Assembly (NCBI RefSeq): GCF_900128445.1 | Contig: NZ_LT671417.1 | Location: 186,001-250,000 of the forward strand | From: Thermophilibacter provencensis | Lineage (GTDB): Bacteria > Actinomycetota > Coriobacteriia > Coriobacteriales > Atopobiaceae | Direction of reading: 5' to 3' | Length of the DNA stretch: 64,000 nt | Shown: one piece after another, positions 1-64,000 of the stretch | Position numbering within the stretch: position 1 is the stretch's first letter | Layout of the letters: each line of letters begins with the position of its first letter | The notes under the pieces: generated by a model | What the model saw: only the letters and a program-made list of their open reading frames with translations | What the model was told of the DNA's origin: nothing | Database searches by the model: none | Program-made: the position numbers and the translations under genes

Positions 1-386
1 CAAAGGGAGGAGAGGCACATGGCAGGCACGCGAACCCTCGGTACGGGCGCTTGGCGGCCGAGGGCTTCGACGCCGCGACCGACTACCGTGCCAGCATGCC
101 GCAGTTCACGCAGGAGGTGTACGAGAAGAACGACGCGCTCTTCGAGTTCCTCCGCCGCATTGCCGCGGAGCACGGCGCCACGACCGGCCAGATCTCCCTG
201 ACGTGGATGCTCGAGAAAAGGCCCTGGATCGTCCCCATCCCCGAGACTCGCAAGGTCGAGCGCATGCACGAGAACCTCGCCGCCGCGGACATCAGGCTCT
301 CGCTCGCCGAGGTGGAGGCCATTGATGCCGAGCTCGACCGAATCCCGACCTCGGGCGTCTTCGGGGGCACGCGCATCGAGGCGTAG
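1..386 (+). CDS. Aldo/keto reductase, C-terminal part (5' end outside window)
   Basis: The third forward frame is open from the left edge, so the gene starts outside the window and only about the last 127 residues are visible. They match the C-terminal third of a NADP-dependent aldo/keto reductase: TDYRASMPQF, then a block containing WIVPIPETRKVERMHEN, which forms the nucleotide-binding end of the barrel, and a short tail ending GGTRIEA. This signature is of the larger Tas/YajO-like branch, unlike the two AKR5-like genes further on. The substrate cannot be inferred. A hairpin directly after the stop probably ends the transcript. The LysR gene that follows on the same strand is a plausible regulator, but this is only neighbourhood inference. 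Confidence 0.85.
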   Translation, partial: KGGEAHGRHANPRYGRLAAEGFDAATDYRASMPQFTQEVYEKNDALFEFLRRIAAEHGATTGQISLTWMLEKRPWIVPIPETRKVERMHENLAAADIRLSLAEVEAIDAELDRIPTSGVFGGTRIEA

Positions 387-392
387 CGCGTG

Positions 393-420
393 AGAGCGGC
401 CCGCGGCAGCGGGCCGCTCT
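393..420 (+). terminator. Hairpin after the aldo/keto reductase
   Basis: A perfect inverted repeat with 11-bp arms (AGAGCGGCCCG and its complement) and a 6-nt loop begins 7 nt after the stop codon at 386. There is no T-run behind it, so it is a likely but not canonical intrinsic terminator. It lies before the LysR gene. Confidence 0.6.
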
Positions 421-474
421 CGCCAAGCGCTAGACTAGTTGCAGGCAGGATACGCGATCGGCCAGGGAGCATCC

Positions 475-1317
475 ATGGAGTTTGTCCAGCTCAGACAGCT
501 TGATGCCATTGCCCGAGCAGGGACCATCTCGGCGGCTGCCGACGAGCTGCACACCTCGCAGCCGAGCGTGAGCCGCTCGATGCGCGCGCTCGAGCGCGAG
601 CTGGGATGCGAGCTCTTCGAAAGGACGCGAAACCACGTCGAGCTCAACGAGGCCGGGCGGCTGGCCCTGCGCCACGCGCGCGCCATCCTCGCCGAGGAGC
701 GCCGCATGCGCGACGCCTTTGACGAGCTCACGCGCCGCAGCCGCACCATCGCGATCGCGTCGGTGGCGCCGGCGCCGGTCTGGCGGCTGACCGAGCGCGT
801 GACCGAGCGCTTTCCGGGGACGATCCTCACCTCCGAGCTGCTCGACGACGAGCAGGAGGTCGAGCGCCGGCTCTTTGCCCGCTCGGCCGACCTCGCCATC
901 ACGCGGCGGCCGATGGGGCTGCCCAACGTGACCTGCGCGCCGTTGATGGTCGAGAACCTCTCGGTCTTCGTGCCCAGGGACGACGAGCTGGCCGGCCGCA
1001 CGAGCGTTCGCTTCTCGGAGCTCGACGGGCGAACCTTCCTCATGAACGCCGAGGTGGGCTTCTGGGGCGACGTCGTGCGCGCCGCCATGCCCAGCGCGCG
1101 CTTCATCGAGCAGACCGACTCCTTGGTGCTCTCGCAGCTGATTCGCTCCTCCGACCTGCTCGGGTTCATCACAGACGTCACCGGGCCGCAGCACGCCGAC
1201 GAGAGGCGCGTCCGCGTCCCAATCCAGGACGCGGACGCGCACGCGACGTTCTATGTGGTGGCGCTTCTCGACGCGCCGGACGCCGTGGCACAGATCGTGG
1301 ACCTCGTCCGCAACTGA
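475..1317 (+). CDS. LysR-family transcriptional regulator
   Basis: This 280-residue DNA-binding regulator has the LysR layout: an N-terminal winged helix-turn-helix (about residues 5-62, LRQLDAIARAGTISAAADEL then SQPSVSRSMRALERELG) and a C-terminal effector-binding domain resembling a periplasmic binding protein. The frame is open from a TTG at 439, but the ATG at 475 gives the normal LysR N-terminus (MEFVQLRQL) and has AGGGAG just upstream, so it was chosen. It lies between an aldo/keto reductase on the same strand and another one convergent with it, so redox or carbonyl metabolism is a reasonable guess for its regulon. The effector is unknown. Its stop is followed after 1 nt by a palindromic repeat shared with the convergent gene. 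Confidence 0.9.
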   Translation: MEFVQLRQLDAIARAGTISAAADELHTSQPSVSRSMRALERELGCELFERTRNHVELNEAGRLALRHARAILAEERRMRDAFDELTRRSRTIAIASVAPAPVWRLTERVTERFPGTILTSELLDDEQEVERRLFARSADLAITRRPMGLPNVTCAPLMVENLSVFVPRDDELAGRTSVRFSELDGRTFLMNAEVGFWGDVVRAAMPSARFIEQTDSLVLSQLIRSSDLLGFITDVTGPQHADERRVRVPIQDADAHATFYVVALLDAPDAVAQIVDLVRN

Positions 1318-1318
1318 C

Positions 1319-1345
1319 GTGGAAAAGGGACAGTCACTTTTCCAC
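1319..1345. repeat. 3'-end palindrome, copy 1 (GTGGAAAAG arms)
   Basis: Arms GTGGAAAAG and CTTTTCCAC surround the core GGACAGTCA. The element fills the whole gap between the stop codons of the LysR gene (1317) and the convergent aldo/keto reductase (1346). It belongs to a dispersed family found throughout the window and could act as a bidirectional 3' structure. Confidence 0.85.
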
Positions 1346-2200
1346 CTACGCGATCTGACTCTTCACAAACTGCAGCAGCCCGCCAATGAGCTGCACGTCG
1401 CGGTGGTCGTAGCAGAGGGAGCGATCGCAGTCGAGCTCGGCGATCTTGACCTTGTCGTCATCGGTGAGGTCAAAGTCAAAGACGTCGAAGTTCTCCTCCA
1501 TGCGCTCCCTGTGCGTTGACTTGGGAATCACAATGACACCGAGGTCAAGCAGGTAGCGCAGCGCAACCTGGCCCACGGACTTGCCGTACTTCTCGCCGAC
1601 CTCGGAGAGCAGCGGGTTCTGGAAGAAGTTGTTGGCGCCCTCCGCGAACGGGCCCCACGCCATGTGCGCAACGCCGAGGCTCTCCATGTTCTGGTGCGCG
1701 TAGTGCTGCTGCCAGAAGACGTGGGTCTCCACCTGGTTGACCATCGGCGCCACCTTGGCGAAGACGCAAAGGTCAAGCAGACGCGTGGGGTCGAAGTTGC
1801 TGACGCCGACGGCACGGACGAGGCCCTCATCGTAGGCACGCTCCATGTCACGCCAGGCCGCGTGGTAGTCGTTGTACGCCTGGTGGAGCAGCATGAGGTC
1901 GATGCGGTCGGTGTCGAGCAGCTCCAGGGACCTCTTGATGGAGTCGTACGTCGTGCCCTCGCCGTAGTTGGAGACCCACACCTTGCTGACGATGAACAGG
2001 TCGTCGCGCGCCACGCCGCTGGCCTTGATGCCAGCGCCCACCCCGCGCTCGTTGCCGTAGGCCTGGGCGGTGTCGATCATGCGGTAGCCGCTTGCGATGG
2101 CGTCCTCGACGCAGCGCTCGGTCGTGGCGTCGTCGATCTGGAACACGCCGTAGCCGAGCATCGGCATCTGAACTCCGTTGGACAGGGTCTTGTACTCCAT
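1346..2200 (-). CDS. Aldo/keto reductase (AKR5-like)
   Basis: A 284-residue cytosolic NADPH-dependent oxidoreductase of the 2,5-diketo-gluconate reductase type, which reduces aldehydes or ketones. The catalytic tetrad can be seen: Asp in DTAQAYGNE, Tyr in the same motif, Lys in FIVSKVW and His in LMLLHQAYNDYHAAW. The C-terminal IPKSTHRERMEEN binds the cofactor phosphate. The frame extends upstream to 2356, but the ATG at 2200 starts the standard MEYKTLSNGVQMPMLGYG and is preceded by AGGAGG. It is a paralogue of the gene at 2634-3482, and both have the same 35-bp element exactly 58 bp upstream of the start, so they are likely co-regulated. The substrate is unknown. Confidence 0.92.
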   Translation of the reverse strand: MEYKTLSNGVQMPMLGYGVFQIDDATTERCVEDAIASGYRMIDTAQAYGNERGVGAGIKASGVARDDLFIVSKVWVSNYGEGTTYDSIKRSLELLDTDRIDLMLLHQAYNDYHAAWRDMERAYDEGLVRAVGVSNFDPTRLLDLCVFAKVAPMVNQVETHVFWQQHYAHQNMESLGVAHMAWGPFAEGANNFFQNPLLSEVGEKYGKSVGQVALRYLLDLGVIVIPKSTHRERMEENFDVFDFDLTDDDKVKIAELDCDRSLCYDHRDVQLIGGLLQFVKSQIA

Positions 2201-2257
2201 TGCAACCTCCTCTGGTCGGAGCCTTCTGTCATCCTCCATGCTCCGCCCACCATGACA

Positions 2258-2292
2258 AGAAGTACAATGCCTCCCTGCTCTCTCAGTATGCG
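2258..2292 (-). promoter_or_regulatory. Shared upstream element of the AKR pair, copy A
   Basis: On the minus strand this reads CGCATACTGAG, 10 variable bases, then GGCATTGTACTTCT. The same two blocks with the same spacing occur at 3540-3574, each 58 bp before an aldo/keto reductase start. TGTACT in the second block resembles a -10 box; the first block has no good -35 match and may be an activator site. The match is seen; the function is inferred. Confidence 0.6.
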
Positions 2293-2368
2293 TGACAAGC
2301 ATGGCGAGAAGGATGGGGCGGACCCACCCGCGGGCCAAGAGACGCCGCGGGCGCACGTGCGAGCCTCC

Positions 2369-2545
2369 CTAGTAGAACAGCGGAACCTCTCCCAGCAGAA
2401 ACTCCTCGAGCCCGCAGGCCCCCGCCGACGATCCGCCCACGACGACACGACGCGCCTCTGGATGGCGCCGAAGGAACTTCGCCATGCCACTCTGCCTGGC
2501 CTCGTGACCACCCTTGACCTCGATCGCGCAGAGCGCGGCACATAA
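2369..2545 (-). pseudogene. Remnant of an AAA/DUF4143-type ATP-binding protein (C-terminus)
   Basis: A minus-strand frame of about 58 residues reads AIEVKGG, then RRHPEARRVVVGG, then LEEFLLGEVPLFY before its stop. This resembles the end of the DUF4143 family of AAA ATPases: a nuclease-like E-V-K motif, a short helix, and a closing FLLGDVPLF-type strand. Nothing upstream continues the protein, and a 13-bp inverted repeat (2546-2598) lies where the rest should be. It looks like the tail of a deleted gene. The assignment rests on motif likeness only. Confidence 0.45.
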
Positions 2546-2598
2546 GACCCGAGCCAAGGGCACGCTCCGGTTTGACGGGCGTACGCTTGGCTCGGGTC
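2546..2598. repeat. Inverted repeat, 13-bp arms
   Basis: GACCCGAGCCAAG at 2546-2558 is perfectly complementary to CTTGGCTCGGGTC at 2586-2598, with a 27-nt loop. It abuts the remnant ATP-binding gene and lies 36 bp past the start-distal edge of the next aldo/keto reductase stop, so it could be a terminator or the scar of a deletion or insertion. Confidence 0.6.
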
Positions 2599-2633
2599 CA
2601 GCGGCTACGAGTTGTCAGGGATTAATCTCGCCG

Positions 2634-3482
2634 CTACTCCTGCGCGTCAAAGTCGGGCTTCATCGCCGCATAGCCGGCGAGCGCCTCCTCGGTTGCCTCG
2701 TAGTACTTCTTGGTGCCGTCAAGCTTGGCGACCTCGGCCATCTCGTCGTCGGACAGGCTGAAGTCGAAGATGTCCGCGTTGTCCGCGATGTGGGCGGGAT
2801 TCTTCGAGCCCGGAATGATGGACGTGCCCATCTGGGTGTGCCAGCGCAGGATGACCTGGGCGGGCGTCTTGCCGTACTTCTCGCCGAGCCTCACGAAGAC
2901 CGGCTCGGCCTGAAGGGCCTTGTCGCCGTGGCCGAGCGGGTACCACGCCTCGACCACGATGCCGTACTGGCCCAGGTACTCGCGCAGCTCGGTCTGGGCG
3001 AAGTAGGGGTGGCACTCCACGGTCACGAGCTGTGGCTTGATCTCCGCGTGCTCGATGACCTCGGCGATCTTGTCCTGCGGGAAGTTGGAGAGGCCGAGCG
3101 CGCGGACCTTGCCCTCGCGGTACGCCTTCTCCATGGTCCTCCAGGCGGCCAGATAGTTGCCCACGGGCTGGTGCAGGATGAGCATGTCAACGTAGTCTAG
3201 ACTGAGGCGCGCCAGCGTGCCGTCAACGGCGGCGTCACCGGCCTCGTAGACGGACGGCCAGAGCTTGGTGGAAACGAAGAGCTTGTCGCGCGCGACGCCG
3301 CTCTTGGCGATGGCGCGGCCCACGGCCTTCTCGTTCATGTAGGCGTTGGCGGTGTCGATGTGCTCGTAGCCGGCCTCGAGCGCCGCGAGCGACGCGGCCT
3401 CGGCATCGGCCGGGCTCATGAGGAAGGTCCCAAGACCCTCCACGGGCATCTTGACGCCGTTGTTGAGCTCCAGGTACTCCAT
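2634..3482 (-). CDS. Aldo/keto reductase (AKR5-like), paralogue
   Basis: A 282-residue NADPH-dependent reductase. The catalytic tetrad is in DTANAYMNE (Asp, Tyr), VSTKLWPS (Lys) and MLILHQPVGNYLAAW (His). The IIPGSKNPAHIADN segment is the cofactor-phosphate loop. The start at 3482 was chosen over an in-frame upstream codon at 3503 because it gives MEYLELNNGVKMPVEGLGTF and is preceded by GGAGGG. The gene is clearly paralogous to 1346-2200, lies in the same direction 433 bp away and shares the upstream element at 3540-3574. The DUF4143-like remnant lies between the two. The physiological substrate is unknown; small sugar-derived or toxic aldehydes are typical for the family. Confidence 0.92.
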   Translation of the reverse strand: MEYLELNNGVKMPVEGLGTFLMSPADAEAASLAALEAGYEHIDTANAYMNEKAVGRAIAKSGVARDKLFVSTKLWPSVYEAGDAAVDGTLARLSLDYVDMLILHQPVGNYLAAWRTMEKAYREGKVRALGLSNFPQDKIAEVIEHAEIKPQLVTVECHPYFAQTELREYLGQYGIVVEAWYPLGHGDKALQAEPVFVRLGEKYGKTPAQVILRWHTQMGTSIIPGSKNPAHIADNADIFDFSLSDDEMAEVAKLDGTKKYYEATEEALAGYAAMKPDFDAQE

Positions 3483-3539
3483 GGTTCCCTCCTTGATTCG
3501 CAAACGATCTCACACCCTCATGGTCGCGCCGCGCGGGCG

Positions 3540-3574
3540 AGAAGTACAATGCCGGCTCCGCAGCTCAGTATGCG
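3540..3574 (-). promoter_or_regulatory. Shared upstream element of the AKR pair, copy B
   Basis: Minus-strand CGCATACTGAG, a 10-base spacer and GGCATTGTACTTCT repeat copy A exactly outside the spacer. It begins 58 bp upstream of the start at 3482, the same distance as copy A from its gene. Probably a promoter with an adjoining regulator site. Confidence 0.6.
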
Positions 3575-3729
3575 CGTGGGACATAGCGATGACGCGGGGC
3601 GCCGCCGCAGGCCCGCCCGTCATCGTCCGGTTCGCCGCGGGGCCCATCGGCAACGAGCCGTTTGATGTCGCGCAACACGACGTTGCTACGCTGCTCTGGC
3701 AGGCACGATGCGACACTTCGGGGGCAACC

Positions 3730-4524
3730 ATGGCAGAGACGACGGCCGGAAGGCTCGCCCACAACCTCGTGGAGCGGCAGGAGACCATCAACCGAGAGCT
3801 CGCGCGCAACGGCGTGCGCTTTGGCATCTATCGCGACGGGACCTACCATGACAGGCTCTTCCCCTACGACCCCGTCCCCCGACTCATCCCCTCGGACAAG
3901 TTCGACCGTCTTGAGGCCGGCCTCAAGCAGCGCGTGAGCGCGCTCAACGCCTTCCTGCGCGACGTCTACTCCGACAAGCGCATCGTCCGCGACGGCGTGG
4001 TCCCGGAGGAGTTCGTCTACACCTCGAAGGGATACCTCCCCCAGGTGAACGGCATGACGCCGCCCGCGGGCATCTACGCGCACGTCGCCGGCGAGGACCT
4101 CGTGCAGGGCGAGGACGGGAGCTGGTGGGTCCTCGAGGACAACCTCCGCATCCCCTCGGGTGCGAGCTACCCCCTCTTCGTGCGCGACATCGAGCGCAAC
4201 GCAGACCCACGCCTCTTTCACGAGAACGGGATTCGCGACAACCGCGACTACCCCCGACTCCTGCGCCACGTCATGGACTTCGTCTCCACGCGCGGCGTGG
4301 CCGTGGTGCTCTCGCCGGGCCGCTACAACTCGGCCTTCTTCGAGCACGCCTACCTCGCCGAGAAGACCGGGGCCACCCTTGCCTTCCCCGAGGACCTCGA
4401 GGTCGTTGACAACGAGGTCTTCCTGCGCGACTACGCCACGGGGACGGAGGTTTTGTCACCGCTCCGTCCCCGTGGCACATGCGGGCAGCGTAGGGCAGCC
4501 CGCCCCCATCGTTCCTTCCGGTAA
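3730..4524 (+). pseudogene. Circularly permuted ATP-grasp protein, 3' half lost
   Basis: From ATG 3730 about 236 residues match the N-terminal half of the circularly permuted ATP-grasp type 2 family (formerly DUF404/DUF407): FGIYRDGTYHDRLFPYDPVPRLI, YTSKGYLPQVNGMTPPAGIY, VLEDNLRIPSGASYPL and VLSPGRYNSAFFEHAYLA can be recognised in order. Family members usually run to about 480 residues or more and carry the rest of the catalytic domain. Here the likeness stops at DYATG, exactly where a palindromic repeat begins (4435). The frame then runs on through unrelated sequence to a stop at 4524. The same repeat, inverted, follows the next gene, so the 3' half was probably replaced through a repeat-mediated event. 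Unlikely to be functional. Confidence 0.8.
4435..4478. repeat. Palindrome, GGGGACGGAG-arm type, left copy
   Basis: Arms CCACGGGGACGGAG and CTCCGTCCCCGTGG enclose a 12-nt centre that includes TTTTGTCACC. It interrupts the ATP-grasp gene. It is the exact reverse complement of the copy at 4969-5014, so the HxlR gene lies between a perfect inverted pair. Confidence 0.9.
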
Positions 4525-4605
4525 GCAGAGGCTTTTCTGTGATATAAGTCTCTTGATGGCAGCAATAACGACCCGACCAGCGCCATCACGCAAGAGGAGG
4601 CCATC

Positions 4606-4965
4606 ATGTCCGAGACCACGCTCCCCGCCTGCCCGGTGGAGACCACCCTCACCCTCATCCGCGACAAGTGGACCATCCTCATCCTGCGCGACCTTCTCGG
4701 TGGCACCAAGCGCTTTGGCGAGCTCAGACGCTCGATCGGGAGCGTGTCGCAGAAGGTGCTGACCGAGCGCCTCCGCGAGATGGAGACGAGCGGGCTCGTC
4801 AACCGGACCGTCTACGCTGAGGTGCCGCCTCGCGTCGAGTACTCGCTCACCTCGCTTGGGCTGAGCCTGCGCCCGGTCCTGAGCGCCATGTGGGACTGGG
4901 GCTGCGGCTACCAGCACGCGGTCGATCCCGAGCGGCCCGACTCCCTCCCCAAGCCCTGGGAGTGA
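4606..4965 (+). CDS. HxlR-family transcriptional regulator
   Basis: A 119-residue winged-helix regulator. It has the HxlR hallmark near the N-terminus (CPVETTLTLIRDKWTILILRDLL), a recognition helix in SQKVLTERLREMETSGLVNR and the beta-wing VPPRVEYSLTSLG. Such proteins bind as dimers, often sensing redox or electrophiles and controlling a neighbouring reductase. The ATG at 4606 is preceded by AAGAGGAGG. The gene is bracketed by two identical, inverted palindromes (4435-4478 and 4969-5014), and the first one truncates the upstream gene, so this segment may have been brought in as a unit. The target is unknown; the aldo/keto reductases upstream are candidates. Confidence 0.9.
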   Translation: MSETTLPACPVETTLTLIRDKWTILILRDLLGGTKRFGELRRSIGSVSQKVLTERLREMETSGLVNRTVYAEVPPRVEYSLTSLGLSLRPVLSAMWDWGCGYQHAVDPERPDSLPKPWE

Positions 4966-4968
4966 CAC

Positions 4969-5014
4969 GTGCCACGGGGACGGAGCGGTGACAAAACCTC
5001 CGTCCCCGTGGCAC
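4969..5014. repeat. Palindrome, GGGGACGGAG-arm type, right copy
   Basis: Arms GTGCCACGGGGACGGAG and its complement surround a centre containing GGTGACAAAA. It begins 3 nt after the HxlR stop and ends 13 nt before the stop of the convergent GH13 gene. It is the reverse complement of 4435-4478. Confidence 0.9.
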
Positions 5015-5027
5015 GCCGCCCCTCTCC

Positions 5028-6590
5028 CTAGGAAAGCTCGAGGAAGGTCGCCGAGCAGGCCGGGACGCTCAGCGCCCCGTCAAGGAGCGATGCGGCCTCG
5101 CCGACGGAGTGAAGCGTGCGCACCGCCCGCTCGTCGCAGGGGACCTCGGTCGGTCGATCCGCCGGGTTGATGGCGCACAGCACGCGCTGGCCGCCCTCCC
5201 CGCGTTCCGTACGCAGGTAGACGAGCGGGTACGCGTTCTTCTCGCAGTAGACGAACTCCACCGCGGCGCTCACGCCAAGTGCCGGCGTCGCGCGTCGCAG
5301 CGCGATGAGCCGCTGGACCTCATGCCAGAGCGAGGCGTCGTCGGCCATCTCCGCGGTGACCGTGGGCGCGTCGTCACCCGCGTCCTGGGGGATGTAGAGC
5401 TGATCGCCCGGAGCATCCGAGAAGCCGAAGTTCTTCTCGGACGCGTCCCACTGGATCGGCGAGCGCGCGCCGGTGCGCTGGTAGCCACCCTCGACGGAGG
5501 TCACGTCCAGGTGGCGCATGCCAATCTCGTCGCCGGCGTACACGAACGGGCACCCCGGCATGGACATGATGAACGCAAAGGCCAGCTTCATCTCCTCGGG
5601 GTCGAGATACTTGCGCAGCCGGTCCATGTCATGGTTCCCGGACGGGATGCACATGAGGCCGCGCCCGTCGGTGAGCTCGAGGTTGCGTCGGTAGGTGGCC
5701 ACGAACTCGCTCGCGTCCCCCGCCCCCTCGCGGGAGAACCACGGGTGCTCGCAGCGGAAGAGGTCCATGTAGTGCGAGGTGCCAAACTGAAGAAGGAAGT
5801 CCATGTGGAAGCCCGCGCGGATGGTCTTGTCCGGCTCGCCCCACTCGGAGATGAGGACGGCATCGGGATAGCGCTCGTCAAGGAACGCGCGCATGTCCTG
5901 CCAGAGGGCTATCGTGCCCTCCTGCTCGGGATCGTCCTTCACGAGCGAGCCCGCCATGTCCACGCGGAAGCCGTCGCATCCGCGCTCGAGCCAGAACGCC
6001 ATGACGTCCTTCATGGCCTGACGCGTGGCGAGGGCCTCCGGCGAGTCCATCGCGCTCTGCCATGGCTCGGTCACGCGGTAGAAGCCGTAGTTGAGGGCCG
6101 GCTGGAAGGCGAAGAAGTTCACTGCCACGGCACCGTTGCGCTCTGCGATTCCGCGCAGCACCCCATTCACGCCGGGCACGTCGCCCACGGGCGTCCAGAC
6201 GTCGTCGGTCCACACGTAGCGGCCAGAGAATTCGTTGCCCTCGGCGCGGCAGGACTCCTTGAACCAAGGGTGCTCTATCGAGGTGTGCCCGGGGACGAGG
6301 TCGAGAAGAACGTGCATGCCGCGCGCGTGGGCCTCCTCGAACAGGCGCACGAGGTCGTCGTTGGTGCCGTATCGCGGGGCGACCCGGCAGTAGTCCGCAA
6401 CGTCATAGCCCGCGTCGCCGAAGGGGGAGACGAAGCAGGGGTTGAGCCACAGGGCGTTGCAGCCCAGCTCGAGCACGTAGTCGAGCTTCTCGATGACGCC
6501 GGGCAGGTCACCTATCCCGTCCGCGTTGGTGTCGTTGAAGCTCTGCGGGTAAATCTCATAGAAGACCGCGTCGTCCAGCCACGTGCTCAT
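5028..6590 (-). CDS. GH13 alpha-glucosidase/alpha-amylase family enzyme
   Basis: A 520-residue glycoside hydrolase of family 13 acting on alpha-glucosidic bonds. There is no signal peptide, so it is cytoplasmic and probably processes imported oligosaccharides. Conserved regions appear in order: region I DLVPGHTS (the Asp and His are kept, but the usual Asn of NHT is Gly), region II GFRVDMA with the nucleophile Asp, region III LISEWGEP with the acid Glu, and region IV PSGNHD. The ORF starts MSTWLDDAVFYEIYPQSF, the normal family N-terminus. A LacI-type operator lies 30 bp upstream, so the gene is probably under carbohydrate repression by a LacI/GalR regulator not found in this window. The exact substrate (trehalose, sucrose or maltodextrin) cannot be settled. 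Confidence 0.88.
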   Translation of the reverse strand: MSTWLDDAVFYEIYPQSFNDTNADGIGDLPGVIEKLDYVLELGCNALWLNPCFVSPFGDAGYDVADYCRVAPRYGTNDDLVRLFEEAHARGMHVLLDLVPGHTSIEHPWFKESCRAEGNEFSGRYVWTDDVWTPVGDVPGVNGVLRGIAERNGAVAVNFFAFQPALNYGFYRVTEPWQSAMDSPEALATRQAMKDVMAFWLERGCDGFRVDMAGSLVKDDPEQEGTIALWQDMRAFLDERYPDAVLISEWGEPDKTIRAGFHMDFLLQFGTSHYMDLFRCEHPWFSREGAGDASEFVATYRRNLELTDGRGLMCIPSGNHDMDRLRKYLDPEEMKLAFAFIMSMPGCPFVYAGDEIGMRHLDVTSVEGGYQRTGARSPIQWDASEKNFGFSDAPGDQLYIPQDAGDDAPTVTAEMADDASLWHEVQRLIALRRATPALGVSAAVEFVYCEKNAYPLVYLRTERGEGGQRVLCAINPADRPTEVPCDERAVRTLHSVGEAASLLDGALSVPACSATFLELS

Positions 6591-6619
6591 GGAGCTCCCC
6601 TTTCTCCTCTCGTTCCCAT

Positions 6620-6639
6620 AATTGGAAACGTTTCCAATT
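6620..6639. promoter_or_regulatory. LacI/GalR-type operator before the GH13 gene
   Basis: A perfect 20-bp palindrome centred on GGAAACGTTTCC, with the central CG typical of LacI-family sites. It lies 30-49 bp upstream of the GH13 start codon in an otherwise AT-richer stretch, an ideal position for a repressor. Confidence 0.7.
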
Positions 6640-6697
6640 AAGTGTATTTTAACGCAGCGGGCAGAGGAGAAGAACGACGGAGCGGCGACCGGTACCC

Positions 6698-6744
6698 GTG
6701 ACAGCGGGGACGGAGCGGTGACAATGCCTCCGTCCCCCTGTCAC
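6698..6744. repeat. Palindrome, GGGGACGGAG-arm type, third copy
   Basis: Arms GTGACAGCGGGGACGGAG and CTCCGTCCCCCTGTCAC with a centre containing GGTGACAATG. It overlaps the stop codon (6741-6743) of the methyltransferase gene. The outermost bases of the arms differ from copies 4435 and 4969, but pairing is kept. Confidence 0.85.
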
Positions 6745-7328
6745 GCCGGGTCGAAGCGGCGCACCGTGAAGTGCTGGGGGCAGTCCCCGTCCTCTCCCGA
6801 CAGCTCGAAGGAGCCCTCTCTCAGAACCGTCCAGCCCCCGCGCCCCAGATAGGCGGGCCACTCCCCGTTGTCCGACATGTGGACGAGCGTCACGGGGGCG
6901 GACGCCTCGTGCTCCAGCCTGTCGAGGAACGCCTCGAGCACCGGGGTGTCAAACGGGTTGAACAGATACACGTGGGTGTACCCCGCGAGCGGCAGGTCGA
7001 GCGCGCTGCCCGCGACCACACGCGCGTTTGGGTAGCGCGCGGACCACGCGGCGGCCTCCGTCGCGAGCGCCCGGTCAAGCTCAACGCCCGTCACGCGCCC
7101 GGGCAGCGCCGCGCCCACAAAGTAGGCGAGCACCCGACCGGCCCCGCAGCCCACATCGAGCAGGTGGGACCCCTCGGTGAGGCCCAGGTCGCCGAGAAGC
7201 TCCTCGAGCACGCGGTACGGCGTCGCCGTGGGGTCGTGGGCGCCCGCGCCGGCGTGGCGCGTCGCCTCGTCGCGCTCGAGCGAGCGGCCGGCGACCGCGA
7301 GGTCGCGCAGCACGTCCGGGCTAGGCAT
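6741..7328 (-). CDS. Class I SAM-dependent methyltransferase
   Basis: A 195-residue protein with a Rossmann-type SAM-binding core: motif I LLDVGCGAGRVLAYF, motif II acidic end GVELDR, and a GSALDLPLAG segment. The ORF is open upstream to 7457, but the ATG at 7328 lies inside the end of the acetyltransferase gene and gives MPSPDVLRDLAV, so start and stop overlap by 8 bp (7321-7328). That suggests translational coupling. The acceptor is unknown; the family includes small-molecule and protein methylases. Its stop codon is inside a palindromic repeat. Confidence 0.8.
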   Translation of the reverse strand: MPSPDVLRDLAVAGRSLERDEATRHAGAGAHDPTATPYRVLEELLGDLGLTEGSHLLDVGCGAGRVLAYFVGAALPGRVTGVELDRALATEAAAWSARYPNARVVAGSALDLPLAGYTHVYLFNPFDTPVLEAFLDRLEHEASAPVTLVHMSDNGEWPAYLGRGGWTVLREGSFELSGEDGDCPQHFTVRRFDPA

Positions 7329-7947
7329 CGCGCCAGAACCCCTCGACGGGCTTGTCGTGGTCGTACACGAGCTCGTCCTTCTCGCCAATCCTGCGCAGCA
7401 CGCGACACGGGTTGCCCGCCGCCACCACCCCGGCGGGGACGTCGCGCGTGACCACACTGCCCGCGCCGACCACAGAGCCCTCCCCCACCGTCACGCCCGG
7501 GAGCACCATGCACCCGGCGCCGAGCCATGCTCCACTGCGGACGCGAACGGGCTTGTTGTACTGCAGCCCCTTGGCGCGCAGCCGCGGGGAGATGGGGTGA
7601 GCGGCCGTGCAGATGGTGACGTTGGGGCCGATCATCACATCGTCCTCGATGAAGATGTCGGCGTCGTCCACCAGCGTGAGGCCCATGTTAGCGTAGACGT
7701 TGTTGCCCAGGTGCAGGTTTGCCCCGCCCCAGTTTGCGCAAAACGGGGGCTCGATCACGCAGCCCTCGCCCATCTCGGCCACAAGCTTGGCGAGAAGCGC
7801 GCTGCGCTCCTCAGAGCCGCTGAAGGGCAGCGCGTTATAGGCGTCGAGCACGTCGCGCCGACGCTCCTGCTCGGCAAAGAGCTCGGGGCTGTTGCAGGCG
7901 TAGAGCCGGCCGTCAGCCATGCGCCGCCGCACTTCCGAGAGGTCCAT
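7321..7947 (-). CDS. Sugar O-acetyltransferase (maltose/galactoside type)
   Basis: A 208-residue left-handed beta-helix acetyltransferase that moves acetyl from acetyl-CoA to a sugar hydroxyl. The N-terminal maltose acetyltransferase helix domain (residues about 5-55, MADGRLYACNSPELFAEQ) is followed by hexapeptide repeats (GCVIEPPFCANWGGANLHLG) with the catalytic His in ICTAAHPISP, and the C-terminal GVVAAGNPCRVLRRI. Its usual role is to acetylate non-metabolised sugars for export, which fits the nearby GH13 gene. It is the first gene of a two-gene unit with the overlapping methyltransferase. The start at 7947 has GGAACGGAGG upstream. Confidence 0.9.
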   Translation of the reverse strand: MDLSEVRRRMADGRLYACNSPELFAEQERRRDVLDAYNALPFSGSEERSALLAKLVAEMGEGCVIEPPFCANWGGANLHLGNNVYANMGLTLVDDADIFIEDDVMIGPNVTICTAAHPISPRLRAKGLQYNKPVRVRSGAWLGAGCMVLPGVTVGEGSVVGAGSVVTRDVPAGVVAAGNPCRVLRRIGEKDELVYDHDKPVEGFWRDA

Positions 7948-8266
7948 CGAGCCTCCGTTCCTCTTGCTGGATACGCGGGCGCCCCGCCACTCGGAAGCGA
8001 CGGGACGCCCGCGTATTTAATTAAATATAATATTTCTAATCAGTACTTATCTTCAGATCCGTATCTTCAGATCTGCTGTCTTCTCGCGTAGTAATAATAG
8101 CAGATTAAGGGGGGGTGCGAGACGCGCTGCTTTTGAAGCGGGCGGAAGGTCAGCGCGAATCTGGTGCGAATCGCGTCACAGGTCGTACCAGCCAAGCCCA
8201 GCCATCAGAAAGCTTGGGATGCAGCGACAGTCGCCTCGAAGCGGAGGGTGCCGAGGGGGCCCTCTC
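7948..8266. other. AT-rich intergenic stretch with leader hairpin
   Basis: This gap holds a stem-loop at 7971-8016 (arms ATACGCGGGCG and CGCCCGCGTAT, with an inner CCCG/CGGG pairing). Beside it is an AT-rich run at 8017-8040 with minus-strand TATTAT as a possible -10 box for the acetyltransferase gene, which would put the hairpin at the 5' end of its mRNA. A 12-bp word TATCTTCAGATC is repeated directly at 8048 and 8062. No gene was recognised. Confidence 0.5.
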
Positions 8267-9653
8267 TTATTTCAACTCGTATCGTCTATTTCGGTTCGCA
8301 CCCGTCGCCGCCACGATGTCCCTCTCCACGAGGCGGCGCATAACGTCGCGCAGCGTTCGCTCCGGAATATCAAGGACGTCTGACATGCTCGGAACCGCAG
8401 GGGAGCCATTTTCGCACAGATACGCGCAGACGGCTCGCTCATTTTCAGACAGCGTACCCCATGCATGCGCTGCAATCCCAGAAGCCGCAACGGCAGAGGG
8501 TGCGCCTCCCGCCGCCGGCGGGTTGTCGGCGGGTTGTCGGCGACGACGGCCTCCGCGCGGGTGAAGCGCACGTGAACGCTGCCGCCCCGCTGAAAGACCT
8601 CGACAGGCACGTTCTGCTCGTCGCAAACGCGCCTAATGCGTCGAAGGCCCGTGCCATACGTCTCGATGTCACCCGAGCGGTAGAGGGTGCTTGCGATGAG
8701 CTGGTTCCGCGGCTTCGAAGCGGTCTGTGCTCCAGAAAGGTAGTCCTCGGGTACGCAGCCAGCGGGAAAGCTGCCTGGGTTGTAAATGTCCACAGCATCC
8801 CAGAAAACGTCAATCTGAACGGCGGCGGAGTCCTCGTAGCGGCGATGACAGAAGGGGTTGTAGAGCGCCTCGCGAATCGCGCTCAGGGGAACCTCGGGGC
8901 GCTCCTCGCGGTGAAGGGACGCACCGTCGATGATGAACTCACGGCACGTGTTGTTCAGGATGTGCGTCTCGGCAGCCTTGACCATGCCGAACAGCGTGCC
9001 CGCCTCCTGATGGTTGTCGAGTATCTGCGTGCGGTCGACGTTCCCCAGCACGCCCATGCGCAACATGGGGTCGAGCGAGGCGCAGAAGCATACGGTTGGT
9101 AAGTATGTCGTCGTCGCAGAGGAGGCCGAGACGGGAGAGCGCGTCCCTCGCATCGATGTAGGGGAAGGGAATCCGCCCGCGCTCAACACCCGACGTAGGC
9201 CCGCAGCGTGTCCTCGTCCACGTCCGCGATTGGCCTGCCAGAGGGGCGCCGGTCCCAGGGGCTCCTACCCGCGGCACGCTCGAGCATCATCTGCTCGAGA
9301 AGAGCTGCGCCAACAGGCAGGTCCTCATCGGCGGAGCGGATGCGGTAGCGCCCGTCACAAGCGTAGGGGCGGTCGTCACCGGCAAAGGACACCTTGACGT
9401 AGGCCTTCCCGCCCTCGGTCTCGAGGCGCTCGATGGCAGGCGCGACCCTCGGCTCGATCCGGTTGGTGAAGGCCTGCGAGATGTCGCGCAGGGTCTTCTC
9501 GGAGACGTCCTGACCCACGACCTCGCCGTCGGAGGGGCGCACGCCAAAGTAGAGCGTTCCTGACCCGTGCTTGTTCAGAATTGAGGCAACCGACTCCATG
9601 GCCTCGCGCATCTCAGAGGTGCTGCGCTTGTGCTCAGTTCGCTCGTCCTCCAT
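8267..9653 (-). pseudogene. AlbA_2 (Schlafen-like) ATP-binding regulator, frameshifted
   Basis: Fragments of one protein lie in successive frames. 9653-9183 gives an AlbA_2 domain with SVASILNKHGSGTLYFGV and VSEKTLRDISQAFTNRIEP. About 9180-9110 gives GRIPFPYIDARDALSRLGLL in another frame. 9110-8530 continues with LGNVDRTQILDN, the HATPase_c_4 region VPLSAIREALYNPFCHR and IETYGTGLRRIRRVC. A last frame at about 8520-8267 ends with a winged helix, MSDVLDIPERTLRDVMRRLV. At least three frame changes are needed, so the gene is dead unless the sequence is wrong here. Intact relatives are putative transcriptional regulators of about 450-480 residues, often near mobile or defence genes. Confidence 0.75.
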
Positions 9654-9698
9654 GCCGAGGTTCGTCGGTCGCCTCCTCTGCGGTCGTGATTTTGCGGT

Positions 9699-9959
9699 TT
9701 AGCCCTTAAGCCCCTTGGCCTGGCGGACCATGTCCTCGACAACGATATCGTAGATTTCGCCGACCGCGGCGCATCATTCGGGCACTCTCCACGGCCCGTT
9801 CGTATGGTAGTGAATCTTCACGAGGGACTCATCGCCCATGACGAGCAAGCAGTCCCCATCGAATGCCTCGTTGAAATGGTCTCCGATGGCCGCGACATCC
9901 ATGTCTCGCCCGCCGATAAGGAGCTGAGTGTCGTACCGACAGCCTTCCATCGACGCCAC
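9699..9959 (-). pseudogene. Remnant of a DAK2/FakA-like protein (C-terminus)
   Basis: On the minus strand CRYDTQLLIGG, LLVMGDESLVKIHYHTNGPW and then, after an in-frame TGA at 9774-9776, GEIYDIVVEDMVRQAKGL can be read before a final stop at 9699. This resembles the C-terminal domain of DAK2-domain proteins related to fatty-acid kinase FakA, in which the HTN(E/D)PxxVLEY motif is conserved. Only about 85 residues of an expected 500 or more remain, interrupted by a stop where the family has Tyr. No start or kinase domain is present, so it is a gene relic. Confidence 0.6.
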
Positions 9960-10016
9960 CTTTTAGTCTATATAAAATATTGTATTTATTATACTAATAC
10001 ACTTGCAGTGCGCTCG

Positions 10017-10055
10017 AAAAACGATGGAGCCGTGGTAAGCCCGCGGCTCCATCGT
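10017..10055 (-). terminator. Rho-independent terminator of guaA
   Basis: Arms ACGATGGAGCCG and CGGCTCCATCGT form a 12-bp stem. Read on the minus strand the stem is followed by TTTT. It lies 36 nt past the guaA stop codon. Confidence 0.85.
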
Positions 10056-10090
10056 CCTGCCATCTTATTCAATATACGAACGTATGTTCG

Positions 10091-11077
10091 TCACTCCCAC
10101 TCTATCGTGCCCACGGGCTTTGGCGTCAGATCGTACGTCACGCGGCAGATGCCCGGCACCTCGGTCAGGATGCGGTCAGTGATCTTCTTGAGCAGGGCCC
10201 ACTCGAGCTCAGGCACCGTGGCGGTCATAGCATCCACGGTGTTGACGGCGCGGATGATGGCGGGCCAGTCGTAGGCGCGCCTGCCGTCGCGCACGCCGGT
10301 GGCGCGCATGTCCGGCACCACGACGAAGTACTGCCACACCTTGCCGGCAAGCCCCGCCTCGGCGAACTCCTCGCGCAGGATGGCGTCGGCCTCGCGCAGC
10401 GCCTCCAGACGGTCGCGCGTTATGGCGCCGAGGCAGCGCACGCCCAGGCCCGGGCCCGGGAACGGCTGGCGCTCGACCATGGACTCGGGCAGGCCGAGGG
10501 CGCGGCCAACCACGCGGACCTCGTCCTTGAAGAGCAGGCGAACGGGCTCCACGAGCTCGAACTGCAGGTCGTCGGGCAGGCCGCCCACGTTGTGGTGGGC
10601 CTTCACGCCGTCAGACTCCACGATGTCCGGGTAGATGGTGCCCTGTGCGAGGAAGTCCACATCGTCGGCGACCTTGCGGGCCTCCTCCTCGAAGACGCGG
10701 ATGAACTCGGCCCCGATGATCTTGCGCTTTCGCTCGGGCTCGGCCACGCCGGCCAGCAGGTCGAGGAAGCGGTCCGCGGCGTCCACGTAGACGAGGTTGG
10801 CGTCCATCTGGTTCCTGAAGACGTCAACGACCTGCTCGGACTCGCCCTTGCGCATGAGGCCGTGGTTCACGTGCACGCAGACGAGCTGCTTGCCGATGGC
10901 CTTGATCAGCAGCGCGGCAACCACGGAGGAGTCCACGCCGCCAGAAAGGGCAAGCAGGACCTTCTTGTCGCCAACCTGCGCACGAACGGCCTCGACCTGC
11001 TCGTCGATGAAGACCCGCGCAAGCTCGGGGGTGGTGATGCGCTCCATGCTGTCGGGGCGCTTGCTCGGGAGGTCCAT
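10091..11077 (-). CDS. guaA: GMP synthase, ATP-pyrophosphatase subunit only
   Basis: A 328-residue protein that matches only the C-terminal part of bacterial GMP synthase, which amidates XMP to GMP using ATP. It has the PP-loop [10 protein letters not shown], the XMP-binding [10 protein letters not shown] and [19 protein letters not shown]-like [14 protein letters not shown], and the closing PVGTIEWE. The usual N-terminal glutamine amidotransferase domain (about 190 residues with Cys-His-Glu) is absent: the protein starts 22 residues before the ATP-PPase core, and upstream DNA codes for nothing of that kind. The start at 11077 has AAAGGAG at good distance. Free-standing ATP-PPase subunits are normal in archaea, where a separate GuaAa partner supplies ammonia. 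No partner is in this window. A terminator follows. Confidence 0.9.
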
Positions 11078-11157
11078 GCCAGCTCCTTTGAACGGGGAAT
11101 CGATGCCCCAATTCTAGCGAAGACGACGTCGGGGGGAGACGTGAGGCCCCCGGCGTC

Positions 11158-11847
11158 TCACCCGCTCCGCCCCCCGCCGTTCCGCGGCGGCACGATGACG
11201 TCATAGCGGACCGCCTTGCCCGCAACGGAATGGCTCGGCCTGGCGCCGGCGAGCCACGGCCCCTTGGGCGGCCGCTTAATGACGACCTTTCGCGGGCCCG
11301 CGGCCAGCGCGGCGCCCAGCAGCTCCTCCTCGTTGTCGCACGGCCGCTCCAGATGGTGCAGGAGCTGGAACTTCTTCTTCACCGCAGCGCTCTTGGTGCG
11401 CTCGGGAAACATCGGGTCGAGAAACACTACGTCAGGAGAGAAGCCCAACGCTCGCAGGCCGCAGACCGAGTCGCCCTCCACGAGCTCCATCCGTCCCACG
11501 ATGCCCGAGAGCCGCGGGTCATGCGCCGCCCGCTCGAGCGCGTCGCGCAGGAGCGCCGCGATTGCCGGGTCCTGCTCGAACATCGTAACCGCAAACCCCC
11601 CGGCCGCCAGAAGCAGCGAGTCCTCCCCGAGCCCCGCCGTGGCGTCGACGGCGCGCGGATCGGGGACGCCGCGCACGCGGGCCGCGCGCACGAGCAGCTC
11701 TCGCCCCAGGCGGTCCGGGCGCAGCCGGGGCAGCAGGCGCGCGAAATCCGCCCGCAGCACCATGCCGTCGCCCACGAGTGCGAGCCCCTCGGCGTCACGC
11801 CGCAGCTCGACGCCCTTATCGCCCATCATGGCAGGGTCATCGCCCAT
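11158..11847 (-). CDS. rsmJ: 16S rRNA (guanine-N2)-methyltransferase, RsmJ-like
   Basis: A 229-residue SAM-dependent enzyme of the RsmJ family, which methylates a guanosine late in helix 44 of 16S rRNA. Family features are VDATAGLGEDSLLLA (SAM site), FEQDPAIAALLRDAL, FLDPMFPERTKSAAVKKKFQLLHHL (catalytic DPMFPxR block) and VVIKRPPKGPWLA. The ATG at 11847 was chosen over TTG 11865 because GGAGGG lies 7 nt before it. The gene stands alone between guaA and the divergent DUF1275 gene. Substrate position is inferred from the family only. Confidence 0.88.
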   Translation of the reverse strand: MGDDPAMMGDKGVELRRDAEGLALVGDGMVLRADFARLLPRLRPDRLGRELLVRAARVRGVPDPRAVDATAGLGEDSLLLAAGGFAVTMFEQDPAIAALLRDALERAAHDPRLSGIVGRMELVEGDSVCGLRALGFSPDVVFLDPMFPERTKSAAVKKKFQLLHHLERPCDNEEELLGAALAAGPRKVVIKRPPKGPWLAGARPSHSVAGKAVRYDVIVPPRNGGGRSG

Positions 11848-11937
11848 CGTGTTTCCCTCCGGCAAACTGTCGCGCCGACCGAACGTTTTGCCCTAGCATG
11901 ACACGCGGCGGATGCGGCGTCGAGCGGAAGAGGGAGC

Positions 11938-12612
11938 ATGGCGGAACAGGCGGCGACAAGAAGGACCAAGGTGCCCGTACGGCTCGGGCTCATCGTCATC
12001 TGCGCGGGCGGGTTCATGGACGCGTACTCGTACCTGCTGCACGACCACGTCTTCGCCACGGGGCAGACCGGCAACATCGTCCTGCTCTGCATGAACCTCG
12101 CCAATGGGGCATGGCTCGGCGTGTCGCACTACCTCGTGTCCATCCTGGCGTTCGTCGCCGGCATCATGCTCTCGCGCCACGTCCTCGTCCGCGTGCACGG
12201 AAGGGCGACCCACCGCATGCAGCGATGGGTCGCCCTCTTCGAGGCCCTTGCGTTCGCCGTCGTGGCGCTCCTGCCGGAGGGCGCCCCCCACCTGCTTGTC
12301 AACAGCGCCATCTCGTTCTGCGCCGCGGTCTCGTACGAGAACTTCCGGCAGTTCGGGACCAGGTCGGCGTACGCGAGCGTCTTCTGCACCGGCAACCTGC
12401 GCTCCCTCGGGGAGACGCTCTACGACGGCATCTTCGAGAAGGACCGCCACGAGCTGCACCGCTCGGCGCGCTACGCCGGGCTCGTCGCGTCGTTCTGCGT
12501 CGGCGCCGTGGCGTGCAAGCTCCTGATTGGCGTGACGGGCAAGTTCGCCTGCCTCGCCATCAGCGCGCTCTTCCTCCTCTCTCTGCGCTACATCGTCGAC
12601 CCGGACGCGTAA
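11938..12612 (+). CDS. DUF1275 (YoaK-like) membrane protein
   Basis: A 224-residue polytopic inner-membrane protein with about six hydrophobic segments. The N-terminal signature of DUF1275 is plain: GGFMDAYSYLLHDHVFATGQTGNIVLL, and the second half-repeat CAAVSYENFRQFGTRSAYASVFCTGNLRSL shows the internal duplication common in this family. The function is unknown; transport has been proposed for relatives on the basis of topology. ATG 11938 follows AGGGAGC. It is divergent from rsmJ and convergent with the MFS gene, with a repeat-like inverted sequence in between. Confidence 0.88.
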   Translation: MAEQAATRRTKVPVRLGLIVICAGGFMDAYSYLLHDHVFATGQTGNIVLLCMNLANGAWLGVSHYLVSILAFVAGIMLSRHVLVRVHGRATHRMQRWVALFEALAFAVVALLPEGAPHLLVNSAISFCAAVSYENFRQFGTRSAYASVFCTGNLRSLGETLYDGIFEKDRHELHRSARYAGLVASFCVGAVACKLLIGVTGKFACLAISALFLLSLRYIVDPDA

Positions 12613-12619
12613 GGGCACC

Positions 12620-12646
12620 TGACAAAAGTGCCAGGGGCAACTGTCA
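12620..12646. repeat. Degenerate TGACAAA-type palindrome
   Basis: TGACAAAAG at the left and CAACTGTCA at the right flank a centre with TGCCAGGGG. Pairing is poorer than in other copies, but length (27 bp), ends (TGACA/TGTCA) and position between two convergent stop codons agree with the family. Confidence 0.45.
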
Positions 12647-12670
12647 CGAGCGTCAGCTGGGCGCGTGTCC

Positions 12671-14293
12671 CTAGCGCTTCGTGATCATCGGGGTGGTGGC
12701 GAGACCGAGAAGCACGAAGACGGCCCCCACCGCATACGCCGCACGCGTGGAGTCAAACCGCGCCTGGGCATCGAGCCTTACCAGCTCGTCACGCTCGTCC
12801 TTGGTCAGGTCGACCTGATCGAGCTGCCGCTCGAACTCGTCGTTGCTCTCGAGGTCGACGCTCATGTTTGAGAGCTGCCCGCGCACCTCCGGGGAGAGGG
12901 CGGCGTCGCCCGCGATTCCCGCGTGCATGGCGTTGGTCATCCCAAAGAGCAGCACCGCGCCGAGCAGCGCCACGCCGAACGCCTGGCCTACGTTGCGCAT
13001 CGTGCTCTGGATGCCGCCCGACTGGGAGGCATCGCGCTCCGGCAGGGCGAGGGCGACGATGTTGCTCGCGTGCGAGGCCACCGTGCCCGCCCCCATGCCG
13101 GCGAGAAACGCGCCCGCATAGACGCCGACCGCGCTGGCGCCATCCGTCGTGACCGAGAGGGCCATGACGCCGAGGGCGAGCGCCATCTCGAGGTAGCCCG
13201 CCTGGATGACGCGGCGCGGGTTGGCATGCGGGAGCAGCTTGGGGATTCCCAGGGAGAAGGCAAACGTGGGCACGCCCGTCACGATTGAGATGACGCCCAC
13301 GTCGACGGGCGACCAGCCGGCGACGAGCTGCAGGTAGGGGGCCATGAGGATGGACTGCGCGCCCATGAAGAAGAACATGATCGCGTTGGCGGCAAGGCCG
13401 GCGAGCACCTGCGGCGTCCTCAGGAAGGAGCTCGGCAGGAGCGCGATCCCGTTCTTCTCCTCCACGCGGCGCTCCACGCGCACGAGGACCACGAGCACCA
13501 CGACGCCGCACGCCATCACCGGCAGGGCCGGGGAGATGCCGAAGATCGTGAACGGGCAGCGCTCGAACGGCGCGATGAGGCCCCAGGCGGACACGTTGGA
13601 GAGGCCGATCAGGAAGAGGAACAGCCCCAGCGCGGCAAGGGTCACGCCGATTCCGTCGAACGCGAGCCTCTCGCCGGCGGACGCGGCGCGCGGGAGCCGC
13701 AGCGAGAGCGCAGCCACCACCGCAAAGTAGGCGGCGAGCAGCAGGAAGGTCGGCTTCATCCCGGCGCTCTCCATGACCATGCCCAGCACGAGCGGCAGCA
13801 CGGCGGACAGCCCGGACGCCGCGCCGACGCAGCCGAAGGCGACCATGCGGTTGCGACCGCTGTAGAGCACGGGGATGAGCCCGAGGATCGAGGGGACGAG
13901 CAGGCTCGCGCCGAGCCCCACGAGGACGCGGCCCACCCAGATGAAGACGGCCATGTTCGGCGCGAGCGCGAGCGCCACCTCGCCCGCGGCGCACACGACG
14001 GCGCCCGCCCGGAACGTCCGTGCCCAGCCGAGGATGGTCCCCAGAAGGCCGCCGGCAATCATGAAGGCGCCGCCCACGAGCGGGTAGATCATGTTGGCGA
14101 GCTGGATGTCCGACGTCGTGGCGCCGAGGTCGCTCGTGAGGGCCGAGGCCGCCAGCGACAGGGCGCCGTTGTCGCCCGTCGTGCCCATCTGGGCGAGAAT
14201 CAGGATGATGACGGGAAGGACGAGGAACTTCTCGGCTGCGGGGGACGACGCGACAGCGCCCTCCCCACCCGCCGCTGAGGTGGGATTGCTCAT
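12671..14293 (-). CDS. MFS transporter, DHA2 (EmrB/QacA) type
   Basis: A 540-residue, predicted 14-TM proton-driven exporter. The family signs include QLANMIYPLVGGAFMIAGGLLGTILG with the loop GWARTFRAG, WVGRVLVGLGASLLVPSILGLI (motif C-like region), and the late helix QSTMRNVGQAFGVALLGAVLLFG. A charged insertion of about 60 residues (DLESNDEFERQLDQVDLTKD) precedes the last TM helix. The gene starts 61 nt downstream of the bile salt hydrolase stop on the same strand, so they probably form an operon. Export of bile acids or another toxic amphiphile is a reasonable inference; multidrug export is the safe description. Confidence 0.88.
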   Translation of the reverse strand: MSNPTSAAGGEGAVASSPAAEKFLVLPVIILILAQMGTTGDNGALSLAASALTSDLGATTSDIQLANMIYPLVGGAFMIAGGLLGTILGWARTFRAGAVVCAAGEVALALAPNMAVFIWVGRVLVGLGASLLVPSILGLIPVLYSGRNRMVAFGCVGAASGLSAVLPLVLGMVMESAGMKPTFLLLAAYFAVVAALSLRLPRAASAGERLAFDGIGVTLAALGLFLFLIGLSNVSAWGLIAPFERCPFTIFGISPALPVMACGVVVLVVLVRVERRVEEKNGIALLPSSFLRTPQVLAGLAANAIMFFFMGAQSILMAPYLQLVAGWSPVDVGVISIVTGVPTFAFSLGIPKLLPHANPRRVIQAGYLEMALALGVMALSVTTDGASAVGVYAGAFLAGMGAGTVASHASNIVALALPERDASQSGGIQSTMRNVGQAFGVALLGAVLLFGMTNAMHAGIAGDAALSPEVRGQLSNMSVDLESNDEFERQLDQVDLTKDERDELVRLDAQARFDSTRAAYAVGAVFVLLGLATTPMITKR

Positions 14294-14354
14294 GGATCTT
14301 CTCCTTGTTCGATTGCTTTCGCTCGGCCCGGGGCGTGCCGCGGGACGCCCCGCG

Positions 14355-15320
14355 CTACGCCGCCGCCTCTACGAGCACCGGCTCCGTGCCCGCAAGGTCG
14401 CACCCCGAGAGCGGGTACGCCTTGATCGCGAGGTCGTCATAGGCCGCGTGATAGTAGGTGAGGCTCGCGGCGGAGAAGCAGCTCGTATAGAGCGTCCGCT
14501 CGAAGGCGCCGTCACCCATGCGCGCGCAGCCGTCCGGCACCGCCACCGACCCGAGGGTGCGGAAGAGGCGCGTGACGTTGGCGCGCTCCTCGTCCTGAAC
14601 GGGGTAGTGCGTGTTCACGAACGCCGCCTTCGCAAAGCGAGAGGGGCCGCTGTAGTCGCCGGGCATACCGTGCATCCCCATGCCGGAGCCAAACGGGACG
14701 AGGCCCGCCCCTCCCCATGCCGCCCTGCCGGGCTCGCCCTCGGAGAGCGTCAGGTAGTTCCGCAGGTTCTGGCGCTGCCAGCCGAAGTCCGGCTCGTTGG
14801 TGAGCACGTCGACGTCGTCTTCCCACACCCGCAGGCCGCCCTCCAGGCACTCGACGACCACGCTGCCAGTGGCGTCGCCGATGATCCAGTGGAGGTTCGC
14901 GACGGGCAGCCGCTCGTTCACCGCGCGCGCGACGACGGTTACGCGCGCGAGCGCGGAGCGCACCTCGTCCACGCTGGAGAAGTTTCGCGCCACCCAGTAG
15001 GGGAACTCGTACGCCGCGACGTTCACGCCCCCGTCCGCCGGAGCTGAGGCGTAGCGGGCGCTCTGCGGGAAGTTGAGGCCGGCGACGGCGAGGCCGGCAT
15101 CGTTGCCGCAGTCAAAGTAGAGCGGAACGCCGCCCACAACGATGCCCATGCCGATGACGGCGTGGCCCAGCTCGGGGTCACCCGGCCGCTCGAAGGCGGC
15201 CGGGACGCGCGCCGCGGGAGGGGTCATCACCACGCGCTCACCATAGCCCTGGGTCCAGTCCAGGTTGCGACCGAAGTACATGGCGCCGTTGGCGTCGGTG
15301 AAGCGAATCCCCGTGCACAT
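14355..15320 (-). CDS. bsh: Bile salt hydrolase / choloylglycine hydrolase family
   Basis: A 321-residue Ntn-hydrolase that cleaves the amide bond of glycine- or taurine-conjugated bile salts. The start at 15320 was chosen because it puts the nucleophile at position 2: MCTGIRFTD. The active-site set is visible: Cys2, Arg18 and Asp21 (FGRNLDW), Asn in GLAVAGLNFP and Asn in DVLTNEPDFGWQ. The GLNFP motif is as in bile salt hydrolases; penicillin V acylases usually have Tyr at that Asn position. There is no signal peptide, as is normal for cytoplasmic BSH. An MFS exporter follows in the same direction. This gene is a strong pointer to a gut habitat. Confidence 0.88.
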   Translation of the reverse strand: MCTGIRFTDANGAMYFGRNLDWTQGYGERVVMTPPAARVPAAFERPGDPELGHAVIGMGIVVGGVPLYFDCGNDAGLAVAGLNFPQSARYASAPADGGVNVAAYEFPYWVARNFSSVDEVRSALARVTVVARAVNERLPVANLHWIIGDATGSVVVECLEGGLRVWEDDVDVLTNEPDFGWQRQNLRNYLTLSEGEPGRAAWGGAGLVPFGSGMGMHGMPGDYSGPSRFAKAAFVNTHYPVQDEERANVTRLFRTLGSVAVPDGCARMGDGAFERTLYTSCFSAASLTYYHAAYDDLAIKAYPLSGCDLAGTEPVLVEAAA

Positions 15321-15546
15321 GGGGCGGCCCCTTCCCCGTCCCGCCGCTCTTCTCGGCAAGACGCGTAGAATAACAAAACGACTATCTGTTACCCACATAT
15401 TCTCGACGCAATCCCAAAGTGCGCCAGTTTTCCCGGAGCGTCTGAGAATTCGGCGTCAACCGGCGGACATGGCGCCGCATTTCTCCGCAGCTGAGCTATC
15501 ATGATGACTATACGTTGGGACAACACAGCGCTTGGAGGCTCATCCC

Positions 15547-16941
15547 ATGCCCATGACCGCGATCATCCTCGCCGCTGGCGAGGGAACGCGCATGAAGTCC
15601 CGCCACCCCAAGGTAATGCACAAGCTTCTCGACCGCCCGCTCGTCTCGTGGGTTACGCGCGCCGCGCGCGCCGCCGGCGCCGAGCGCATCGTGGTGGTCG
15701 TGGGCAACGGCGCCCAAGAGGTGCGGGACCATCTTGCCAACGAGAAGAACGTCGAGTTCGTCGAGCAGGCAGAGCGCCTGGGGACCGGCCATGCCGTCCG
15801 CGTGGCGCTCGAGGCGACCGGCATCGACGCCGGGCCCGTCGTCATCCTCAACGGCGACCTGCCGCTCATCGAGCCCGAGACGGTCCGCGCCTTCGCCGAG
15901 TCCGTGGCGGACGGCGGCCACGCCGCCTCCGTCCTCACGATGACCCCGCCCGACCCGCACGGCTACGGCCGCATCGAGCTCGCCGAGGACGGCACCGTCG
16001 CGCGCATCATCGAGCAGAAGGACTGCACCTCCGAGCAGGACGCGCGGCTTCTGGAGTGCAACGCTGGCTGCTACGCCTTCGACGGCGCGCTTCTCGCCGC
16101 CCACGTGAGCGAGATTGGCAACGACAACGCCCAGGGCGAGTACTACCTCCCCGACATGGTGGAGATCCTGCGCGGGCACGGCCACGCCACCACGATCGTC
16201 CACTGCGAGGACTACCGCGAGGGCCTCGGCGCCAACAACCGCGTGCAGCTCGCCGAGCTTGCCGCGCTCGCGCGCGATCGCATCAACGAGCGCCTCATGC
16301 TCGACGGCGTCACCATGCTCGACCCCGCCACCACCTGGGTTGGCCCCGACGTCACCGTGGGGCGTGACACCGTCCTTCTCCCCATGACGATGCTCTGGGG
16401 CGCAACGTCGGTGGGCGAGGAGTGCGTGCTCGGCCCCAACACGCGCCTCACGGACTGCACCGTCGCCGACCACGTCACCCTTGAGGAGACCGTGGGCGTG
16501 GACGTGACCATCGAGAAGGACGTCACCTGCGGCCCGCGCGCCTACCTGCGCGGCGGCGCCCACGTCCTGGCAGGGGCTCACGTGGGAACGCACGTGGAGA
16601 TCAAGAACTCCGTGATCGGCGAGGGCTCCAAGGTCCCCCACCTCTCCTACATCGGCGACTGCACCATGGGTGCCGGCGTCAACATCGGCGGCGGGTCCAT
16701 CACGTGCAACTACGACGGCGTGCACAAGAACCGCACCGTCATCGGCGACAACGTCTTCGTGGGCTCCGACACCATGATGGTCGCGCCCGTCACCATCGGC
16801 GACGGCGCGCTCGTGGGCGCCAGCTCCTGCGTCACCAAGGACGTCCCTGCCGACGCGCTCTACCTCGAGCGCAGCAAGGAGCGCATTGTTGAGGGGTACG
16901 CCGCCCGGCGTCTCGAGAGACTCAAGAAAGGTGAGGCATAG
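15547..16941 (+). CDS. glmU: Bifunctional GlmU (GlcN-1-P acetyltransferase / GlcNAc-1-P uridyltransferase)
   Basis: A 464-residue enzyme that makes UDP-GlcNAc in two final steps. The N-terminal nucleotidyltransferase domain (residues 1 to about 230) has AIILAAGEGTRMKSRHPKVMHKL, VILNGDLPL and the EIGNDNAQGEYYLPD block. The C-terminal left-handed beta-helix acetyltransferase has HLSYIGDCTMGAGVNIGGG and ITCNYDGVHKNRTVIGDNVF. The ATG at 15547 is preceded by TTGGAGG. The stop is directly followed by the prs start, so the two genes are coupled. It completes the pathway whose earlier steps, glmS and glmM, lie at the other end of this window. Confidence 0.96.
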   Translation: MPMTAIILAAGEGTRMKSRHPKVMHKLLDRPLVSWVTRAARAAGAERIVVVVGNGAQEVRDHLANEKNVEFVEQAERLGTGHAVRVALEATGIDAGPVVILNGDLPLIEPETVRAFAESVADGGHAASVLTMTPPDPHGYGRIELAEDGTVARIIEQKDCTSEQDARLLECNAGCYAFDGALLAAHVSEIGNDNAQGEYYLPDMVEILRGHGHATTIVHCEDYREGLGANNRVQLAELAALARDRINERLMLDGVTMLDPATTWVGPDVTVGRDTVLLPMTMLWGATSVGEECVLGPNTRLTDCTVADHVTLEETVGVDVTIEKDVTCGPRAYLRGGAHVLAGAHVGTHVEIKNSVIGEGSKVPHLSYIGDCTMGAGVNIGGGSITCNYDGVHKNRTVIGDNVFVGSDTMMVAPVTIGDGALVGASSCVTKDVPADALYLERSKERIVEGYAARRLERLKKGEA

Positions 16942-17940
16942 ATGTACGAGAACCTGAGTGAGCCCATGCCGCTGAAGAAGGAGATCAAGCTCTACACCGG
17001 CACCGGCAACCCGGCCCTTTCCCAGAAGATCGCCGACATCCTGCACCTCGAGCTGCAGGGCCTGAAGATCGAGAAGTTCGCCAACGGCGAGATCTACGCC
17101 CGCTTCGACGAGTCCGTCCGCGGCGACGACGTCTTCTTCATCCAGTCCCTCGCCGGCCTCAACGTGAACGACCTCCTCATGGAGACGCTCGTCGTGGCCG
17201 ACGCCGCCAAGCGCGCCTCCGCCTCCAAGTTCACCGCCGTGCTCCCCCACTACTGCTACGCGAGGCAGGACCGCAAGGCGTCCGCGCGCGAGCCCATCAC
17301 CGCGCGCCTGGTGGCCAACCTCCTCGAGGCGGCCGGCGTCGACCAAGTCATCACCATCGACCTGCACCAGGGTCAGATTCAGGGCTTCTTTGACATCCCC
17401 GTGACGCACCTCACCGCGCTCTACCTCATCGGAGACTACTTCAAGCAGAAGGACTTCGACTGGGAGAACACCGTCGTCGTCTCCCCGGACATGGGCCGCG
17501 CCAAGGTTGCCAAGCGCCTCTCCGACTACCTGGGCTGCGAGGTCGCCATCGCCCACAAGAGCCGCCCGAAGCACAACGCGTCCGAGGTCATGGGTATCAT
17601 CGGCAACATCGAGGGCAAGACCTGCATCGTCAACGACGACATGATCGACACCGCGGGCACCCTCTGCAACTCCGTCCGCAAGCTCAAGGAGATGGGCGCC
17701 GGCGACATCTACGTCTCCGCCACGCACGGCATCTTCTCCGGCGAGGCCATCCAGCGCCTCGAGGACGCGCCGCTCGTGGAGTGCGTGGTCACCGACATCA
17801 TCCCCTGCGAGGTCGCCAACAAGCCGGACTCCAAGATTAAGTCCATTTCCGTGGCCAACGAGCTAGCTGAGGCCATCAACAGCGTCTACATGCGCCGCTC
17901 CGTCTCCGAGATCTTCGGCGGCCAGGGCGCCGAGATCTAG
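16942..17940 (+). CDS. prs: Ribose-phosphate pyrophosphokinase (PRPP synthase)
   Basis: A 332-residue class I PRPP synthase, making 5-phosphoribosyl-1-pyrophosphate from ribose-5-phosphate and ATP for nucleotide, NAD and amino-acid synthesis. Signature parts are KIEKFANGEIYARFDESVRG, HYCYARQDRKASAREPITA, IDLHQGQIQGFFDIPV, VVSPDMGRAKVAKRL and the PRPP loop CIVNDDMIDTAGTL. The ATG at 16942 directly follows the glmU TAG, with AAGAAAGGTGAGG overlapping the end of glmU as ribosome site. The glmU-prs order is common in Gram-positive bacteria. A palindrome begins 1 nt after its stop. Confidence 0.96.
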   Translation: MYENLSEPMPLKKEIKLYTGTGNPALSQKIADILHLELQGLKIEKFANGEIYARFDESVRGDDVFFIQSLAGLNVNDLLMETLVVADAAKRASASKFTAVLPHYCYARQDRKASAREPITARLVANLLEAAGVDQVITIDLHQGQIQGFFDIPVTHLTALYLIGDYFKQKDFDWENTVVVSPDMGRAKVAKRLSDYLGCEVAIAHKSRPKHNASEVMGIIGNIEGKTCIVNDDMIDTAGTLCNSVRKLKEMGAGDIYVSATHGIFSGEAIQRLEDAPLVECVVTDIIPCEVANKPDSKIKSISVANELAEAINSVYMRRSVSEIFGGQGAEI

Positions 17941-17941
17941 T

Positions 17942-17972
17942 CTGCAAATTGGGGACAGTCCCCAATTTGCAG
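17942..17972. repeat. 3'-end palindrome, CTGCAAATT-arm variant
   Basis: A perfect 31-bp palindrome: arms CTGCAAATTGGGGA and its complement around the 3-nt centre CAG. It starts 1 nt after the prs stop codon. The arm sequence differs from most family members but the GGGGACAGTCC centre is kept. Confidence 0.9.
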
Positions 17973-17989
17973 AAACGTTTGATATTGCT

Positions 17990-18015
17990 GCGGGGCCGTC
18001 TTCGGGCGGCCCCGC
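17990..18015 (+). terminator. GC hairpin between prs and pth
   Basis: Stem GCGGGGCC with GGCCCCGC and a loop containing TCTTCG. No T-run follows. It lies directly before the pth ribosome-binding site, so it may end the prs transcript or attenuate pth. Confidence 0.5.
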
Positions 18016-18032
18016 CGTCCATGAGGAGAGCC

Positions 18033-18599
18033 ATGCCAGCTGCAGCCAAGCCCGCCGCCATCCGCATCATCTGCGGCCTCGGCAACCCCGACGCCGAGTA
18101 CGCGCGCACGCGGCACAACGCCGGCTTCGCCACCATTGACGCCATCGCCGCGCGACGGGGAGTGCGCTACTGGAAGTCTGAGGCAGGCGCGCAGGTGGCC
18201 TCGATCGCGGTGACCGACAGGGACGGCGAGAGGCGCGAGGTTCTTCTCGCCAAGCCGATGAGCTACATGAACACCTCGGGAGGGCCGCTCTCCAAGCTGG
18301 CGCGCGCGCACCGGGTTCGCCCCGAGGAGATTCTCGTGGTCCACGACGAGGTCGACCTGCCCGCGGGCGAGGTCAGGCTCAAGCTGGGCGGCGGTCTCAA
18401 CGCGCACAACGGCCTGCGCTCCATCGCCGACAAGCTCGGCAGCCGCGACTTTGCGCGCGTGCAGTTTGGCATCGGCCGGCCACCCGGGCGCATGCAGGTG
18501 GCCGACTACGTGCTGCGCGAGCTTAAGGGCTCCTTCCTTGAGGACTTCGAGCTCACCGTGGAGCGCGCCGCGGACCTCGTGGAGCAGAGCCTGCAGTAG
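18033..18599 (+). CDS. pth: Peptidyl-tRNA hydrolase
   Basis: A 188-residue enzyme that frees stalled peptidyl-tRNAs. All family motifs are present: ICGLGNPDAEYARTRHNAGF (with the catalytic His), LLAKPMSYMNTSG, ILVVHDEVDLPAGEVRLKLGGG and HNGLRSIADKLGSRDFARVQFGIGRP is represented in two adjacent blocks. The ATG at 18033 has AGGAGAG upstream. It follows prs in the same direction after a repeat and a hairpin. The DNA just downstream is corrupted by adapter sequence, but the coding region ends normally before it. Confidence 0.95.
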   Translation: MPAAAKPAAIRIICGLGNPDAEYARTRHNAGFATIDAIAARRGVRYWKSEAGAQVASIAVTDRDGERREVLLAKPMSYMNTSGGPLSKLARAHRVRPEEILVVHDEVDLPAGEVRLKLGGGLNAHNGLRSIADKLGSRDFARVQFGIGRPPGRMQVADYVLRELKGSFLEDFELTVERAADLVEQSLQ

Positions 18600-18625
18600 C
18601 GTTCCAGCGTGGAAAGGGGGCAGGC

Positions 18626-18685
18626 GTGCAAAGGGGACAGGCACTTTTGCACGGCCCCGTGCAAAAGTGCCTGTCCCCTTTGCAC
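18626..18685. repeat. Two fused palindromes (inverted pair) after pth
   Basis: Copy one has arms GTGCAAAG and CTTTTGCAC around GGGACAGGCA. After CGGCCCC a second copy follows in the opposite orientation, so the whole piece folds back on itself. Such double units exist elsewhere here (48400-48482), but this one touches adapter-derived sequence at 18688, so part of it could be an assembly artefact. Confidence 0.65.
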
Positions 18686-18687
18686 AA

Positions 18688-18764
18688 GTCTCTTATACAC
18701 ATCTCCGAGCCCACGAGACCGTACTAGATCTCGTATGCCGTCTTCTGCTTGAAAAAAAAAAAAA
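18688..18764. other. Illumina Nextera adapter, index and poly-A (contamination)
   Basis: The Tn5 mosaic-end piece TCTCTTATACACATCT is followed by CCGAGCCCACGAGAC (read-2 adapter), an 8-nt index CGTACTAG (18720-18727), the P7 end beginning ATCTCGTATGCCG (18728-18751) and 13 A residues. This is the exact order of a read running through an Illumina Nextera library adapter. Translated on the minus strand it gives FFFFQAEDGIRD, a known contamination peptide. The next 40 bases or so (to about 18805) are low-complexity CACA-rich sequence that also looks unreal. Confidence 0.97.
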
Positions 18765-18922
18765 GACATACACATACACACATCTAACAACAGTCACGCC
18801 CCCCACCGGACTTCTTTCCCGCTAGCGGGCAATGCGCCCTCTCTGGGGTACAATTGAGGATGTTGGAATGGCCTCGACCGAGGCCTCAACACAAGAGGGA
18901 ATGCAGGAGAGGAGTTCGGTTA

Positions 18923-19765
18923 ATGTACAAGATCCTCGAAAAGACGCAGTTCTCTGAGAAGGTGTTCAAGTTTCGCATCGAGGCGCCCCGGATGGCCAAG
19001 CACGCTCACGCCGGCCAGTTCCTCATGGTGCGCGCCAACGAGACGGGCGAACGCGTCCCGTTCACGCTTGCGGGCTGGAACCCCGAGGAGGGCTGGGTCG
19101 AGTTCATCTTCATGGTGATCGGCAAGACCACGGAGATGCTGTCCACCTACGAGGAGGGCGACTCCATCCAGGACGTCACCGGCCCGCTCGGCCAGCCGAC
19201 CGAGATGGCCGACGGTCCCTGCGCCGTCATCGGCGGCGGCGTCGGCCTCGCCATCGCCTACCCGGTGGCCAAGCACCTGGTGGAGACCGGCCACGAGGTC
19301 CACGCCATCATGGGCGCGCGCACCAAGGACCTGCTGCTGCTCGAGGAGCAGTTCCGCGAGCTCCTTCCGGAGGACCACATCCACATCACCACGGACGACG
19401 GCTCCTACGGCGAGAAGGGCGTCGTCACCGCACCGCTCGAGCGCCTGCTCCAGGACAAGGCCGTCTCCCAGGTCTTCTGCGTCGGCCCCGTGCCGATGAT
19501 GAAGTTTTCCGCCCTCACCGCCGAGAAGTACGGCACGCCGATCACCGCGTCCCTCAACCCCATCATGGTCGACGGCACCGGCATGTGCGGCTGCTGCCGC
19601 GTCGAGGTCGACGGTCAGACGAAGTTCGCCTGCGTCGACGGTCCCGACTTTGACGCCACCAAGGTCGACTGGAACGACCTGCGCGCGCGTCAGGCCGCGT
19701 ATCTCACCGAGGAGGGCCAGTCCCTCAAGGCCTATGAGGAGGCGAACTGCGCATGCCACAGGTAA
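18923..19765 (+). CDS. nfnA: NADH-dependent ferredoxin:NADP oxidoreductase, small subunit
   Basis: A 280-residue FAD/NAD-binding iron-sulfur subunit of the NfnAB complex, which couples ferredoxin and NADH oxidation to NADP reduction by electron bifurcation. It has the ferredoxin-reductase fold: RVPFTLAGWNPEEGW (FAD), AVIGGGVGLAIAYPVAKHL (NAD) and a C-terminal 2Fe-2S motif MCGCCRVEVDGQTKFACVDG. The ATG at 18923 follows AGGAGAGGAG; the frame is open upstream to 18854. A TACAAT at 18849 may be the -10 box. The end overlaps nfnB by 13 bp. Alternative readings are a dihydroorotate dehydrogenase electron-transfer subunit or sulfide dehydrogenase SudB, but the partner gene argues for Nfn. Confidence 0.9.
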   Translation: MYKILEKTQFSEKVFKFRIEAPRMAKHAHAGQFLMVRANETGERVPFTLAGWNPEEGWVEFIFMVIGKTTEMLSTYEEGDSIQDVTGPLGQPTEMADGPCAVIGGGVGLAIAYPVAKHLVETGHEVHAIMGARTKDLLLLEEQFRELLPEDHIHITTDDGSYGEKGVVTAPLERLLQDKAVSQVFCVGPVPMMKFSALTAEKYGTPITASLNPIMVDGTGMCGCCRVEVDGQTKFACVDGPDFDATKVDWNDLRARQAAYLTEEGQSLKAYEEANCACHR

Positions 19766-21153
19766 ACGGTCGCTTTGTTCCGGACATGAAGTCCCCGCGC
19801 ACGCCGGACAACGAGGAGCCGGCCGCCGAGCGCGCGTGCGACTTCCGCCCCGTCGACAAGGGCTTCACCAAGGAGATGGCGCTGGCGGAGGCCGAGCGCT
19901 GCATGGACTGCAAGAAGCCGTTCTGCGTCGAGGGCTGCCCTGTCAACATCAACATCCCCAAGTTCATCGAGAAGATCCGCGAGGAGAAGTTCGGCGAGGC
20001 GCTGGACGTCATCCGCGAGGACTCGATGCTCCCCGCCATTTGCGGCCGCGTCTGCCCGCAGGAGAACCAGTGCGAGGGCAAGTGCATCCGCGGCAAGAAG
20101 GGCGACCCGGTGGCCATCGGCCAGCTGGAGCGCTTCCTCGGCGACCAGCCCGAGCTCGCCTCCAAGCCCAAGATGGCCCCCAAGAACGGCAAGAAGGTCG
20201 CCGTCGTGGGTTCCGGCCCCTCCGGCATCACCTGCGCCGGCGAGCTCGCCCGCAACGGCTTTGACGTCACCGTCTTCGAGGCCTTCTTCACCGGCGGCGG
20301 CGTGCTCGTCTACGGCATCCCCGAGTTCCGTCTGCCCAAGGCGGTCGTGAAGCGCGAGATCGACGGCCTGGAGGAGATGGGCGTCAAGTTTGAGTACAAC
20401 TCCGTCGTGGGCCGCATCACCGACGCCGACGAGCTCTTCGCCGAGGGCTTCGACGCCATCTACATCGCCACGGGCGCCGGCCTGCCCAAGTTCCTCAACG
20501 TCCCCGGCGAGAACCTGCCCAACGTCTTCTTCGCCAACGAGTACCTCACGCGCGTGAACCTCATGAAGGCGAACAAGTTCCCCGAGTACGACACGCCCAC
20601 CAAGCACGGCAAGAACGTCGTGGTCTTTGGCGGCGGCAACGTGGCCATGGACGCCGTGCGCACCGCCAAGCGCCTGGGCGCCGAGCGCGCGATCATCGCC
20701 TACCGCCGTACCGAGGCCGAGATGCCCGCCCGTCGCGCCGAGCTTCACCACGCCAAGGCCGAGGGCGTCGAGGTCATGCCGCTCGTGGCGCCGCTCGAGT
20801 TCGTCAAGGGCGAGGATGGCGCCGTCTGCGCCGTTCGCGTGCAGAAGATGGAGCTCGGCGAGCCCGATGCCTCCGGCCGTCGCCGCCCCGTGCCCATCGA
20901 GGGCGCCATCGAGGAGATCCCCTGCGACGTGGCCATCTCCGCCATCGGCACCAACGCCAACCCGTTCGCCAAGATGATCGGCGACATCAAGCTCAACAAG
21001 TGGGGCTACATCATCGCCGACGAGGACGGCCGCACCTCCGACCCGCGCATCTGGGCCGGCGGCGACATCGTCACCGGCGCGGCCACGGTCATCCTGGCCA
21101 TGGGCGCCGGCAAGACCGCGGCGGCCTCCATCACGAGGACGCTCGTCGGGTAG
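19753..21153 (+). CDS. nfnB: NADH-dependent ferredoxin:NADP oxidoreductase, large subunit (GltD-like)
   Basis: A 466-residue flavoprotein of the glutamate-synthase-small-chain type and partner of the upstream subunit. N-terminal cysteines for 4Fe-4S clusters are in CMDCKKPFCVEGCPVN and CGRVCPQENQCEGKC. An FAD Rossmann motif is VAVVGSGPSGITCAGEL, an NADPH motif VVVFGGGNVAMDAVRTAKRL, and the C-terminal FAD contact is IWAGGDIVTGAATVILAMG. The start overlaps nfnA by 13 bp, so both are translated together. GltD alone would also look like this, but no glutamate synthase large chain is near and the NfnA neighbour decides. It ends at a strong terminator. Role: balancing NADPH, NADH and reduced ferredoxin in an anaerobe. 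Confidence 0.92.
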   Translation: MPQVNGRFVPDMKSPRTPDNEEPAAERACDFRPVDKGFTKEMALAEAERCMDCKKPFCVEGCPVNINIPKFIEKIREEKFGEALDVIREDSMLPAICGRVCPQENQCEGKCIRGKKGDPVAIGQLERFLGDQPELASKPKMAPKNGKKVAVVGSGPSGITCAGELARNGFDVTVFEAFFTGGGVLVYGIPEFRLPKAVVKREIDGLEEMGVKFEYNSVVGRITDADELFAEGFDAIYIATGAGLPKFLNVPGENLPNVFFANEYLTRVNLMKANKFPEYDTPTKHGKNVVVFGGGNVAMDAVRTAKRLGAERAIIAYRRTEAEMPARRAELHHAKAEGVEVMPLVAPLEFVKGEDGAVCAVRVQKMELGEPDASGRRRPVPIEGAIEEIPCDVAISAIGTNANPFAKMIGDIKLNKWGYIIADEDGRTSDPRIWAGGDIVTGAATVILAMGAGKTAAASITRTLVG

Positions 21154-21261
21154 CGAGAAGAACCTCCGACCTGACGGCCCCGCCGGTTTTCACGCGGAAG
21201 CGCACTTCAACTTCCGCTTAGAAAACCGGCGGGGCCTTTTGCTGTCGCGAGGTTCTTCTCG
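21154..21261 (+). terminator. Nested rho-independent terminator after nfnB
   Basis: The main stem is GGCCCCGCCGGTTTTC (21176-21191) with its perfect complement at 21221-21236, followed by TTTT. An outer pair CGAGAAGAACCTC (21154-21166) and GAGGTTCTTCTCG (21249-21261) encloses it, and an inner GCGGAAG/CTTCCGC pair sits in the loop. Three concentric stems are unusual for a terminator. Confidence 0.9.
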
Positions 21262-21326
21262 TCAGGAGCCGCCGAAGGGCGTCTGCCGGTTTGGGAGCTC
21301 GCGGTCCGCGCTTGGTGCCCCGACAT

Positions 21327-21363
21327 CGAGTGCGGGCTAGAGCGCGCTCGACGCCCGCACTCG
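21327..21363 (-). terminator. Inverted repeat after the nucleotidyltransferase
   Basis: CGAGTGCGGGC and GCCCGCACTCG form an 11-bp stem with a 15-nt loop, 11 nt past the stop codon at 21374. No T-run, so termination is likely but not certain. Confidence 0.5.
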
Positions 21364-21373
21364 AGCACAAAAC

Positions 21374-22273
21374 TCAAGAAGTGGGCCGCACTCCCTGACC
21401 CATCTCCGGAAACCTGCCCGCACTCGATACGCGGCTTGAGATGGGCGCGTCGGCAATCAGCACGCCCTTGCGTTCGGCAAAGAGCAGGGTGCCCATGCCA
21501 TCCTTGGCCCATGAGAGAAAGCGTGCGTCAAGCTTTGCGGCAAGGTCGTCTTCCGCGTTGGCGAGAAACGCTTCGAGAGCGCTGAGGATGGCCCGCGCGG
21601 CTTCCGGACAATCTCCGCGCCCCAAGTGGGCATAGATGTCCTCGAGAAGCTGGTAGTCTTCTGCGGGAATGAGCTCGTTGATCTTCTTCAGTCCGAGAAA
21701 CGCGTAGCGCCGGTCGTATTGGCTGCGAACCAGCACGGAGAGCCCGCCCACCGCATCGCTCATGATCTTTGCAGCCCAGGCGTCGTTTCTGCGCGCATAC
21801 GCAGAGCTCGCCTCAACAAGGCAGTAGATCGCAGACGAGAAGCACCGGCAGAGCTCCTCGTCCGTCACGTCCGCGCGCATAGGCGTCACGTCCTTGAAGA
21901 TGCCCGCCGGATCGTATGCCGCGACGACGGGATCAAGGTTGCCGACCTGCTGGGGCTCGGCCACGTAAAGGTCCACATGGAGGGCGTCGGAGAAAATCGC
22001 AAGCTTCTGAGGCAGCCCAAAGTCAACGTCCTCGATGAAGACGATGTCGCCGTACGCCGCCAGGTACCTCTCGCGTCGCTCCAGCGCGGCATCGCGATTC
22101 TGAGGAGAGACGACGAGATAGAGATCGATGTCGGAGAACTCATCCGCATCGCCGCGGGCAATCGAGCCCTTGAGGACGACCGCCTCGCACAGACCGTCGG
22201 CAACCGCAGCATCAACGATGCGCGCGACGGCCTCGTCAAGGCGCGCGATGCCCGTGAATCGCCTCTCGTCCAA
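21374..22273 (-). CDS. Nucleotidyltransferase-fold protein (aminoglycoside adenylyltransferase-like)
   Basis: A 299-residue protein with the minimal nucleotidyltransferase motif AVVLKGSIARGDADEFSDIDLYLVV near residues 30-55; the GS and the D-x-D acidic pair that bind Mg-NTP are intact. The rest is helical, as in ANT(6)-like streptomycin adenylyltransferases and other unassigned relatives, so a resistance role is possible but not shown. The start is a TTG at 22273 with GGGAGGGG upstream; no better in-frame ATG exists nearby. The last 20 residues look like run-on past an older stop. It follows the XRE regulator by 27 nt and is probably co-transcribed. Confidence 0.72.
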   Translation of the reverse strand: MDERRFTGIARLDEAVARIVDAAVADGLCEAVVLKGSIARGDADEFSDIDLYLVVSPQNRDAALERRERYLAAYGDIVFIEDVDFGLPQKLAIFSDALHVDLYVAEPQQVGNLDPVVAAYDPAGIFKDVTPMRADVTDEELCRCFSSAIYCLVEASSAYARRNDAWAAKIMSDAVGGLSVLVRSQYDRRYAFLGLKKINELIPAEDYQLLEDIYAHLGRGDCPEAARAILSALEAFLANAEDDLAAKLDARFLSWAKDGMGTLLFAERKGVLIADAPISSRVSSAGRFPEMGQGVRPTS

Positions 22274-22300
22274 CGTCGCCCCTCCCTAGGTCCGGACACG

Positions 22301-22849
22301 CTACTCCAGCGAGATGACCACGTGGTCGCCGTCATCCCCGTCGACCTCGACGAGCGTGCCCTTCTCGCCGTGCTTGATCGCCTCCGCGATGAGCGCCGCG
22401 TCAATGTCAGCATTGTTGAGGTTCAGGTTGACGGCACCGGGAAGCTTGGAGCTGGCGCCGAGCACGGCGCTCGCCATGCCCAAGGGGACGTTGATGTTCA
22501 CCACGTCTCCGTCGCTGCTGTCCACCTGGATGTGGAGCTTCTTGGGCCTGGGCCCATCCGCACGCGACGGCGCGGGCTGAGGCTTTGGTGCGGGCTGAGG
22601 CTCAGGTGCGGGCTCCGCAGACGCAATCTCCTGGCCCTTGCGACCCTCCAGCAGCTCGTCCACGGTCACGCCGAGCGTGCGCGCGAGCTCCGGCAGCAGC
22701 ATGATGTCGGGCGCGCTGAGGTCGTTCTCCCACTTGCTCACCGCCTGCGCCGTCACGCCCATCTTCATGGCAAGGCGCTCCTGCGTCATGCCGCACTCCA
22801 GACGCAGCCGCGCGATGCGACGTCCCAGCGTCTCGTCCCTCTCGTCCAT
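22301..22849 (-). CDS. XRE-family regulator with SHOCT-like C-terminal domain
   Basis: A 182-residue protein. Residues about 7-65 form a lambda-repressor-type helix-turn-helix (RIARLRLECGMTQERLAMKMGVTAQAVSKWEND). A Pro/Ala-rich linker (about residues 75-95) leads to a C-terminal part, HIQVDSSDGDVVNINVPL to GTLVEVDGDDGDHVVISLE, that resembles the small domain found at the start of YvlB/LiaX-type envelope-stress proteins. The ATG at 22849 gives MDERDETLGRRIARL; the frame is open much further upstream but that part is not protein-like. Likely regulates itself and the following nucleotidyltransferase. The 384-bp region upstream holds three perfect hairpins. Confidence 0.85.
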   Translation of the reverse strand: MDERDETLGRRIARLRLECGMTQERLAMKMGVTAQAVSKWENDLSAPDIMLLPELARTLGVTVDELLEGRKGQEIASAEPAPEPQPAPKPQPAPSRADGPRPKKLHIQVDSSDGDVVNINVPLGMASAVLGASSKLPGAVNLNLNNADIDAALIAEAIKHGEKGTLVEVDGDDGDHVVISLE

Positions 22850-23233
22850 AGTCGGTCCTTTCCTCGGGTTCCTCCGTGCGGCTCCCACTGTGACATCCCC
22901 CTCGGTTGAGTTCCACCAACCATCCTTCGACTTGCGATTCCACCAGTTTACCAGCGAGGACAACCAGTGGTTGTCCTCGCTGGAACCGTGAAAGTATGCC
23001 CGAGGGTCCTCCTTGGTCGAGCGGCGGCGATGGGGGCGCCGGGCGAGAGGGCACGCCGGTCTCCTCCCCACTGGGGGAGGAGACCCGATTGGATTGCCTA
23101 ATTAGTCTCGTCAGCAGAACCCTCTGTCGAGCGGTCTCCCCGACAGAGAAATGGCGGGAATGAAGAAGCCGGCGGGGACCCTCCAACCGCGCACATGCTA
23201 TCGTTTTGGCAAGCCGATGCGCAGGAGGACGCC
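22850..23233. other. Intergenic region with three hairpins between divergent genes
   Basis: No convincing gene. It carries three separate inverted repeats. 22951-22983 has 16-bp arms (CCAGCGAGGACAACCA) and a single-base loop; 23059-23084 has arms GTCTCCTCCCC with a 4-nt loop; 23122-23148 has arms CTCTGTCG with an 11-nt loop. They lie between the start codons of a minus-strand regulator and a plus-strand gene, so they are operators, leader structures or remains of a small mobile element rather than terminators of a neighbour. Confidence 0.6.
22951..22983. repeat. 33-bp near-perfect palindrome
   Basis: CCAGCGAGGACAACCA, a central G, and the exact complement. The 1-nt loop means it would form a cruciform or bind a dimeric protein rather than a normal RNA hairpin. 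It lies about 100 bp upstream of the XRE start codon and is a candidate operator for that regulator. Confidence 0.75.
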
Positions 23234-24112
23234 ATGGAAACCACCTTGAAGAAGGCCGACTGCCGGGAGTGCTACGCCAAGCAGATGCACGAGCTCGCCG
23301 CGCTCTGCCAGCTTGACGATGCGACGCTCGGGCAGATGCTTGCCATCAAGGACGAAGTCATCGCAGGCATGGGCGGCGAGCGCATCCGTCCGGACCGCAT
23401 GGGCGAGCTTCTCTCCCGCGTGGCACCGCTCCTGGGGACCGACGACCCCTATCGTGACATCAAGCGCGCGTACAATCAGCTGCTGCTAGACCGCGAGAAG
23501 GACTGCGCCGACCGAATCCTGACCGCGGACGAGCCCTTCCAGCTTGCCCTGCGCTATGCGGTAGCTGGGAACCTCGTTGACTTTGGCGGGAAGAACTCCT
23601 TCACGCGCGAGGATGTGACGGCGCTGATCGACCGGGCCCCCGAGATTGCGTTTGCGATTGACGACTCCGGGGTTCTTCTCGACGCGGTACGCTCTGCCCG
23701 CTCCATCATGTATCTCGCCGACAACTGCGGCGAGATCGTCCTGGACAAGCTCTTGATCGAACAGATCCTGCGTGAGAACCCCACCGTCCAGGTGACCTAT
23801 GGCGTGCGCGGGGGACCCGTCATCAACGACGTCACGCTCGATGACGCCGAGCAGGTGGGCATGGCGAACGTCGCCCGTGTGCTCTCCAGCGGCGTGGCAA
23901 CCCCCACCACCGTGCTCTCGGCCAGCACCGATGAGTTTAGGAGCGCGTTCTTTGACGCTGACCTTGTCATCAGCAAGGGCATGGGCAACTTTGAGGTGCT
24001 TGTCGACGGCTGTGGGCGCAAGGACGTCTACTTCCTCCTCATGACCAAGTGCCCCCTCGTAGCGGACCTCATGGACACCCCGCTCATGTCCTTCGTCTGC
24101 AAGCGGGGGTAG
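23234..24112 (+). CDS. DUF89 / ARMT1-like metal-dependent phosphatase
   Basis: A 292-residue protein of the damage-control phosphatase family (DUF89, subfamily I), which removes phosphate from harmful phosphorylated metabolites. The core motifs are SIMYLADNCGEIVLDKLLIE, GVRGGPVINDVTLDDA (Asn and Asp bind the metal), and ADLVISKGMGNFEVL, then FLLMTKCPLVA. Cysteines in CRECYAKQ at the N-terminus are typical of the prokaryotic branch. The ATG at 23234 follows GCAGGAGG. It is divergent from the XRE regulator and convergent with groEL. The in vivo substrate is unknown. Confidence 0.85.
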   Translation: METTLKKADCRECYAKQMHELAALCQLDDATLGQMLAIKDEVIAGMGGERIRPDRMGELLSRVAPLLGTDDPYRDIKRAYNQLLLDREKDCADRILTADEPFQLALRYAVAGNLVDFGGKNSFTREDVTALIDRAPEIAFAIDDSGVLLDAVRSARSIMYLADNCGEIVLDKLLIEQILRENPTVQVTYGVRGGPVINDVTLDDAEQVGMANVARVLSSGVATPTTVLSASTDEFRSAFFDADLVISKGMGNFEVLVDGCGRKDVYFLLMTKCPLVADLMDTPLMSFVCKRG

Positions 24113-24212
24113 TACCGCTCTTTGCGCCACGGGGCGAGCTTCTTCAAGCCCCATTGCCGTATCCAGCAAGTCCTCAGAGGGTCGAGGCCCTTTGCGACCT
24201 CAACACGAGAAG

Positions 24213-24280
24213 GGTCGCCCCGGATGTTCCGGAGAGAAGTTTCGCGCAGCGCACTTCTCGAAGGAACATCCGGGGCGACC
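24213..24280. terminator. Long hairpin between convergent DUF89 and groEL
   Basis: An 18-bp perfect stem, GGTCGCCCCGGATGTTCC (24213-24230) with its complement at 24263-24280, and an inner GAGAAGT/ACTTCTC pairing in the loop. No T-run on either side. Position between two convergent stops fits a bidirectional terminator. Confidence 0.7.
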
Positions 24281-24306
24281 CGGACCGAGCGTGTTAGGCC
24301 GTGAGC

Positions 24307-25992
<1,686 letters not shown>

Positions 25993-25997
25993 GGTTT

Positions 25998-26288
25998 CTA
26001 GTCCTCGATGACGGCGTAGATGTCGTCGGCGCGCAGGAGCAGGAAGTCCTCGCCGTCGATCTTCACCTCGTTGCCGCCGAACTTGCCGTAGTAGACCTCG
26101 TCGCCAACCTTAACGTCGATGGCGATGCGCTCGCCCTTGTCGTTCATCTTGCCAGCGCCCACGGCGACGACCTGGCCGCGCTGCGGCTTCTCCTGCGCGC
26201 CGCTGGAGATGTAGAGACCGGTAGAGGTCTTCTCCTCCTTGGGGGCGGGCTTCACGAGAACGCGATCACCAAGCGGCTTCAGAGTCAT
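25998..26288 (-). CDS. groS: Co-chaperonin GroES
   Basis: A 96-residue 10-kDa cap of the GroEL cage. Seen are the N-terminal [14 protein letters not shown], the mobile loop [18 protein letters not shown] that contacts GroEL, the roof [19 protein letters not shown] and the C-terminal [16 protein letters not shown]. The start at 26288 has AAGGAGG just upstream. First gene of the groES-groEL operon. A minus-strand TATTAT at 26373-26378 may be its -10 box, about 85 bp upstream. Neither a CIRCE nor a HAIR inverted repeat was seen, so heat-shock control by HrcA or HspR is not supported by this sequence. Confidence 0.97.
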
Positions 26289-26584
26289 AGTAAGGAACCT
26301 CCTTCTTGCGCCCGAACGGGCGTGTTTCTGCGGTGCGGGTGACGTCGTGCACCGCCCTGTCCAACGTTCAGAATAATACCCAGCCGCACGGACTTATACC
26401 ACCTCGCGTAAAAAAATCTTCCAACTCGCACTTAGATTTTCTGAGGCGCAGCGGAGCAGGAGGAACGGGCGCGCCGCTTGCCCGCGCTTTTCGCCGCACG
26501 CGGATAGGAGCGCGGGGGCGGGGTACGTCGCGCGGCATTCAGGGTACGATAAGCTCACCACACCCCGGACGGGAGGGCGGAGCC
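26289..26584. other. Divergent promoter region of groES and the lipoprotein gene
   Basis: About 296 bp without a gene. It is AT-richer near 26370-26430, where the groES promoter probably lies. No conserved heat-shock operator or other repeat was recognised. Confidence 0.5.
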
Positions 26585-27754
26585 ATGAGGACTCGCGTCG
26601 TGAAAGCCCTGAGAGAGCTCGTCTTCTGCGTGCTCGCCCTGCCCCTCGCGGCCACCCTGGCGGCATGCGCTCCCCAGGCCTGGGAGCCGCCTCCCGGCAC
26701 CATGCAGAGCGGGTGGCGGGGCTCCTCCATGATTGGCATCAACATGCTCGTGTCCGGCTACACGTGGGACGGCGGCGCCTCCGACGCCGCGGCGCCCATG
26801 GATGTGGGTGAGGGCGTCCCGCACTTCGAGGTCGAGGGGGCCGAGACGGTGCGCGTGTACTTCTCGCAGGCCGCGACGGACGTGGACGTCGCGCGCTACT
26901 CGGCCGATGCCGAGGAGGGCGAGCCCGTGGCCGTGTCCGGAATCACCAGCGACGGCGTCACCCTCGAGGTCGAGCCCGGCTGGCGCTACGCCGTCTCCGC
27001 CCAGTTCGAGGACGGGAGCGCGGACTACCTCATCGACGTTGTGTCTGACGGGTCCGCACAGGAGGAGTTCACGAGCACGGCGATGGTCGTCCTCCTGGGC
27101 AACGGAGAGCCGCTCTTCATAGACCGGGAGACCGAGTCGCCCTACTACCCCACCCTACCGGATGACGCTCCCGAGCTCGCGACGGGCAACATTGTGCGCG
27201 TGACCGGCAACGGCATCATGCTCGAGAGCTACCCCGCGCAGTATCCCGGCATCACCAAGGTGGAGGTCCTCGAGGAAGGCGCGCCCGAGGACGCCGAGAA
27301 GTACGCCGAGCTCGCGGCGCAGCTCTGGCAGCCCAAGGACCCGGCTGAGCCGGCGCTCGCCACCCTCGAGTACCGCACCGAGGAGGCCTCCGTCTCGCTG
27401 TTTCCGCTCGCCAACGCCTGGACGTGGTCCTACGAGCAGAACGGCGATACGGTGACGGCCTCCAACGACGCGCCCGCCGCCAACCAGATCGACGCGACCG
27501 ACCTCCCCGAGGTCGCCGCCGGAGAGACCGTCGAGGTCACCATGACCTTCGACCTTCCGCCGGTCGAGTCGGACGACTCCCGCTGGCCCGAGGTGGCGCG
27601 CTACCCCGAGAACGACCTCGAGACGGGCGCCGAGGCGGTGGACGTCACGCTCTCTGGCGGAGCGCTCGAGTTCGCCGTTGAGCCCGGATGGCGCTATCGG
27701 GTCGACGTCGCGTTCGACGCCGGGCAGGTCAGCTACGTCTTCACCGTGAGGTGA
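26585..27754 (+). CDS. Lipoprotein of unknown function
   Basis: A 389-residue predicted lipoprotein. Residues 1-23 form a signal peptide with a basic start (MRTRVVKALRELVF), a hydrophobic core and a lipobox LAAC, so the mature protein is anchored outside the membrane by Cys23 or so. It has two beta-rich halves that end in related motifs: EVEPGWRYAVSAQFEDG near the middle and AVEPGWRYRVDVAFDAGQVSYVFTVR at the C-terminus. The same closing motif ends the next (broken) gene, so the two are relatives. The ATG at 26585 was chosen for the signal peptide and GGGAGGGCGG upstream; the frame is open to 26306. No known enzyme motif was seen. Confidence 0.75.
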   Translation: MRTRVVKALRELVFCVLALPLAATLAACAPQAWEPPPGTMQSGWRGSSMIGINMLVSGYTWDGGASDAAAPMDVGEGVPHFEVEGAETVRVYFSQAATDVDVARYSADAEEGEPVAVSGITSDGVTLEVEPGWRYAVSAQFEDGSADYLIDVVSDGSAQEEFTSTAMVVLLGNGEPLFIDRETESPYYPTLPDDAPELATGNIVRVTGNGIMLESYPAQYPGITKVEVLEEGAPEDAEKYAELAAQLWQPKDPAEPALATLEYRTEEASVSLFPLANAWTWSYEQNGDTVTASNDAPAANQIDATDLPEVAAGETVEVTMTFDLPPVESDDSRWPEVARYPENDLETGAEAVDVTLSGGALEFAVEPGWRYRVDVAFDAGQVSYVFTVR

Positions 27755-27763
27755 CACGAGGGC

Positions 27764-27790
27764 GTGCAAAGGGGACAGGCACTTTTGCAC
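27764..27790. repeat. 3'-end palindrome after the lipoprotein
   Basis: Arms GTGCAAAG and CTTTTGCAC around GGGACAGGCA; it begins 9 nt after the stop codon at 27754. Confidence 0.85.
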
Positions 27791-27831
27791 GGCTTCCCCC
27801 TTAGCTCGTATTGGCGGAATGGGGTACGGAC

Positions 27832-28409
27832 ATGAAGCCCAGGGCATCTTGCGGCATCGCGATCGCCGCGATTCTGGCCATCGTCGTTGTCACCTTCGCA
27901 TCCTGCGTGACGCTCCCGCATGACGGAGAGCGCGGCCCCATGCCGACGTCCCCGGGGCGCGGGCCCTGGCATCCGGAGAGGACGGCGCCGTCGCGCTCAC
28001 CCTGGACAACTACACCTGGAGCTTCATGAACGGCAGCGAGAGGCGCATCGAGGAGCTCCGCCAGATAGACCCCCAGGAATGGCGCGTCGACGATCTGGCC
28101 CAGGTGTCGGTGGCCGAGGAGGCATCCATCACCGTGCTCTTTGACGAGAGGCCGCTCTGGGCATGCGCGCGGAGCTGGGACGAGGAGGAGCTCGCCGCCG
28201 GCTCGATAGCGGACTCACCCCTTTTCTGGCGGCTCCGCACGCTGCTTGACGCGGCGGGCTCGGTGGGCGACGAGGTCCCCTCGAGCTTCGAGGACGGCGT
28301 CCTCACGTTTGATGTCGAGCCCGGGCGCCGCTATGCGATCAGCACGACCTACGAGCAGGGCTTCTCAGGAAACGACCGCATCGAGTACGTCTTCACCGTG
28401 CAAAAGTGA
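27832..28409 (+). pseudogene. Second lipoprotein of the same family, frameshifted
   Basis: From ATG 27832 a lipoprotein signal peptide is read: MKPRASCGIAIAAILAIVVV to a lipobox FASC. After about 35 residues the frame turns to nonsense, while a second frame from about 27940 gives clear protein: LASGEDGAVALTLDNYTWSF, then FDERPLWACARSW and the family end FDVEPGRRYAISTTYEQG and IEYVFTVQK. One shift near 27925-27960 joins the two. Length is about 190 residues, half of the upstream relative. The gene ends inside a palindromic repeat, which supplies its last two codons and stop. It is a recent pseudogene or a sequencing error in a GC-rich run. Confidence 0.7.
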
Positions 28410-28424
28410 CTGCCCCCTTTGCAC
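28398..28424. repeat. 3'-end palindrome between convergent lipoprotein relic and nadE
   Basis: Arms GTGCAAAAG and CCTTTGCAC around TGACTGCCC. It contains the stop codon of the gene on the left and ends 1 nt before the nadE stop. Confidence 0.85.
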
Positions 28425-28425
28425 G

Positions 28426-30366
28426 CTACAGCGCCTCGAGCTCGGCGAGCCAGAGCGTCGCGCAGGCGTCCGACGGCATGCGCAGGTCGCCGCGCGGGCT
28501 CACGGCCGCCGAGCCCACCTTGGGGCCGTCGGGCAGGCAGCTGCGCTTGAACTGCTGGGCGAAGTAGCGGCGATAGAAGACCTTGAGCCAGGAGAGGATC
28601 GTCTCGTCGTCGTACTTCTCACCCAGGGCGTAGCGGGCGAGGCGGTAGACCTTGGCCGGGTTGGTGCCGCGCCGAAGGACCTCGTAGAGGAAGAAGTCGT
28701 GCAGCTCGTAGGGGCCCACGAGGTCCTCGGTCCTCTGCGCGATCGTGCCGTCTCCGGTGGCGGGCAGGAGCTCCGGCGAGACGGGCGTGTCCAGCACGTC
28801 GAGAAGGACGCGCGCCTCGTCCGCGTCCCCGCAGGTGTCGGCCACGTAGCGCACCAGATGGCGCACGAGCGTCTTGGGCACGCCGGCGTTCACCGCGTAC
28901 ATGGACATGTGGTCGCCGTTGTAGGTGGCCCAGCCGAGCGCCAGCTCTGAGAGGTCGCCCGTGCCGATGACGAGGCCGCCCTCCTGGTTGGCCACGTCCA
29001 TGAGAATCTGCGTGCGCTCGCGCGCCTGGGAGTTCTCGTAGGTGACGTCGTGGACAGACTCGTCGTGCCCGATGTCCGCGAAGTGCTGGCGCACCGCGGC
29101 GGCGATGCCGACCTCGCGAAGCTCGGCTCGTACGGTGCGGGCGAGCTCGCAGGCGTTGTTGTAGGTGCGATCCGTGGTGCCGAAGCCCGGCATGGTCACC
29201 GCGATGATGCCGTCGCGCGGAAGCCCCAGCAGGTCGAAGGCGCGCACGGCCACGAGCAGGGCGAGCGTGGAGTCCAAGCCGCCCGAGAGACCAATCACCG
29301 CGCGGCGCGAGCGCGTGTGCGCGAGGCGCTTAGCGAGACCGTGCGCCTGGATGGAGAAGACGTCCTCGCAGCGCTCCGCACGGCGGGCGGCGTCGGTGGG
29401 CACGAAGGGGTGCGGGTCTACGTAGCGGGTGAGCGCGGTCTCGCGCGTGGCCGCGTCCGCGCCCAGCGAGAACGACGCGACCGCATAGCCCGCGGCCTCG
29501 GGCGAGGATGCGCACTCGAAGGTGGACATGCGCGTTCGCTCGGCCGCGAGGAAGCGGACGTCAATCTCGGAGACGGCGCGACCGTCGCCGAAGGGACTGC
29601 CCTCCGCGAGCAGGCGGCCGTTCTCGGCCACCAGATCGTGCCCGGAGAAGACGAGGTCCTGCGTGGACTCGCCGGTGCCGGCGCTCGCGTAGACGTAGCC
29701 GCAGACGAGGCGGGCGCTCTGGCCGGACACGAGGCTGCGGCGATAGTCCGCCTTGCCCACGATGGCGTTGGACGCGCTGAGGTTGCAGATCAGCGTGGCT
29801 CCGGCCTGCGCGTGGGCCGTGGAGGGCGGCGCGGGAACCCAGAGGTCCTCGCAGATCTCTGCCGCCACCACGAGCTCGGGGAGCTCCTCGCAGGTAAAGA
29901 GCAGGTTCGTGCCAAAGAGGGTGTCCCGGTTGCCGGCAAACAGGACGAGCGTGACCTCGGCGGGGCCGGGAACGAAGTGGCGCCCCTCGTAGAACTCGTT
30001 GTAGGTGGGGATGTGCGTCTTGGGCACAAGGCCGAGGACCTCGCCGCGAGAGACCGCGGCGGCGCAGTTGTAGAGCTTGCCGCCGGCGCGCACGGGCACG
30101 CCCACGAGGATGAGGGCGGGAAGGTCGGCGGTGCGGGCGGCAAACTCGGCGAGGCCCGCCTCGGCGGCGCGGACGAGCGACTCCTGCCAGAAGAGGTCCT
30201 CGCAGGTGTAGCCCGTAATCGCGAGCTCGGGCAGCACGATGACGGCCGCGCCGTCCTTCTCGGCAGCCTGGCGCGCGGCGGCCACGCAGGCCTCCACGTT
30301 GAAGGAGACGTCCGCGACGCGCACCTCCGGCGTCACCGCCGCGACCTTGACGAATCCGTCCCTCAT
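28426..30366 (-). CDS. nadE: Glutamine-dependent NAD+ synthetase
   Basis: A 646-residue two-domain enzyme making NAD+ from deamido-NAD+ with glutamine as nitrogen source. The N-terminal nitrilase-type glutaminase (residues about 5-290) has its Glu in [16 protein letters not shown], Lys in [15 protein letters not shown] and Cys in [12 protein letters not shown]. The C-terminal synthetase (from about 340) has the PP-loop [16 protein letters not shown] and [19 protein letters not shown]. The stop is 1 nt from a palindrome shared with a convergent gene. An upstream palindrome separates its start from the RAYT gene. No NAD-biosynthesis partners are near. Confidence 0.95.
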
Positions 30367-30379
30367 CCCAGCCTCCTCC

Positions 30380-30406
30380 GTGCAAAAGGGACAGTCACTT
30401 TTGCAC
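30380..30406. repeat. RAYT-flanking palindrome, left copy
   Basis: Arms GTGCAAAAG and CTTTTGCAC around GGACAGTCA; ends 1 nt before the transposase stop codon at 30408. Its core runs in the opposite direction to that of 31211-31237, so the transposase gene sits between an inverted pair. Confidence 0.9.
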
Positions 30407-30407
30407 G

Positions 30408-31151
30408 CTACGTCGTTGCTCTCGTGATGGTGCCGCGGCCAATGCCCGTAAGCCTCTCGACCTGCCTCACGGACAGCCCCGCCTCCCGCAACTCACAGAG
30501 TAGCGCATTGCGCCGAGCCTTCTCCTGGCTCTTGAGCTCAGATGCCGTCAGCGGTCCCAAAACCTCGCGCGCAACTTCCCCCGCCATGGAGTCAGCAAGC
30601 CTTGGCCATGCTGGAGGGCGGTAGCGAACGCGCTCGGGAGAGCTGGAGAACCTGACGAACGCCTCGCGGCTGCCGAGCATCTCAAGCAGCAGCCCGGTGT
30701 CGGCATACTCGGGAGCACCGACGTACTCATGGTAGCTGCTCCACGGATAGTCCGCGGCCGCGCAGATGCCAGCTTTCGCAGGGTTGTTGTGGATATAGCG
30801 CATGGCCTCAAGAAGATAGGATTCGCCCTCGACGGGGCTGCTGTAGAACCGTCCCTGGAACACATGCCCGACGTGACCACCTCGCTTGTTGAAGCGGTGG
30901 GCGTAGCGAGTGGCGAGGGAGCGCATTAGCTCGCTTAGGCAATCGCCCGGATCTTCGAGAAGCAGGTGAATGTGATTTGACATGAGGCACCATGCCAGGA
31001 CGCTTGCGCCGTGCTTGCGCACAGCTGCCAGCAACATGTCAAGAAACGCCAAACGGTCGGCATCGTCCTCAAAGAGGTTCTGCCGACCGTTTGCGTAAAG
31101 AACTACGTGGTAAAAGCCAGATTCTGCGACACGTCTCGGTAATCTGGGCAT
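30408..31151 (-). CDS. REP-associated tyrosine transposase (RAYT, Y1_Tnp)
   Basis: A 247-residue single-stranded-DNA transposase of the IS200/IS605-related RAYT class. The N-terminal signature PRRVAESGFYHVVLYANGRQ is followed by the HUH metal motif His60-Ile-His62 in MSNHIHLLLE and the catalytic Tyr119 in MRYIHNNPAKAG, both intact. The C-terminal LREAGLSVRQVERLTG forms a helix-turn-helix as in other long RAYTs. RAYTs are domesticated single-copy genes thought to spread or maintain REP palindromes by nicking them. Here the gene is flanked by two inverted palindromes of the family scattered over the window. ATG 31151 has GGGGAGG upstream. Codon use matches its neighbours, so it is resident, not newly acquired. 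Confidence 0.92.
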   Translation of the reverse strand: MPRLPRRVAESGFYHVVLYANGRQNLFEDDADRLAFLDMLLAAVRKHGASVLAWCLMSNHIHLLLEDPGDCLSELMRSLATRYAHRFNKRGGHVGHVFQGRFYSSPVEGESYLLEAMRYIHNNPAKAGICAAADYPWSSYHEYVGAPEYADTGLLLEMLGSREAFVRFSSSPERVRYRPPAWPRLADSMAGEVAREVLGPLTASELKSQEKARRNALLCELREAGLSVRQVERLTGIGRGTITRATT

Positions 31152-31210
31152 AGCGCCTCCCCTCACCTTGTTGGTGAGAGATGTTATACCCCTTCAAACC
31201 TCCGACAAGC

Positions 31211-31237
31211 GTGCAAAAGTGCCTGTCCCTTTTGCAC
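31211..31237. repeat. RAYT-flanking palindrome, right copy
   Basis: Arms GTGCAAAAG and CTTTTGCAC around TGCCTGTCC. It lies 60 bp upstream of the transposase start and 1 nt after the stop of the ABC ATPase gene (minus strand). Confidence 0.9.
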
Positions 31238-31238
31238 G

Positions 31239-32003
<765 letters not shown>

Positions 32004-32009
32004 GATGTC

Positions 32010-33287
32010 CTACCTCCCCTGGCCCCGGCCGCGACGATGCTTCTTGCCATCCCGCGGGGGCGCAGCACTGACCTCTTCGGTCTTGACGGGCGTGTCAGAC
32101 GTGCTGCCCACGACCTCGGCGCTCACGTTGAAGCGGTGCGCAAAGCGCCCGAGCAGCCACGTGGCCAGCATCGTGAGGATGAGGTAGGCAACCGTGGAGA
32201 TGAGCGCCGTCTGGAACTGCTGATAGTAGATGCCAGCCACGGTCGTAGTTGCAAACATCAGGTCGAAGGTGCCGATGACCGAGAGCACCGACGAGTCCTT
32301 GATGTTGATAACGAGCTCGTTGGAGAGGCCGGGAATCGCGTACTTGATTCCCTGCGGGAAGACGACCTTAGCCATGGCCTGCCACTGAGAGAGACCCAGG
32401 GAGCGCGCCGCCTCGGTCTGGCCCTTGTCGACCGACTCGATGCCACCGCGCAGCACCTCCATCATGTAGGCGGTCGAGTTGAGCGTGATGGTCACGAGGC
32501 CCGCGAGAAACGTCGTCCAGATGCCGTTGATCTGGGTGGTGGTGAGCGCGGTCATGCGCAGGATGCCAAAGACGCCGTAGTAGATGATCATGGCCTGGAC
32601 CATCATCGGCGTGCCGCGGACCACGGTGGAGTAGAGCTTGGCAAATCCCGAGCCAACGACCTTCCAGAAGCGCACGAAGTCGTTGTCCGGCCGGTCGATG
32701 GTCTGGATGCGCGCAAAGACGAGCAGCAGCGCCAGGAAAAACGCGATCACGGTGCCAAAGACCGCCAGCTCGACGGTGGTGACAAGGCCGGTGAAGAACG
32801 TGTCACGCCCCTGGTAGAGGATGTAGCACATGCTCTCGAGCATGGGTTCGGGACGGTGCGGGTCCGCCGAGTTTGCGGCCTGCACGGCAACGTCCCACGC
32901 CGACGCCACGCCCATGACCACACGGTCAACGAAGAGCACAAGCACGATCGCCCAGATCACGTACGAGGCGTAGCGCAACGCGCGACGGAAGGCGGGCCTG
33001 GCAAAGGGCGAGAAGGACGTGTAGTCGCGCCACTTTGCGAGCTTGGTCACGAGCGCGACGGCGCTCACCACGAGCCACGCAACGAGCACGTAGTACATCA
33101 CGAGCTCGACGGTGAACGCGTGGGCGAGGAAGCTCATCGCCGGACGGGGCGAGCTCGAGAGCAGCATGCCCGCGAGCGCCACCGCGCTCGTGCCGAGAAG
33201 GACGTAGCGATGGTCATCAAAGAAGAACGAGGCGACGCGACCACGCGTCCTTCTCGCCGTCTGCTCGCCGGAGGGAGCGGAGCTCAT
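32010..33287 (-). CDS. Amino acid ABC transporter permease with N-terminal membrane extension
   Basis: A 425-residue permease; the HisM/GlnP core needs only about 220. The C-terminal half (from about residue 175) has the inner-membrane permease domain: VTTVELAVFGTVIAFFLALLLVFAR, GTPMMVQAMIIYYGVFG and the EAA loop EAARSLGLSQWQAMAKVVFPQGIKYAIPGLSNE. The first 170 residues hold three extra hydrophobic segments (about 30-50, 62-85 and 108-130) of unknown role. A Lys/Arg-rich tail (PRDGKKHRRGRG) ends the protein. The ATG at 33287 has AAGGAG upstream and was preferred over a start at 33332. Located between the binding-protein and ATPase genes. Confidence 0.9.
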   Translation of the reverse strand: MSSAPSGEQTARRTRGRVASFFFDDHRYVLLGTSAVALAGMLLSSSPRPAMSFLAHAFTVELVMYYVLVAWLVVSAVALVTKLAKWRDYTSFSPFARPAFRRALRYASYVIWAIVLVLFVDRVVMGVASAWDVAVQAANSADPHRPEPMLESMCYILYQGRDTFFTGLVTTVELAVFGTVIAFFLALLLVFARIQTIDRPDNDFVRFWKVVGSGFAKLYSTVVRGTPMMVQAMIIYYGVFGILRMTALTTTQINGIWTTFLAGLVTITLNSTAYMMEVLRGGIESVDKGQTEAARSLGLSQWQAMAKVVFPQGIKYAIPGLSNELVINIKDSSVLSVIGTFDLMFATTTVAGIYYQQFQTALISTVAYLILTMLATWLLGRFAHRFNVSAEVVGSTSDTPVKTEEVSAAPPRDGKKHRRGRGQGR

Positions 33288-33361
33288 CTTGTATCTCCTT
33301 CGTATTTCATGCGTGCGGGCGCGCGCCCTCATCTGCGGCGCGCGCCCCTATCTTACGCGAT

Positions 33362-33388
33362 GTGCAAAAGTGACTGTCCCTTTTGCAC
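33362..33388. repeat. 3'-end palindrome between permease and binding-protein genes
   Basis: Arms GTGCAAAAG and CTTTTGCAC around TGACTGTCC. It is 1 nt past the binding-protein stop (33390) and inside the transporter operon, where a stable hairpin could raise the level of the binding-protein mRNA segment. Confidence 0.9.
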
Positions 33389-33389
33389 G

Positions 33390-34322
33390 CTACGCCGGCT
33401 GGCGATCCATGCAGTCGTTCCACATCTGCTGGCGCTCGTCCTCGGGGATGGCGTTGATGACCTCGTTGATCTGCTCGAGGACAGTCTCCTGGCCCTTGGC
33501 GATGGCCGCGTTGTCCGGCATGACGGAGCCCTCGAACTTGTCCTCCATCTCAAGCTCCACGAAGTTGGGGTAGGTCTCGAGCAGCTTGGGCACCGAGAGC
33601 ATGGAGTAGGTGATGACGTCGCTCGTGCCGGAGGCGAGGCTCTCCACGACGATGGGCACGGTCTCGCCCGGCGTCATGTGGTTGATGTCGGGGATCTGGT
33701 CGATGACCGTGTCGTACATGGTGGCCGCCTGCCCCATGACCGACGCGCCCGCGAGGTCGGCGAAGGTCGTGGCGCCAGCGTAGGGAGAGTCCTGCGCGGT
33801 GATCATGACGATGTCGTCGTCGATGTAGGAGTCGGAGAAGTCGGCAGACTGCGCGCGGTCCGGGTCCACGGACATGCCGGCGCAGACGATGTCGATCTGG
33901 CCGTTGTTGAGCGCGTCGATGAGGCCGGCGAAGTCGAGCTTCACGGCCACGGGCTCCATGCCCAGGGCCTCGGCGATGCGCTTGGCGACCTGCACGTCGT
34001 AGCCGTCGGCGTAGGCGCCGGAGACGTTCTCGATGGGGATGGTGAACTCGGACTCCTCGGAGACCTGCCAGTTGTACGGGGCGTAGGCGGCCTCCATGCC
34101 AACGCGGAGGGTCTCGCCGTCGCCGAGCGTGGCGGCCTCGGTGGTGTCCGCGGCGTCGTCGGCCGGCTCGTCGGTGGTGTCCGTGGTGGAGTCCTGCGCG
34201 GCGGGGCCGCAGCCGGAAAGGACCATCACGCCTCCCATGCCCGCCACGAGGCTCGACAGCTTGAGAAAGTCGCGGCGAGAGACTCTTTCAGATACGTACA
34301 CGTGCGTGGGGGTGGCCTTCAT
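33390..34322 (-). CDS. Amino acid ABC transporter substrate-binding lipoprotein
   Basis: A 310-residue extracellular solute-binding protein of family 3. The N-terminus has a Tat-type motif SRRDFLKLSSLVAG followed by a lipobox LSGC, so it is probably exported folded by Tat and lipid-anchored. An acidic Thr/Asp linker (TTDTTDEPADDAADTTE) precedes the binding domain, which has GMEAAYAPYNWQVSE, GYDVQVAKRIAEALG, DIVCAGMSVDPDRAQSADFS and DNAAIAKGQETVLEQIN. The ATG at 34322 has GAAAGGAACC upstream; the frame is open further, but without signal features. First gene of the transporter operon, divergent from L-cysteine desulfidase. Confidence 0.93.
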   Translation of the reverse strand: MKATPTHVYVSERVSRRDFLKLSSLVAGMGGVMVLSGCGPAAQDSTTDTTDEPADDAADTTEAATLGDGETLRVGMEAAYAPYNWQVSEESEFTIPIENVSGAYADGYDVQVAKRIAEALGMEPVAVKLDFAGLIDALNNGQIDIVCAGMSVDPDRAQSADFSDSYIDDDIVMITAQDSPYAGATTFADLAGASVMGQAATMYDTVIDQIPDINHMTPGETVPIVVESLASGTSDVITYSMLSVPKLLETYPNFVELEMEDKFEGSVMPDNAAIAKGQETVLEQINEVINAIPEDERQQMWNDCMDRQPA

Positions 34323-34512
34323 GGTGGTTCCTTTCCCTTTTGTGTGAAATCCCCTTCCGCGCGACGCAACCGGAGGGGACCCATTCCCCTCCCCCTTGCA
34401 AGCGGGCGCACCCGATGCGAGAAAGTTACGCGCACGGCATGGGAGGATAGCGCGCCGGCGACCGTCGAGCGAGCTGATAGTATGCTGAGAAACACCGTCG
34501 TAACGGGTGGGC

Positions 34513-34539
34513 GTGCAAAAGTGCCTGTCCCCTTTGCAC
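34513..34539. repeat. Palindrome upstream of cysteine desulfidase
   Basis: Arms GTGCAAAAG and CCTTTGCAC around TGCCTGTCC, followed by an extra TCCTTTGCAC half-copy. It is one of the few members that lies at a 5' end (24 bp before the cyuA start) instead of a 3' end. Confidence 0.85.
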
Positions 34540-34562
34540 GTCCTTTGCACGGAAGGAGTGCC

Positions 34563-35849
34563 ATGGACCAGGAGACCTACGACGCCTACGTCGCCATCCT
34601 CGAGGAGGAGCTCGTCTGTGCGATGGGCTGCACCGAGCCCATCGCCGTGGCCTACTGTGCCGCGCTCGCGCGCCAGACGCTCGGGGCGCTGCCCGAGCGC
34701 GTGAGCGTTGCCGCCTCGGCAAACATCATCAAGAACGTGAAGAGCGTCGTCGTGCCCAACACGGGCGGCGCGCGCGGCATCGAGGCCGCCGCAGCGGCGG
34801 GCGTGGTCGCGGGCAACGCGGACGCCAAGCTCGAGGTCCTAGCCGGCGTGACCGGGGAAGAGATCGCCACGATGCGCGATTTTCTCGCCACGCACGAGGT
34901 CAGCGTCTCGCCGAGCGAGCGCCCGTGGATCTTCGACATCCAGGTGCGCGTCTCGGGTGACGGCCACGAGGCGCTCTGCGAGATCGCCGGTTCGCACACC
35001 AACGTCATCCACGTGGAGCGCGACGGAAAGGTTCTTCTCAGCGAGCCCTTCGAGGAGTCCGCAGGCGAGAGGGACGCCGGGACGGACCGCGGCTGCCTTT
35101 CCATCGAGAAGATCGTCGAGTTTGCCGGCGCGGTGGAGATGGATGACGTGAAGCAGCTGCTCGGCCGACAGATCGCCTGCAACATGGCTATCGCGCGAGA
35201 GGGCCTGGAGGGCGAGTGGGGCGCCAACATCGGAAGCGTGCTGCTCTCCGCATACGGCGACGGCGTGGCCAACCGCGCCAAGGCCTGGGCCGCCGCAGGA
35301 TCCGACGCGCGCATGGGCGGCTGCGAGCTGCCCGTGGTCATCAACTCCGGCAGCGGCAACCAGGGCATCACCGCCAGCGTCCCCGTGATCGTCTACGCGC
35401 GGGAGCTGGACGTCTCCCACGAGGAGCTGCTGCGAGCGCTCGTAGTGTCCAACCTCGTGACCATCCACCTCAAGACCGGCATCGGCCGCCTCTCCGCCTA
35501 CTGCGGCGCCACGAGCGCGGGCGCTGGCGCGGCGGCCGGCATCACCTACCTCTATGGCGGGCGCGCGGACGAAATCGCACACACCGTGGTGAACGCCATC
35601 GCCATCGACTCCGGCATGGTCTGTGACGGCGCCAAGGCGAGCTGCGCGGCAAAGATCGCGAGCGCGGTCGAGGCGGGACTTCTGGGCATGCAGATGCAAA
35701 TCCAGGGCAAGCAGTTCTACGGCGGCGACGGCATCGTGGTCAAGGGCGTGGAGAACACGATTCGCAACGTAGGCGTTCTGGCGGCCCAGGGCATGCGCGA
35801 GACCGACCGGACGATCATCGAGCTCATGTGCGGGTCCGGCGCATGCTAG
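34563..35849 (+). CDS. cyuA: L-cysteine desulfidase (UPF0597/CyuA family)
   Basis: A 428-residue enzyme of the family that breaks L-cysteine into pyruvate, ammonia and sulfide with a 4Fe-4S cluster. Seen are the N-terminal VCAMGCTEPIAVAY with its cluster-type Cys, the glycine-rich VPNTGGARGIEAAAAAG, IVINSGSGNQGITASVPV-like VVINSGSGNQGITASVPV, YCGATSAGAGAAAGITYL and MVCDGAKASCAAKI. The ATG at 34563 with GGAAGGAG is the start; the frame happens to be open for more than 3 kb upstream as an antisense shadow. It diverges from an amino-acid ABC importer, which suggests an uptake-and-breakdown module for cysteine or cystine. Older annotation calls such proteins serine dehydratase-like. Confidence 0.88.
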   Translation: MDQETYDAYVAILEEELVCAMGCTEPIAVAYCAALARQTLGALPERVSVAASANIIKNVKSVVVPNTGGARGIEAAAAAGVVAGNADAKLEVLAGVTGEEIATMRDFLATHEVSVSPSERPWIFDIQVRVSGDGHEALCEIAGSHTNVIHVERDGKVLLSEPFEESAGERDAGTDRGCLSIEKIVEFAGAVEMDDVKQLLGRQIACNMAIAREGLEGEWGANIGSVLLSAYGDGVANRAKAWAAAGSDARMGGCELPVVINSGSGNQGITASVPVIVYARELDVSHEELLRALVVSNLVTIHLKTGIGRLSAYCGATSAGAGAAAGITYLYGGRADEIAHTVVNAIAIDSGMVCDGAKASCAAKIASAVEAGLLGMQMQIQGKQFYGGDGIVVKGVENTIRNVGVLAAQGMRETDRTIIELMCGSGAC

Positions 35850-35851
35850 AC

Positions 35852-35878
35852 GCGCAAAAGGGACAGGCACTTTTGCAC
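35852..35878. repeat. 3'-end palindrome after cyuA
   Basis: Arms GCGCAAAAG and CTTTTGCAC around GGACAGGCA, beginning 2 nt after the stop codon. One arm base is mismatched relative to other copies. Confidence 0.85.
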
Positions 35879-36091
35879 GGTCTGGGCTCGCATTTCCGTA
35901 ATAACGCGTCTATGCGCGCGGCCTTTCAGGCGCATGAGCGCACCTGCGGCCGAGGTCGCCAGCGTAGCCAGTGAGCGAGCCGCCCGCGCCCGACACGCAA
36001 TGCCGGAGCGCGGCGTTACGCGGGATCGCCAGGGGTCTGCCGCATCCGGTCACACCCCTTCACTCCGCACGTCCTATGAGGATGCAAAAGC
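35879..36091. other. Gap between two palindromes without a gene
   Basis: About 210 bp between the repeats at 35852 and 36092. No ORF with protein-like character, tRNA or hairpin of note was seen. Confidence 0.5.
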
Positions 36092-36118
36092 GTGCAAAAG
36101 TGCCTGTCACTTTTGCAC
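36092..36118. repeat. 3'-end palindrome overlapping the tsaD end
   Basis: Arms GTGCAAAAG and CTTTTGCAC around TGCCTGTCA. It supplies the last residues VQK and the stop of the TsaB-RimI-TsaD gene, the same ending the repeat at 28398 gives to the lipoprotein relic. Confidence 0.9.
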
Positions 36119-38599
36119 GGTCCACACGGGCGGGACGGGGGCGTCGGGCGTGGACCAGGCGCCGAGCGGCGCGTTGGGGTCCGCGTCCAGCGTGAGGGGC
36201 GAGAAGGACCCGGCGCGGAAGCTCCGCAGCGCCGCGATGCCAATCATCGCCGCGTTGTCGCCGCATGCCCGCATGGGCGGAACCGTCACGCGCACGCCGC
36301 GCTTCTCGAGCGCCGCCTTGTACGCAGCGCGCAGGCCCGGGTTGGCCGCCACGCCGCCGCCGACGCAGAAGTCCGACACGCCGGTCTCCTCCACCGCGGT
36401 CACGGCCTTGGCCACCTGCACGTCGATGACCGCCGCCTCGAAGCTCGCGGCCAGATCGGGAAGGTTGATCGCCCGCCCGGCGCGGTTCTCGCCCTCGATG
36501 TAGGTGATGACGGCGGTCTTGAGGCCGGAGAGGCTGAAGCTGTAGTCCCCGCTGTGCATCATCGCGCGCGGGAAGTGGATGGCCTTGGGGTTGCCCTGCG
36601 CGGAGAGCTTGGAGATCACGGGGCCTCCGGGGTAGCCCAGCCCGAGCGCCTTGGCCACCTTGTCGAAGGCCTCGCCCACCGCGTCGTCAATCGTGGCGCC
36701 GAGAAGGACGTAGTCACCCCAGGCGCGCACGTGCACGAGCATGGTGTTGCCGCCGGAGACGATGCTCGCCACGAAGGGCGGCTCGAGGTCGGGCGTCTCG
36801 AAGAGGTTGGCCATGAGGTGGCCCTCGAGGTGGTGCACGGCTATGAGCGGCAGGTCGGCGGCCGCGCAGAGGCCCTTGGCGAAGGCCACGCCCACCACGA
36901 GCGCGCCCACGAGGCCCGGCCCCGCCGTGCACCCCACCGCCGCGAGGTCGGCCGGCGTCAGCGTGTCCACGCCAAAGTGCTCGCCGGCGCGCGCGAGCGT
37001 CTCCTCGAAGACGCCCACGATCGCCTCGGTGTGCTTGCGGGAGGCGATCTCGGGCACCACGCCGCCAAAGCGTGCGTGGAAGTCGATCTGCGTGGCCACC
37101 ACGTTGGCGCAGACCACGCCATGGGAGTCCGTCACGGCCATGGCCGTCTCGTCGCAGGAGGACTCGATGGTGAGGACGAGCGGGCCGGCGGCGGCAATCG
37201 CGGCCTCGGCCTCCGCGCTGCGCGGTGCGCACTCGATGGGCCACGGGCGGATGGAGGGCGCGGGCTCGGGGTGGTCGTCCCCACCGCCCACGGCATCGGC
37301 GGCCAGCGGCAGCGGCGCGCGCAGAATCAGCGCGTCGTGGGCGGACTCGCCTGCGCCGGCCGGATAGTAGCCGGGACGCCGCCCCTCCTCCGCCAGGCCA
37401 AGTGCCACATAGAGGGCGCGGGCCGGGTCGTTCTGGGCGTCCACCTCGAGGGAGAGCGTGTGCGCGCCGAGCATCTGCGCGTCGTAGGCCACGCGGGCCA
37501 CGAGGCGCCGCGCGATGCCCTCGCGCCGGCGCGCCGCGTCCACGACGACCTCCTCGACCTCGAAGTCCGCCCCGGCGAGCACGCCGCCCGCGAAGCCGAT
37601 GATCTGGCCCTGGTCGTGCGCGACCCACCAGCTGCGACCGGGCTGCGTGAGCTCCTCGTAGAAGAGCCTCTCGCTCCACGGCGTGTGGGCGGAGCCCTCG
37701 TAGGTCGCCGCCTCGAGCGCGGCCACGGCGGAGGTGTCGTTGACGGTCATGGGGCGCAGCTGCAGGTGGATGCCGGCAAGGGCGTCATCGACGCCGGTGA
37801 GCTCAACCGTTGCCGGCGCCTTGAGGCCCAGGCGGGTGCGCTCTGCCTCCTCGGCGTCAGACAGGCGCGTGTAGATGGGCAGCACGAGCGCCGGGTCGCC
37901 GGACTGGTCGGCGGGCCCGGAAAAGACGCCGGCCTCCGCGGCGGCGCGCAGCAGTCCCTCGCCCGTGGGGTACCACGCCTCCTCCGGCGAGAAGTGCGAG
38001 AAGCCCGCGGCCTCGAAGCGCGCACGATACTTGGCCAGGCCATTGCCCGTGAGCGTGAGCTCGGCGGCGTCCGCGCGCTCCGCCCAGGCGGCCACGCAGG
38101 CGTCCGCCTTGACGACGGTCTCGGCGGCGAAGGTGCGGTGCGCGCCGGCGTCGTCGAGCCGGTAGATGCCGGGATAGACCTCGCCGCGCATAGCGTCTCC
38201 CGCCACGGCAAGCGTGCCACGGACGCCGGCCGCGTGCGCGGCCCAGGCCATCGCGTCGAGCGCGGAGGCGCCGAAGAGCGGACGGCCCAGCCCGCAGGCC
38301 AGGCCCTTCGCCGTCGCCACGCCAATGCGCACACCCGTGAACGAGCCCGGGCCGCGACCGGTGAGGACGGCGTCGACGTCGGCCATCGAGAGGCCTGCGT
38401 CCGCGAGCGCCTGGCGCGCGGTCCCCACGAGCTCCACGTTGGCCTGGCGGCGGCACAGGTGGTCGCGCGCGGCCAGCACGGTGACGCGGCCTTCCGCGGC
38501 CACGCGCGCGACGGCGCACGCCAGCATGTCCGTGGACGTGTCCAGCGCGAGGACGATCTTCTCGACAGGGATCGATGCTCCGGGGTTCTTCTCGCTCAT
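36107..38599 (-). CDS. TsaB-RimI-TsaD triple fusion protein
   Basis: One 830-residue ORF joins three proteins. Residues about 14-245 are TsaB (VLALDTSTDMLACAV, GRGPGSFTGVRIGVATAKGL). Residues about 278-430 are a RimI-like GNAT acetyltransferase (RPMTVNDTSAV, VEEVVVDAARRREGIARRLV, YVALGLAEEGRRPGYY). After a Pro/Asp-rich linker, residues about 474-815 are TsaD (VLTIESSCDETAMAV, GGVVPEIASRKHTEAI, metal ligands in AVHHLEGHLMANLF, GGGVAANPGLR). TsaB and TsaD form the t6A-transferase core that modifies tRNAs reading ANN codons; RimI acetylates ribosomal S18. Fusion fixes 1:1:1 amounts. The ATG at 38599 begins MSEKNPGASIPVEKIVLALD; upstream frame is open but not protein-like. TsaE is encoded at 50233. 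Confidence 0.94.
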   Translation of the reverse strand: MSEKNPGASIPVEKIVLALDTSTDMLACAVARVAAEGRVTVLAARDHLCRRQANVELVGTARQALADAGLSMADVDAVLTGRGPGSFTGVRIGVATAKGLACGLGRPLFGASALDAMAWAAHAAGVRGTLAVAGDAMRGEVYPGIYRLDDAGAHRTFAAETVVKADACVAAWAERADAAELTLTGNGLAKYRARFEAAGFSHFSPEEAWYPTGEGLLRAAAEAGVFSGPADQSGDPALVLPIYTRLSDAEEAERTRLGLKAPATVELTGVDDALAGIHLQLRPMTVNDTSAVAALEAATYEGSAHTPWSERLFYEELTQPGRSWWVAHDQGQIIGFAGGVLAGADFEVEEVVVDAARRREGIARRLVARVAYDAQMLGAHTLSLEVDAQNDPARALYVALGLAEEGRRPGYYPAGAGESAHDALILRAPLPLAADAVGGGDDHPEPAPSIRPWPIECAPRSAEAEAAIAAAGPLVLTIESSCDETAMAVTDSHGVVCANVVATQIDFHARFGGVVPEIASRKHTEAIVGVFEETLARAGEHFGVDTLTPADLAAVGCTAGPGLVGALVVGVAFAKGLCAAADLPLIAVHHLEGHLMANLFETPDLEPPFVASIVSGGNTMLVHVRAWGDYVLLGATIDDAVGEAFDKVAKALGLGYPGGPVISKLSAQGNPKAIHFPRAMMHSGDYSFSLSGLKTAVITYIEGENRAGRAINLPDLAASFEAAVIDVQVAKAVTAVEETGVSDFCVGGGVAANPGLRAAYKAALEKRGVRVTVPPMRACGDNAAMIGIAALRSFRAGSFSPLTLDADPNAPLGAWSTPDAPVPPVWTVQK

Positions 38600-38816
38600 T
38601 GCGGCTCTTCTCGCTCGGCGTTTCAACCCATTCAGTGTAGCCACTCCGCCCGACACGCGCATGACCCGGAGTTTGCTCGTGCAAATCTCCGGACAAAAAC
38701 GCCCAATTTCATAGTTTTCCCAGTTGGGGCGAGAAGAACCCGCAGAGCTTGCTCGTGCAAACGCGAGGGGCGCAAGGGGGGCGGCAGCCCATGACGGACC
38801 GCCGCCCCGACGAAAA

Positions 38817-38847
38817 CCTGACAAACGACCCTGTCACCTTTGTCAGG
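38817..38847. repeat. Palindrome, TGACAAA-arm type, overlapping GH3 end
   Basis: Arms CCTGACAAA and TTTGTCAGG around a centre with ACCCTGTCACC. The stop codon of the GH3 gene (38843-38845) is inside it. Same class as 48400-48482 and 50200-50226. Confidence 0.85.
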
Positions 38848-41800
38848 AAATGCGCCGCTCCTTACGGGACTTGAGGACGCCGCGGACGGTGAGGCCCGCG
38901 ATCGCCACGAGGCCCACGGCGGCAACGCCGGTGATGCCCCAGCGGATCTGGTCGGCCTTCTGCATGCCGCCCACGCCGGAGGTGTAGTGGCTGCCGGGCA
39001 TGGCGCCGTTCATGCAGTGCGTGTTGGCCATCACGTAGAGCAGGTGATGCACGGCATCGCGCGCGTAGCGATACTGCAGGGGGTCGTTCTCGTCAAAGGT
39101 CCAGGTGTCGGTGGGATCGCTCGCGGTGAGCTTGGAGTCCGCGCCCGCCTCAATCATCTGGCCCGCGTTCATGAAGACGCCCGTGTCCGCGTTGTCCGTG
39201 ATAATCCAACCGTCGAAGCCCCATTCGGTGCGGACAATGCCGGTGATGAGGTCGTAGTCGCCGCCGACCCACGTGGCGCCGATGCGGTTGAACGCGGTCA
39301 TGAGGCCCTGACAGGCCGCCATCGTGGTGGTGGCGTTCTCGTAGGTGCCATCGCCCGTCTCGCGGACGTAGTTGACCTCGACGTCACCGACCTTCATGCA
39401 CATCTCGAAGGGGCGCAGATAGATCTCGCGTGCGGACTGCTCGTTAAGCCAGGTCGCCATCGAGTACTGGCCGGTGCGGTCGCCGCGGTGGTTCTCCTGG
39501 TCGTTGAAGGCAAAGTGCTTGATGAGCGTGTAGACGCCCTTCTCGGCAGCGCCCTTGACCTCCTGCGATGCCAGGGCGCCCGAGAGGAACCCGTCCTCGG
39601 AGAAGTACTCGCCGGCACGGCCGGAGAAGGCGGTGCGGTTGATGTTCATGGCCGGGGCGTACCAGCCAGTGGCACCGCCGTAGAGGCTCTCGTCGCCGAT
39701 GCAGATGCCCAGCTCGTAGGCGAGCTCGACATTCCAGGTCTGCGCGACCATCGCGGGGTTGCAGAAGGTCATGCCGATGCCGCCCCAGCTCCAGCCGGAG
39801 GTCGAGTCGGCGTCGGTGCCGGCCGGCTTCTCCACGGAGGCGATGTAGTCGGTGCCATAGCCCGCCTGCGTGATCAGGATGTCGTAGTCCTCGGGGGTGA
39901 GCTGGTCGAGCAGGTCGTCCCAGGCCGGGTCGTCATACTCGAGGCCGCGCATCTGAATGAGCGTGAGGCCGTTCTTGGCACCGTAGACGAGGTCGCCCTC
40001 CCATTCTTGGACGTCGGGGTTACCCGAGTCGGTGGAGTCGAGCTGCGCGATGAGCTCCGCGGAGGCGGTCTTGCCGTAGGTATAGCTCACGCCGTCATCG
40101 CCGTTTATCTCGTTGCCCCAGGTGGAGACCTGCGAGGTGGGCTCGCCGTCGTGCGTGGGGAAGGTGCCCGTCCAGTCGGAGCGGGTGAGGTAGGTGAGGT
40201 CGCCCGCGGCGTCATCGAGGCGGTTGGTGACCTCCTCGCCCGTGAGCGTGTCCGTGGCGTAGGTGGTGGTGTCCACCTCGGCGTTGTCGGGCACGTAGGT
40301 GGCCGTCATGGCAACGTTGCCCTCGACGGCCGCGCCCTTGGCGGCGAGCACGTTGTTCACGGCCTCGTGGGAGTCGCCGGCGGCGGTCACGTAGTAGGTG
40401 CCCGCGTCGAGGATCCAGGTCTTGGCGCCCAGGTAGTCATAGGAGGCGAGCTGGGACTCTTCGAAGACGATCTCCACGGTCTGGGACTCGCCGGGCTCGA
40501 GGAGCTGCGTCTTGGCAAAGCCCACGAGCGTGACGGCGGCCTTCTCCACGCCGTTGGCGCGGTCATAGTCCGTATACGGTGACTGCGCGTAGAGCTCCAC
40601 CACGTCCTTGCCGGCGACGCCGCCGGTGTTGGTGACGGTCACCGTGGCGGTGCACTCGCCGCCATCCCACGTGGTCTCGAAGTCGGACCACTCGAAGGTG
40701 GTATAGCTGAGGCCGTAGCCAAAGGGATAGCAGACCTCGGCGGCATAGTCGAAGTCGCCGGCGTTGCCCTGGCCGAGCACGACATCCTCGTAGCGGGTCT
40801 CATAATAGCGATACCCGACGTAGATGCCCTCCTCGTAGGAGACGTAGTTGTACTTGGTGAGCTCGCCGGACTCGTCGAGGTACTGGTAGTCGCCGAAGTT
40901 CTGCGCGGCAGGGGCGGAGAGCGGGTCAGCGGCGAAGGTGTCCTTGGTGCGGCCGGAGGGGTTCACGTCACCGGCGAGCACGCTCGCGAGGGAGTCGATG
41001 CCGTAGGTCCCGAGGGACGGGGCATAGAGGACCGACTTGATGTTGGGGAACTGCTCGAGCCAGTCGAGCTCCAGCGCGTTGTTGGACGTGATGAGCAGGA
41101 CGGTGTTGTCGAAGTTGTCGTTCAGGTACTGCAGGATCTCGAGCTCCGTGGAGTCGGGCTCCAGGTAGGTGCGCGCCTGGTCCTCAGCGTTCGAGGCGTG
41201 GTTGTACATGGAGCGCGGCATGTCGCGGCCCTCGCCGGCCACGCGCTTGAGCACGAAGACGGGCGTGGTGCCCTCGAGCGAGTCGAGCACGCCGGCATCC
41301 TGCATCACGGAGAGCGGGCACTCGTTGATGGAGAAGTCCTCGTCGTCGCCATAGCTCACCGAGCCGGAGCCCATCACGTACTCGGAGCCCGCGCCAGAGG
41401 CGTAGAACTCGACGAGCGTCTGGTTGACCTTGAGCCCGGCCGCCTCCATCGCGGGCGTGACGGCGTCCACGGTCTCGCCCTCGACGCCCATCGTGGACGC
41501 GAGGATGCCGGCGCTGCCCGTCCCGAGCGAGCGAGAGTTTCCGCTCACGAAGGAGAGCGTGGTTCCCTCGGCCGGCGGCAGGGACGCGTCGTCGTTCTCG
41601 AGAAGGACGATGCCCTCGGCAGCAATCTGCTTGTCGAGCTCCCCCTCGTAGGCCGCGAGGTCCTCGCGGGACTTGTGGTCGGCCTTGTTGTACTCGAGGT
41701 CGAGGCCCTCCGTGTTGACGCCGGAGTTGTCCCAGCCCTGCTCGACGCCGAGGTACGAGTTGATGACCTGCGTGTAGTTGGGGAGGATGGCGTTGGCCGC

Positions 41801-41899
41801 CACGATGAGGGCGATAAACACCACGGCGAGCACCGCGCCCACGACGCGCGCCACGATGCGGCCTGCTCCGCCCTTCTTCTTTGGTTGCTTATCTGACAT
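38843..41899 (-). CDS. GH3 beta-glucosidase, domain-permuted, membrane-anchored
   Basis: A 1018-residue family 3 glycoside hydrolase in which the usual domain order is reversed. The (alpha/beta)6 C-domain comes first (about residues 70-370, IVLLENDDASLPPAEGTTLSF, AGDVNPSGRTKDTFAADP), then a fibronectin-III-like domain (YPFGYGLSYTTFEWSDFE), then the catalytic barrel with the nucleophile Asp near residue 900 in FDGWIITDNADTG. The N-terminus has a basic tract and a TM helix (VVGAVLAVVFIALIVAANAI); a second TM helix and a basic tail end the protein, so it is probably held outside the cell at both ends. It likely frees glucose or xylose from beta-glycosides. It follows a second permuted GH3 gene on the same strand, 85 bp away. 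Confidence 0.9.
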   Translation of the reverse strand: MSDKQPKKKGGAGRIVARVVGAVLAVVFIALIVAANAILPNYTQVINSYLGVEQGWDNSGVNTEGLDLEYNKADHKSREDLAAYEGELDKQIAAEGIVLLENDDASLPPAEGTTLSFVSGNSRSLGTGSAGILASTMGVEGETVDAVTPAMEAAGLKVNQTLVEFYASGAGSEYVMGSGSVSYGDDEDFSINECPLSVMQDAGVLDSLEGTTPVFVLKRVAGEGRDMPRSMYNHASNAEDQARTYLEPDSTELEILQYLNDNFDNTVLLITSNNALELDWLEQFPNIKSVLYAPSLGTYGIDSLASVLAGDVNPSGRTKDTFAADPLSAPAAQNFGDYQYLDESGELTKYNYVSYEEGIYVGYRYYETRYEDVVLGQGNAGDFDYAAEVCYPFGYGLSYTTFEWSDFETTWDGGECTATVTVTNTGGVAGKDVVELYAQSPYTDYDRANGVEKAAVTLVGFAKTQLLEPGESQTVEIVFEESQLASYDYLGAKTWILDAGTYYVTAAGDSHEAVNNVLAAKGAAVEGNVAMTATYVPDNAEVDTTTYATDTLTGEEVTNRLDDAAGDLTYLTRSDWTGTFPTHDGEPTSQVSTWGNEINGDDGVSYTYGKTASAELIAQLDSTDSGNPDVQEWEGDLVYGAKNGLTLIQMRGLEYDDPAWDDLLDQLTPEDYDILITQAGYGTDYIASVEKPAGTDADSTSGWSWGGIGMTFCNPAMVAQTWNVELAYELGICIGDESLYGGATGWYAPAMNINRTAFSGRAGEYFSEDGFLSGALASQEVKGAAEKGVYTLIKHFAFNDQENHRGDRTGQYSMATWLNEQSAREIYLRPFEMCMKVGDVEVNYVRETGDGTYENATTTMAACQGLMTAFNRIGATWVGGDYDLITGIVRTEWGFDGWIITDNADTGVFMNAGQMIEAGADSKLTASDPTDTWTFDENDPLQYRYARDAVHHLLYVMANTHCMNGAMPGSHYTSGVGGMQKADQIRWGITGVAAVGLVAIAGLTVRGVLKSRKERRIS

Positions 41900-41984
41900 G
41901 AGGTAATGCTCCGTTCATGACACGTGAGGCCGGGCCAGGGCGAGAAGAACCTCTCGCCCCGGCCCGACGGACTAACAATTGGCG

Positions 41985-44900
41985 TTAGAAGCCCATGCCG
42001 AGCGAAGAGACGGACGGATCATCCTGCTCGGCGAAGGACGCGGCACCCGCGGTCAGCGAGAGGTCCTCGTAGCTCGTCCCAAACACCTCGTTGTAGGCCG
42101 CCAGGAAGTCCTGAACGGGAATGCGGTGCGTGTAGGTGGCATAGAAGACGCCGGAGCCCCAGCCGAGGTCAAGCTGACCCCAGTCGTAGTAGAAGCCGTC
42201 CTGGGCGTAGGTAATCTGGTCCTTCTCGACCTTGGCGGCTACGGGCTCGCCCTTCTCGTTCTTGATGACGAGCGTGGCGGCTCCCGAGCCAGACCCCTCA
42301 AGCTCCCACGTGCCGGTGGACGAGACCTTGTTGGCAGCGTTGAGCCTCAGGGTGCCATTGCAGTAGAGGTTCAGCGGAACGCCACTCTCCTGGATGAAGG
42401 AGTACTTGTAGCTGTCCTGCGTCGTAGCCGTCACGAGAATCTGGTTGGACCAGCTACCCTTGATGTCGTAGTTCATGTACCCGTTCATGACAACCTCATC
42501 GCCGGGCTGCATCACGGTTCCGTTGACGTCCCAGCCGTCGAAGATCATGAACTGGCCCTCATAGGGGTTCTCGGGCAGGGTGAAGGAGTCACCCGCGCCA
42601 ACGGTCACGCTCTCGGGGTCAGTACCGCTGACGTCGTCGCTGCCGGACGCATACGTGACGGTATAGGTAGGCTGCTCGACCTCCTTGAAGCTGGAGCCAG
42701 CGGCGTTGGCGGCCTTCACGAACTCATAGCGAGAGAGCATGGCCGACCCAGAGCCAGGGCCAAACGCGGTCTCGATGTCGGCAGAGAAGGTATAGACGCC
42801 GTCCTTCTCCTCGACCTTGACCTCGCTGCCGCCGTCAGCGGTGAGCTCAAGGCCCTTGGAGTCATCGTAGGCCCACTTGCCCGAGATCACATTCGTCCAG
42901 AAGAGCTTGCTGATGGTGAGCGCGAAGGTACCGTCATCGTAGAAGTCAACGCCCACGCTCGCCGTGGTCTCGGCGCCCGTGCTCTTGGCAATGTCGACGG
43001 CGCTGACCATAGCCGGCTTGGCCTCCTCTCCGCCCTCGCTCTGAACGCCGATCTGCGTGTCGTGCGCGAGGCCGTTCATGGCGAGAGAGTTGGCGTTCAC
43101 GTAGAGGATGCGATGGACCGCGCCAAAGACGGCGTCCTGGATGATGGGGTCGCTCGAATAGTCATCCTGGAGCAGGACCTCGTCGGTGTTTATGTAGCCG
43201 GTGCCGCCGAGCCAGGCGTGGGAGCCGTTGAGCAGGCCGTCGATGGTGTTCATGAAGTCGGTCTCGTAGGCGTCGGTCAGCGTGATGCCGCGATAGCCCT
43301 GCTCGCCCTCGGAGAACTCCTTGAGCAGGCTCGGGCTCGCGCCCGTCCACCACATGCCCAGGCGGTTGAAGCCGGTCATGACGCCGTTGGCGTGGCCCTC
43401 GGTCATCGCCTTGGCGAAGGGCTTGAGATAGATCTCGCGCAGGGTCTGCTCGTTCGCCCACGAGGGGACGCCGTGACGGTAGGTCTCCTGGTCGTTGGCG
43501 GCGAAGTGCTTCATGTAGGTGACGCCGCCCTTGTCCATGAGGCCCTTGACCTCGGCAGAGATGGCGTTGCCGGCGAGGAACGGGTCCTCAGAGTAGTACT
43601 CGTGGTTGCGGCCGGAGTACGGCGTGCGGTGGTTGTTGCAGCTAAAGCCATAGAGGCCGAGCGTCTTGGTGTCTGCAGAGGAGCCGTGGAGCAGGTTCTC
43701 GCCGATCATCTGGCCGACCCTGCTGGAAAGGTTGCGGTCAAAGGCCGCCGTACGCCATGCGGTCATGGGGAACGGAATCGCCGTGAGGCCGGAGATGGCA
43801 AGGGTCGTCGAGCGGCCGTTGGATCCATCGCCGTTGGTCGTCTGAGGCTTGCCGATCACGGGAAGCGCCGTCTGGTCGTCGGCGATGAGCGAGACTGCCT
43901 CCTCGTAGGTGAGCTTGGAGATGAGGGCCTCCCACTCAGGGTCGTCATAGTCCTTGCCGCGCATGTCGACGAGCATGAGATCGGAGTCGGTCTTGCCAAA
44001 CTCGTGGGCGGGCACGGAGCTCGGGTCGCCCGAGTTGGCCTTGTACTGGACGGGCTTCGCCATGTCGGCGACCTCGTCGGTGTACACGAGGTGGATGGCC
44101 TCCTTGGGATACGTCCCCTCCCAGTTGGAGCGGCTGAGCCACGTGATGTGGTTGTGCTCCTTCATGGTCTCGTTCTTGTTGGGGTCGACGTCGTCAAAGA
44201 GGTTGGTGATCTTGACGCCCGTGACCGACGTCGCAAAGACCTCGTTGTCCTGCTCGGGGTTGTTCCAGACAAAGGTGAGATCGGCATCGCCGTCCGCGGT
44301 CATACCGTCCGCGACGGTCTTGCCCTTGGCGGCGAGGATGTTGTTGACGGCCTCGTGCGAGCCGTTGCCGATGGTGAGGTAGTAGTCGCCGGCCTCGAGG
44401 ATGTAGGTCTTGGCCCCCTCGGAGTCGTAGGTCTCAAGCTCACTCATGGGCACGTGAACCGTCACGTCCTCGGAGGCGCCGGCGGCGATTGCGCCGGACT
44501 TCTCGTAGCCCGCGAGCTGGATGGCCGACTGCTCGAGACCGTTCGACTCGTCATAGGCGGTGTAGGGCTTCTGGAGATAGACGGTCACCGAGTGCTTGCC
44601 CTCGACGTCACCGGTGTTGGTGACCTTGACAGTGACGTCGAAGCCGTCCTCGACCTCGGCGACCTTGAAGTCGGAATACTCGAACGTCGTATAGCTGAGG
44701 CCATAGCCGAAGGGGTAGGCCACGAGCGAGGAGTAGTCGAAGTCGCCAACGCCATCGACGCCCAGGACCTTGTCCTCGTAGCGGGTCTCATAGTAGCGAT
44801 AGCCCACGTAGATGCTCTCGGCATACACGATGTTGCGACGCCAGTGGCTGCCCTTGTCCTTATCGATGGGCGGCTTCCAGTAGTCGATCTCCTTCTGGAC

Positions 44901-45839
44901 CTCGTCGTCCTTGCCCTCGGAAAGCTGCGAGCGATCGGCGTCGATGGCGCCGAAGTTGACCATGGCAGGAATCTTGTAGGCGTCCTTGTACATGGAGTCC
45001 GGCATGCGACCAGAGGGGCTGCTCTCGCCAGAGAGAAGGGCCACAAGGGGATCGACGGACCACTCGCGCTCCTGGCCCTGGAAGTACGGGTCGTAGTAGG
45101 AGCCGCACCACACGAGGGCGTCAATGGCGTCAGACCACTCGCCGTCCTCCCAGGTGATGAAGTTGGTGGTGTTCATGAGGACGATCATCTTGCCGAAGGT
45201 GCCGCCGCGACGAAGCTCGGCGACGCCGTTCAGCATCTCCTTCTCCTCCGGAGACAGGATGAGATAGTCGCGCTCGGAACCATAGCTGCAGTCAGAGCCC
45301 TCGGCCCCGCGACGGCCAAGCACCACGACGGCGACGCCGGACGCGCCGGAGAGGAAGCCAGCGCCCTCGACGTCCGACCAGGGGTTCTCGTTGACGGCAA
45401 CCTTCTCAACGTTCGTGGAGCCGTTGGCATAGAACTCCCAGCACGCGTCGTCAAAGTCGTAGCCCGCGTTCTTGAACGACTCGTCAAGCCCCTTCATCCA
45501 CTGGGGGCCAGCGTTACCGAAGACCATGATCTTGCCGTCATCGGGCGAAAGCGGCAGGGCGGCACCCTCGTTCTTGAGCAGGACCGTGCCCTCGGTGACG
45601 AGCTGGCTGTAGAGGGCGTGCTCGTCGTCGACGAGCTTCTGCTCGCCCTCCTGCGTGTACTCGTAGTCGCTCTTGAAGTACTGCGTCTCCTCGGAGGGAG
45701 CCTGCGGGGTGCTGTCCCCGCCGCCGTTGCCGCTCCCGGAATCGCAGCCCGTGAGCCCCGCGAGCCCCGCCATGACGGCGGCGGCCGCGGTGCCCAGGAC
45801 AAAGCTCCTGCGCGAGATTCCCTTCCACGTTCTTCTCAT
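41985..45839 (-). CDS. GH3 beta-glucosidase, domain-permuted, Tat lipoprotein with repeat domain
   Basis: A 1284-residue family 3 glycoside hydrolase with the same reversed order as its neighbour: C-domain first (GTVLLKNEGAALPLSPDDGKIMVFG, GESSPSGRMPDSMYKDAY), fibronectin-III-like part (YPFGYGLSYTTFEYSDFK), then the catalytic barrel with the nucleophile Asp near residue 855 in YRGITLTDAYETDF. The N-terminus carries a Tat motif SRRSFVLGTAAAA and a lipobox LTGC, followed by a Gly/Ser linker. Beyond the barrel are about 300 residues, including an InlB-type beta-repeat (TVTYASGSDDVSG, FDGWDVNGTVMQPGDEV) and a last beta-rich domain, probably for glycan or wall binding. The start at 45839 has GGAAGGGAAGC upstream. 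Confidence 0.9.
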   Translation of the reverse strand: MRRTWKGISRRSFVLGTAAAAVMAGLAGLTGCDSGSGNGGGDSTPQAPSEETQYFKSDYEYTQEGEQKLVDDEHALYSQLVTEGTVLLKNEGAALPLSPDDGKIMVFGNAGPQWMKGLDESFKNAGYDFDDACWEFYANGSTNVEKVAVNENPWSDVEGAGFLSGASGVAVVVLGRRGAEGSDCSYGSERDYLILSPEEKEMLNGVAELRRGGTFGKMIVLMNTTNFITWEDGEWSDAIDALVWCGSYYDPYFQGQEREWSVDPLVALLSGESSPSGRMPDSMYKDAYKIPAMVNFGAIDADRSQLSEGKDDEVQKEIDYWKPPIDKDKGSHWRRNIVYAESIYVGYRYYETRYEDKVLGVDGVGDFDYSSLVAYPFGYGLSYTTFEYSDFKVAEVEDGFDVTVKVTNTGDVEGKHSVTVYLQKPYTAYDESNGLEQSAIQLAGYEKSGAIAAGASEDVTVHVPMSELETYDSEGAKTYILEAGDYYLTIGNGSHEAVNNILAAKGKTVADGMTADGDADLTFVWNNPEQDNEVFATSVTGVKITNLFDDVDPNKNETMKEHNHITWLSRSNWEGTYPKEAIHLVYTDEVADMAKPVQYKANSGDPSSVPAHEFGKTDSDLMLVDMRGKDYDDPEWEALISKLTYEEAVSLIADDQTALPVIGKPQTTNGDGSNGRSTTLAISGLTAIPFPMTAWRTAAFDRNLSSRVGQMIGENLLHGSSADTKTLGLYGFSCNNHRTPYSGRNHEYYSEDPFLAGNAISAEVKGLMDKGGVTYMKHFAANDQETYRHGVPSWANEQTLREIYLKPFAKAMTEGHANGVMTGFNRLGMWWTGASPSLLKEFSEGEQGYRGITLTDAYETDFMNTIDGLLNGSHAWLGGTGYINTDEVLLQDDYSSDPIIQDAVFGAVHRILYVNANSLAMNGLAHDTQIGVQSEGGEEAKPAMVSAVDIAKSTGAETTASVGVDFYDDGTFALTISKLFWTNVISGKWAYDDSKGLELTADGGSEVKVEEKDGVYTFSADIETAFGPGSGSAMLSRYEFVKAANAAGSSFKEVEQPTYTVTYASGSDDVSGTDPESVTVGAGDSFTLPENPYEGQFMIFDGWDVNGTVMQPGDEVVMNGYMNYDIKGSWSNQILVTATTQDSYKYSFIQESGVPLNLYCNGTLRLNAANKVSSTGTWELEGSGSGAATLVIKNEKGEPVAAKVEKDQITYAQDGFYYDWGQLDLGWGSGVFYATYTHRIPVQDFLAAYNEVFGTSYEDLSLTAGAASFAEQDDPSVSSLGMGF

Positions 45840-46136
45840 CTTGCTTCCCTTCCTATGGCCCTTTCAGGCGCCCTTCACCCGCCCTGCGGCGGGACGTGAC
45901 CCCATCCCCTCTCCCGGGGGCCGGTCGGGGGACCGGCCAGGGAAGGGAGGGGAGGCCAGAAGCCTCCGAGCTCTACGATAGGAAGCTGAAGAGCGGCCAA
46001 ACGGGGCTCATGCCAGACTGCGGAACGTGTCGCACCAAAGCACCCCCGCGGCACCAATGGCGTGATTTGCGTCACCAACTGCAATAAACCGCTGGTTGCG
46101 AGCGGTATGGAATCGCCGGCGAGCGGCGCCTAAAAG
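45840..46136. other. Upstream region of the GH3 pair
   Basis: About 300 bp without a gene, upstream of the GH3 gene and downstream of the LytTR regulator. It holds a strong hairpin at 45919-45938 (arms GGCCGGTC and GACCGGCC, loop GGGG) set inside a G/C-biased CCCTCTCCC...GGGAAGGGAGGGG context. Probable promoter and leader of the GH3 operon; no clear -10 box was identified. Confidence 0.45.
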
Positions 46137-46200
46137 ATGCCTAAAAGGGGCCTGTCCCCTTTTATGGATGCCTAAAAGGGGACAGGCCCCTTTTAGGCAT
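46137..46200. repeat. Two tandem palindromes, ATGCCTAAAAG-arm variant
   Basis: Unit two (46168-46200) is a perfect palindrome: arms ATGCCTAAAAGGGG and its complement around ACAGG. Unit one (46137-46167) has the same core in the opposite direction and a decayed right end. They abut the stop codon of the LytTR gene (46200-46202). The arm sequence is new, but the GGGGACAGGCCCC core is that of the family. Confidence 0.9.
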
Positions 46201-46934
46201 CACAGCATAATCGAGTTCTTGTCGTTCAGGTAGTCCATGTAGGCGCGGCGGGCGTCGGCCACCTTGGAGCGGCCGATGGGCACGAGGTCGCGCCCCACCA
46301 CGAAGCCCTGCGGCGTGAGCTGTCGCACGTGCGCAAAGTTGACGAGGTAGCCCTTGTGGACGCGGTAGAACCCAAACGGCGCGAGCTTCTCCCCCATCTC
46401 GTCGAGGGTCGTGAGGACCTCCTCGGTGCGCCCGTTGGCCAGATGCACGACCTTCTCGCGCCGATGCGCCTCGACGTAGGCGATGTCGTCGACGGAGAAC
46501 GTCCCCATGGCATGCGCCATCTTGAGGGTGATGGTGCGGTTGGTGCTCGTCTTGCGGCGCTCGCGGACGAAGGTCTCTATGGCCTCAGCCATATCCTGGT
46601 TGAAGCGGCTCTTCCGCACAAAGCCGATCGGTCGCAGGGAGAGGGACTCGAAGACCCGGTCCTCGCTGTTGGACACGTAGATGATGTCCGTCCCAAAGCC
46701 GATCTCGCGCAGGGCGCGCCCAAACTGGATGCCGTCGATGCCTGGCATCTCGATGTCGAGAAGGACGAGGTCAAAGCCCACCGAGTCCATCCGCTTGGCC
46801 AGCTCCTCGAGCACGGTGTAGACCTCGACGTCCGCCTGCGCTCCTCGGAGGGAGAGCTCTCGCTCGGCGGCCGTAGCTATGGCGTCCGCGGCGAAGCGCT
46901 CGTCATCGCAGACGGCAACGTGATACTGAAGCAT
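46200..46934 (-). CDS. LytTR-family response regulator
   Basis: A 244-residue AgrA/LytR-type regulator. The receiver domain (residues 1-120) has the acidic pair Asp10-Asp11 in VAVCDDERFAADAI and the phosphoacceptor Asp60 in LVLLDIEMPGIDGIQFG. The LytTR DNA-binding domain (about 140-240) has DDIAYVEAHRREKVVHLANG, MGEKLAPFGFYRVHKGYLVNF and the closing VPIGRSKVADARRAYMDYL. It starts 39 nt after the sensor-kinase gene. The pair lies directly upstream (in map order) of the GH3 genes on the same strand, so it may control them; that is an inference. Confidence 0.93.
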   Translation of the reverse strand: MLQYHVAVCDDERFAADAIATAAERELSLRGAQADVEVYTVLEELAKRMDSVGFDLVLLDIEMPGIDGIQFGRALREIGFGTDIIYVSNSEDRVFESLSLRPIGFVRKSRFNQDMAEAIETFVRERRKTSTNRTITLKMAHAMGTFSVDDIAYVEAHRREKVVHLANGRTEEVLTTLDEMGEKLAPFGFYRVHKGYLVNFAHVRQLTPQGFVVGRDLVPIGRSKVADARRAYMDYLNDKNSIML

Positions 46935-46973
46935 GTCCCTCCCGTCCCCGGAGCCTCCCGCTCCGCGCGCCGC

Positions 46974-48287
46974 CTATGCGGGCAGCGCGAGCATTACCCT
47001 AGCCACAAACTCCCCGTCGTAGTACGAGAAGTCGGCGGCGCCGTCGTACTTCTCGGCGACTGCCCTCACGATCGAGGTCCCGTATCCGTGTCCCTCCGGG
47101 TCCTTTTTCGTGGTTACCAGCGTCCCGGCCTCGCTGCGTCGCGGCTCGTGCGGGGAGGGGTTCACCACCGTCACCGCAAGCGCGCCCTGGTCGACGACGA
47201 TTCCCAGGCGCACGTTCTTCTCGTCGCCTTCCGCGCAGGCCTCGATTGCGTTGTCGAGCAGGTTCATAAGCAGGCTGCAGAGGTCAATTTCCTCGTAGGG
47301 CAACTCGGGCGGCACCGCGATGCGCGCGCTGATCTCCACTCCGGCCGCGCGGGCCTTGGCAACCTCTATGTTCACGATGTCGTCAACGAGATCGTTTCCG
47401 CTGGCCACCATGGAGAACGTTGGGTTGGCGCGCAGAGACATCTCCCCAAAGAACTCCTCGGCTCGGGCGTAGTCTTTTTGCTCGAGCAGCATGCGGATGT
47501 AGGCATACTGGTTCTTTACCTCATGCCGAAGGCGCCTCAGGCTCTCCCCGCTCTCGCGGTAGGCAACGAGCGCCTGGTAGCGCCCCTCCATGAGGTGGCG
47601 CTCCGCCTGGATACGCTCCTTCTCCCGCAGCTCGCGCGCAAGGCGGAGGACGGCCCAGTACACCACGAGCTCCGCAAGCTGCCCGTTGAGGCAGGTGAGG
47701 AAGCTCTCGAGCGTGCTCGCCGAGTAGTATACGAGGCCGAAATCCGAGCGGAGATAGAGGATGGCTCGCTCGGCGAGGCCAGAGACGCAGACGATGAGCA
47801 CGGGCATGACAAAGGAGAGCGAGACGTTGTCCTCGTCGAGCGAGTTGTGGCGCTCCAGCACGACGAGGATCGTGCGCAGCAGGAGCATGTACGCAAGCGA
47901 AGTGACGGAAGCGAGCTCAATCCCGCCCTGAAGCTCCGCATTGAGCATGTCGGCAACAGAGAGCGAGTAGAGCCACGCGCAGATGACGAGCCCTATGCGC
48001 ACGAGCTGCGCCGGCGTCTTGCGATCCCAGAAAAAGGCGCCGCAGACCGCGGCCGGCGCGACCGTCCACGTGATGGAGTTGGGGAAGATGAGGTCGCTCA
48101 CGGTGCCGAGCAGCCACACCACCGGGAGCGCAATCGCGAGGCGCAGCGGCAGGAGCCAGAGAAGCCGCCCGCCCGCGCCGTGGAACTTGGTGAGGAGCAG
48201 CACCAGGGAGAGCGCCCAGGCGAGGTTGTAGAGCGACTCGACGCTCGCCGTGAGCGTGGTCATGAAGTTCTGCAGCAGCTCTCCCAT
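46974..48287 (-). CDS. Sensor histidine kinase, GHKL (AgrC-like)
   Basis: A 437-residue membrane sensor. The first 220 residues hold six or seven hydrophobic helices (SLYNLAWALSLVLLLTKF, LAIALPVVWLLGTVSDLIF, LASVTSLAYMLLLRTILVVL and others). A coiled linker (RELREKERIQAERHLMEGRYQAL) leads to the His box with His255 in LRRLRHEVKNQYAYI, and the ATPase has the N box LLMNLLDNAIEAC and the G box GHGYGTSIVRAVAEKYDG. This is the layout of kinases that sense peptides or other ligands in the membrane. No peptide precursor (agrD-like) or processing protease is beside it. The start at 48287 has CGGGAGG upstream. Confidence 0.92.
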   Translation of the reverse strand: MGELLQNFMTTLTASVESLYNLAWALSLVLLLTKFHGAGGRLLWLLPLRLAIALPVVWLLGTVSDLIFPNSITWTVAPAAVCGAFFWDRKTPAQLVRIGLVICAWLYSLSVADMLNAELQGGIELASVTSLAYMLLLRTILVVLERHNSLDEDNVSLSFVMPVLIVCVSGLAERAILYLRSDFGLVYYSASTLESFLTCLNGQLAELVVYWAVLRLARELREKERIQAERHLMEGRYQALVAYRESGESLRRLRHEVKNQYAYIRMLLEQKDYARAEEFFGEMSLRANPTFSMVASGNDLVDDIVNIEVAKARAAGVEISARIAVPPELPYEEIDLCSLLMNLLDNAIEACAEGDEKNVRLGIVVDQGALAVTVVNPSPHEPRRSEAGTLVTTKKDPEGHGYGTSIVRAVAEKYDGAADFSYYDGEFVARVMLALPA

Positions 48288-48399
48288 GGTCCTCCCGATT
48301 CACCTGCCTTGCAGACAGCTTGACGGCAGCTTAAGTGTATCGAGGGGACGCTCGGTCAGCCAGAACCCGCACAACCAGCACGGTTTTCGCCACAACACG

Positions 48400-48482
48400 T
48401 GACAAAGGTTGACAAAGGTGACAGGGTCGTTTGTCAGGTTAATTCTGACAAACGACCCTGTCACCTTTGTCAACCTTTGTCA
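48400..48482. repeat. Fused inverted pair of TGACAAA-type palindromes
   Basis: Each half carries TGACAAAGGTTGACAAAGG and GGGTCGTTTGTCAG; the two halves are exact reverse complements (38 bp each) around the 7-nt spacer GTTAATT. The right end contains the stop codon of the DUF3783 gene (48480-48482). This is the largest element of the family here. Confidence 0.92.
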
Positions 48483-48914
48483 GGAGGCGTTGACGGCGTG
48501 CTCGGCAGAGACAGCGTCAATCAGCCGCACGAGCGGCCAGGCGCGGTTTGTCTTGGTGAGCAGGGCCTTGGGGCCCACGACGCATCCCGCCTCGCGGCTC
48601 CGGGCGAGAAACTCGTCAACCTGCGCGTTCGTAAGGCCGCAGAGCAGGACGAACTCCTCGCATTCCGGGGCCGGTCCCGCGTAGTCCACGGGCGCGGGCC
48701 TGAAGCCAACGAGCCGCGCGAACGCGCCCGCGGCATCGCCCAGACGCTCGTACGTCGCCGTCCGGGCCACCACGCCCATCTCCCTCAGCACCGCCCGGAC
48801 CGCCGCGCCCTTCTCGCCGTCAGCGTCAAGCCCCCAGAGCACCGCGCAGGACGCGGGCCCCGAGGGCTTGACCTTCTTCGATCCGGCGGCCTTCTTCCTA
48901 GGCCTGCCAGCCAT
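48480..48914 (-). CDS. DUF3783 protein
   Basis: A 144-residue protein with a basic N-terminus ([19 protein letters not shown]) and a domain like DUF3783, small proteins of unknown function in anaerobic Firmicutes and Actinobacteria: CAVLWGLDADGEKGAAVRAVLREMGV, then FVLLCGLTNAQVDEFLARSREAG and ALLTKTNRAWPLVRLIDAV. The start codon overlaps the stop of the rubrerythrin gene by 1 bp (TAATG), so it is translated with it, and it may serve the same oxidative-stress response. That role is only context-based. Stop codon lies inside a double palindrome. Confidence 0.7.
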   Translation of the reverse strand: MAGRPRKKAAGSKKVKPSGPASCAVLWGLDADGEKGAAVRAVLREMGVVARTATYERLGDAAGAFARLVGFRPAPVDYAGPAPECEEFVLLCGLTNAQVDEFLARSREAGCVVGPKALLTKTNRAWPLVRLIDAVSAEHAVNAS

Positions 48915-49501
48915 TAGCCGAAGTAGCGCTCGAGCAGGCCCTTGAGAGCCTTGCCGTGACGAGCCTCGTCGCGCGCCATCTCGTGGACGGTGTCGTGGAT
49001 GGCGTCGAGGTTGTTCTTCTTGGCGCAGGTGGCGAGCTCCGTCTTGCCCTGCGTGGCGCCGAACTCGCAGTCGACGCGCCAGGCGAGGTTGGCCTTGGTG
49101 GAGGCCTTCATGTTGGGCTCGAGCTCCTCGCCGAGCAGCTCGGCGAACTTGGAGGCGTGCTCGGCCTCCTCGTAGGCGGCCTTCTCCCAGTAGAGGCCGA
49201 TCTCGGGGTAGCCCTCACGGTGAGCGATGCGAGCCATGCAGAGGTACATGCCGACCTCAGAGCACTCGCCGGTGAAGTTTGCCTTGAGCTGCTCGAGGAT
49301 GTAGGCCTTGTCCTCGTCGGAGATGTCGGGGTTGTCCTTGACGGTCTTGCCGTAGATGCCGTACTCGTGCTCGGCGGCGAGCTTGAGCTCACCCTCGACC
49401 TTCTCGAACTGGCTGGCCGGGGCGTGACAGACCGGGCACTCCGCCGGCGGCTCGGCGCCCTCGTAGATGTAACCGCAGACCTTGCAGACCCACTTGTCCA
49501 T
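48914..49501 (-). CDS. Reverse rubrerythrin
   Basis: A 195-residue peroxide- and oxygen-reducing protein. The rubredoxin domain is at the N-terminus (Cys6, Cys9, Cys22, Cys25 in [11 protein letters not shown] and CPVCHAP), and the four-helix di-iron domain follows, with Glu/His ligands in [31 protein letters not shown] and [12 protein letters not shown]. This order is the reverse of classical rubrerythrin and marks the clostridial type that reduces oxygen and peroxide with electrons from NADH through rubredoxin. It is second in an operon after a Fur/PerR-type regulator and before DUF3783, so it is likely induced by peroxide. Confidence 0.93.
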
Positions 49502-49560
49502 GGTGAAGCCTCCTCATTGCCTCGTAGGTGGCGAGGCCCCCTCGGCCTCGCCGTCCTCTC

Positions 49561-49986
49561 CTATGCACACGTCCCGAGAGGTCCCCGGTCCGTAGGTGCC
49601 GACTCTTGCTGACACGCGGGGCAGATGCCGTCGAACTGCAGGCTGTGCCCGCAGATCCGATAGCCGGACACCTTGGCCGCTGCCTCGTTCACGTCTTCCC
49701 CGATGGGGTCGATCATGACGTCGTCCACCCTGCCGCAGCGCACGCAGCGCACGTGGTAGTGAGGAAACGAGCGATGGTCAAAGCGGTCCGCCCCGTTGTT
49801 GATGCGCACCCGCCCAATCTTCCCCTCGTCGGAAAGCCTGTTGAGCGTACGGTAGACCGTCGCCCGGCTGATTGTGGGGTGCTCCTCGTGAACGGACTCA
49901 TAGACCTCGTCGGCGGTAGGGTGGTTCGCCAGGCAAGCGAGCTCGTCCGCGATGATCGCGCGCTGCACGGTATTTCTCGTCGGCAT
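49561..49986 (-). CDS. perR: Fur-family regulator, probably PerR
   Basis: A 141-residue metal-dependent repressor. The N-terminal winged helix contains LANHPTADEVYESVHEEHPTISRATVYRTLNRLSDEGKI; the dimer domain has HYHVRCVRCGRVDDV and a C-terminal CPAC, the two Cys pairs that hold structural zinc. The ATG at 49986 (MPTRNTVQR) follows GGGAGG at the right distance and was preferred over a GTG at 49992. A perfect inverted repeat of Fur-box type lies at 50021-50039, and the rubrerythrin gene follows 59 nt after the stop; both argue for peroxide sensing (PerR) rather than iron (Fur) or zinc (Zur). Confidence 0.82.
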   Translation of the reverse strand: MPTRNTVQRAIIADELACLANHPTADEVYESVHEEHPTISRATVYRTLNRLSDEGKIGRVRINNGADRFDHRSFPHYHVRCVRCGRVDDVMIDPIGEDVNEAAAKVSGYRICGHSLQFDGICPACQQESAPTDRGPLGTCA

Positions 49987-50020
49987 GTCCACCTCCCTCG
50001 TGTCCTCCTCAGGATAGCAT

Positions 50021-50039
50021 ATTGATATTTAGTATCAAT
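50021..50039. promoter_or_regulatory. PerR/Fur-box-like operator
   Basis: ATTGATATTTAGTATCAAT: 7-bp perfect arms around a 5-bp centre, in an AT-rich stretch 35 bp upstream of the perR start. It fits autoregulation of the perR-rubrerythrin-DUF3783 operon. Confidence 0.7.
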
Positions 50040-50061
50040 TGGGAATTTCTACTATTTTGAA

Positions 50062-50150
50062 CGATGGTGGGGACAGAGGCTGCCAGCCGCTGTCGACGCG
50101 TGACCGGGAGCGGCGCAGAGCCCCGGAGTCACGCGTCGGTCCCCCCATCG
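50062..50150. ncRNA. Possible structured RNA or composite terminator
   Basis: Three helices fit together. An outer stem pairs 50062-50074 (CGATGGTGGGGAC) with 50139-50150, with one bulged T. An inner stem pairs 50094-50104 (CGACGCGTGAC) with 50128-50138 and stacks directly on the outer one. A small hairpin GGCTGCCAGCC (50078-50088) lies in between. It is downstream of the tsaE operon and upstream of perR on the minus strand. It may be a large terminator, or a small RNA; no known family is recognised and no T-run is present. Confidence 0.4.
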
Positions 50151-50199
50151 GGCGAGCGTGACGAGAAGGGCACGACGGCCGCGACCCGCTGGCCGATCA

Positions 50200-50226
50200 T
50201 GACAAATTGCCCTGTCACCTTTGTCA
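50200..50226. repeat. Palindrome, TGACAAA-arm type, after tsaE
   Basis: TGACAAATT and ACCTTTGTCA flank GCCCTGTC; it lies 6 nt past the tsaE stop (50233) on the minus strand. The left arm has drifted. Confidence 0.8.
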
Positions 50227-50232
50227 GCATCG

Positions 50233-50712
50233 CTACAGCGTGGCGAGAAGGGCCTCTCCTCGCCCGTCGTGCGCGACGAGCCGCACCTCGCGCGGCGGCT
50301 CCTCGCCGGGAGCCGCCTCGTCGTCGAGGCGGGTCACGAAGACGTCCACGCGTGCGTCGCCGATCTCCTCGGCAAACTGCTCGCCCCACTCGATCGAGCA
50401 CACACCGTCGGCGCCGAGCACGTCGAAGATGCCCGTGTCCTCCAGCTGGTCCGGATCGTCCAGGCGATAGAGGTCGAAGTGGTAGAGCGGCATCTCTGCG
50501 CCCTGGTAGACCATCTCGATGGTGAAGGTGGGGCTCGTGACGTCGTCCGTCACGCCCATGCCGGCGGCGATGCCCTTGGTGAGCTGGGTCTTCCCCGCCC
50601 CCAGGTCGCCCGTCAGCACGAGCACGTCACCGGCGGCAAGGGCGCGGCCGAGCCGCTCACCGAGGGCGATCGTCTCGTCGCGCGAGCACGTGCGAAAGCT
50701 CTTCTCGCTCAT
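50233..50712 (-). CDS. tsaE: tRNA t6A synthesis ATPase TsaE
   Basis: A 159-residue P-loop ATPase needed with TsaB, TsaC and TsaD for threonylcarbamoylation of tRNA. Walker A is TGDLGAGKTQLTKGIAAGMG, followed by the family motif VTSPTFTIEMVY and LYHFDLYRL, and SIEWGEQF near the end. The start at 50712 overlaps the stop of the glycosylase gene (ATGA), so it is coupled to it and is the last gene of the glmS operon. A C-terminal extension of about 25 residues is acidic. TsaB and TsaD partners are fused at 36107-38599. Confidence 0.93.
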   Translation of the reverse strand: MSEKSFRTCSRDETIALGERLGRALAAGDVLVLTGDLGAGKTQLTKGIAAGMGVTDDVTSPTFTIEMVYQGAEMPLYHFDLYRLDDPDQLEDTGIFDVLGADGVCSIEWGEQFAEEIGDARVDVFVTRLDDEAAPGEEPPREVRLVAHDGRGEALLATL

Positions 50713-51323
50713 CGCGCCTCCCCCGCGGGGTGAGCGGCGAGCCACTCCCCCACCATCGTGAGGTCCGCCTCGAGCAGCGGCTGCCACTCGGCGTGGTAGA
50801 TGCACGCCGCCGGGTGGAACGTGGGGCACACCACGAAGTGCCCCGTCTGGTGGAGCCTTCCGCGCAGCGTGGTCACGCCCGCGTTGGTCCTCAGCACGAA
50901 CTGGGAGGCGAAGTTGCCCAAACACACGATGACGTCCGGCCAGATCGAGCGGATCTGCTCGCGCAGGAAGGGCGCGCAGGCCTCGATCTCCTCCGGCCTG
51001 GGGTTGCGGTTTCCGGGCGGGCGGCACTTCACCACGTTGGCGATGTAGATCTCGTTGCGCGTGAGGCCGGCACAGCTAAGAAGGGCGTCCAGCTTGTGGC
51101 CGGCGGCACCCACGAAGGGCTCGCCCTGCAGGTCCTCGTTGCGTCCGGGACCCTCGCCGATGAACATCACGCGGGCGTGCGGGTTGCCCACGCCGAAGAC
51201 GAGGTTCGTGCGCGTGGCGCCGAGCGGGCAGAGCTGGCAGTTGCCCATGAGGTCGCGGATCTCCTGGAGCGTGACCTCCCGCGGCTTCTGATGCTCGTGT
51301 CCGGGAATGTGCATGACGGCCAT
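50709..51323 (-). CDS. Uracil-DNA glycosylase, family 4/5 type
   Basis: A 204-residue iron-sulfur uracil-DNA glycosylase that removes uracil left by cytosine deamination. Four cysteines for a 4Fe-4S cluster are at residues 29, 32, 100 and 116 ([27 protein letters not shown]). Motif A is [20 protein letters not shown] and the C-terminal motif is CPTFHPAA. Older annotation calls this type a phage SPO1 DNA polymerase-related protein. The ATG at 51323 was chosen; a second in-frame ATG is 9 nt later. Located between alr and tsaE in the operon, with a 4-bp overlap with tsaE. Confidence 0.9.
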
Positions 51324-51357
51324 GAGGTCGAGCCCCCTTCTCTCGGCTGCGGGACGC

Positions 51358-52524
51358 CTAGGCATAGACCTTCTCCAGGCGCATGCCAAAGTCGCAGACC
51401 ACCTCGTAGTTGATGGTGTTGCGCAGGCCGGCCATCTCGTCTGCGGTGATGCGCTCGTCGCCGTCCGCGCCGATGATGGTGACCACGTCGCCGTACTCGA
51501 CCGGTCGCGTCGGCCGGTACGAGCGCGCGCCGTTGACGTCCACCGCGAACATGAACTGGTCCATGCAGATGTTGCCGACCTGGCGGCAGCGGCACCCGCC
51601 CACGAGGACGTCCATGTTGTTGGAGAGCTCGCGCGCGAGGCCGTCGGCATAGCCGATGGGGACGGTGGCGATCTGGATGTTCTGCTTGGGAACGCGATAC
51701 GTGAGGCCATATCCCACGCCGTCGCCCACGCTGGGATAGAGGACCCGGACGATGCGGCCGCGCACGCTCATGACCGGCTCGAGGTCGATCTGGCCGAGCG
51801 TGGTCTCTGCGGGATGCAGACCGTAGAGGCCCACGCCCACGCGGCACATGTCAAAGCGGCACTCCGGGTGAAGGATCGTCCCCGGCGTGTTGTCGCAGTG
51901 GACGAGCCCGGTGTCGAGCCCCGCGCCCCGCAGGGCCTCGACCGCCTCGCGGAAGCGGTTGAGCTGCAGGGCGAAGTCCCAGTCGTCGAGCACGTCGGCG
52001 GTGGCGAAGTGCGTGAAGGTGCCCGCGCACTCCAGCCCGCGATGGAAGTCGATCGTGCGCCGCAGCTCCACCACGTCGGCTCGGCGCACACCGATGCGCG
52101 TCATGCCCGTGTCGACGGCAAGGTGGTATCGCGCCACGCGGTTCTCGGCGGCCGCCGCCTCGCCAAGGGCGAGCGCGAAGTCGGCCGTGTAGACGGCCGG
52201 CATGAGGTCGTACTCCACGAGCGTCCGGACGCAGTCGACGGGAGGCTCGGAGAGGATGAGGATGGGCCACTCGATGCCGGCCTCGCGCAGCGCGATGCCC
52301 TCCCGCACTGTGGCGACGGCAAACTGGTTGGCGCCCGCGGCATGCATGGTCCGCGCGCACGGCACGGCGCCGTGCCCGTAGGCGTCCGCCTTGACGACGC
52401 ACATCATCTGCGTGCCGCGGCCCAGAAGGCGCCTGAACGCCGTGACGTTGCGACGCAGCGCCGCGAGGTTCACCTCGACCCAGGACCACCTGGTGTCCGG
52501 GCTCTTCACGGAATCCCTGCCCAT
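51358..52524 (-). CDS. alr: Alanine racemase
   Basis: A 388-residue PLP enzyme making D-alanine for peptidoglycan. The PLP lysine is in MMCVVKADAYGHGA near the N-terminus; the TIM-barrel motifs HLAVDTGMTRIGVR and RVGVGLYGLHP follow, and the catalytic Tyr of the C-terminal beta-domain is in GDGVGYGLTYR. Two ATGs lie 6 nt apart; the second (52524) has GAGGGGAG at the better distance. The gene lies 24 bp after nnr and 34 bp before the glycosylase start in the glmS operon, so three wall-precursor functions (GlcN-6-P, D-Ala and, elsewhere, GlmM/GlmU) are linked in this region. Confidence 0.95.
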   Translation of the reverse strand: MGRDSVKSPDTRWSWVEVNLAALRRNVTAFRRLLGRGTQMMCVVKADAYGHGAVPCARTMHAAGANQFAVATVREGIALREAGIEWPILILSEPPVDCVRTLVEYDLMPAVYTADFALALGEAAAAENRVARYHLAVDTGMTRIGVRRADVVELRRTIDFHRGLECAGTFTHFATADVLDDWDFALQLNRFREAVEALRGAGLDTGLVHCDNTPGTILHPECRFDMCRVGVGLYGLHPAETTLGQIDLEPVMSVRGRIVRVLYPSVGDGVGYGLTYRVPKQNIQIATVPIGYADGLARELSNNMDVLVGGCRCRQVGNICMDQFMFAVDVNGARSYRPTRPVEYGDVVTIIGADGDERITADEMAGLRNTINYEVVCDFGMRLEKVYA

Positions 52525-52548
52525 GGCCATCTCCCCTCGCGCCGCGGC

Positions 52549-54159
52549 CTACTCGGCCAGTCCGTCAGGATAGGAGGCGTGCTCCTCCACGGCGTCGGAG
52601 GCAAGCCCCACCACGTCGATGAGGTCGCACGCCATCACCGCGTGCGAGCCGACGCGCTCGGCCGCGAGAGACCCGGCGTAGCCGTGAATCTCGCATACGT
52701 ACGCGGCGAGAAGGGCAAGGTCGACGTCCTCGCCGGCGCGCTGGGCAAGGGCGGAGGCCATCATGCCGGCAAGCACGTCCCCCGAGCCCGCCGTGGCAAG
52801 CGCCGCCGGACCGGGCTTGGGCAGAACGGCCTGCTCGACGCTCACGCACCCCGTCGCGCAGCCCTTCGCCACCACCACGAGCTCGGAGCCGCCGTCCGCC
52901 CAGATGATCTTGCGCGCGGCGTCGAGCTGCCCAACGAGGGAGTCCGGCGGATTGGAGGCCTGTCCGACGAGCCGGCCGAGCTCGGCGCGGTGCGGGGTAA
53001 GCACGAGCGGCGCACGGCGCCTCGTGATCTCGGGAAAGTCCGGAAGCGCCCCGTTGGTGAGGCGGGAGAGGCAGTTGAGGCCGTCGGCGTCGATGACGAG
53101 GGGCACGTCGATGCCGAGAAGGGCGGAGACGATCGACGACGTCCCTCCCGAGACGCGCATGCCCGGGCCCACGAGCACGGCCGAGGCCCCCTCCGCCAGC
53201 TTGCGCACGACGTCCTTGGCGTCCGCAGAGATCGTCCCCTCGGCATCCTCCGGCAGCGGAACGACGGGAATCTCGAGCAGATGGGCCTGGGCGGCGAGCG
53301 CGGCGGAGGCGGGGACGGCGAGCGTCACGTACCCCGCGCCCATGCGGGCCGCGGCGCGTGCGGCCATGACCGCCGCGCCCGGGAAGCGGCGCGAGCCGCC
53401 CACGACGAGCACGGAGCCGCGCGAGAACTTGTCGACGGAGAGCGTCTGCGGCGCGAGGACGCCGAGGTAGTCGGCAAGGTCGGTACGCCATGCAACCGGA
53501 TCGGCCTCGATAACCAGGCGCTCGGTCTGCTCGGCGAGCGGCGCCACGACGATCGCGCCGCACACGTCGCGCCCGTCGTCGGAGAGAAGGCCGGGCTTGA
53601 GGGCGAGCATCGTGACCGTCATGTCCGCGATCACGCAGGAGCGCGCGGCGTGGCCCGTCTGGCCGGAGAGGCCGCTCGGCACGTCGACCGAGACCACGCG
53701 TGCCGGGCAAGCGTTCACGCAGTCGATCCAGATGTCGAAGGGGGGACGAACCTCCCCGTGGAAGCCCGTCCCAAGCATGCAGTCAAGCGCGACGTCGGCG
53801 GTCTCCAGCAGGCCCTCGAGCTCGTCGCGAGAGGGGCCCACCACCGGCTCGATGCCGGACTTCACGGCGCTCTGCGCGACCTGCCGCGCGAGGTCGCCGG
53901 CAAGCTCGTCCGGCTCGATCGGGGTGACCACCTTGGCGTTGATGCCGCGCGAGTGCAGCGCCTCGGCGGCGACCCAGCCGTCCCCGCCGTTGTTGCCCAG
54001 TCCCACGAGCACCACGACGTTGTCGACGTCCCCCAGCTCAATGACCTCCTGCGCCGCGGCAAAGCCGGCGCGGTGCATGAGCTCCGAGACGCTCACGCCC
54101 TCCCGCGTGAGGGCGACCTCGACGCGCTTCACGTCCTCGATGTTAAGCACAGGCTGCAT
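52549..54159 (-). CDS. nnr: Bifunctional NAD(P)HX epimerase/dehydratase
   Basis: A 536-residue metabolite-repair enzyme that restores NAD(P)H from its hydrated form. The N-terminal epimerase (residues about 1-215) has VVVLVGLGNNGGDGWVAAEAL, DVALDCMLGTGFHGEVRPPF and VSVDVPSGLSGQTG. The C-terminal ADP-dependent dehydratase has GSVLVVGGSRRFPGAAVMAA, LVIDADGLNCLS, VLTPHRAELGRL and ATAGSGDVLAGMMASALAQ. The ATG at 54159 follows GAGGAG at a proper distance, so a GTG at 54168 was not used. It lies 5 nt after acpS and 24 nt before alr; the acpS-nnr-alr order is common in Gram-positive bacteria. Confidence 0.95.
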   Translation of the reverse strand: MQPVLNIEDVKRVEVALTREGVSVSELMHRAGFAAAQEVIELGDVDNVVVLVGLGNNGGDGWVAAEALHSRGINAKVVTPIEPDELAGDLARQVAQSAVKSGIEPVVGPSRDELEGLLETADVALDCMLGTGFHGEVRPPFDIWIDCVNACPARVVSVDVPSGLSGQTGHAARSCVIADMTVTMLALKPGLLSDDGRDVCGAIVVAPLAEQTERLVIEADPVAWRTDLADYLGVLAPQTLSVDKFSRGSVLVVGGSRRFPGAAVMAARAAARMGAGYVTLAVPASAALAAQAHLLEIPVVPLPEDAEGTISADAKDVVRKLAEGASAVLVGPGMRVSGGTSSIVSALLGIDVPLVIDADGLNCLSRLTNGALPDFPEITRRRAPLVLTPHRAELGRLVGQASNPPDSLVGQLDAARKIIWADGGSELVVVAKGCATGCVSVEQAVLPKPGPAALATAGSGDVLAGMMASALAQRAGEDVDLALLAAYVCEIHGYAGSLAAERVGSHAVMACDLIDVVGLASDAVEEHASYPDGLAE

Positions 54160-54164
54160 GTGAA

Positions 54165-54752
54165 TCACTCCTCGAGAGAAGGTTGTCCGCTTGGGTCGAC
54201 CTGGTCGCTCGGAACGGAGCCGTGCGGCTCGTCGGTCCTCGCCATGTCGTCGAGCAGGCCCTCCTGGATGCGCTCGAGCTCGTCGAGCACCGCCCGGGCC
54301 TCCTTAAAGGAGGCGGCCAGCTGACGCGCGGCGTCGTCGCGCTCGGGCGGGGCGGGACGAACCTCGTCGGTCACCGCAAGCGCGTTCGCCACCGCGACGT
54401 CACGCGTGTGCGAAATCGAGAGCGCGATCTCCCGCACGCCCTTCTCGCGGGCGACCTCGGCCGCCCGGCCGGCGAGAAGGACGCGGGGCCGACCCGCCTC
54501 ATCGCGCGTCACCGAGACGTCGCGCAGGCCGATCCCCCCGGAAAAGCCCGTGCCCAAGGCCTTGAGCACGGCCTCGCGCGCGGCGAAGCGCGCGGCATAG
54601 TGCTCGGCGGGCCGCGCGCTCTTCTCGCAGTACGCGCGCTCCTCGTCCGTGAAGACGCGGCGCGCGAAGCTGGGGCGGCGCGCGAGCACGCGCTCCATGC
54701 GCGAGATCTCGAGCATGTCGACCCCTATGCCTGCCGTCGCCACTCGCACCAC
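54165..54752 (-). CDS. acpS: Holo-ACP synthase with C-terminal extension
   Basis: A 195-residue phosphopantetheinyl transferase that activates acyl carrier protein. The usual length is about 120-130. The catalytic part has GIGVDMLEISRMERVLAR with the metal Asp, YAARFAAREAVLKALGTGF with the Glu, and IALSISHTRDVAVANALA. A charged, Pro-rich extension of about 65 residues follows (DEVRPAPPERDDAARQLAASFKEA and ending SGQPSLEE), which resembles no known domain. The start is one of several GTGs (54752, 54749 or 54743); AGGTGG favours 54743, but the longest is given. Fifth-to-last gene of the glmS operon, directly after glmS. Confidence 0.88.
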   Translation of the reverse strand: MVRVATAGIGVDMLEISRMERVLARRPSFARRVFTDEERAYCEKSARPAEHYAARFAAREAVLKALGTGFSGGIGLRDVSVTRDEAGRPRVLLAGRAAEVAREKGVREIALSISHTRDVAVANALAVTDEVRPAPPERDDAARQLAASFKEARAVLDELERIQEGLLDDMARTDEPHGSVPSDQVDPSGQPSLEE

Positions 54753-56603
54753 CTACTCGACGGTCACGGACTTCGCGAGGTTGCGGGGCTTGTCGACGTC
54801 ACAGCCGCGCGTCCTTGCCACGTAGCGGGCAAGAATCTGCAGGTGAACCACCGCGACGATGGGAACGAGCAGCTCGTCGGGCACCGGCGGGATCCACAGG
54901 ACGTGCTCGACGAGCGAGGCCACAGCCTCGTCGCCGTCCGTGGCGACGGCCACGCACGTGGCGCCGCGCGCAATGACCTCCTGGATGTTGGATACGGTCT
55001 TGTCGTGGACGCGGTCAGCCGGGACGATGGCAACCACCGGGAAGCCCGGCTCGAGCAGGGCGATGGGGCCATGCTTCATCTCCCCCGCCGGATATGCCTC
55101 GGCGTGCAGGTAGCTGATCTCCTTGAGCTTGAGCGATCCCTCGTAGGCGGTCGTCGCGTTGACGCCGCGGCCGAGGAAGAGCGCCGAATGCGCGCGGCGG
55201 AAGACCGCGGCGGCGCGCTTATCCTGCCAGGAGCGCGAGAGGACCTCGCGGATGAGGTCGGGGATGGCGCAGAGGTCGCGATAGTGGCGCCCGACCTCAG
55301 GCAGGTCCATCTGCCGCTTGGCCTGGGCCAGCCGCAGGGCGAGAAGCGCGCTCGCCACCATCTGCGCGGTGTAGGCCTTCGTGGACGCCACGCAGACCTC
55401 CGGGCCCGCCTGCACGTAGAGCACGCCATCGGCCTCGCGCGCGGCCGTTGAGCCGAGCACGTTTGTCACTGCGAAGACCTTGCAGCCCATCCCCTTCATG
55501 CGGCGCGCGGCGGTGAGGGTGTCCGCCGTCTCGCCCGACTGCGTGATGATCACGCAGAGGGTGTGCGGCGTCACCAGCACGTCCTGCTCGTAGTTGAACT
55601 CGGAGGCGTAGTCGCACACGACGGGAACCTTGGCCCAGGTCTGGATGAGGGTCCGCGCGATGAGGCTCACGTGGTAGGACGTGCCGCAGGCGATGAGGTA
55701 GACGCGGTCGATCGCCGCGAGGTCGCGCTCGCTCATGGAGAGCTCGTCGAGCACGATGCCCTTCTCGCCAAGACGGCCGGAGAGCAGGCGCTCGATGGCC
55801 TCGGGCTGCTCGGCGATCTCCTTGGCCATAAAGTCGGCATAGCCGCCGAGCGTCGCCGCCGAGGCGTCCCAGTCGATGTCCATCGTCGCGGGGTCGTCCA
55901 CGACGAGCCCCTCCTCGTCGTAGACGGTCACGGCGCCGCTCTGCTCGAGGCGGGCGAACTGGCCGTTCTCGAGCTGGATGACATGAGAGCTGACGCCCGC
56001 GAGCGGGGTGACGTCGGAGGCGGCGTAGGCGCCCCTTTCCGTCGAGGCGGCCACGAGCGGGGAGCCGTTGCGGGCGCACACGATCTCCCCGGGCGCGTCG
56101 GCGCACACGACGGCAAGGGCCCACGAGCCCCTGAGCCGACGGCACGCGTGCCGCACCGCGGTCACGAGGTCACCCCTGCAGGGCCCCGCCCACGCGTCCT
56201 CGATGAGGTGCGCGATCACCTCGGAGTCCGTGTCCGAGACAAGCGTGTGTCCGATGCGCTGCAGATAGCCGCGCAGCTCGCGGAAGTTCTCGATGATGCC
56301 GTTGTGCACGACGGCAATGCGACCGGTGCAGTCACGGTGCGGATGGGAGTTCTTGTCGGTGGGGGCTCCGTGCGTGGCCCAGCGCGTGTGGGCGATGCCG
56401 CAGGTGCCCACGAGGTTCGCGGTCTCGCACCGCTCGACGAGGGTCGCCACGCGCCCCGCGCACTTGACCCCATGAAGCTCGCCGTCCGTTCCGACGACCT
56501 CGACGCCGGCAGAGTCGTAGCCGCGATACTCGAGGGTCGAGAGGCCCTCGAGCAGGTAGCCGACCGCCTGGTCTCTACCGGTGTAGCCTACGATTCCACA
56601 CAT
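54753..56603 (-). CDS. glmS: Glutamine-fructose-6-phosphate aminotransferase
   Basis: A 616-residue enzyme making glucosamine-6-phosphate, the entry to amino-sugar synthesis. Cys2 in MCGIVGYTG is the glutaminase nucleophile; EYRGYDSAGV and AHTRWATHGAPTDKNSHPH complete that domain. Two SIS domains follow: ACGTSYHVSLIARTLIQ and IITQSGETADTLTA, then GRGVNATTAYEGSLKLKEISY. The C-terminus ends PRNLAKSVTVE with the sealing Lys. It is the first gene of the six-gene set glmS-acpS-nnr-alr-udg-tsaE. The start at 56603 has GAGGAGG upstream. No glmS ribozyme was recognised in the 284 bp before it. Confidence 0.96.
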   Translation of the reverse strand: MCGIVGYTGRDQAVGYLLEGLSTLEYRGYDSAGVEVVGTDGELHGVKCAGRVATLVERCETANLVGTCGIAHTRWATHGAPTDKNSHPHRDCTGRIAVVHNGIIENFRELRGYLQRIGHTLVSDTDSEVIAHLIEDAWAGPCRGDLVTAVRHACRRLRGSWALAVVCADAPGEIVCARNGSPLVAASTERGAYAASDVTPLAGVSSHVIQLENGQFARLEQSGAVTVYDEEGLVVDDPATMDIDWDASAATLGGYADFMAKEIAEQPEAIERLLSGRLGEKGIVLDELSMSERDLAAIDRVYLIACGTSYHVSLIARTLIQTWAKVPVVCDYASEFNYEQDVLVTPHTLCVIITQSGETADTLTAARRMKGMGCKVFAVTNVLGSTAAREADGVLYVQAGPEVCVASTKAYTAQMVASALLALRLAQAKRQMDLPEVGRHYRDLCAIPDLIREVLSRSWQDKRAAAVFRRAHSALFLGRGVNATTAYEGSLKLKEISYLHAEAYPAGEMKHGPIALLEPGFPVVAIVPADRVHDKTVSNIQEVIARGATCVAVATDGDEAVASLVEHVLWIPPVPDELLVPIVAVVHLQILARYVARTRGCDVDKPRNLAKSVTVE

Positions 56604-56820
56604 GAGGGCCTCCTCAGGGGATTGGGTGCGTTTGAGTCACGTGCCCAGATTGTACCAGTGACGGCGTGCCCCGCCCGCAGCAGAGCCGGAAACCACGACA
56701 TGCCGTAACATCCGTCCGCCACCGGGCGCGGGCGCGCTCTTCTCGCCGCGCTGATGTGCCGTCGCTCATCCACGCCGTGCCCCCGCATGGCCCGCACGCC
56801 ATCTTGCGCGCACAAACGGC

Positions 56821-56857
56821 GCGAGTCCCCCGCATGCCGGATCAGCGGGGGACTCGC
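56821..56857 (-). terminator. Hairpin after glmM
   Basis: GCGAGTCCCCCGC (56821-56833) pairs perfectly with GCGGGGGACTCGC (56845-56857) with an 11-nt loop, 31 nt past the glmM stop. No T-run. It separates glmM from the glmS operon. Confidence 0.65.
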
Positions 56858-56887
56858 GACGCCGTTGGCGACATGAGGCCAGGGCGC

Positions 56888-58225
56888 CTACGCGCGGAAC
56901 TTCTCCAGCGCATCGAGCACGAAGGCGTTGGCCCGCTTGCAGAGCTCGTCGGTAGGCGCCTCGGCGAGGGTGCGCACCAGCGGCTCGGTGCCCGAGGCGC
57001 GCACAAGCACGCGGCCCTGGCCCTCGAGAAACTCCTCGGCCTTCTTGACGGCGGCGAGCACGCCCTCGTCGGACATGGCGGCGTCCTTGTCGGTCACGCG
57101 AACGTTCACGAGCTCCTGGGGATAGAGCTTCACCGGCGCGACGAGCTGCGAGAGCTTCTCGCGCTCCGCACGATAGACCTCCATCACGCGCAGCGACGTC
57201 ATGATGCCGTCGCCCGTGCACTCGATGTCGCCGAAGATGATGTGTCCGGACTGCTCGCCGCCCAGGCTGTAGCCGTTCTCGCGCATGCAGGCGTAGACGT
57301 TCTTGTCGCCCACGGCGGTGGTCTCATAGGAGAGGCTCGCCTCGTCGAACGCCTTGAACAGGCCGTAGTTGCTCATGACGGTGGGGACCACGGTGCCGGC
57401 CGTGAGGCGACCGTGCTTGTTGAGGTAGACGCCGCAGATGTAGAGGATGAGGTCGCCGTCGACCACGTTGCCGCGCTCGTCCACGGCAAGGCAGCGGTCG
57501 GCGTCGCCGTCATAGGCGAAGCCCACGTCGAGCCCCTGCTCCACGACGTGGCGACGCAGGCGGTCGATGTGGGTGGAGCCACAGTCCACGTTGATGTTGA
57601 AACCGTCAGGGCTGTTGTTGATCACGCGAACGTCGGCGCCGAGGGCGTCGAAGACGGGCTTGGCGACGGAGGACGCCGCGCCGTTGGCGCAGTCAAGGCC
57701 GACCTTCACGCCCTGGAGCGAGAAGTTCGCGCTTGCGATGAGGTGGGCGATGTAGCGGTTGCGCCCTTGCATGTAGTCCACGGTGCAGCCGATGGCGTCA
57801 CCGGTGGCGAGCGGCACTTCGACCTCGCCGTCAATGTAGGACTCGATCATCTCGAGGACGTCCTCGTCCATCTTGTAGCCCTCGCCGTTCACGAGCTTGA
57901 TGCCGTTGTCGGTGTAGGGGTTGTGGGAGGCCGAGACCATGATGCCGCAGTCGAAGCGGCCGTCCACCGTCTCGTAGGCGACGCCCGGGGTGGGGATGAC
58001 GTGCAGCATGTAGGCGTCGGCTCCGGAGGCAACAAGGCCGGCCACGAGCGCGGACTCGAACATGTAGCTCGAGCGACGGGTGTCCTTGCCCACGACGACG
58101 CGCGCCTTGCGATCCTGGCGCGCGCCGTAGTACCAGCCCACGAAGCGGCCGATCTTGAAGGCGTGCTCGACGTTGAGGCCCTCGTTTGCGCGGCCGCGGA
58201 AGCCGTCGGTGCCAAAGTACTTCAT
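56888..58225 (-). CDS. glmM: Phosphoglucosamine mutase
   Basis: A 445-residue mutase converting glucosamine-6-phosphate to the 1-phosphate. The phosphoserine loop is IMVSASHNPYTDNGIK, the metal loop AYDGDADRCLAVDE, the sugar loop GEQSGHI as GGEQSGHIIFG, and the phosphate-binding loop VRASGTEPLVR. The ATG at 58225 gives MKYFGTDGFRGRANEG and has GGAGGG before it; upstream frame is open but not protein-like. It stands between rpsI and glmS on the same strand with terminator-like hairpins on both sides, so it may have its own promoter. Confidence 0.96.
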   Translation of the reverse strand: MKYFGTDGFRGRANEGLNVEHAFKIGRFVGWYYGARQDRKARVVVGKDTRRSSYMFESALVAGLVASGADAYMLHVIPTPGVAYETVDGRFDCGIMVSASHNPYTDNGIKLVNGEGYKMDEDVLEMIESYIDGEVEVPLATGDAIGCTVDYMQGRNRYIAHLIASANFSLQGVKVGLDCANGAASSVAKPVFDALGADVRVINNSPDGFNINVDCGSTHIDRLRRHVVEQGLDVGFAYDGDADRCLAVDERGNVVDGDLILYICGVYLNKHGRLTAGTVVPTVMSNYGLFKAFDEASLSYETTAVGDKNVYACMRENGYSLGGEQSGHIIFGDIECTGDGIMTSLRVMEVYRAEREKLSQLVAPVKLYPQELVNVRVTDKDAAMSDEGVLAAVKKAEEFLEGQGRVLVRASGTEPLVRTLAEAPTDELCKRANAFVLDALEKFRA

Positions 58226-58332
58226 GCTGTTCCCTCCAACGAGAGACGGGGGCGGGTACGTTTTGCTCCGCACATTCTCGCACTCACGCAAAGCGCGGGG
58301 CAAGTGTCACCGCAGGACATGTGGGGGATTTG

Positions 58333-58373
58333 TAATAAAAAACGGGCCTGCCGGCAACGTGCCGACAGGCCCG
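58333..58373 (-). terminator. Rho-independent terminator of rplM-rpsI
   Basis: CGGGCCTG and CAGGCCCG, with an inner CGGCA/TGCCG stem, form a long hairpin (58343-58373) followed on the minus strand by TTTTTTATTA. It lies 18 nt after the rpsI stop. Confidence 0.93.
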
Positions 58374-58391
58374 AAAGGACGAGGAAACGCC

Positions 58392-58787
<396 letters not shown>

Positions 58788-58790
58788 CGG

Positions 58791-59231
58791 TTAGGCCCTC
58801 CAATCGATCTGGACGGGGTTCTGGGCCGTGTGCGGGTGCTCGGGGCCGGCGTAGACCTTGAGCTTGGTGCCCTGCTTGCGGCCGAGGGTGGTCTTGGGGA
58901 GCATGCCCTTGATGGCGTGCTCGACGACGCGCTCGGGGTGCTTCTCCATAGCCTCGCGGAAGCTCTCGAGCTTGAGGCCGCCGAGATAGCCGGAGTAGCG
59001 CCAGTACTGCTTGTGGTCGGCCTTGACGCCCGTGAGGACGACCTTGTCGGCGTTGATCACGACGACAAAGTCACCGGTGTCGGCGTTGGGGGTGTACTGC
59101 GGCTTGTTCTTGCCACGAAGAATCATGGCGGCGGTGGTGGCCAGACGGCCGAGCGTCGCGCCCTCGGCGTCGATGAGCACCCACTTGCGCTCGACTTCGC
59201 CAGCCTTGGCGAACTGAGTCGACTTCTTCAC
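58791..59231 (-). CDS. rplM: 50S ribosomal protein L13
   Basis: A 146-residue ribosomal protein. Conserved parts are [73 protein letters not shown] and [16 protein letters not shown]. The start is a GTG at 59231 with GGAGGAG 5 nt upstream; the frame is open to 59381 but that stretch is not L13-like. The 300-bp leader before it contains an interrupted 16-bp inverted repeat. Confidence 0.96.
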
Positions 59232-59430
59232 TTGACTCCTCCTACGTACCTGCTGAGATGACGGCTTCTGGACAAACCGTCGTGCTTTTTTGTCAGAGAT
59301 TACGGGGCTCTGTGGAAAAGCTGTAAGAGTATAGCGCAAGACGCCACTGCTGAGCTGGTGAATTTTTCTTCCACAAGCCATTCAAATGCGGCCGCGCCTC
59401 TCGCCCGCCCCGCATGCCCCGCCCGCAAAA

Positions 59431-59503
59431 TAACGCGCACAATTTGACTTTGTCCCAAAAGCCAACTGGTGATATATCAAACGAAAGCAAACTGTGCGCG
59501 TTA
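59431..59503. promoter_or_regulatory. Interrupted inverted repeat in the rplM leader/promoter
   Basis: TAACGCGCACAATTTG (59431-59446) and CAAACTGTGCGCGTTA (59488-59503) pair with one mismatch across a 41-bp AT-rich spacer that contains GATATATC. It lies in the 302-bp gap between the GH31 stop and rplM. It could be paired operator sites around the rplM promoter or a folded mRNA leader. Confidence 0.5.
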
Positions 59504-59533
59504 ATTGCCCCGCCGGGCCGGCCGAGAAGGGCG

Positions 59534-62401
59534 TCAGACCCAAAGGGTCACCTCCTGCGCGCCCTCCCCCACGTCCGCGCGCGCAAAGCGGACGCTCACG
59601 CGCGGAGCGCCGTGGACGCCGGCGACCATGGCGGCCAGCGCGCGCTCCTCGGGCGGAGCAAAGGTCTCGATCGCGGGTGCCTCCTCGAAGAGCCACACCG
59701 CCTCGCCCTCCGCCGGCTCCTCGGCGAGAAACGCCGCGCGGTCCGCCACCTCGCGCGCCGCAAGCTCGCACCCGGCGCAGCGCGCCTCCACGGCAGCGGG
59801 GCGCGCCTCCACCCGCGCGCTCATGGTCGTCACCCTGAATGCGTCGTAGCCCTCGTAGCCGCCCGTCGACGCCTCGGCGAGAAGGACCAGCCGCCCCGGC
59901 TCCTGGCGCATGCGGAAGGTGGTCTCCACGTGGCCGCCGTAGGAGACGTCGTCCATGAGGCCGTAGCCCTCGACCCACCTTGCGCGGTTCTCGATAGAGG
60001 ACCCGCCATCCTCGTAGAGCACGTAGCGGCTCTCTCGGGCGCCGCCGTCCGGGACAGGGCCCTCCGGCCAGAAGTCGATCACGCGACGTGTCCTGTCAAG
60101 CCCGCGCGGGTTCTTCTCGCCGGGCGGCATGGGGTTGTTGTGCGCCTCGTAGCGCGGGACTATCGCGTCGCCGCGCACGAAGAGGGGCAGCTTCCAGAGC
60201 GGCGCGTCAAAGCCGTCGAGCGTCTGCCCGCCCGCGTGGCGCTCCCCGGTGAAGTAGTCGAACCAGACGTCCCTCTCGTCACCGGGCAGGTAGATGCCGT
60301 CGCGGACGTCGTTGCCGCGCTCATCTGCGCGCGCGTTGCGCCACACCGGTGCCACGAGCAGGGCATCGCCGAGCAGGAACTCGTAGTTTGCCGCCTCGGG
60401 CGCCATGTCCTCGCAGCCCGCGAGCGCGAGCGTCCGCACCATAGGCAGCCACGCGTCGCCATTTGCGTCCGTGAGGCCCGCCGCCGCGGCCGCGCAGGTG
60501 TAGGCGTAGGGCATGAGCTCGCTCTTGAGCTTGAGGTACATGCGGCAGATGCCCGTGTGGGGGTCTCCGTTTGCGTAGGGCAGCTTGGCGTAGGCGCCCC
60601 AGCCGTCCATGTCCAGGATGATGGGCGTGAGCGCCTTCCACTGGAAGTCGCGCGTGGCCACCACCGGGTCCCCGCCGAAGATGCCGTCCAGATCAGACGC
60701 CACGTTGGGGTTGCCCGACATCCCCTGCCCCAGGTAGGTGGGGATGTGCATGCGGACGTACTCCCAGTCCGTGCCGTCCTGGTCGCCCGACCACACGGCG
60801 CCAAAGCGCTGCGTGGCGGCCCAGCCGTCGAGCGTGAGGACGAAGGGACGCCGGTGCGCGTCCAGGCTCAGGATGTCGTATGCCTGCTTGGTACCGGAGA
60901 GGGCGAAGGAGTAGCCTTGGCCCACCCACTCCTCGTCGGTCTTGAGGGCGGCCACGCCGCCGCGCGTGGTCTCGGCGGCAAAGTCGCGCAGGTTGTGCCA
61001 GGTCACGTCCGGGTTTGCGTCCGGCGTGATCTTGGACTGGGCCCACAGGCCCGTGGCCACGCCGCGCTCCGCCGCGTAGGCGGAGAAGGCGGCGAGGTTG
61101 TCGACGTTTGCCGCCACCGCCGCGAGGCGCTCCGGCGAGCTGGCGCCGTCCGTCCCCACGCCGCCCGTCATCTCGTAGCCGTTGTGGCCGTAGCCTGACC
61201 CGTAGCCGTCGTTGGGCAGAAACCAGCCGAGCGGCATGTCGTGGGCGGCGTGCTCGTCAATCACCGCACGCGCCGAGAACTCGTACGGCGTCTCGCAGGA
61301 GAACCCGCCCGCAGACTCGCGGAGCACCTCGTCCGGACCGTTGAGGGACTCGGCGGCGCCGCGCCCCGGCAGCACGTAGCCGCGCACGCGCCCGTACTCG
61401 TAGCGAACGCGGCCCGCGCCGCCCGCGGGCCCGGAGCCGTGGACGACCCAGGCCTTGCCCTCGGTCGCGGGAGCCCCCGCCACGGTGCCGCGCGCTTCTG
61501 CGGGAAGCGGCTCGGCAGACCACGCGTCACGGTTGTAGGCGTTGAGGTGTCCCAGGTAGAAGGCATACTCGGGGAGAAGGACCGGCGCGCCCGTCACGCG
61601 GTAGTAGGCACGCAGCACGGCGCGCGCCGTCTCCGCGAGACCGGCCGCGGGCTCGCCGGCGCAGCCCGCCACGAGGAGATACGCGTCGAAGAGCCCGTCC
61701 TCGTGGGCGGCGCGCACGTCCGCGCCCGTGGCGGCAAAGTCGTAGACCCCACGCGCGAAGGTGTTTCTCAGCACGCCGTAGCCCGCGCTCGACCAGAAGA
61801 AGGGGCTCGGCGAGGCCACGTCGCCGTCCTGCCACTCGTTGCCGTTGACCGGCGCGCTCACGATGTTGATGACGGTCCCCGCGTGCTCGGCTCGGCCGTT
61901 CTGCGTGCCGCCGCCAAAGAACTTCTCGTCGGGGGCGCACGCCAGAACCTGCGTGGTTGAGCCCGCGTCCATCTGCAGGGGCGCCGTCTCCCGCACCACC
62001 ACGCGTCCGTTGCGGCGCACGCTCAGCAGCGCGCCCGATCTGCCGAGAAGGACCTCGGTGCCGCCGGCGGCCACCACGAAGGCGCCGCCCTCCTCGCGCA
62101 CGCGCACCGCGGGGTGCGCGTAGCGCTCCGAGTCGTCCGGCTGGGCCGGGATGCGCGCCGCGTGCTCCGGGCAGACGGGCTTCGCGTACGGCGCAAACGC
62201 GCCGGCGGGATCAACCACGTAGCGCACGACGTCCTCGTCGAGAAACGCGATGCGCCCCTCCACCGCACGCGGGGCTGCGGGCGCGCCGTCATTCTCGCCA
62301 GATGAAGTGTCCTCGGCGGCGGCAAACGCGACGACGGCCACGTTGGGCCGCAGCGGGTCCGGCGCGACCGAGGTCACGCCCGTCAGGGTTATGCGACTCA
62401 T
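59534..62401 (-). CDS. GH31 alpha-glucosidase family protein
   Basis: A 955-residue glycoside hydrolase of family 31, acting on alpha-linked glucosides or xylosides. There is no signal peptide, so it is cytoplasmic. An N-terminal beta-domain of about 280 residues (ending in FFGGGTQNGRAEHAG and PFFWSSAGYGVL) precedes the barrel, which has the nucleophile Asp in VAALKTDEEWVGQGY and the acid Asp in VWSGDQDGTDWEYV. GMSGNPNVASDLDGIFGG and the C-terminal beta-domains follow (PVWRNARADERGNDVRDGIYLPG). A run of about 80 residues rich in Gly/Ala (about 300-380) is inserted before the catalytic part. It begins 9 nt after the patatin stop, so the two genes form an operon. Confidence 0.9.
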   Translation of the reverse strand: MSRITLTGVTSVAPDPLRPNVAVVAFAAAEDTSSGENDGAPAAPRAVEGRIAFLDEDVVRYVVDPAGAFAPYAKPVCPEHAARIPAQPDDSERYAHPAVRVREEGGAFVVAAGGTEVLLGRSGALLSVRRNGRVVVRETAPLQMDAGSTTQVLACAPDEKFFGGGTQNGRAEHAGTVINIVSAPVNGNEWQDGDVASPSPFFWSSAGYGVLRNTFARGVYDFAATGADVRAAHEDGLFDAYLLVAGCAGEPAAGLAETARAVLRAYYRVTGAPVLLPEYAFYLGHLNAYNRDAWSAEPLPAEARGTVAGAPATEGKAWVVHGSGPAGGAGRVRYEYGRVRGYVLPGRGAAESLNGPDEVLRESAGGFSCETPYEFSARAVIDEHAAHDMPLGWFLPNDGYGSGYGHNGYEMTGGVGTDGASSPERLAAVAANVDNLAAFSAYAAERGVATGLWAQSKITPDANPDVTWHNLRDFAAETTRGGVAALKTDEEWVGQGYSFALSGTKQAYDILSLDAHRRPFVLTLDGWAATQRFGAVWSGDQDGTDWEYVRMHIPTYLGQGMSGNPNVASDLDGIFGGDPVVATRDFQWKALTPIILDMDGWGAYAKLPYANGDPHTGICRMYLKLKSELMPYAYTCAAAAAGLTDANGDAWLPMVRTLALAGCEDMAPEAANYEFLLGDALLVAPVWRNARADERGNDVRDGIYLPGDERDVWFDYFTGERHAGGQTLDGFDAPLWKLPLFVRGDAIVPRYEAHNNPMPPGEKNPRGLDRTRRVIDFWPEGPVPDGGARESRYVLYEDGGSSIENRARWVEGYGLMDDVSYGGHVETTFRMRQEPGRLVLLAEASTGGYEGYDAFRVTTMSARVEARPAAVEARCAGCELAAREVADRAAFLAEEPAEGEAVWLFEEAPAIETFAPPEERALAAMVAGVHGAPRVSVRFARADVGEGAQEVTLWV

Positions 62402-62410
62402 GGGTGCCCC

Positions 62411-63313
62411 CTATTCTGCGCAGAGAAACGCGTCGATCTCCGCCAGGCGCGCCTCGGCCTGGCGGCGGCCGGCGACGTAGAGCCTGAGGAGCGGCTCGCC
62501 CGAGCGCTCCGAGCTGCCGATGGTCACCGGCTCCTCCGGGGCGATGACGAGGCAGCGCCCCTCGGCCTCGAGCTCCCAGAGGAGCTCGCGCTGGGCGTTG
62601 TAGCGCTCGCCGCGCGTGGCAAGCGCCTCGAGGTAGTACGGGTAGGCGTCGTAGAGGTGGGACTTCAGCGCGATGGCCTCGCTGCCGGCGCCGCGCACGA
62701 AGCCGCGGTCCTGCGTGAGCACCACGAGGGCGCGCTCTGCCGGGACGTGCCCCTCAATCTCGCGTGCCCCGGGCAGGCCCATCGCCGTCTCGAAGGGGAT
62801 GGAGTCGGTGGTGCCACCGTCGAGGTAGCGCTTGCCGTCAATCTCCACGATGCGCGAGACCATGGGCAGGGAGGCCGACGCGCGGACGCGGTCGATGTCG
62901 TCGGGGAAGCGGCGCACAGGCAGGTAGTCGGGTGTGCCAAAGGTCACGTCTGACACCACGGCGTACATGGGCAGGTCGCTTGCGTTGAAGGTCTCCACGT
63001 CGCAGGGGTCGATGTGGTTCTGGACCTCGTCGTACATGAAGTCCGCGCCCGCCATGTTGCCCGTCGTGGCGAGCGACCAAAGGGACATGAAGCGTTTGTC
63101 GTCGCGGAAGGCGAGCATGTCGCGCATGGTGCGGCCGATCTGGCGCGAGCGGAAGTTGGACGCGTTGATGGCACCGGCCGAGACGCCCCACACGCTGGAG
63201 AAGTCGTACAGCCCGCGCTCCTGGAGCACGTCGAGCACGCCCGCCGTGAACAGGCCCCTGAACCCGCCGCCCTCGAGCACGAGCGCCGGCACGTTGGTCT
63301 TCTCGGTTGGCAT
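62411..63313 (-). CDS. Patatin-like phospholipase
   Basis: A 300-residue serine esterase of the patatin class with a Ser-Asp dyad. The oxyanion motif is ALVLEGGGFRGLFTAGVLDVL, the nucleophile elbow VWGVSAGAINASNF and the dyad Asp in RYLDGGTTDSIPFE. Such bacterial enzymes of the RssA/YjjU type are intracellular lipases or esterases of unclear substrate. The ATG at 63313 (MPTEKTNVPALVLEGG) has GAGGGGAG upstream and was chosen over 63346. It is first in a two-gene operon with the GH31 enzyme; a functional link between them is not evident. Confidence 0.9.
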   Translation of the reverse strand: MPTEKTNVPALVLEGGGFRGLFTAGVLDVLQERGLYDFSSVWGVSAGAINASNFRSRQIGRTMRDMLAFRDDKRFMSLWSLATTGNMAGADFMYDEVQNHIDPCDVETFNASDLPMYAVVSDVTFGTPDYLPVRRFPDDIDRVRASASLPMVSRIVEIDGKRYLDGGTTDSIPFETAMGLPGAREIEGHVPAERALVVLTQDRGFVRGAGSEAIALKSHLYDAYPYYLEALATRGERYNAQRELLWELEAEGRCLVIAPEEPVTIGSSERSGEPLLRLYVAGRRQAEARLAEIDAFLCAE

Positions 63314-63471
63314 GGTGGCTCCCCTCGTCCGCGTTTTTCTCGGCACATTGTCGCACGACCAGAGCGTGCGGGGCGAGGCGTGGCGCCCTTCGCCTCGTTT
63401 TCATGCAGAATCCGATTGCGCTTCATTTAAGCAAGGAGGCAGAGCGGGGCTTTTCGGTTTTTGCGCGTTAG

Positions 63472-63762
63472 TCACTGGCGACGCGCCCGGCGGAGCCCCC
63501 TCACGTATCGGACGAGAGAGATTGCCGAAAGGGCAGTGGAGCTGGCCATCAGCGCCGCCCCTCCAAAAAACCACCCGTTCACAGTATCAAGAATTGATGA
63601 GACGTCAACTCGGGTATTCGACCACAGGATGAAGAGGAAGCAGAGGGACGAGAGGAAGAAACTCAGAGCAACAAGCAACATAGAGCGCTCTGACGGCCTC
63701 ATCACGGCGGCAGCCAAGGCAAAGGCTATCGAGGCGATCCCCAGATACAGGGCAAGAACCAT
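63472..63762 (-). CDS. Small membrane protein, three TM segments
   Basis: A 96-residue hydrophobic protein with three predicted membrane helices (about residues 2-20, 28-47 and 62-85) and a basic C-terminus VRYVRGLRRARRQ that should stay inside. There is no recognised domain. The start at 63762 has GGAGG 8 nt upstream, which supports it as a real gene. It lies between the DUF2442 gene and the patatin operon on the same strand. Function unknown. Confidence 0.65.
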   Translation of the reverse strand: MVLALYLGIASIAFALAAAVMRPSERSMLLVALSFFLSSLCFLFILWSNTRVDVSSILDTVNGWFFGGAALMASSTALSAISLVRYVRGLRRARRQ

Positions 63763-63818
63763 TGTCCAACCTCCGCTTCTCCGGCCGACCCACTTCTCAC
63801 TCGCTGACGTTCTTCCGC

Positions 63819-64000
63819 CTAGGCAATCCTCTCGTACGCGTAGCTCATCTTGTACATGGTCTCGGGGGCAAGGTCGATGTCTCCGCCCGCCCAGCTTACC
63901 GCGCCGTGGTCAATCGCAAACCCGGAGAAGACCTCGTTGCTTCTAAGGGGCGCGAAGACAGGCATCTCCAGGAGGGGCGACGCATCAAAAAGACGCGTCT
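63819..64000 (-). CDS. DUF2442 protein, C-terminal part (5' end outside window)
   Basis: A minus-strand frame open from the right edge to a stop at 63819 gives about 60 residues: RLFDASPLLEMPVFAPLRSN, VFSGFAIDHGAVSWAGGDIDLAPETMY and YAYERIA. This agrees with the DUF2442 pattern, in which a short strand, PVFxPL, a middle GTVxWxxGxDLxPExLY motif and a short tail follow each other. DUF2442 proteins are about 80-100 residues, lack known function and often occur beside a DUF4160 gene, in toxin-antitoxin-like pairs. The partner would lie outside this window. Confidence 0.75.
   Translation of the reverse strand, partial: TRLFDASPLLEMPVFAPLRSNEVFSGFAIDHGAVSWAGGDIDLAPETMYKMSYAYERIA

Follow-up and report, generated by a model that had tools for sequence, protein, structure and literature searches.

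Between pth and an nfnA-like gene of Thermophilibacter provencensis lies a stretch whose letters match sequencing reagents, and the question that this locus raises is whether these bases belong to the chromosome or were left there by sequencing and assembly. The stretch was examined within a window of 64,000 nucleotides, to which all unprefixed coordinates refer. The features on which the argument turns are as follows.

17949 to 18599, forward strand: pth, peptidyl-tRNA hydrolase open reading frame (longest frame; Pfam PF01195, E 3.6e-54).
18626 to 18685, no strand: native fold-back formed by a pair of 29-nt arms that are 100% complementary and 2 nt apart; a member of a genome-wide REP-like family.
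18686 to 18687, forward strand: junction bases AA, which fit neither the adapter (CT) nor a mirrored copy of the base pair that flanks the palindrome on its left.
18688 to 18719, forward strand: Nextera mosaic end (17 of its 19 bases) and read-2 transposase sequence, as at the 3′ end of read 1; exact match.
18720 to 18727, forward strand: i7 index CGTACTAG (N702).
18728 to 18751, forward strand: P7 end of the library molecule; exact match to P7.
18752 to 18764, forward strand: run of 13 A, read beyond the end of the library molecule.
18765 to 18796, forward strand: G-poor sequencer noise, without significant similarity to any of four adapter orientations; the last few bases may be native.
18797 to 18854, forward strand: native sequence by alignment to relatives, with a TACAAT box at 18849 to 18854.
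18854 to 19765, forward strand: nfnA-like open reading frame with FAD-binding, NAD-binding, and DHODB-type Fe-S domains (Pfam PF00970, PF00175, and PF10418).

Letter-by-letter comparison within the window showed that positions 18688 to 18751 are identical to the Illumina Nextera tail at 64 of 64 bases, an exact match that is too long to be chance. From 18688 onward, the order is mosaic end without its first 2 bases, read-2 transposase sequence (32/32 for these two together), i7 index, and P7; without the mosaic end, the tail reads CCGAGCCCACGAGAC, then CGTACTAG, then ATCTCGTATGCCGTCTTCTGCTTG. The Nextera mosaic end starts with CT, and AA stands in that place here. Because these two bases are changed, the exact 19-base mosaic end was not found anywhere in this genome, and within 4 mismatches the window holds a single one. 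The run of A is followed by 32 bases containing 2 G; native DNA resumes directly after this noise, and there is no N anywhere in the window. A Nextera adapter, index, P7, poly-A run, and noise in library order are exactly what the original prediction had described. The adapter for trimming from read 1 is printed in PMC3906532, which also describes reads that pass the adapter into a run of A and then random sequence, the behavior seen from 18752 onward; CGTACTAG is labelled N702, a kit index label, in the primer table of PMC5570097. The idea that the noise is another, degraded copy of the adapter was not supported: when 18766 to 18797 were scored against four adapter orientations under two scoring schemes, 58 of 2000 shuffles were as good in the best of the 8 tests. 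The read-1 (P5-side) adapter was not found in this genome with up to 3 mismatches allowed.

A search of the same genome with up to 3 mismatches placed the tail at two sites only, the one in the window and the end of a 3365-bp contig (C2). The C2 copy is degraded, agreeing at 55 of 63 positions; it scored 47, versus at most 18 in 2000 shuffles, and its index, CGTCCTAG, matches CGTACTAG at 7 of 8 bases. Among 396 genomes of the class, 3 contain the read-2 part followed by an 8-base index of whatever sequence and then P7: the present one (CGTACTAG), G008 (two sites; CTCTCTAC), and G083 (GGACTCCT). At every one of these sites, the construct gives way to a run of A and then to noise. A different index in each of three genomes is not expected of a native element, and the recurrence of the construct with other indices in two further genomes of the class upholds the earlier reading of an assembly artefact. 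Scanning for P7 plus five A yielded at least 120 stretches in the genome collection and at least 120 in the viral collection. Six loci were read from the genome-collection scan; the tail lies inside contigs of 0.23 to 7.16 Mb in four (L116, L123, L128, and L129) and at contig ends in two (L102 and L113), with N after the tail in L123 (a TruSeq-type tail) and L129. A literature search on adapter contamination in genome assemblies returned no paper on that subject by title.

The edges of the damage were set by comparison with relatives. Positions 18300 to 19300 served as the query, and 19 relatives' loci (L002 to L020) were taken from 49 genomes with a match. No BLAST alignment in these loci covers 18688 to 18792 (query 389 to 493). 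Left-hand alignments, present in 18 of 19 loci, end at query 284 to 342, and right-hand alignments, present in all 19, start at query 494 to 603; the longest of the latter resume at query 494 to 498, that is, at 18793 to 18797, and the nearest relative, G012, agrees with the window at 95% from 18797 on. With no counterpart in 19 relatives, and with a second tail, whose index is almost identical, at the end of another contig of the same genome, the claim that the stretch is not biology stands. The false stretch is about 18686 to 18796 (~110 bases), plus some lost native DNA, and 18686 to 18687 are its left edge. Of the span first proposed for the adapter, 18688 to 18805, the start is correct and the end lies a few bases too far right.

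The broader warning that about 18600 to 18840 is unreliable proved too wide on both sides. The pth stop codon (18597 to 18599) lies upstream of the artefact and is followed by 26 bases and then the fold-back, which is itself native; translation of pth may in fact begin at one of two ATG codons, at 18021 or 18033. On the other side, GGGTACAAT, which holds the TACAAT box, is found upstream of nfnA in 19 of 20 loci, among them that of the window, and the nfnA ATG sits in conserved context at 18923. Since alignments resume at ~18793 to 18797 and GGGTACAAT is conserved, pth, nfnA, and the promoter-like box are untouched. The nfnA leader (18855 to 18922) holds a small stem-loop whose stem letters, by eye, vary among relatives, and GAGGGAATGCAGGAGAGGAGT precedes the nfnA start codon in 18 of 20 loci. 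In two relatives (L008 and L017), the interval between pth and nfnA is longer by ~1 kb, and the additional DNA, by eye, holds a pair of small genes, one nucleotidyltransferase-like and one HEPN-like. Two spurious open reading frames, 18451 to 18825 (forward strand) and 18506 to 18790 (reverse strand), translate the adapter, and neither matches a Pfam family with an E of 1 or lower. Adapter-encoded peptides are a database nuisance; no literature on them was found.

The fold-back belongs to a palindrome family with the letters GTGCAAAGGGGACAGGCAC..., some members of which are nested. BLAST of 18600 to 18860 against the same genome gave 79 matches, and among those listed, all fall in query 1 to 87 except the self-match and the C2 adapter match. 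A half-site search with up to 3 mismatches gave 154 matches in this genome, versus 0 for the reversed control; these many dispersed copies indicate that the fold-back itself is native. The first 30 of the 154 matches correspond to 21 distinct elements, 14 of which have arms of ≥24 (the window's and 13 other palindromes). Eleven of the 13 others extend symmetrically past the point where 18626 to 18685 stops, and the adapter probably replaced the mirror of the palindrome's outer left arm. A 252-aa Y1_Tnp (IS200-like/RAYT-type) protein is encoded at 30408 to 31166 (reverse strand), with 9 palindrome half-sites around it (25974 to 36118) among the matches listed; Y1_Tnp has 4 matches in the genome, this one included. 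An Rfam search gave twelve matches, none at gathering score and none retained: 11 were to microRNA models, which in our view match long hairpins of whatever kind, and the twelfth was a weak match to an Actinobacteria sRNA inside pth.

We are almost certain that the insert is a leftover Illumina adapter tail, by which an untrimmed read 1 extended the pth contig, later joined to the nfnA contig. Under this explanation, the Nextera fragment was shorter than its read 1, which would have left the insert just past the fold-back palindrome and run on through the read-2 adapter, CGTACTAG, and P7 into the run of A and noise. The untrimmed tail would then have extended the contig carrying pth, and scaffolding or gap filling would have joined the false end to an nfnA-carrying contig starting at ~18797. 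The adapter in exact order, the lack of a counterpart in relatives, and the second tail at a contig end of this genome are established. The joining step we infer by analogy, scaffolding or gap filling being favored because N follow the tail in L123 and L129. Two observations count against this explanation. The AA before the adapter fits neither mosaic end nor palindrome, and the mosaic end is missing directly before CCGAGCCCACGAGAC at 4 of 5 comparison sites (L333, L336, L335, and L128; not L129), a pattern that one untrimmed read would not account for.

The role of the hairpin is likewise inferred. That the fold-back caused the break, as first suggested, agrees with the closest relative, G012, where the pth and nfnA sides lie on different contigs whose ends, by eye, each carry hairpin arms and then low-complexity letters. 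Against it, both sides share one contig in 29 of 30 same-genus genomes, and G014 (L012) is unbroken despite what by eye is a long palindrome at the locus. The upstream hairpin score is 29 at the window site versus 5 to 7 at six other adapter sites (maximum of 15 among 200 random 120-mers of the window). With a long upstream hairpin at only 1 of 7 adapter sites, the hairpin was rejected as a general cause of adapter joins; it is plausible as a local cause at 18626 to 18685 and not needed in general. It is an improbable idea that the genus's nested REP-like hairpins interrupt short-read assemblies and that adapter tails become fixed at these points; if true, adapter chimeras would point to hairpins that the sequencer cannot get through.

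A further fault lies elsewhere in the same assembly. Over its first 127 bases, C2 is identical to C3:1805792-1805918 read in reverse, and in all three relatives searched (G012, G007, and G026), a single contig carries the corresponding stretches in order. In G012, one ftsK open reading frame of 848 aa encodes 4TM, alpha, FtsK_SpoIIIE, and gamma domains, and the gene after it is the counterpart of a C2 gene with an HTH_25 domain. Here, C3 has only a 300-aa open reading frame with the 4TM domain, ending in the last codons of the HTH_25 gene; the remainder of ftsK and most of the HTH_25 gene are mostly on C2 and absent from the main contig. The join, C3:1805791/1805792 (L330 about 10791; C2 itself is L323), falls at a short stretch common to both genes, around CCGAGGCCGACCAG, and skips ~3.27 kb relative to G012. 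This is an apparent false join inside ftsK; some cells of the culture may carry a true deletion, but a false join is the simpler explanation.

Whether a sizeable native segment was also lost at the adapter, as apparently at ftsK, would add to the read-through explanation, and we consider it unlikely. The ~3.27 kb missing at C3:1805791/1805792 compared with G012, the ~1 kb between pth and nfnA in 2 of 18 relatives (L008 and L017), and the 11 of 13 palindromes with arms of ≥24 that go on symmetrically beyond the stop of the window's own all speak for such a loss. Against these points, 16 of 18 relatives have 146 to 353 bases over the printed span, versus 356 in the window and ~245 without the insert; in G012, the contig break conceals this length. 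A chimeric library molecule, with adapter joined to an unrelated fragment in place of read-through and scaffolding, is very improbable: real sequence should follow its adapter directly, and a run of A with random sequence is, according to PMC3906532, what reads give past the molecule's end. The return of native DNA with no N between is the point in favor of such a molecule. A real chromosomal insertion, for example, of an engineered Tn5 type, which uses the mosaic end and would share it at its ends, can practically be dismissed, as the index and P7 come from library primers, a single mosaic end lies within 4 mismatches in the window, and the construct occurs with other indices in other genomes and as a second copy at a contig end of this one. 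A true Tn5 insertion would be expected to bring a 9-bp target duplication.

The pth-nfnA insert is thus an ordinary sequencing artefact without biological meaning. It flags a faulty place in a publicly available genome, with ~110 false bases and two spurious open reading frames running into adapter, and users should check how this assembly was joined. Of greater consequence is the apparent false join that leaves ftsK truncated in the 2.63-Mb contig, its missing part being on a small separate contig.

REP/BIME palindromes go with RAYT (Y1_Tnp) proteins, and the present genome resembles that system in its many dispersed palindromes and its Y1_Tnp genes, one of them in the window, the link between palindrome and protein here being putative. 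The tails in other public assemblies (L116, L123, L128, L129, G008, and G083) are like the window's in having adapter, index, P7, and a run of A in or at the end of contigs; they differ in their indices, in the TruSeq type of L123, in the lack of a mosaic end in some, and in the N after L123 and L129. The Nextera read-through tail in PMC3906532 has the same adapter, order, run of A, and random sequence as the window, but there it occurs in raw reads, whereas here it has become part of a large contig and differs at two junction bases.
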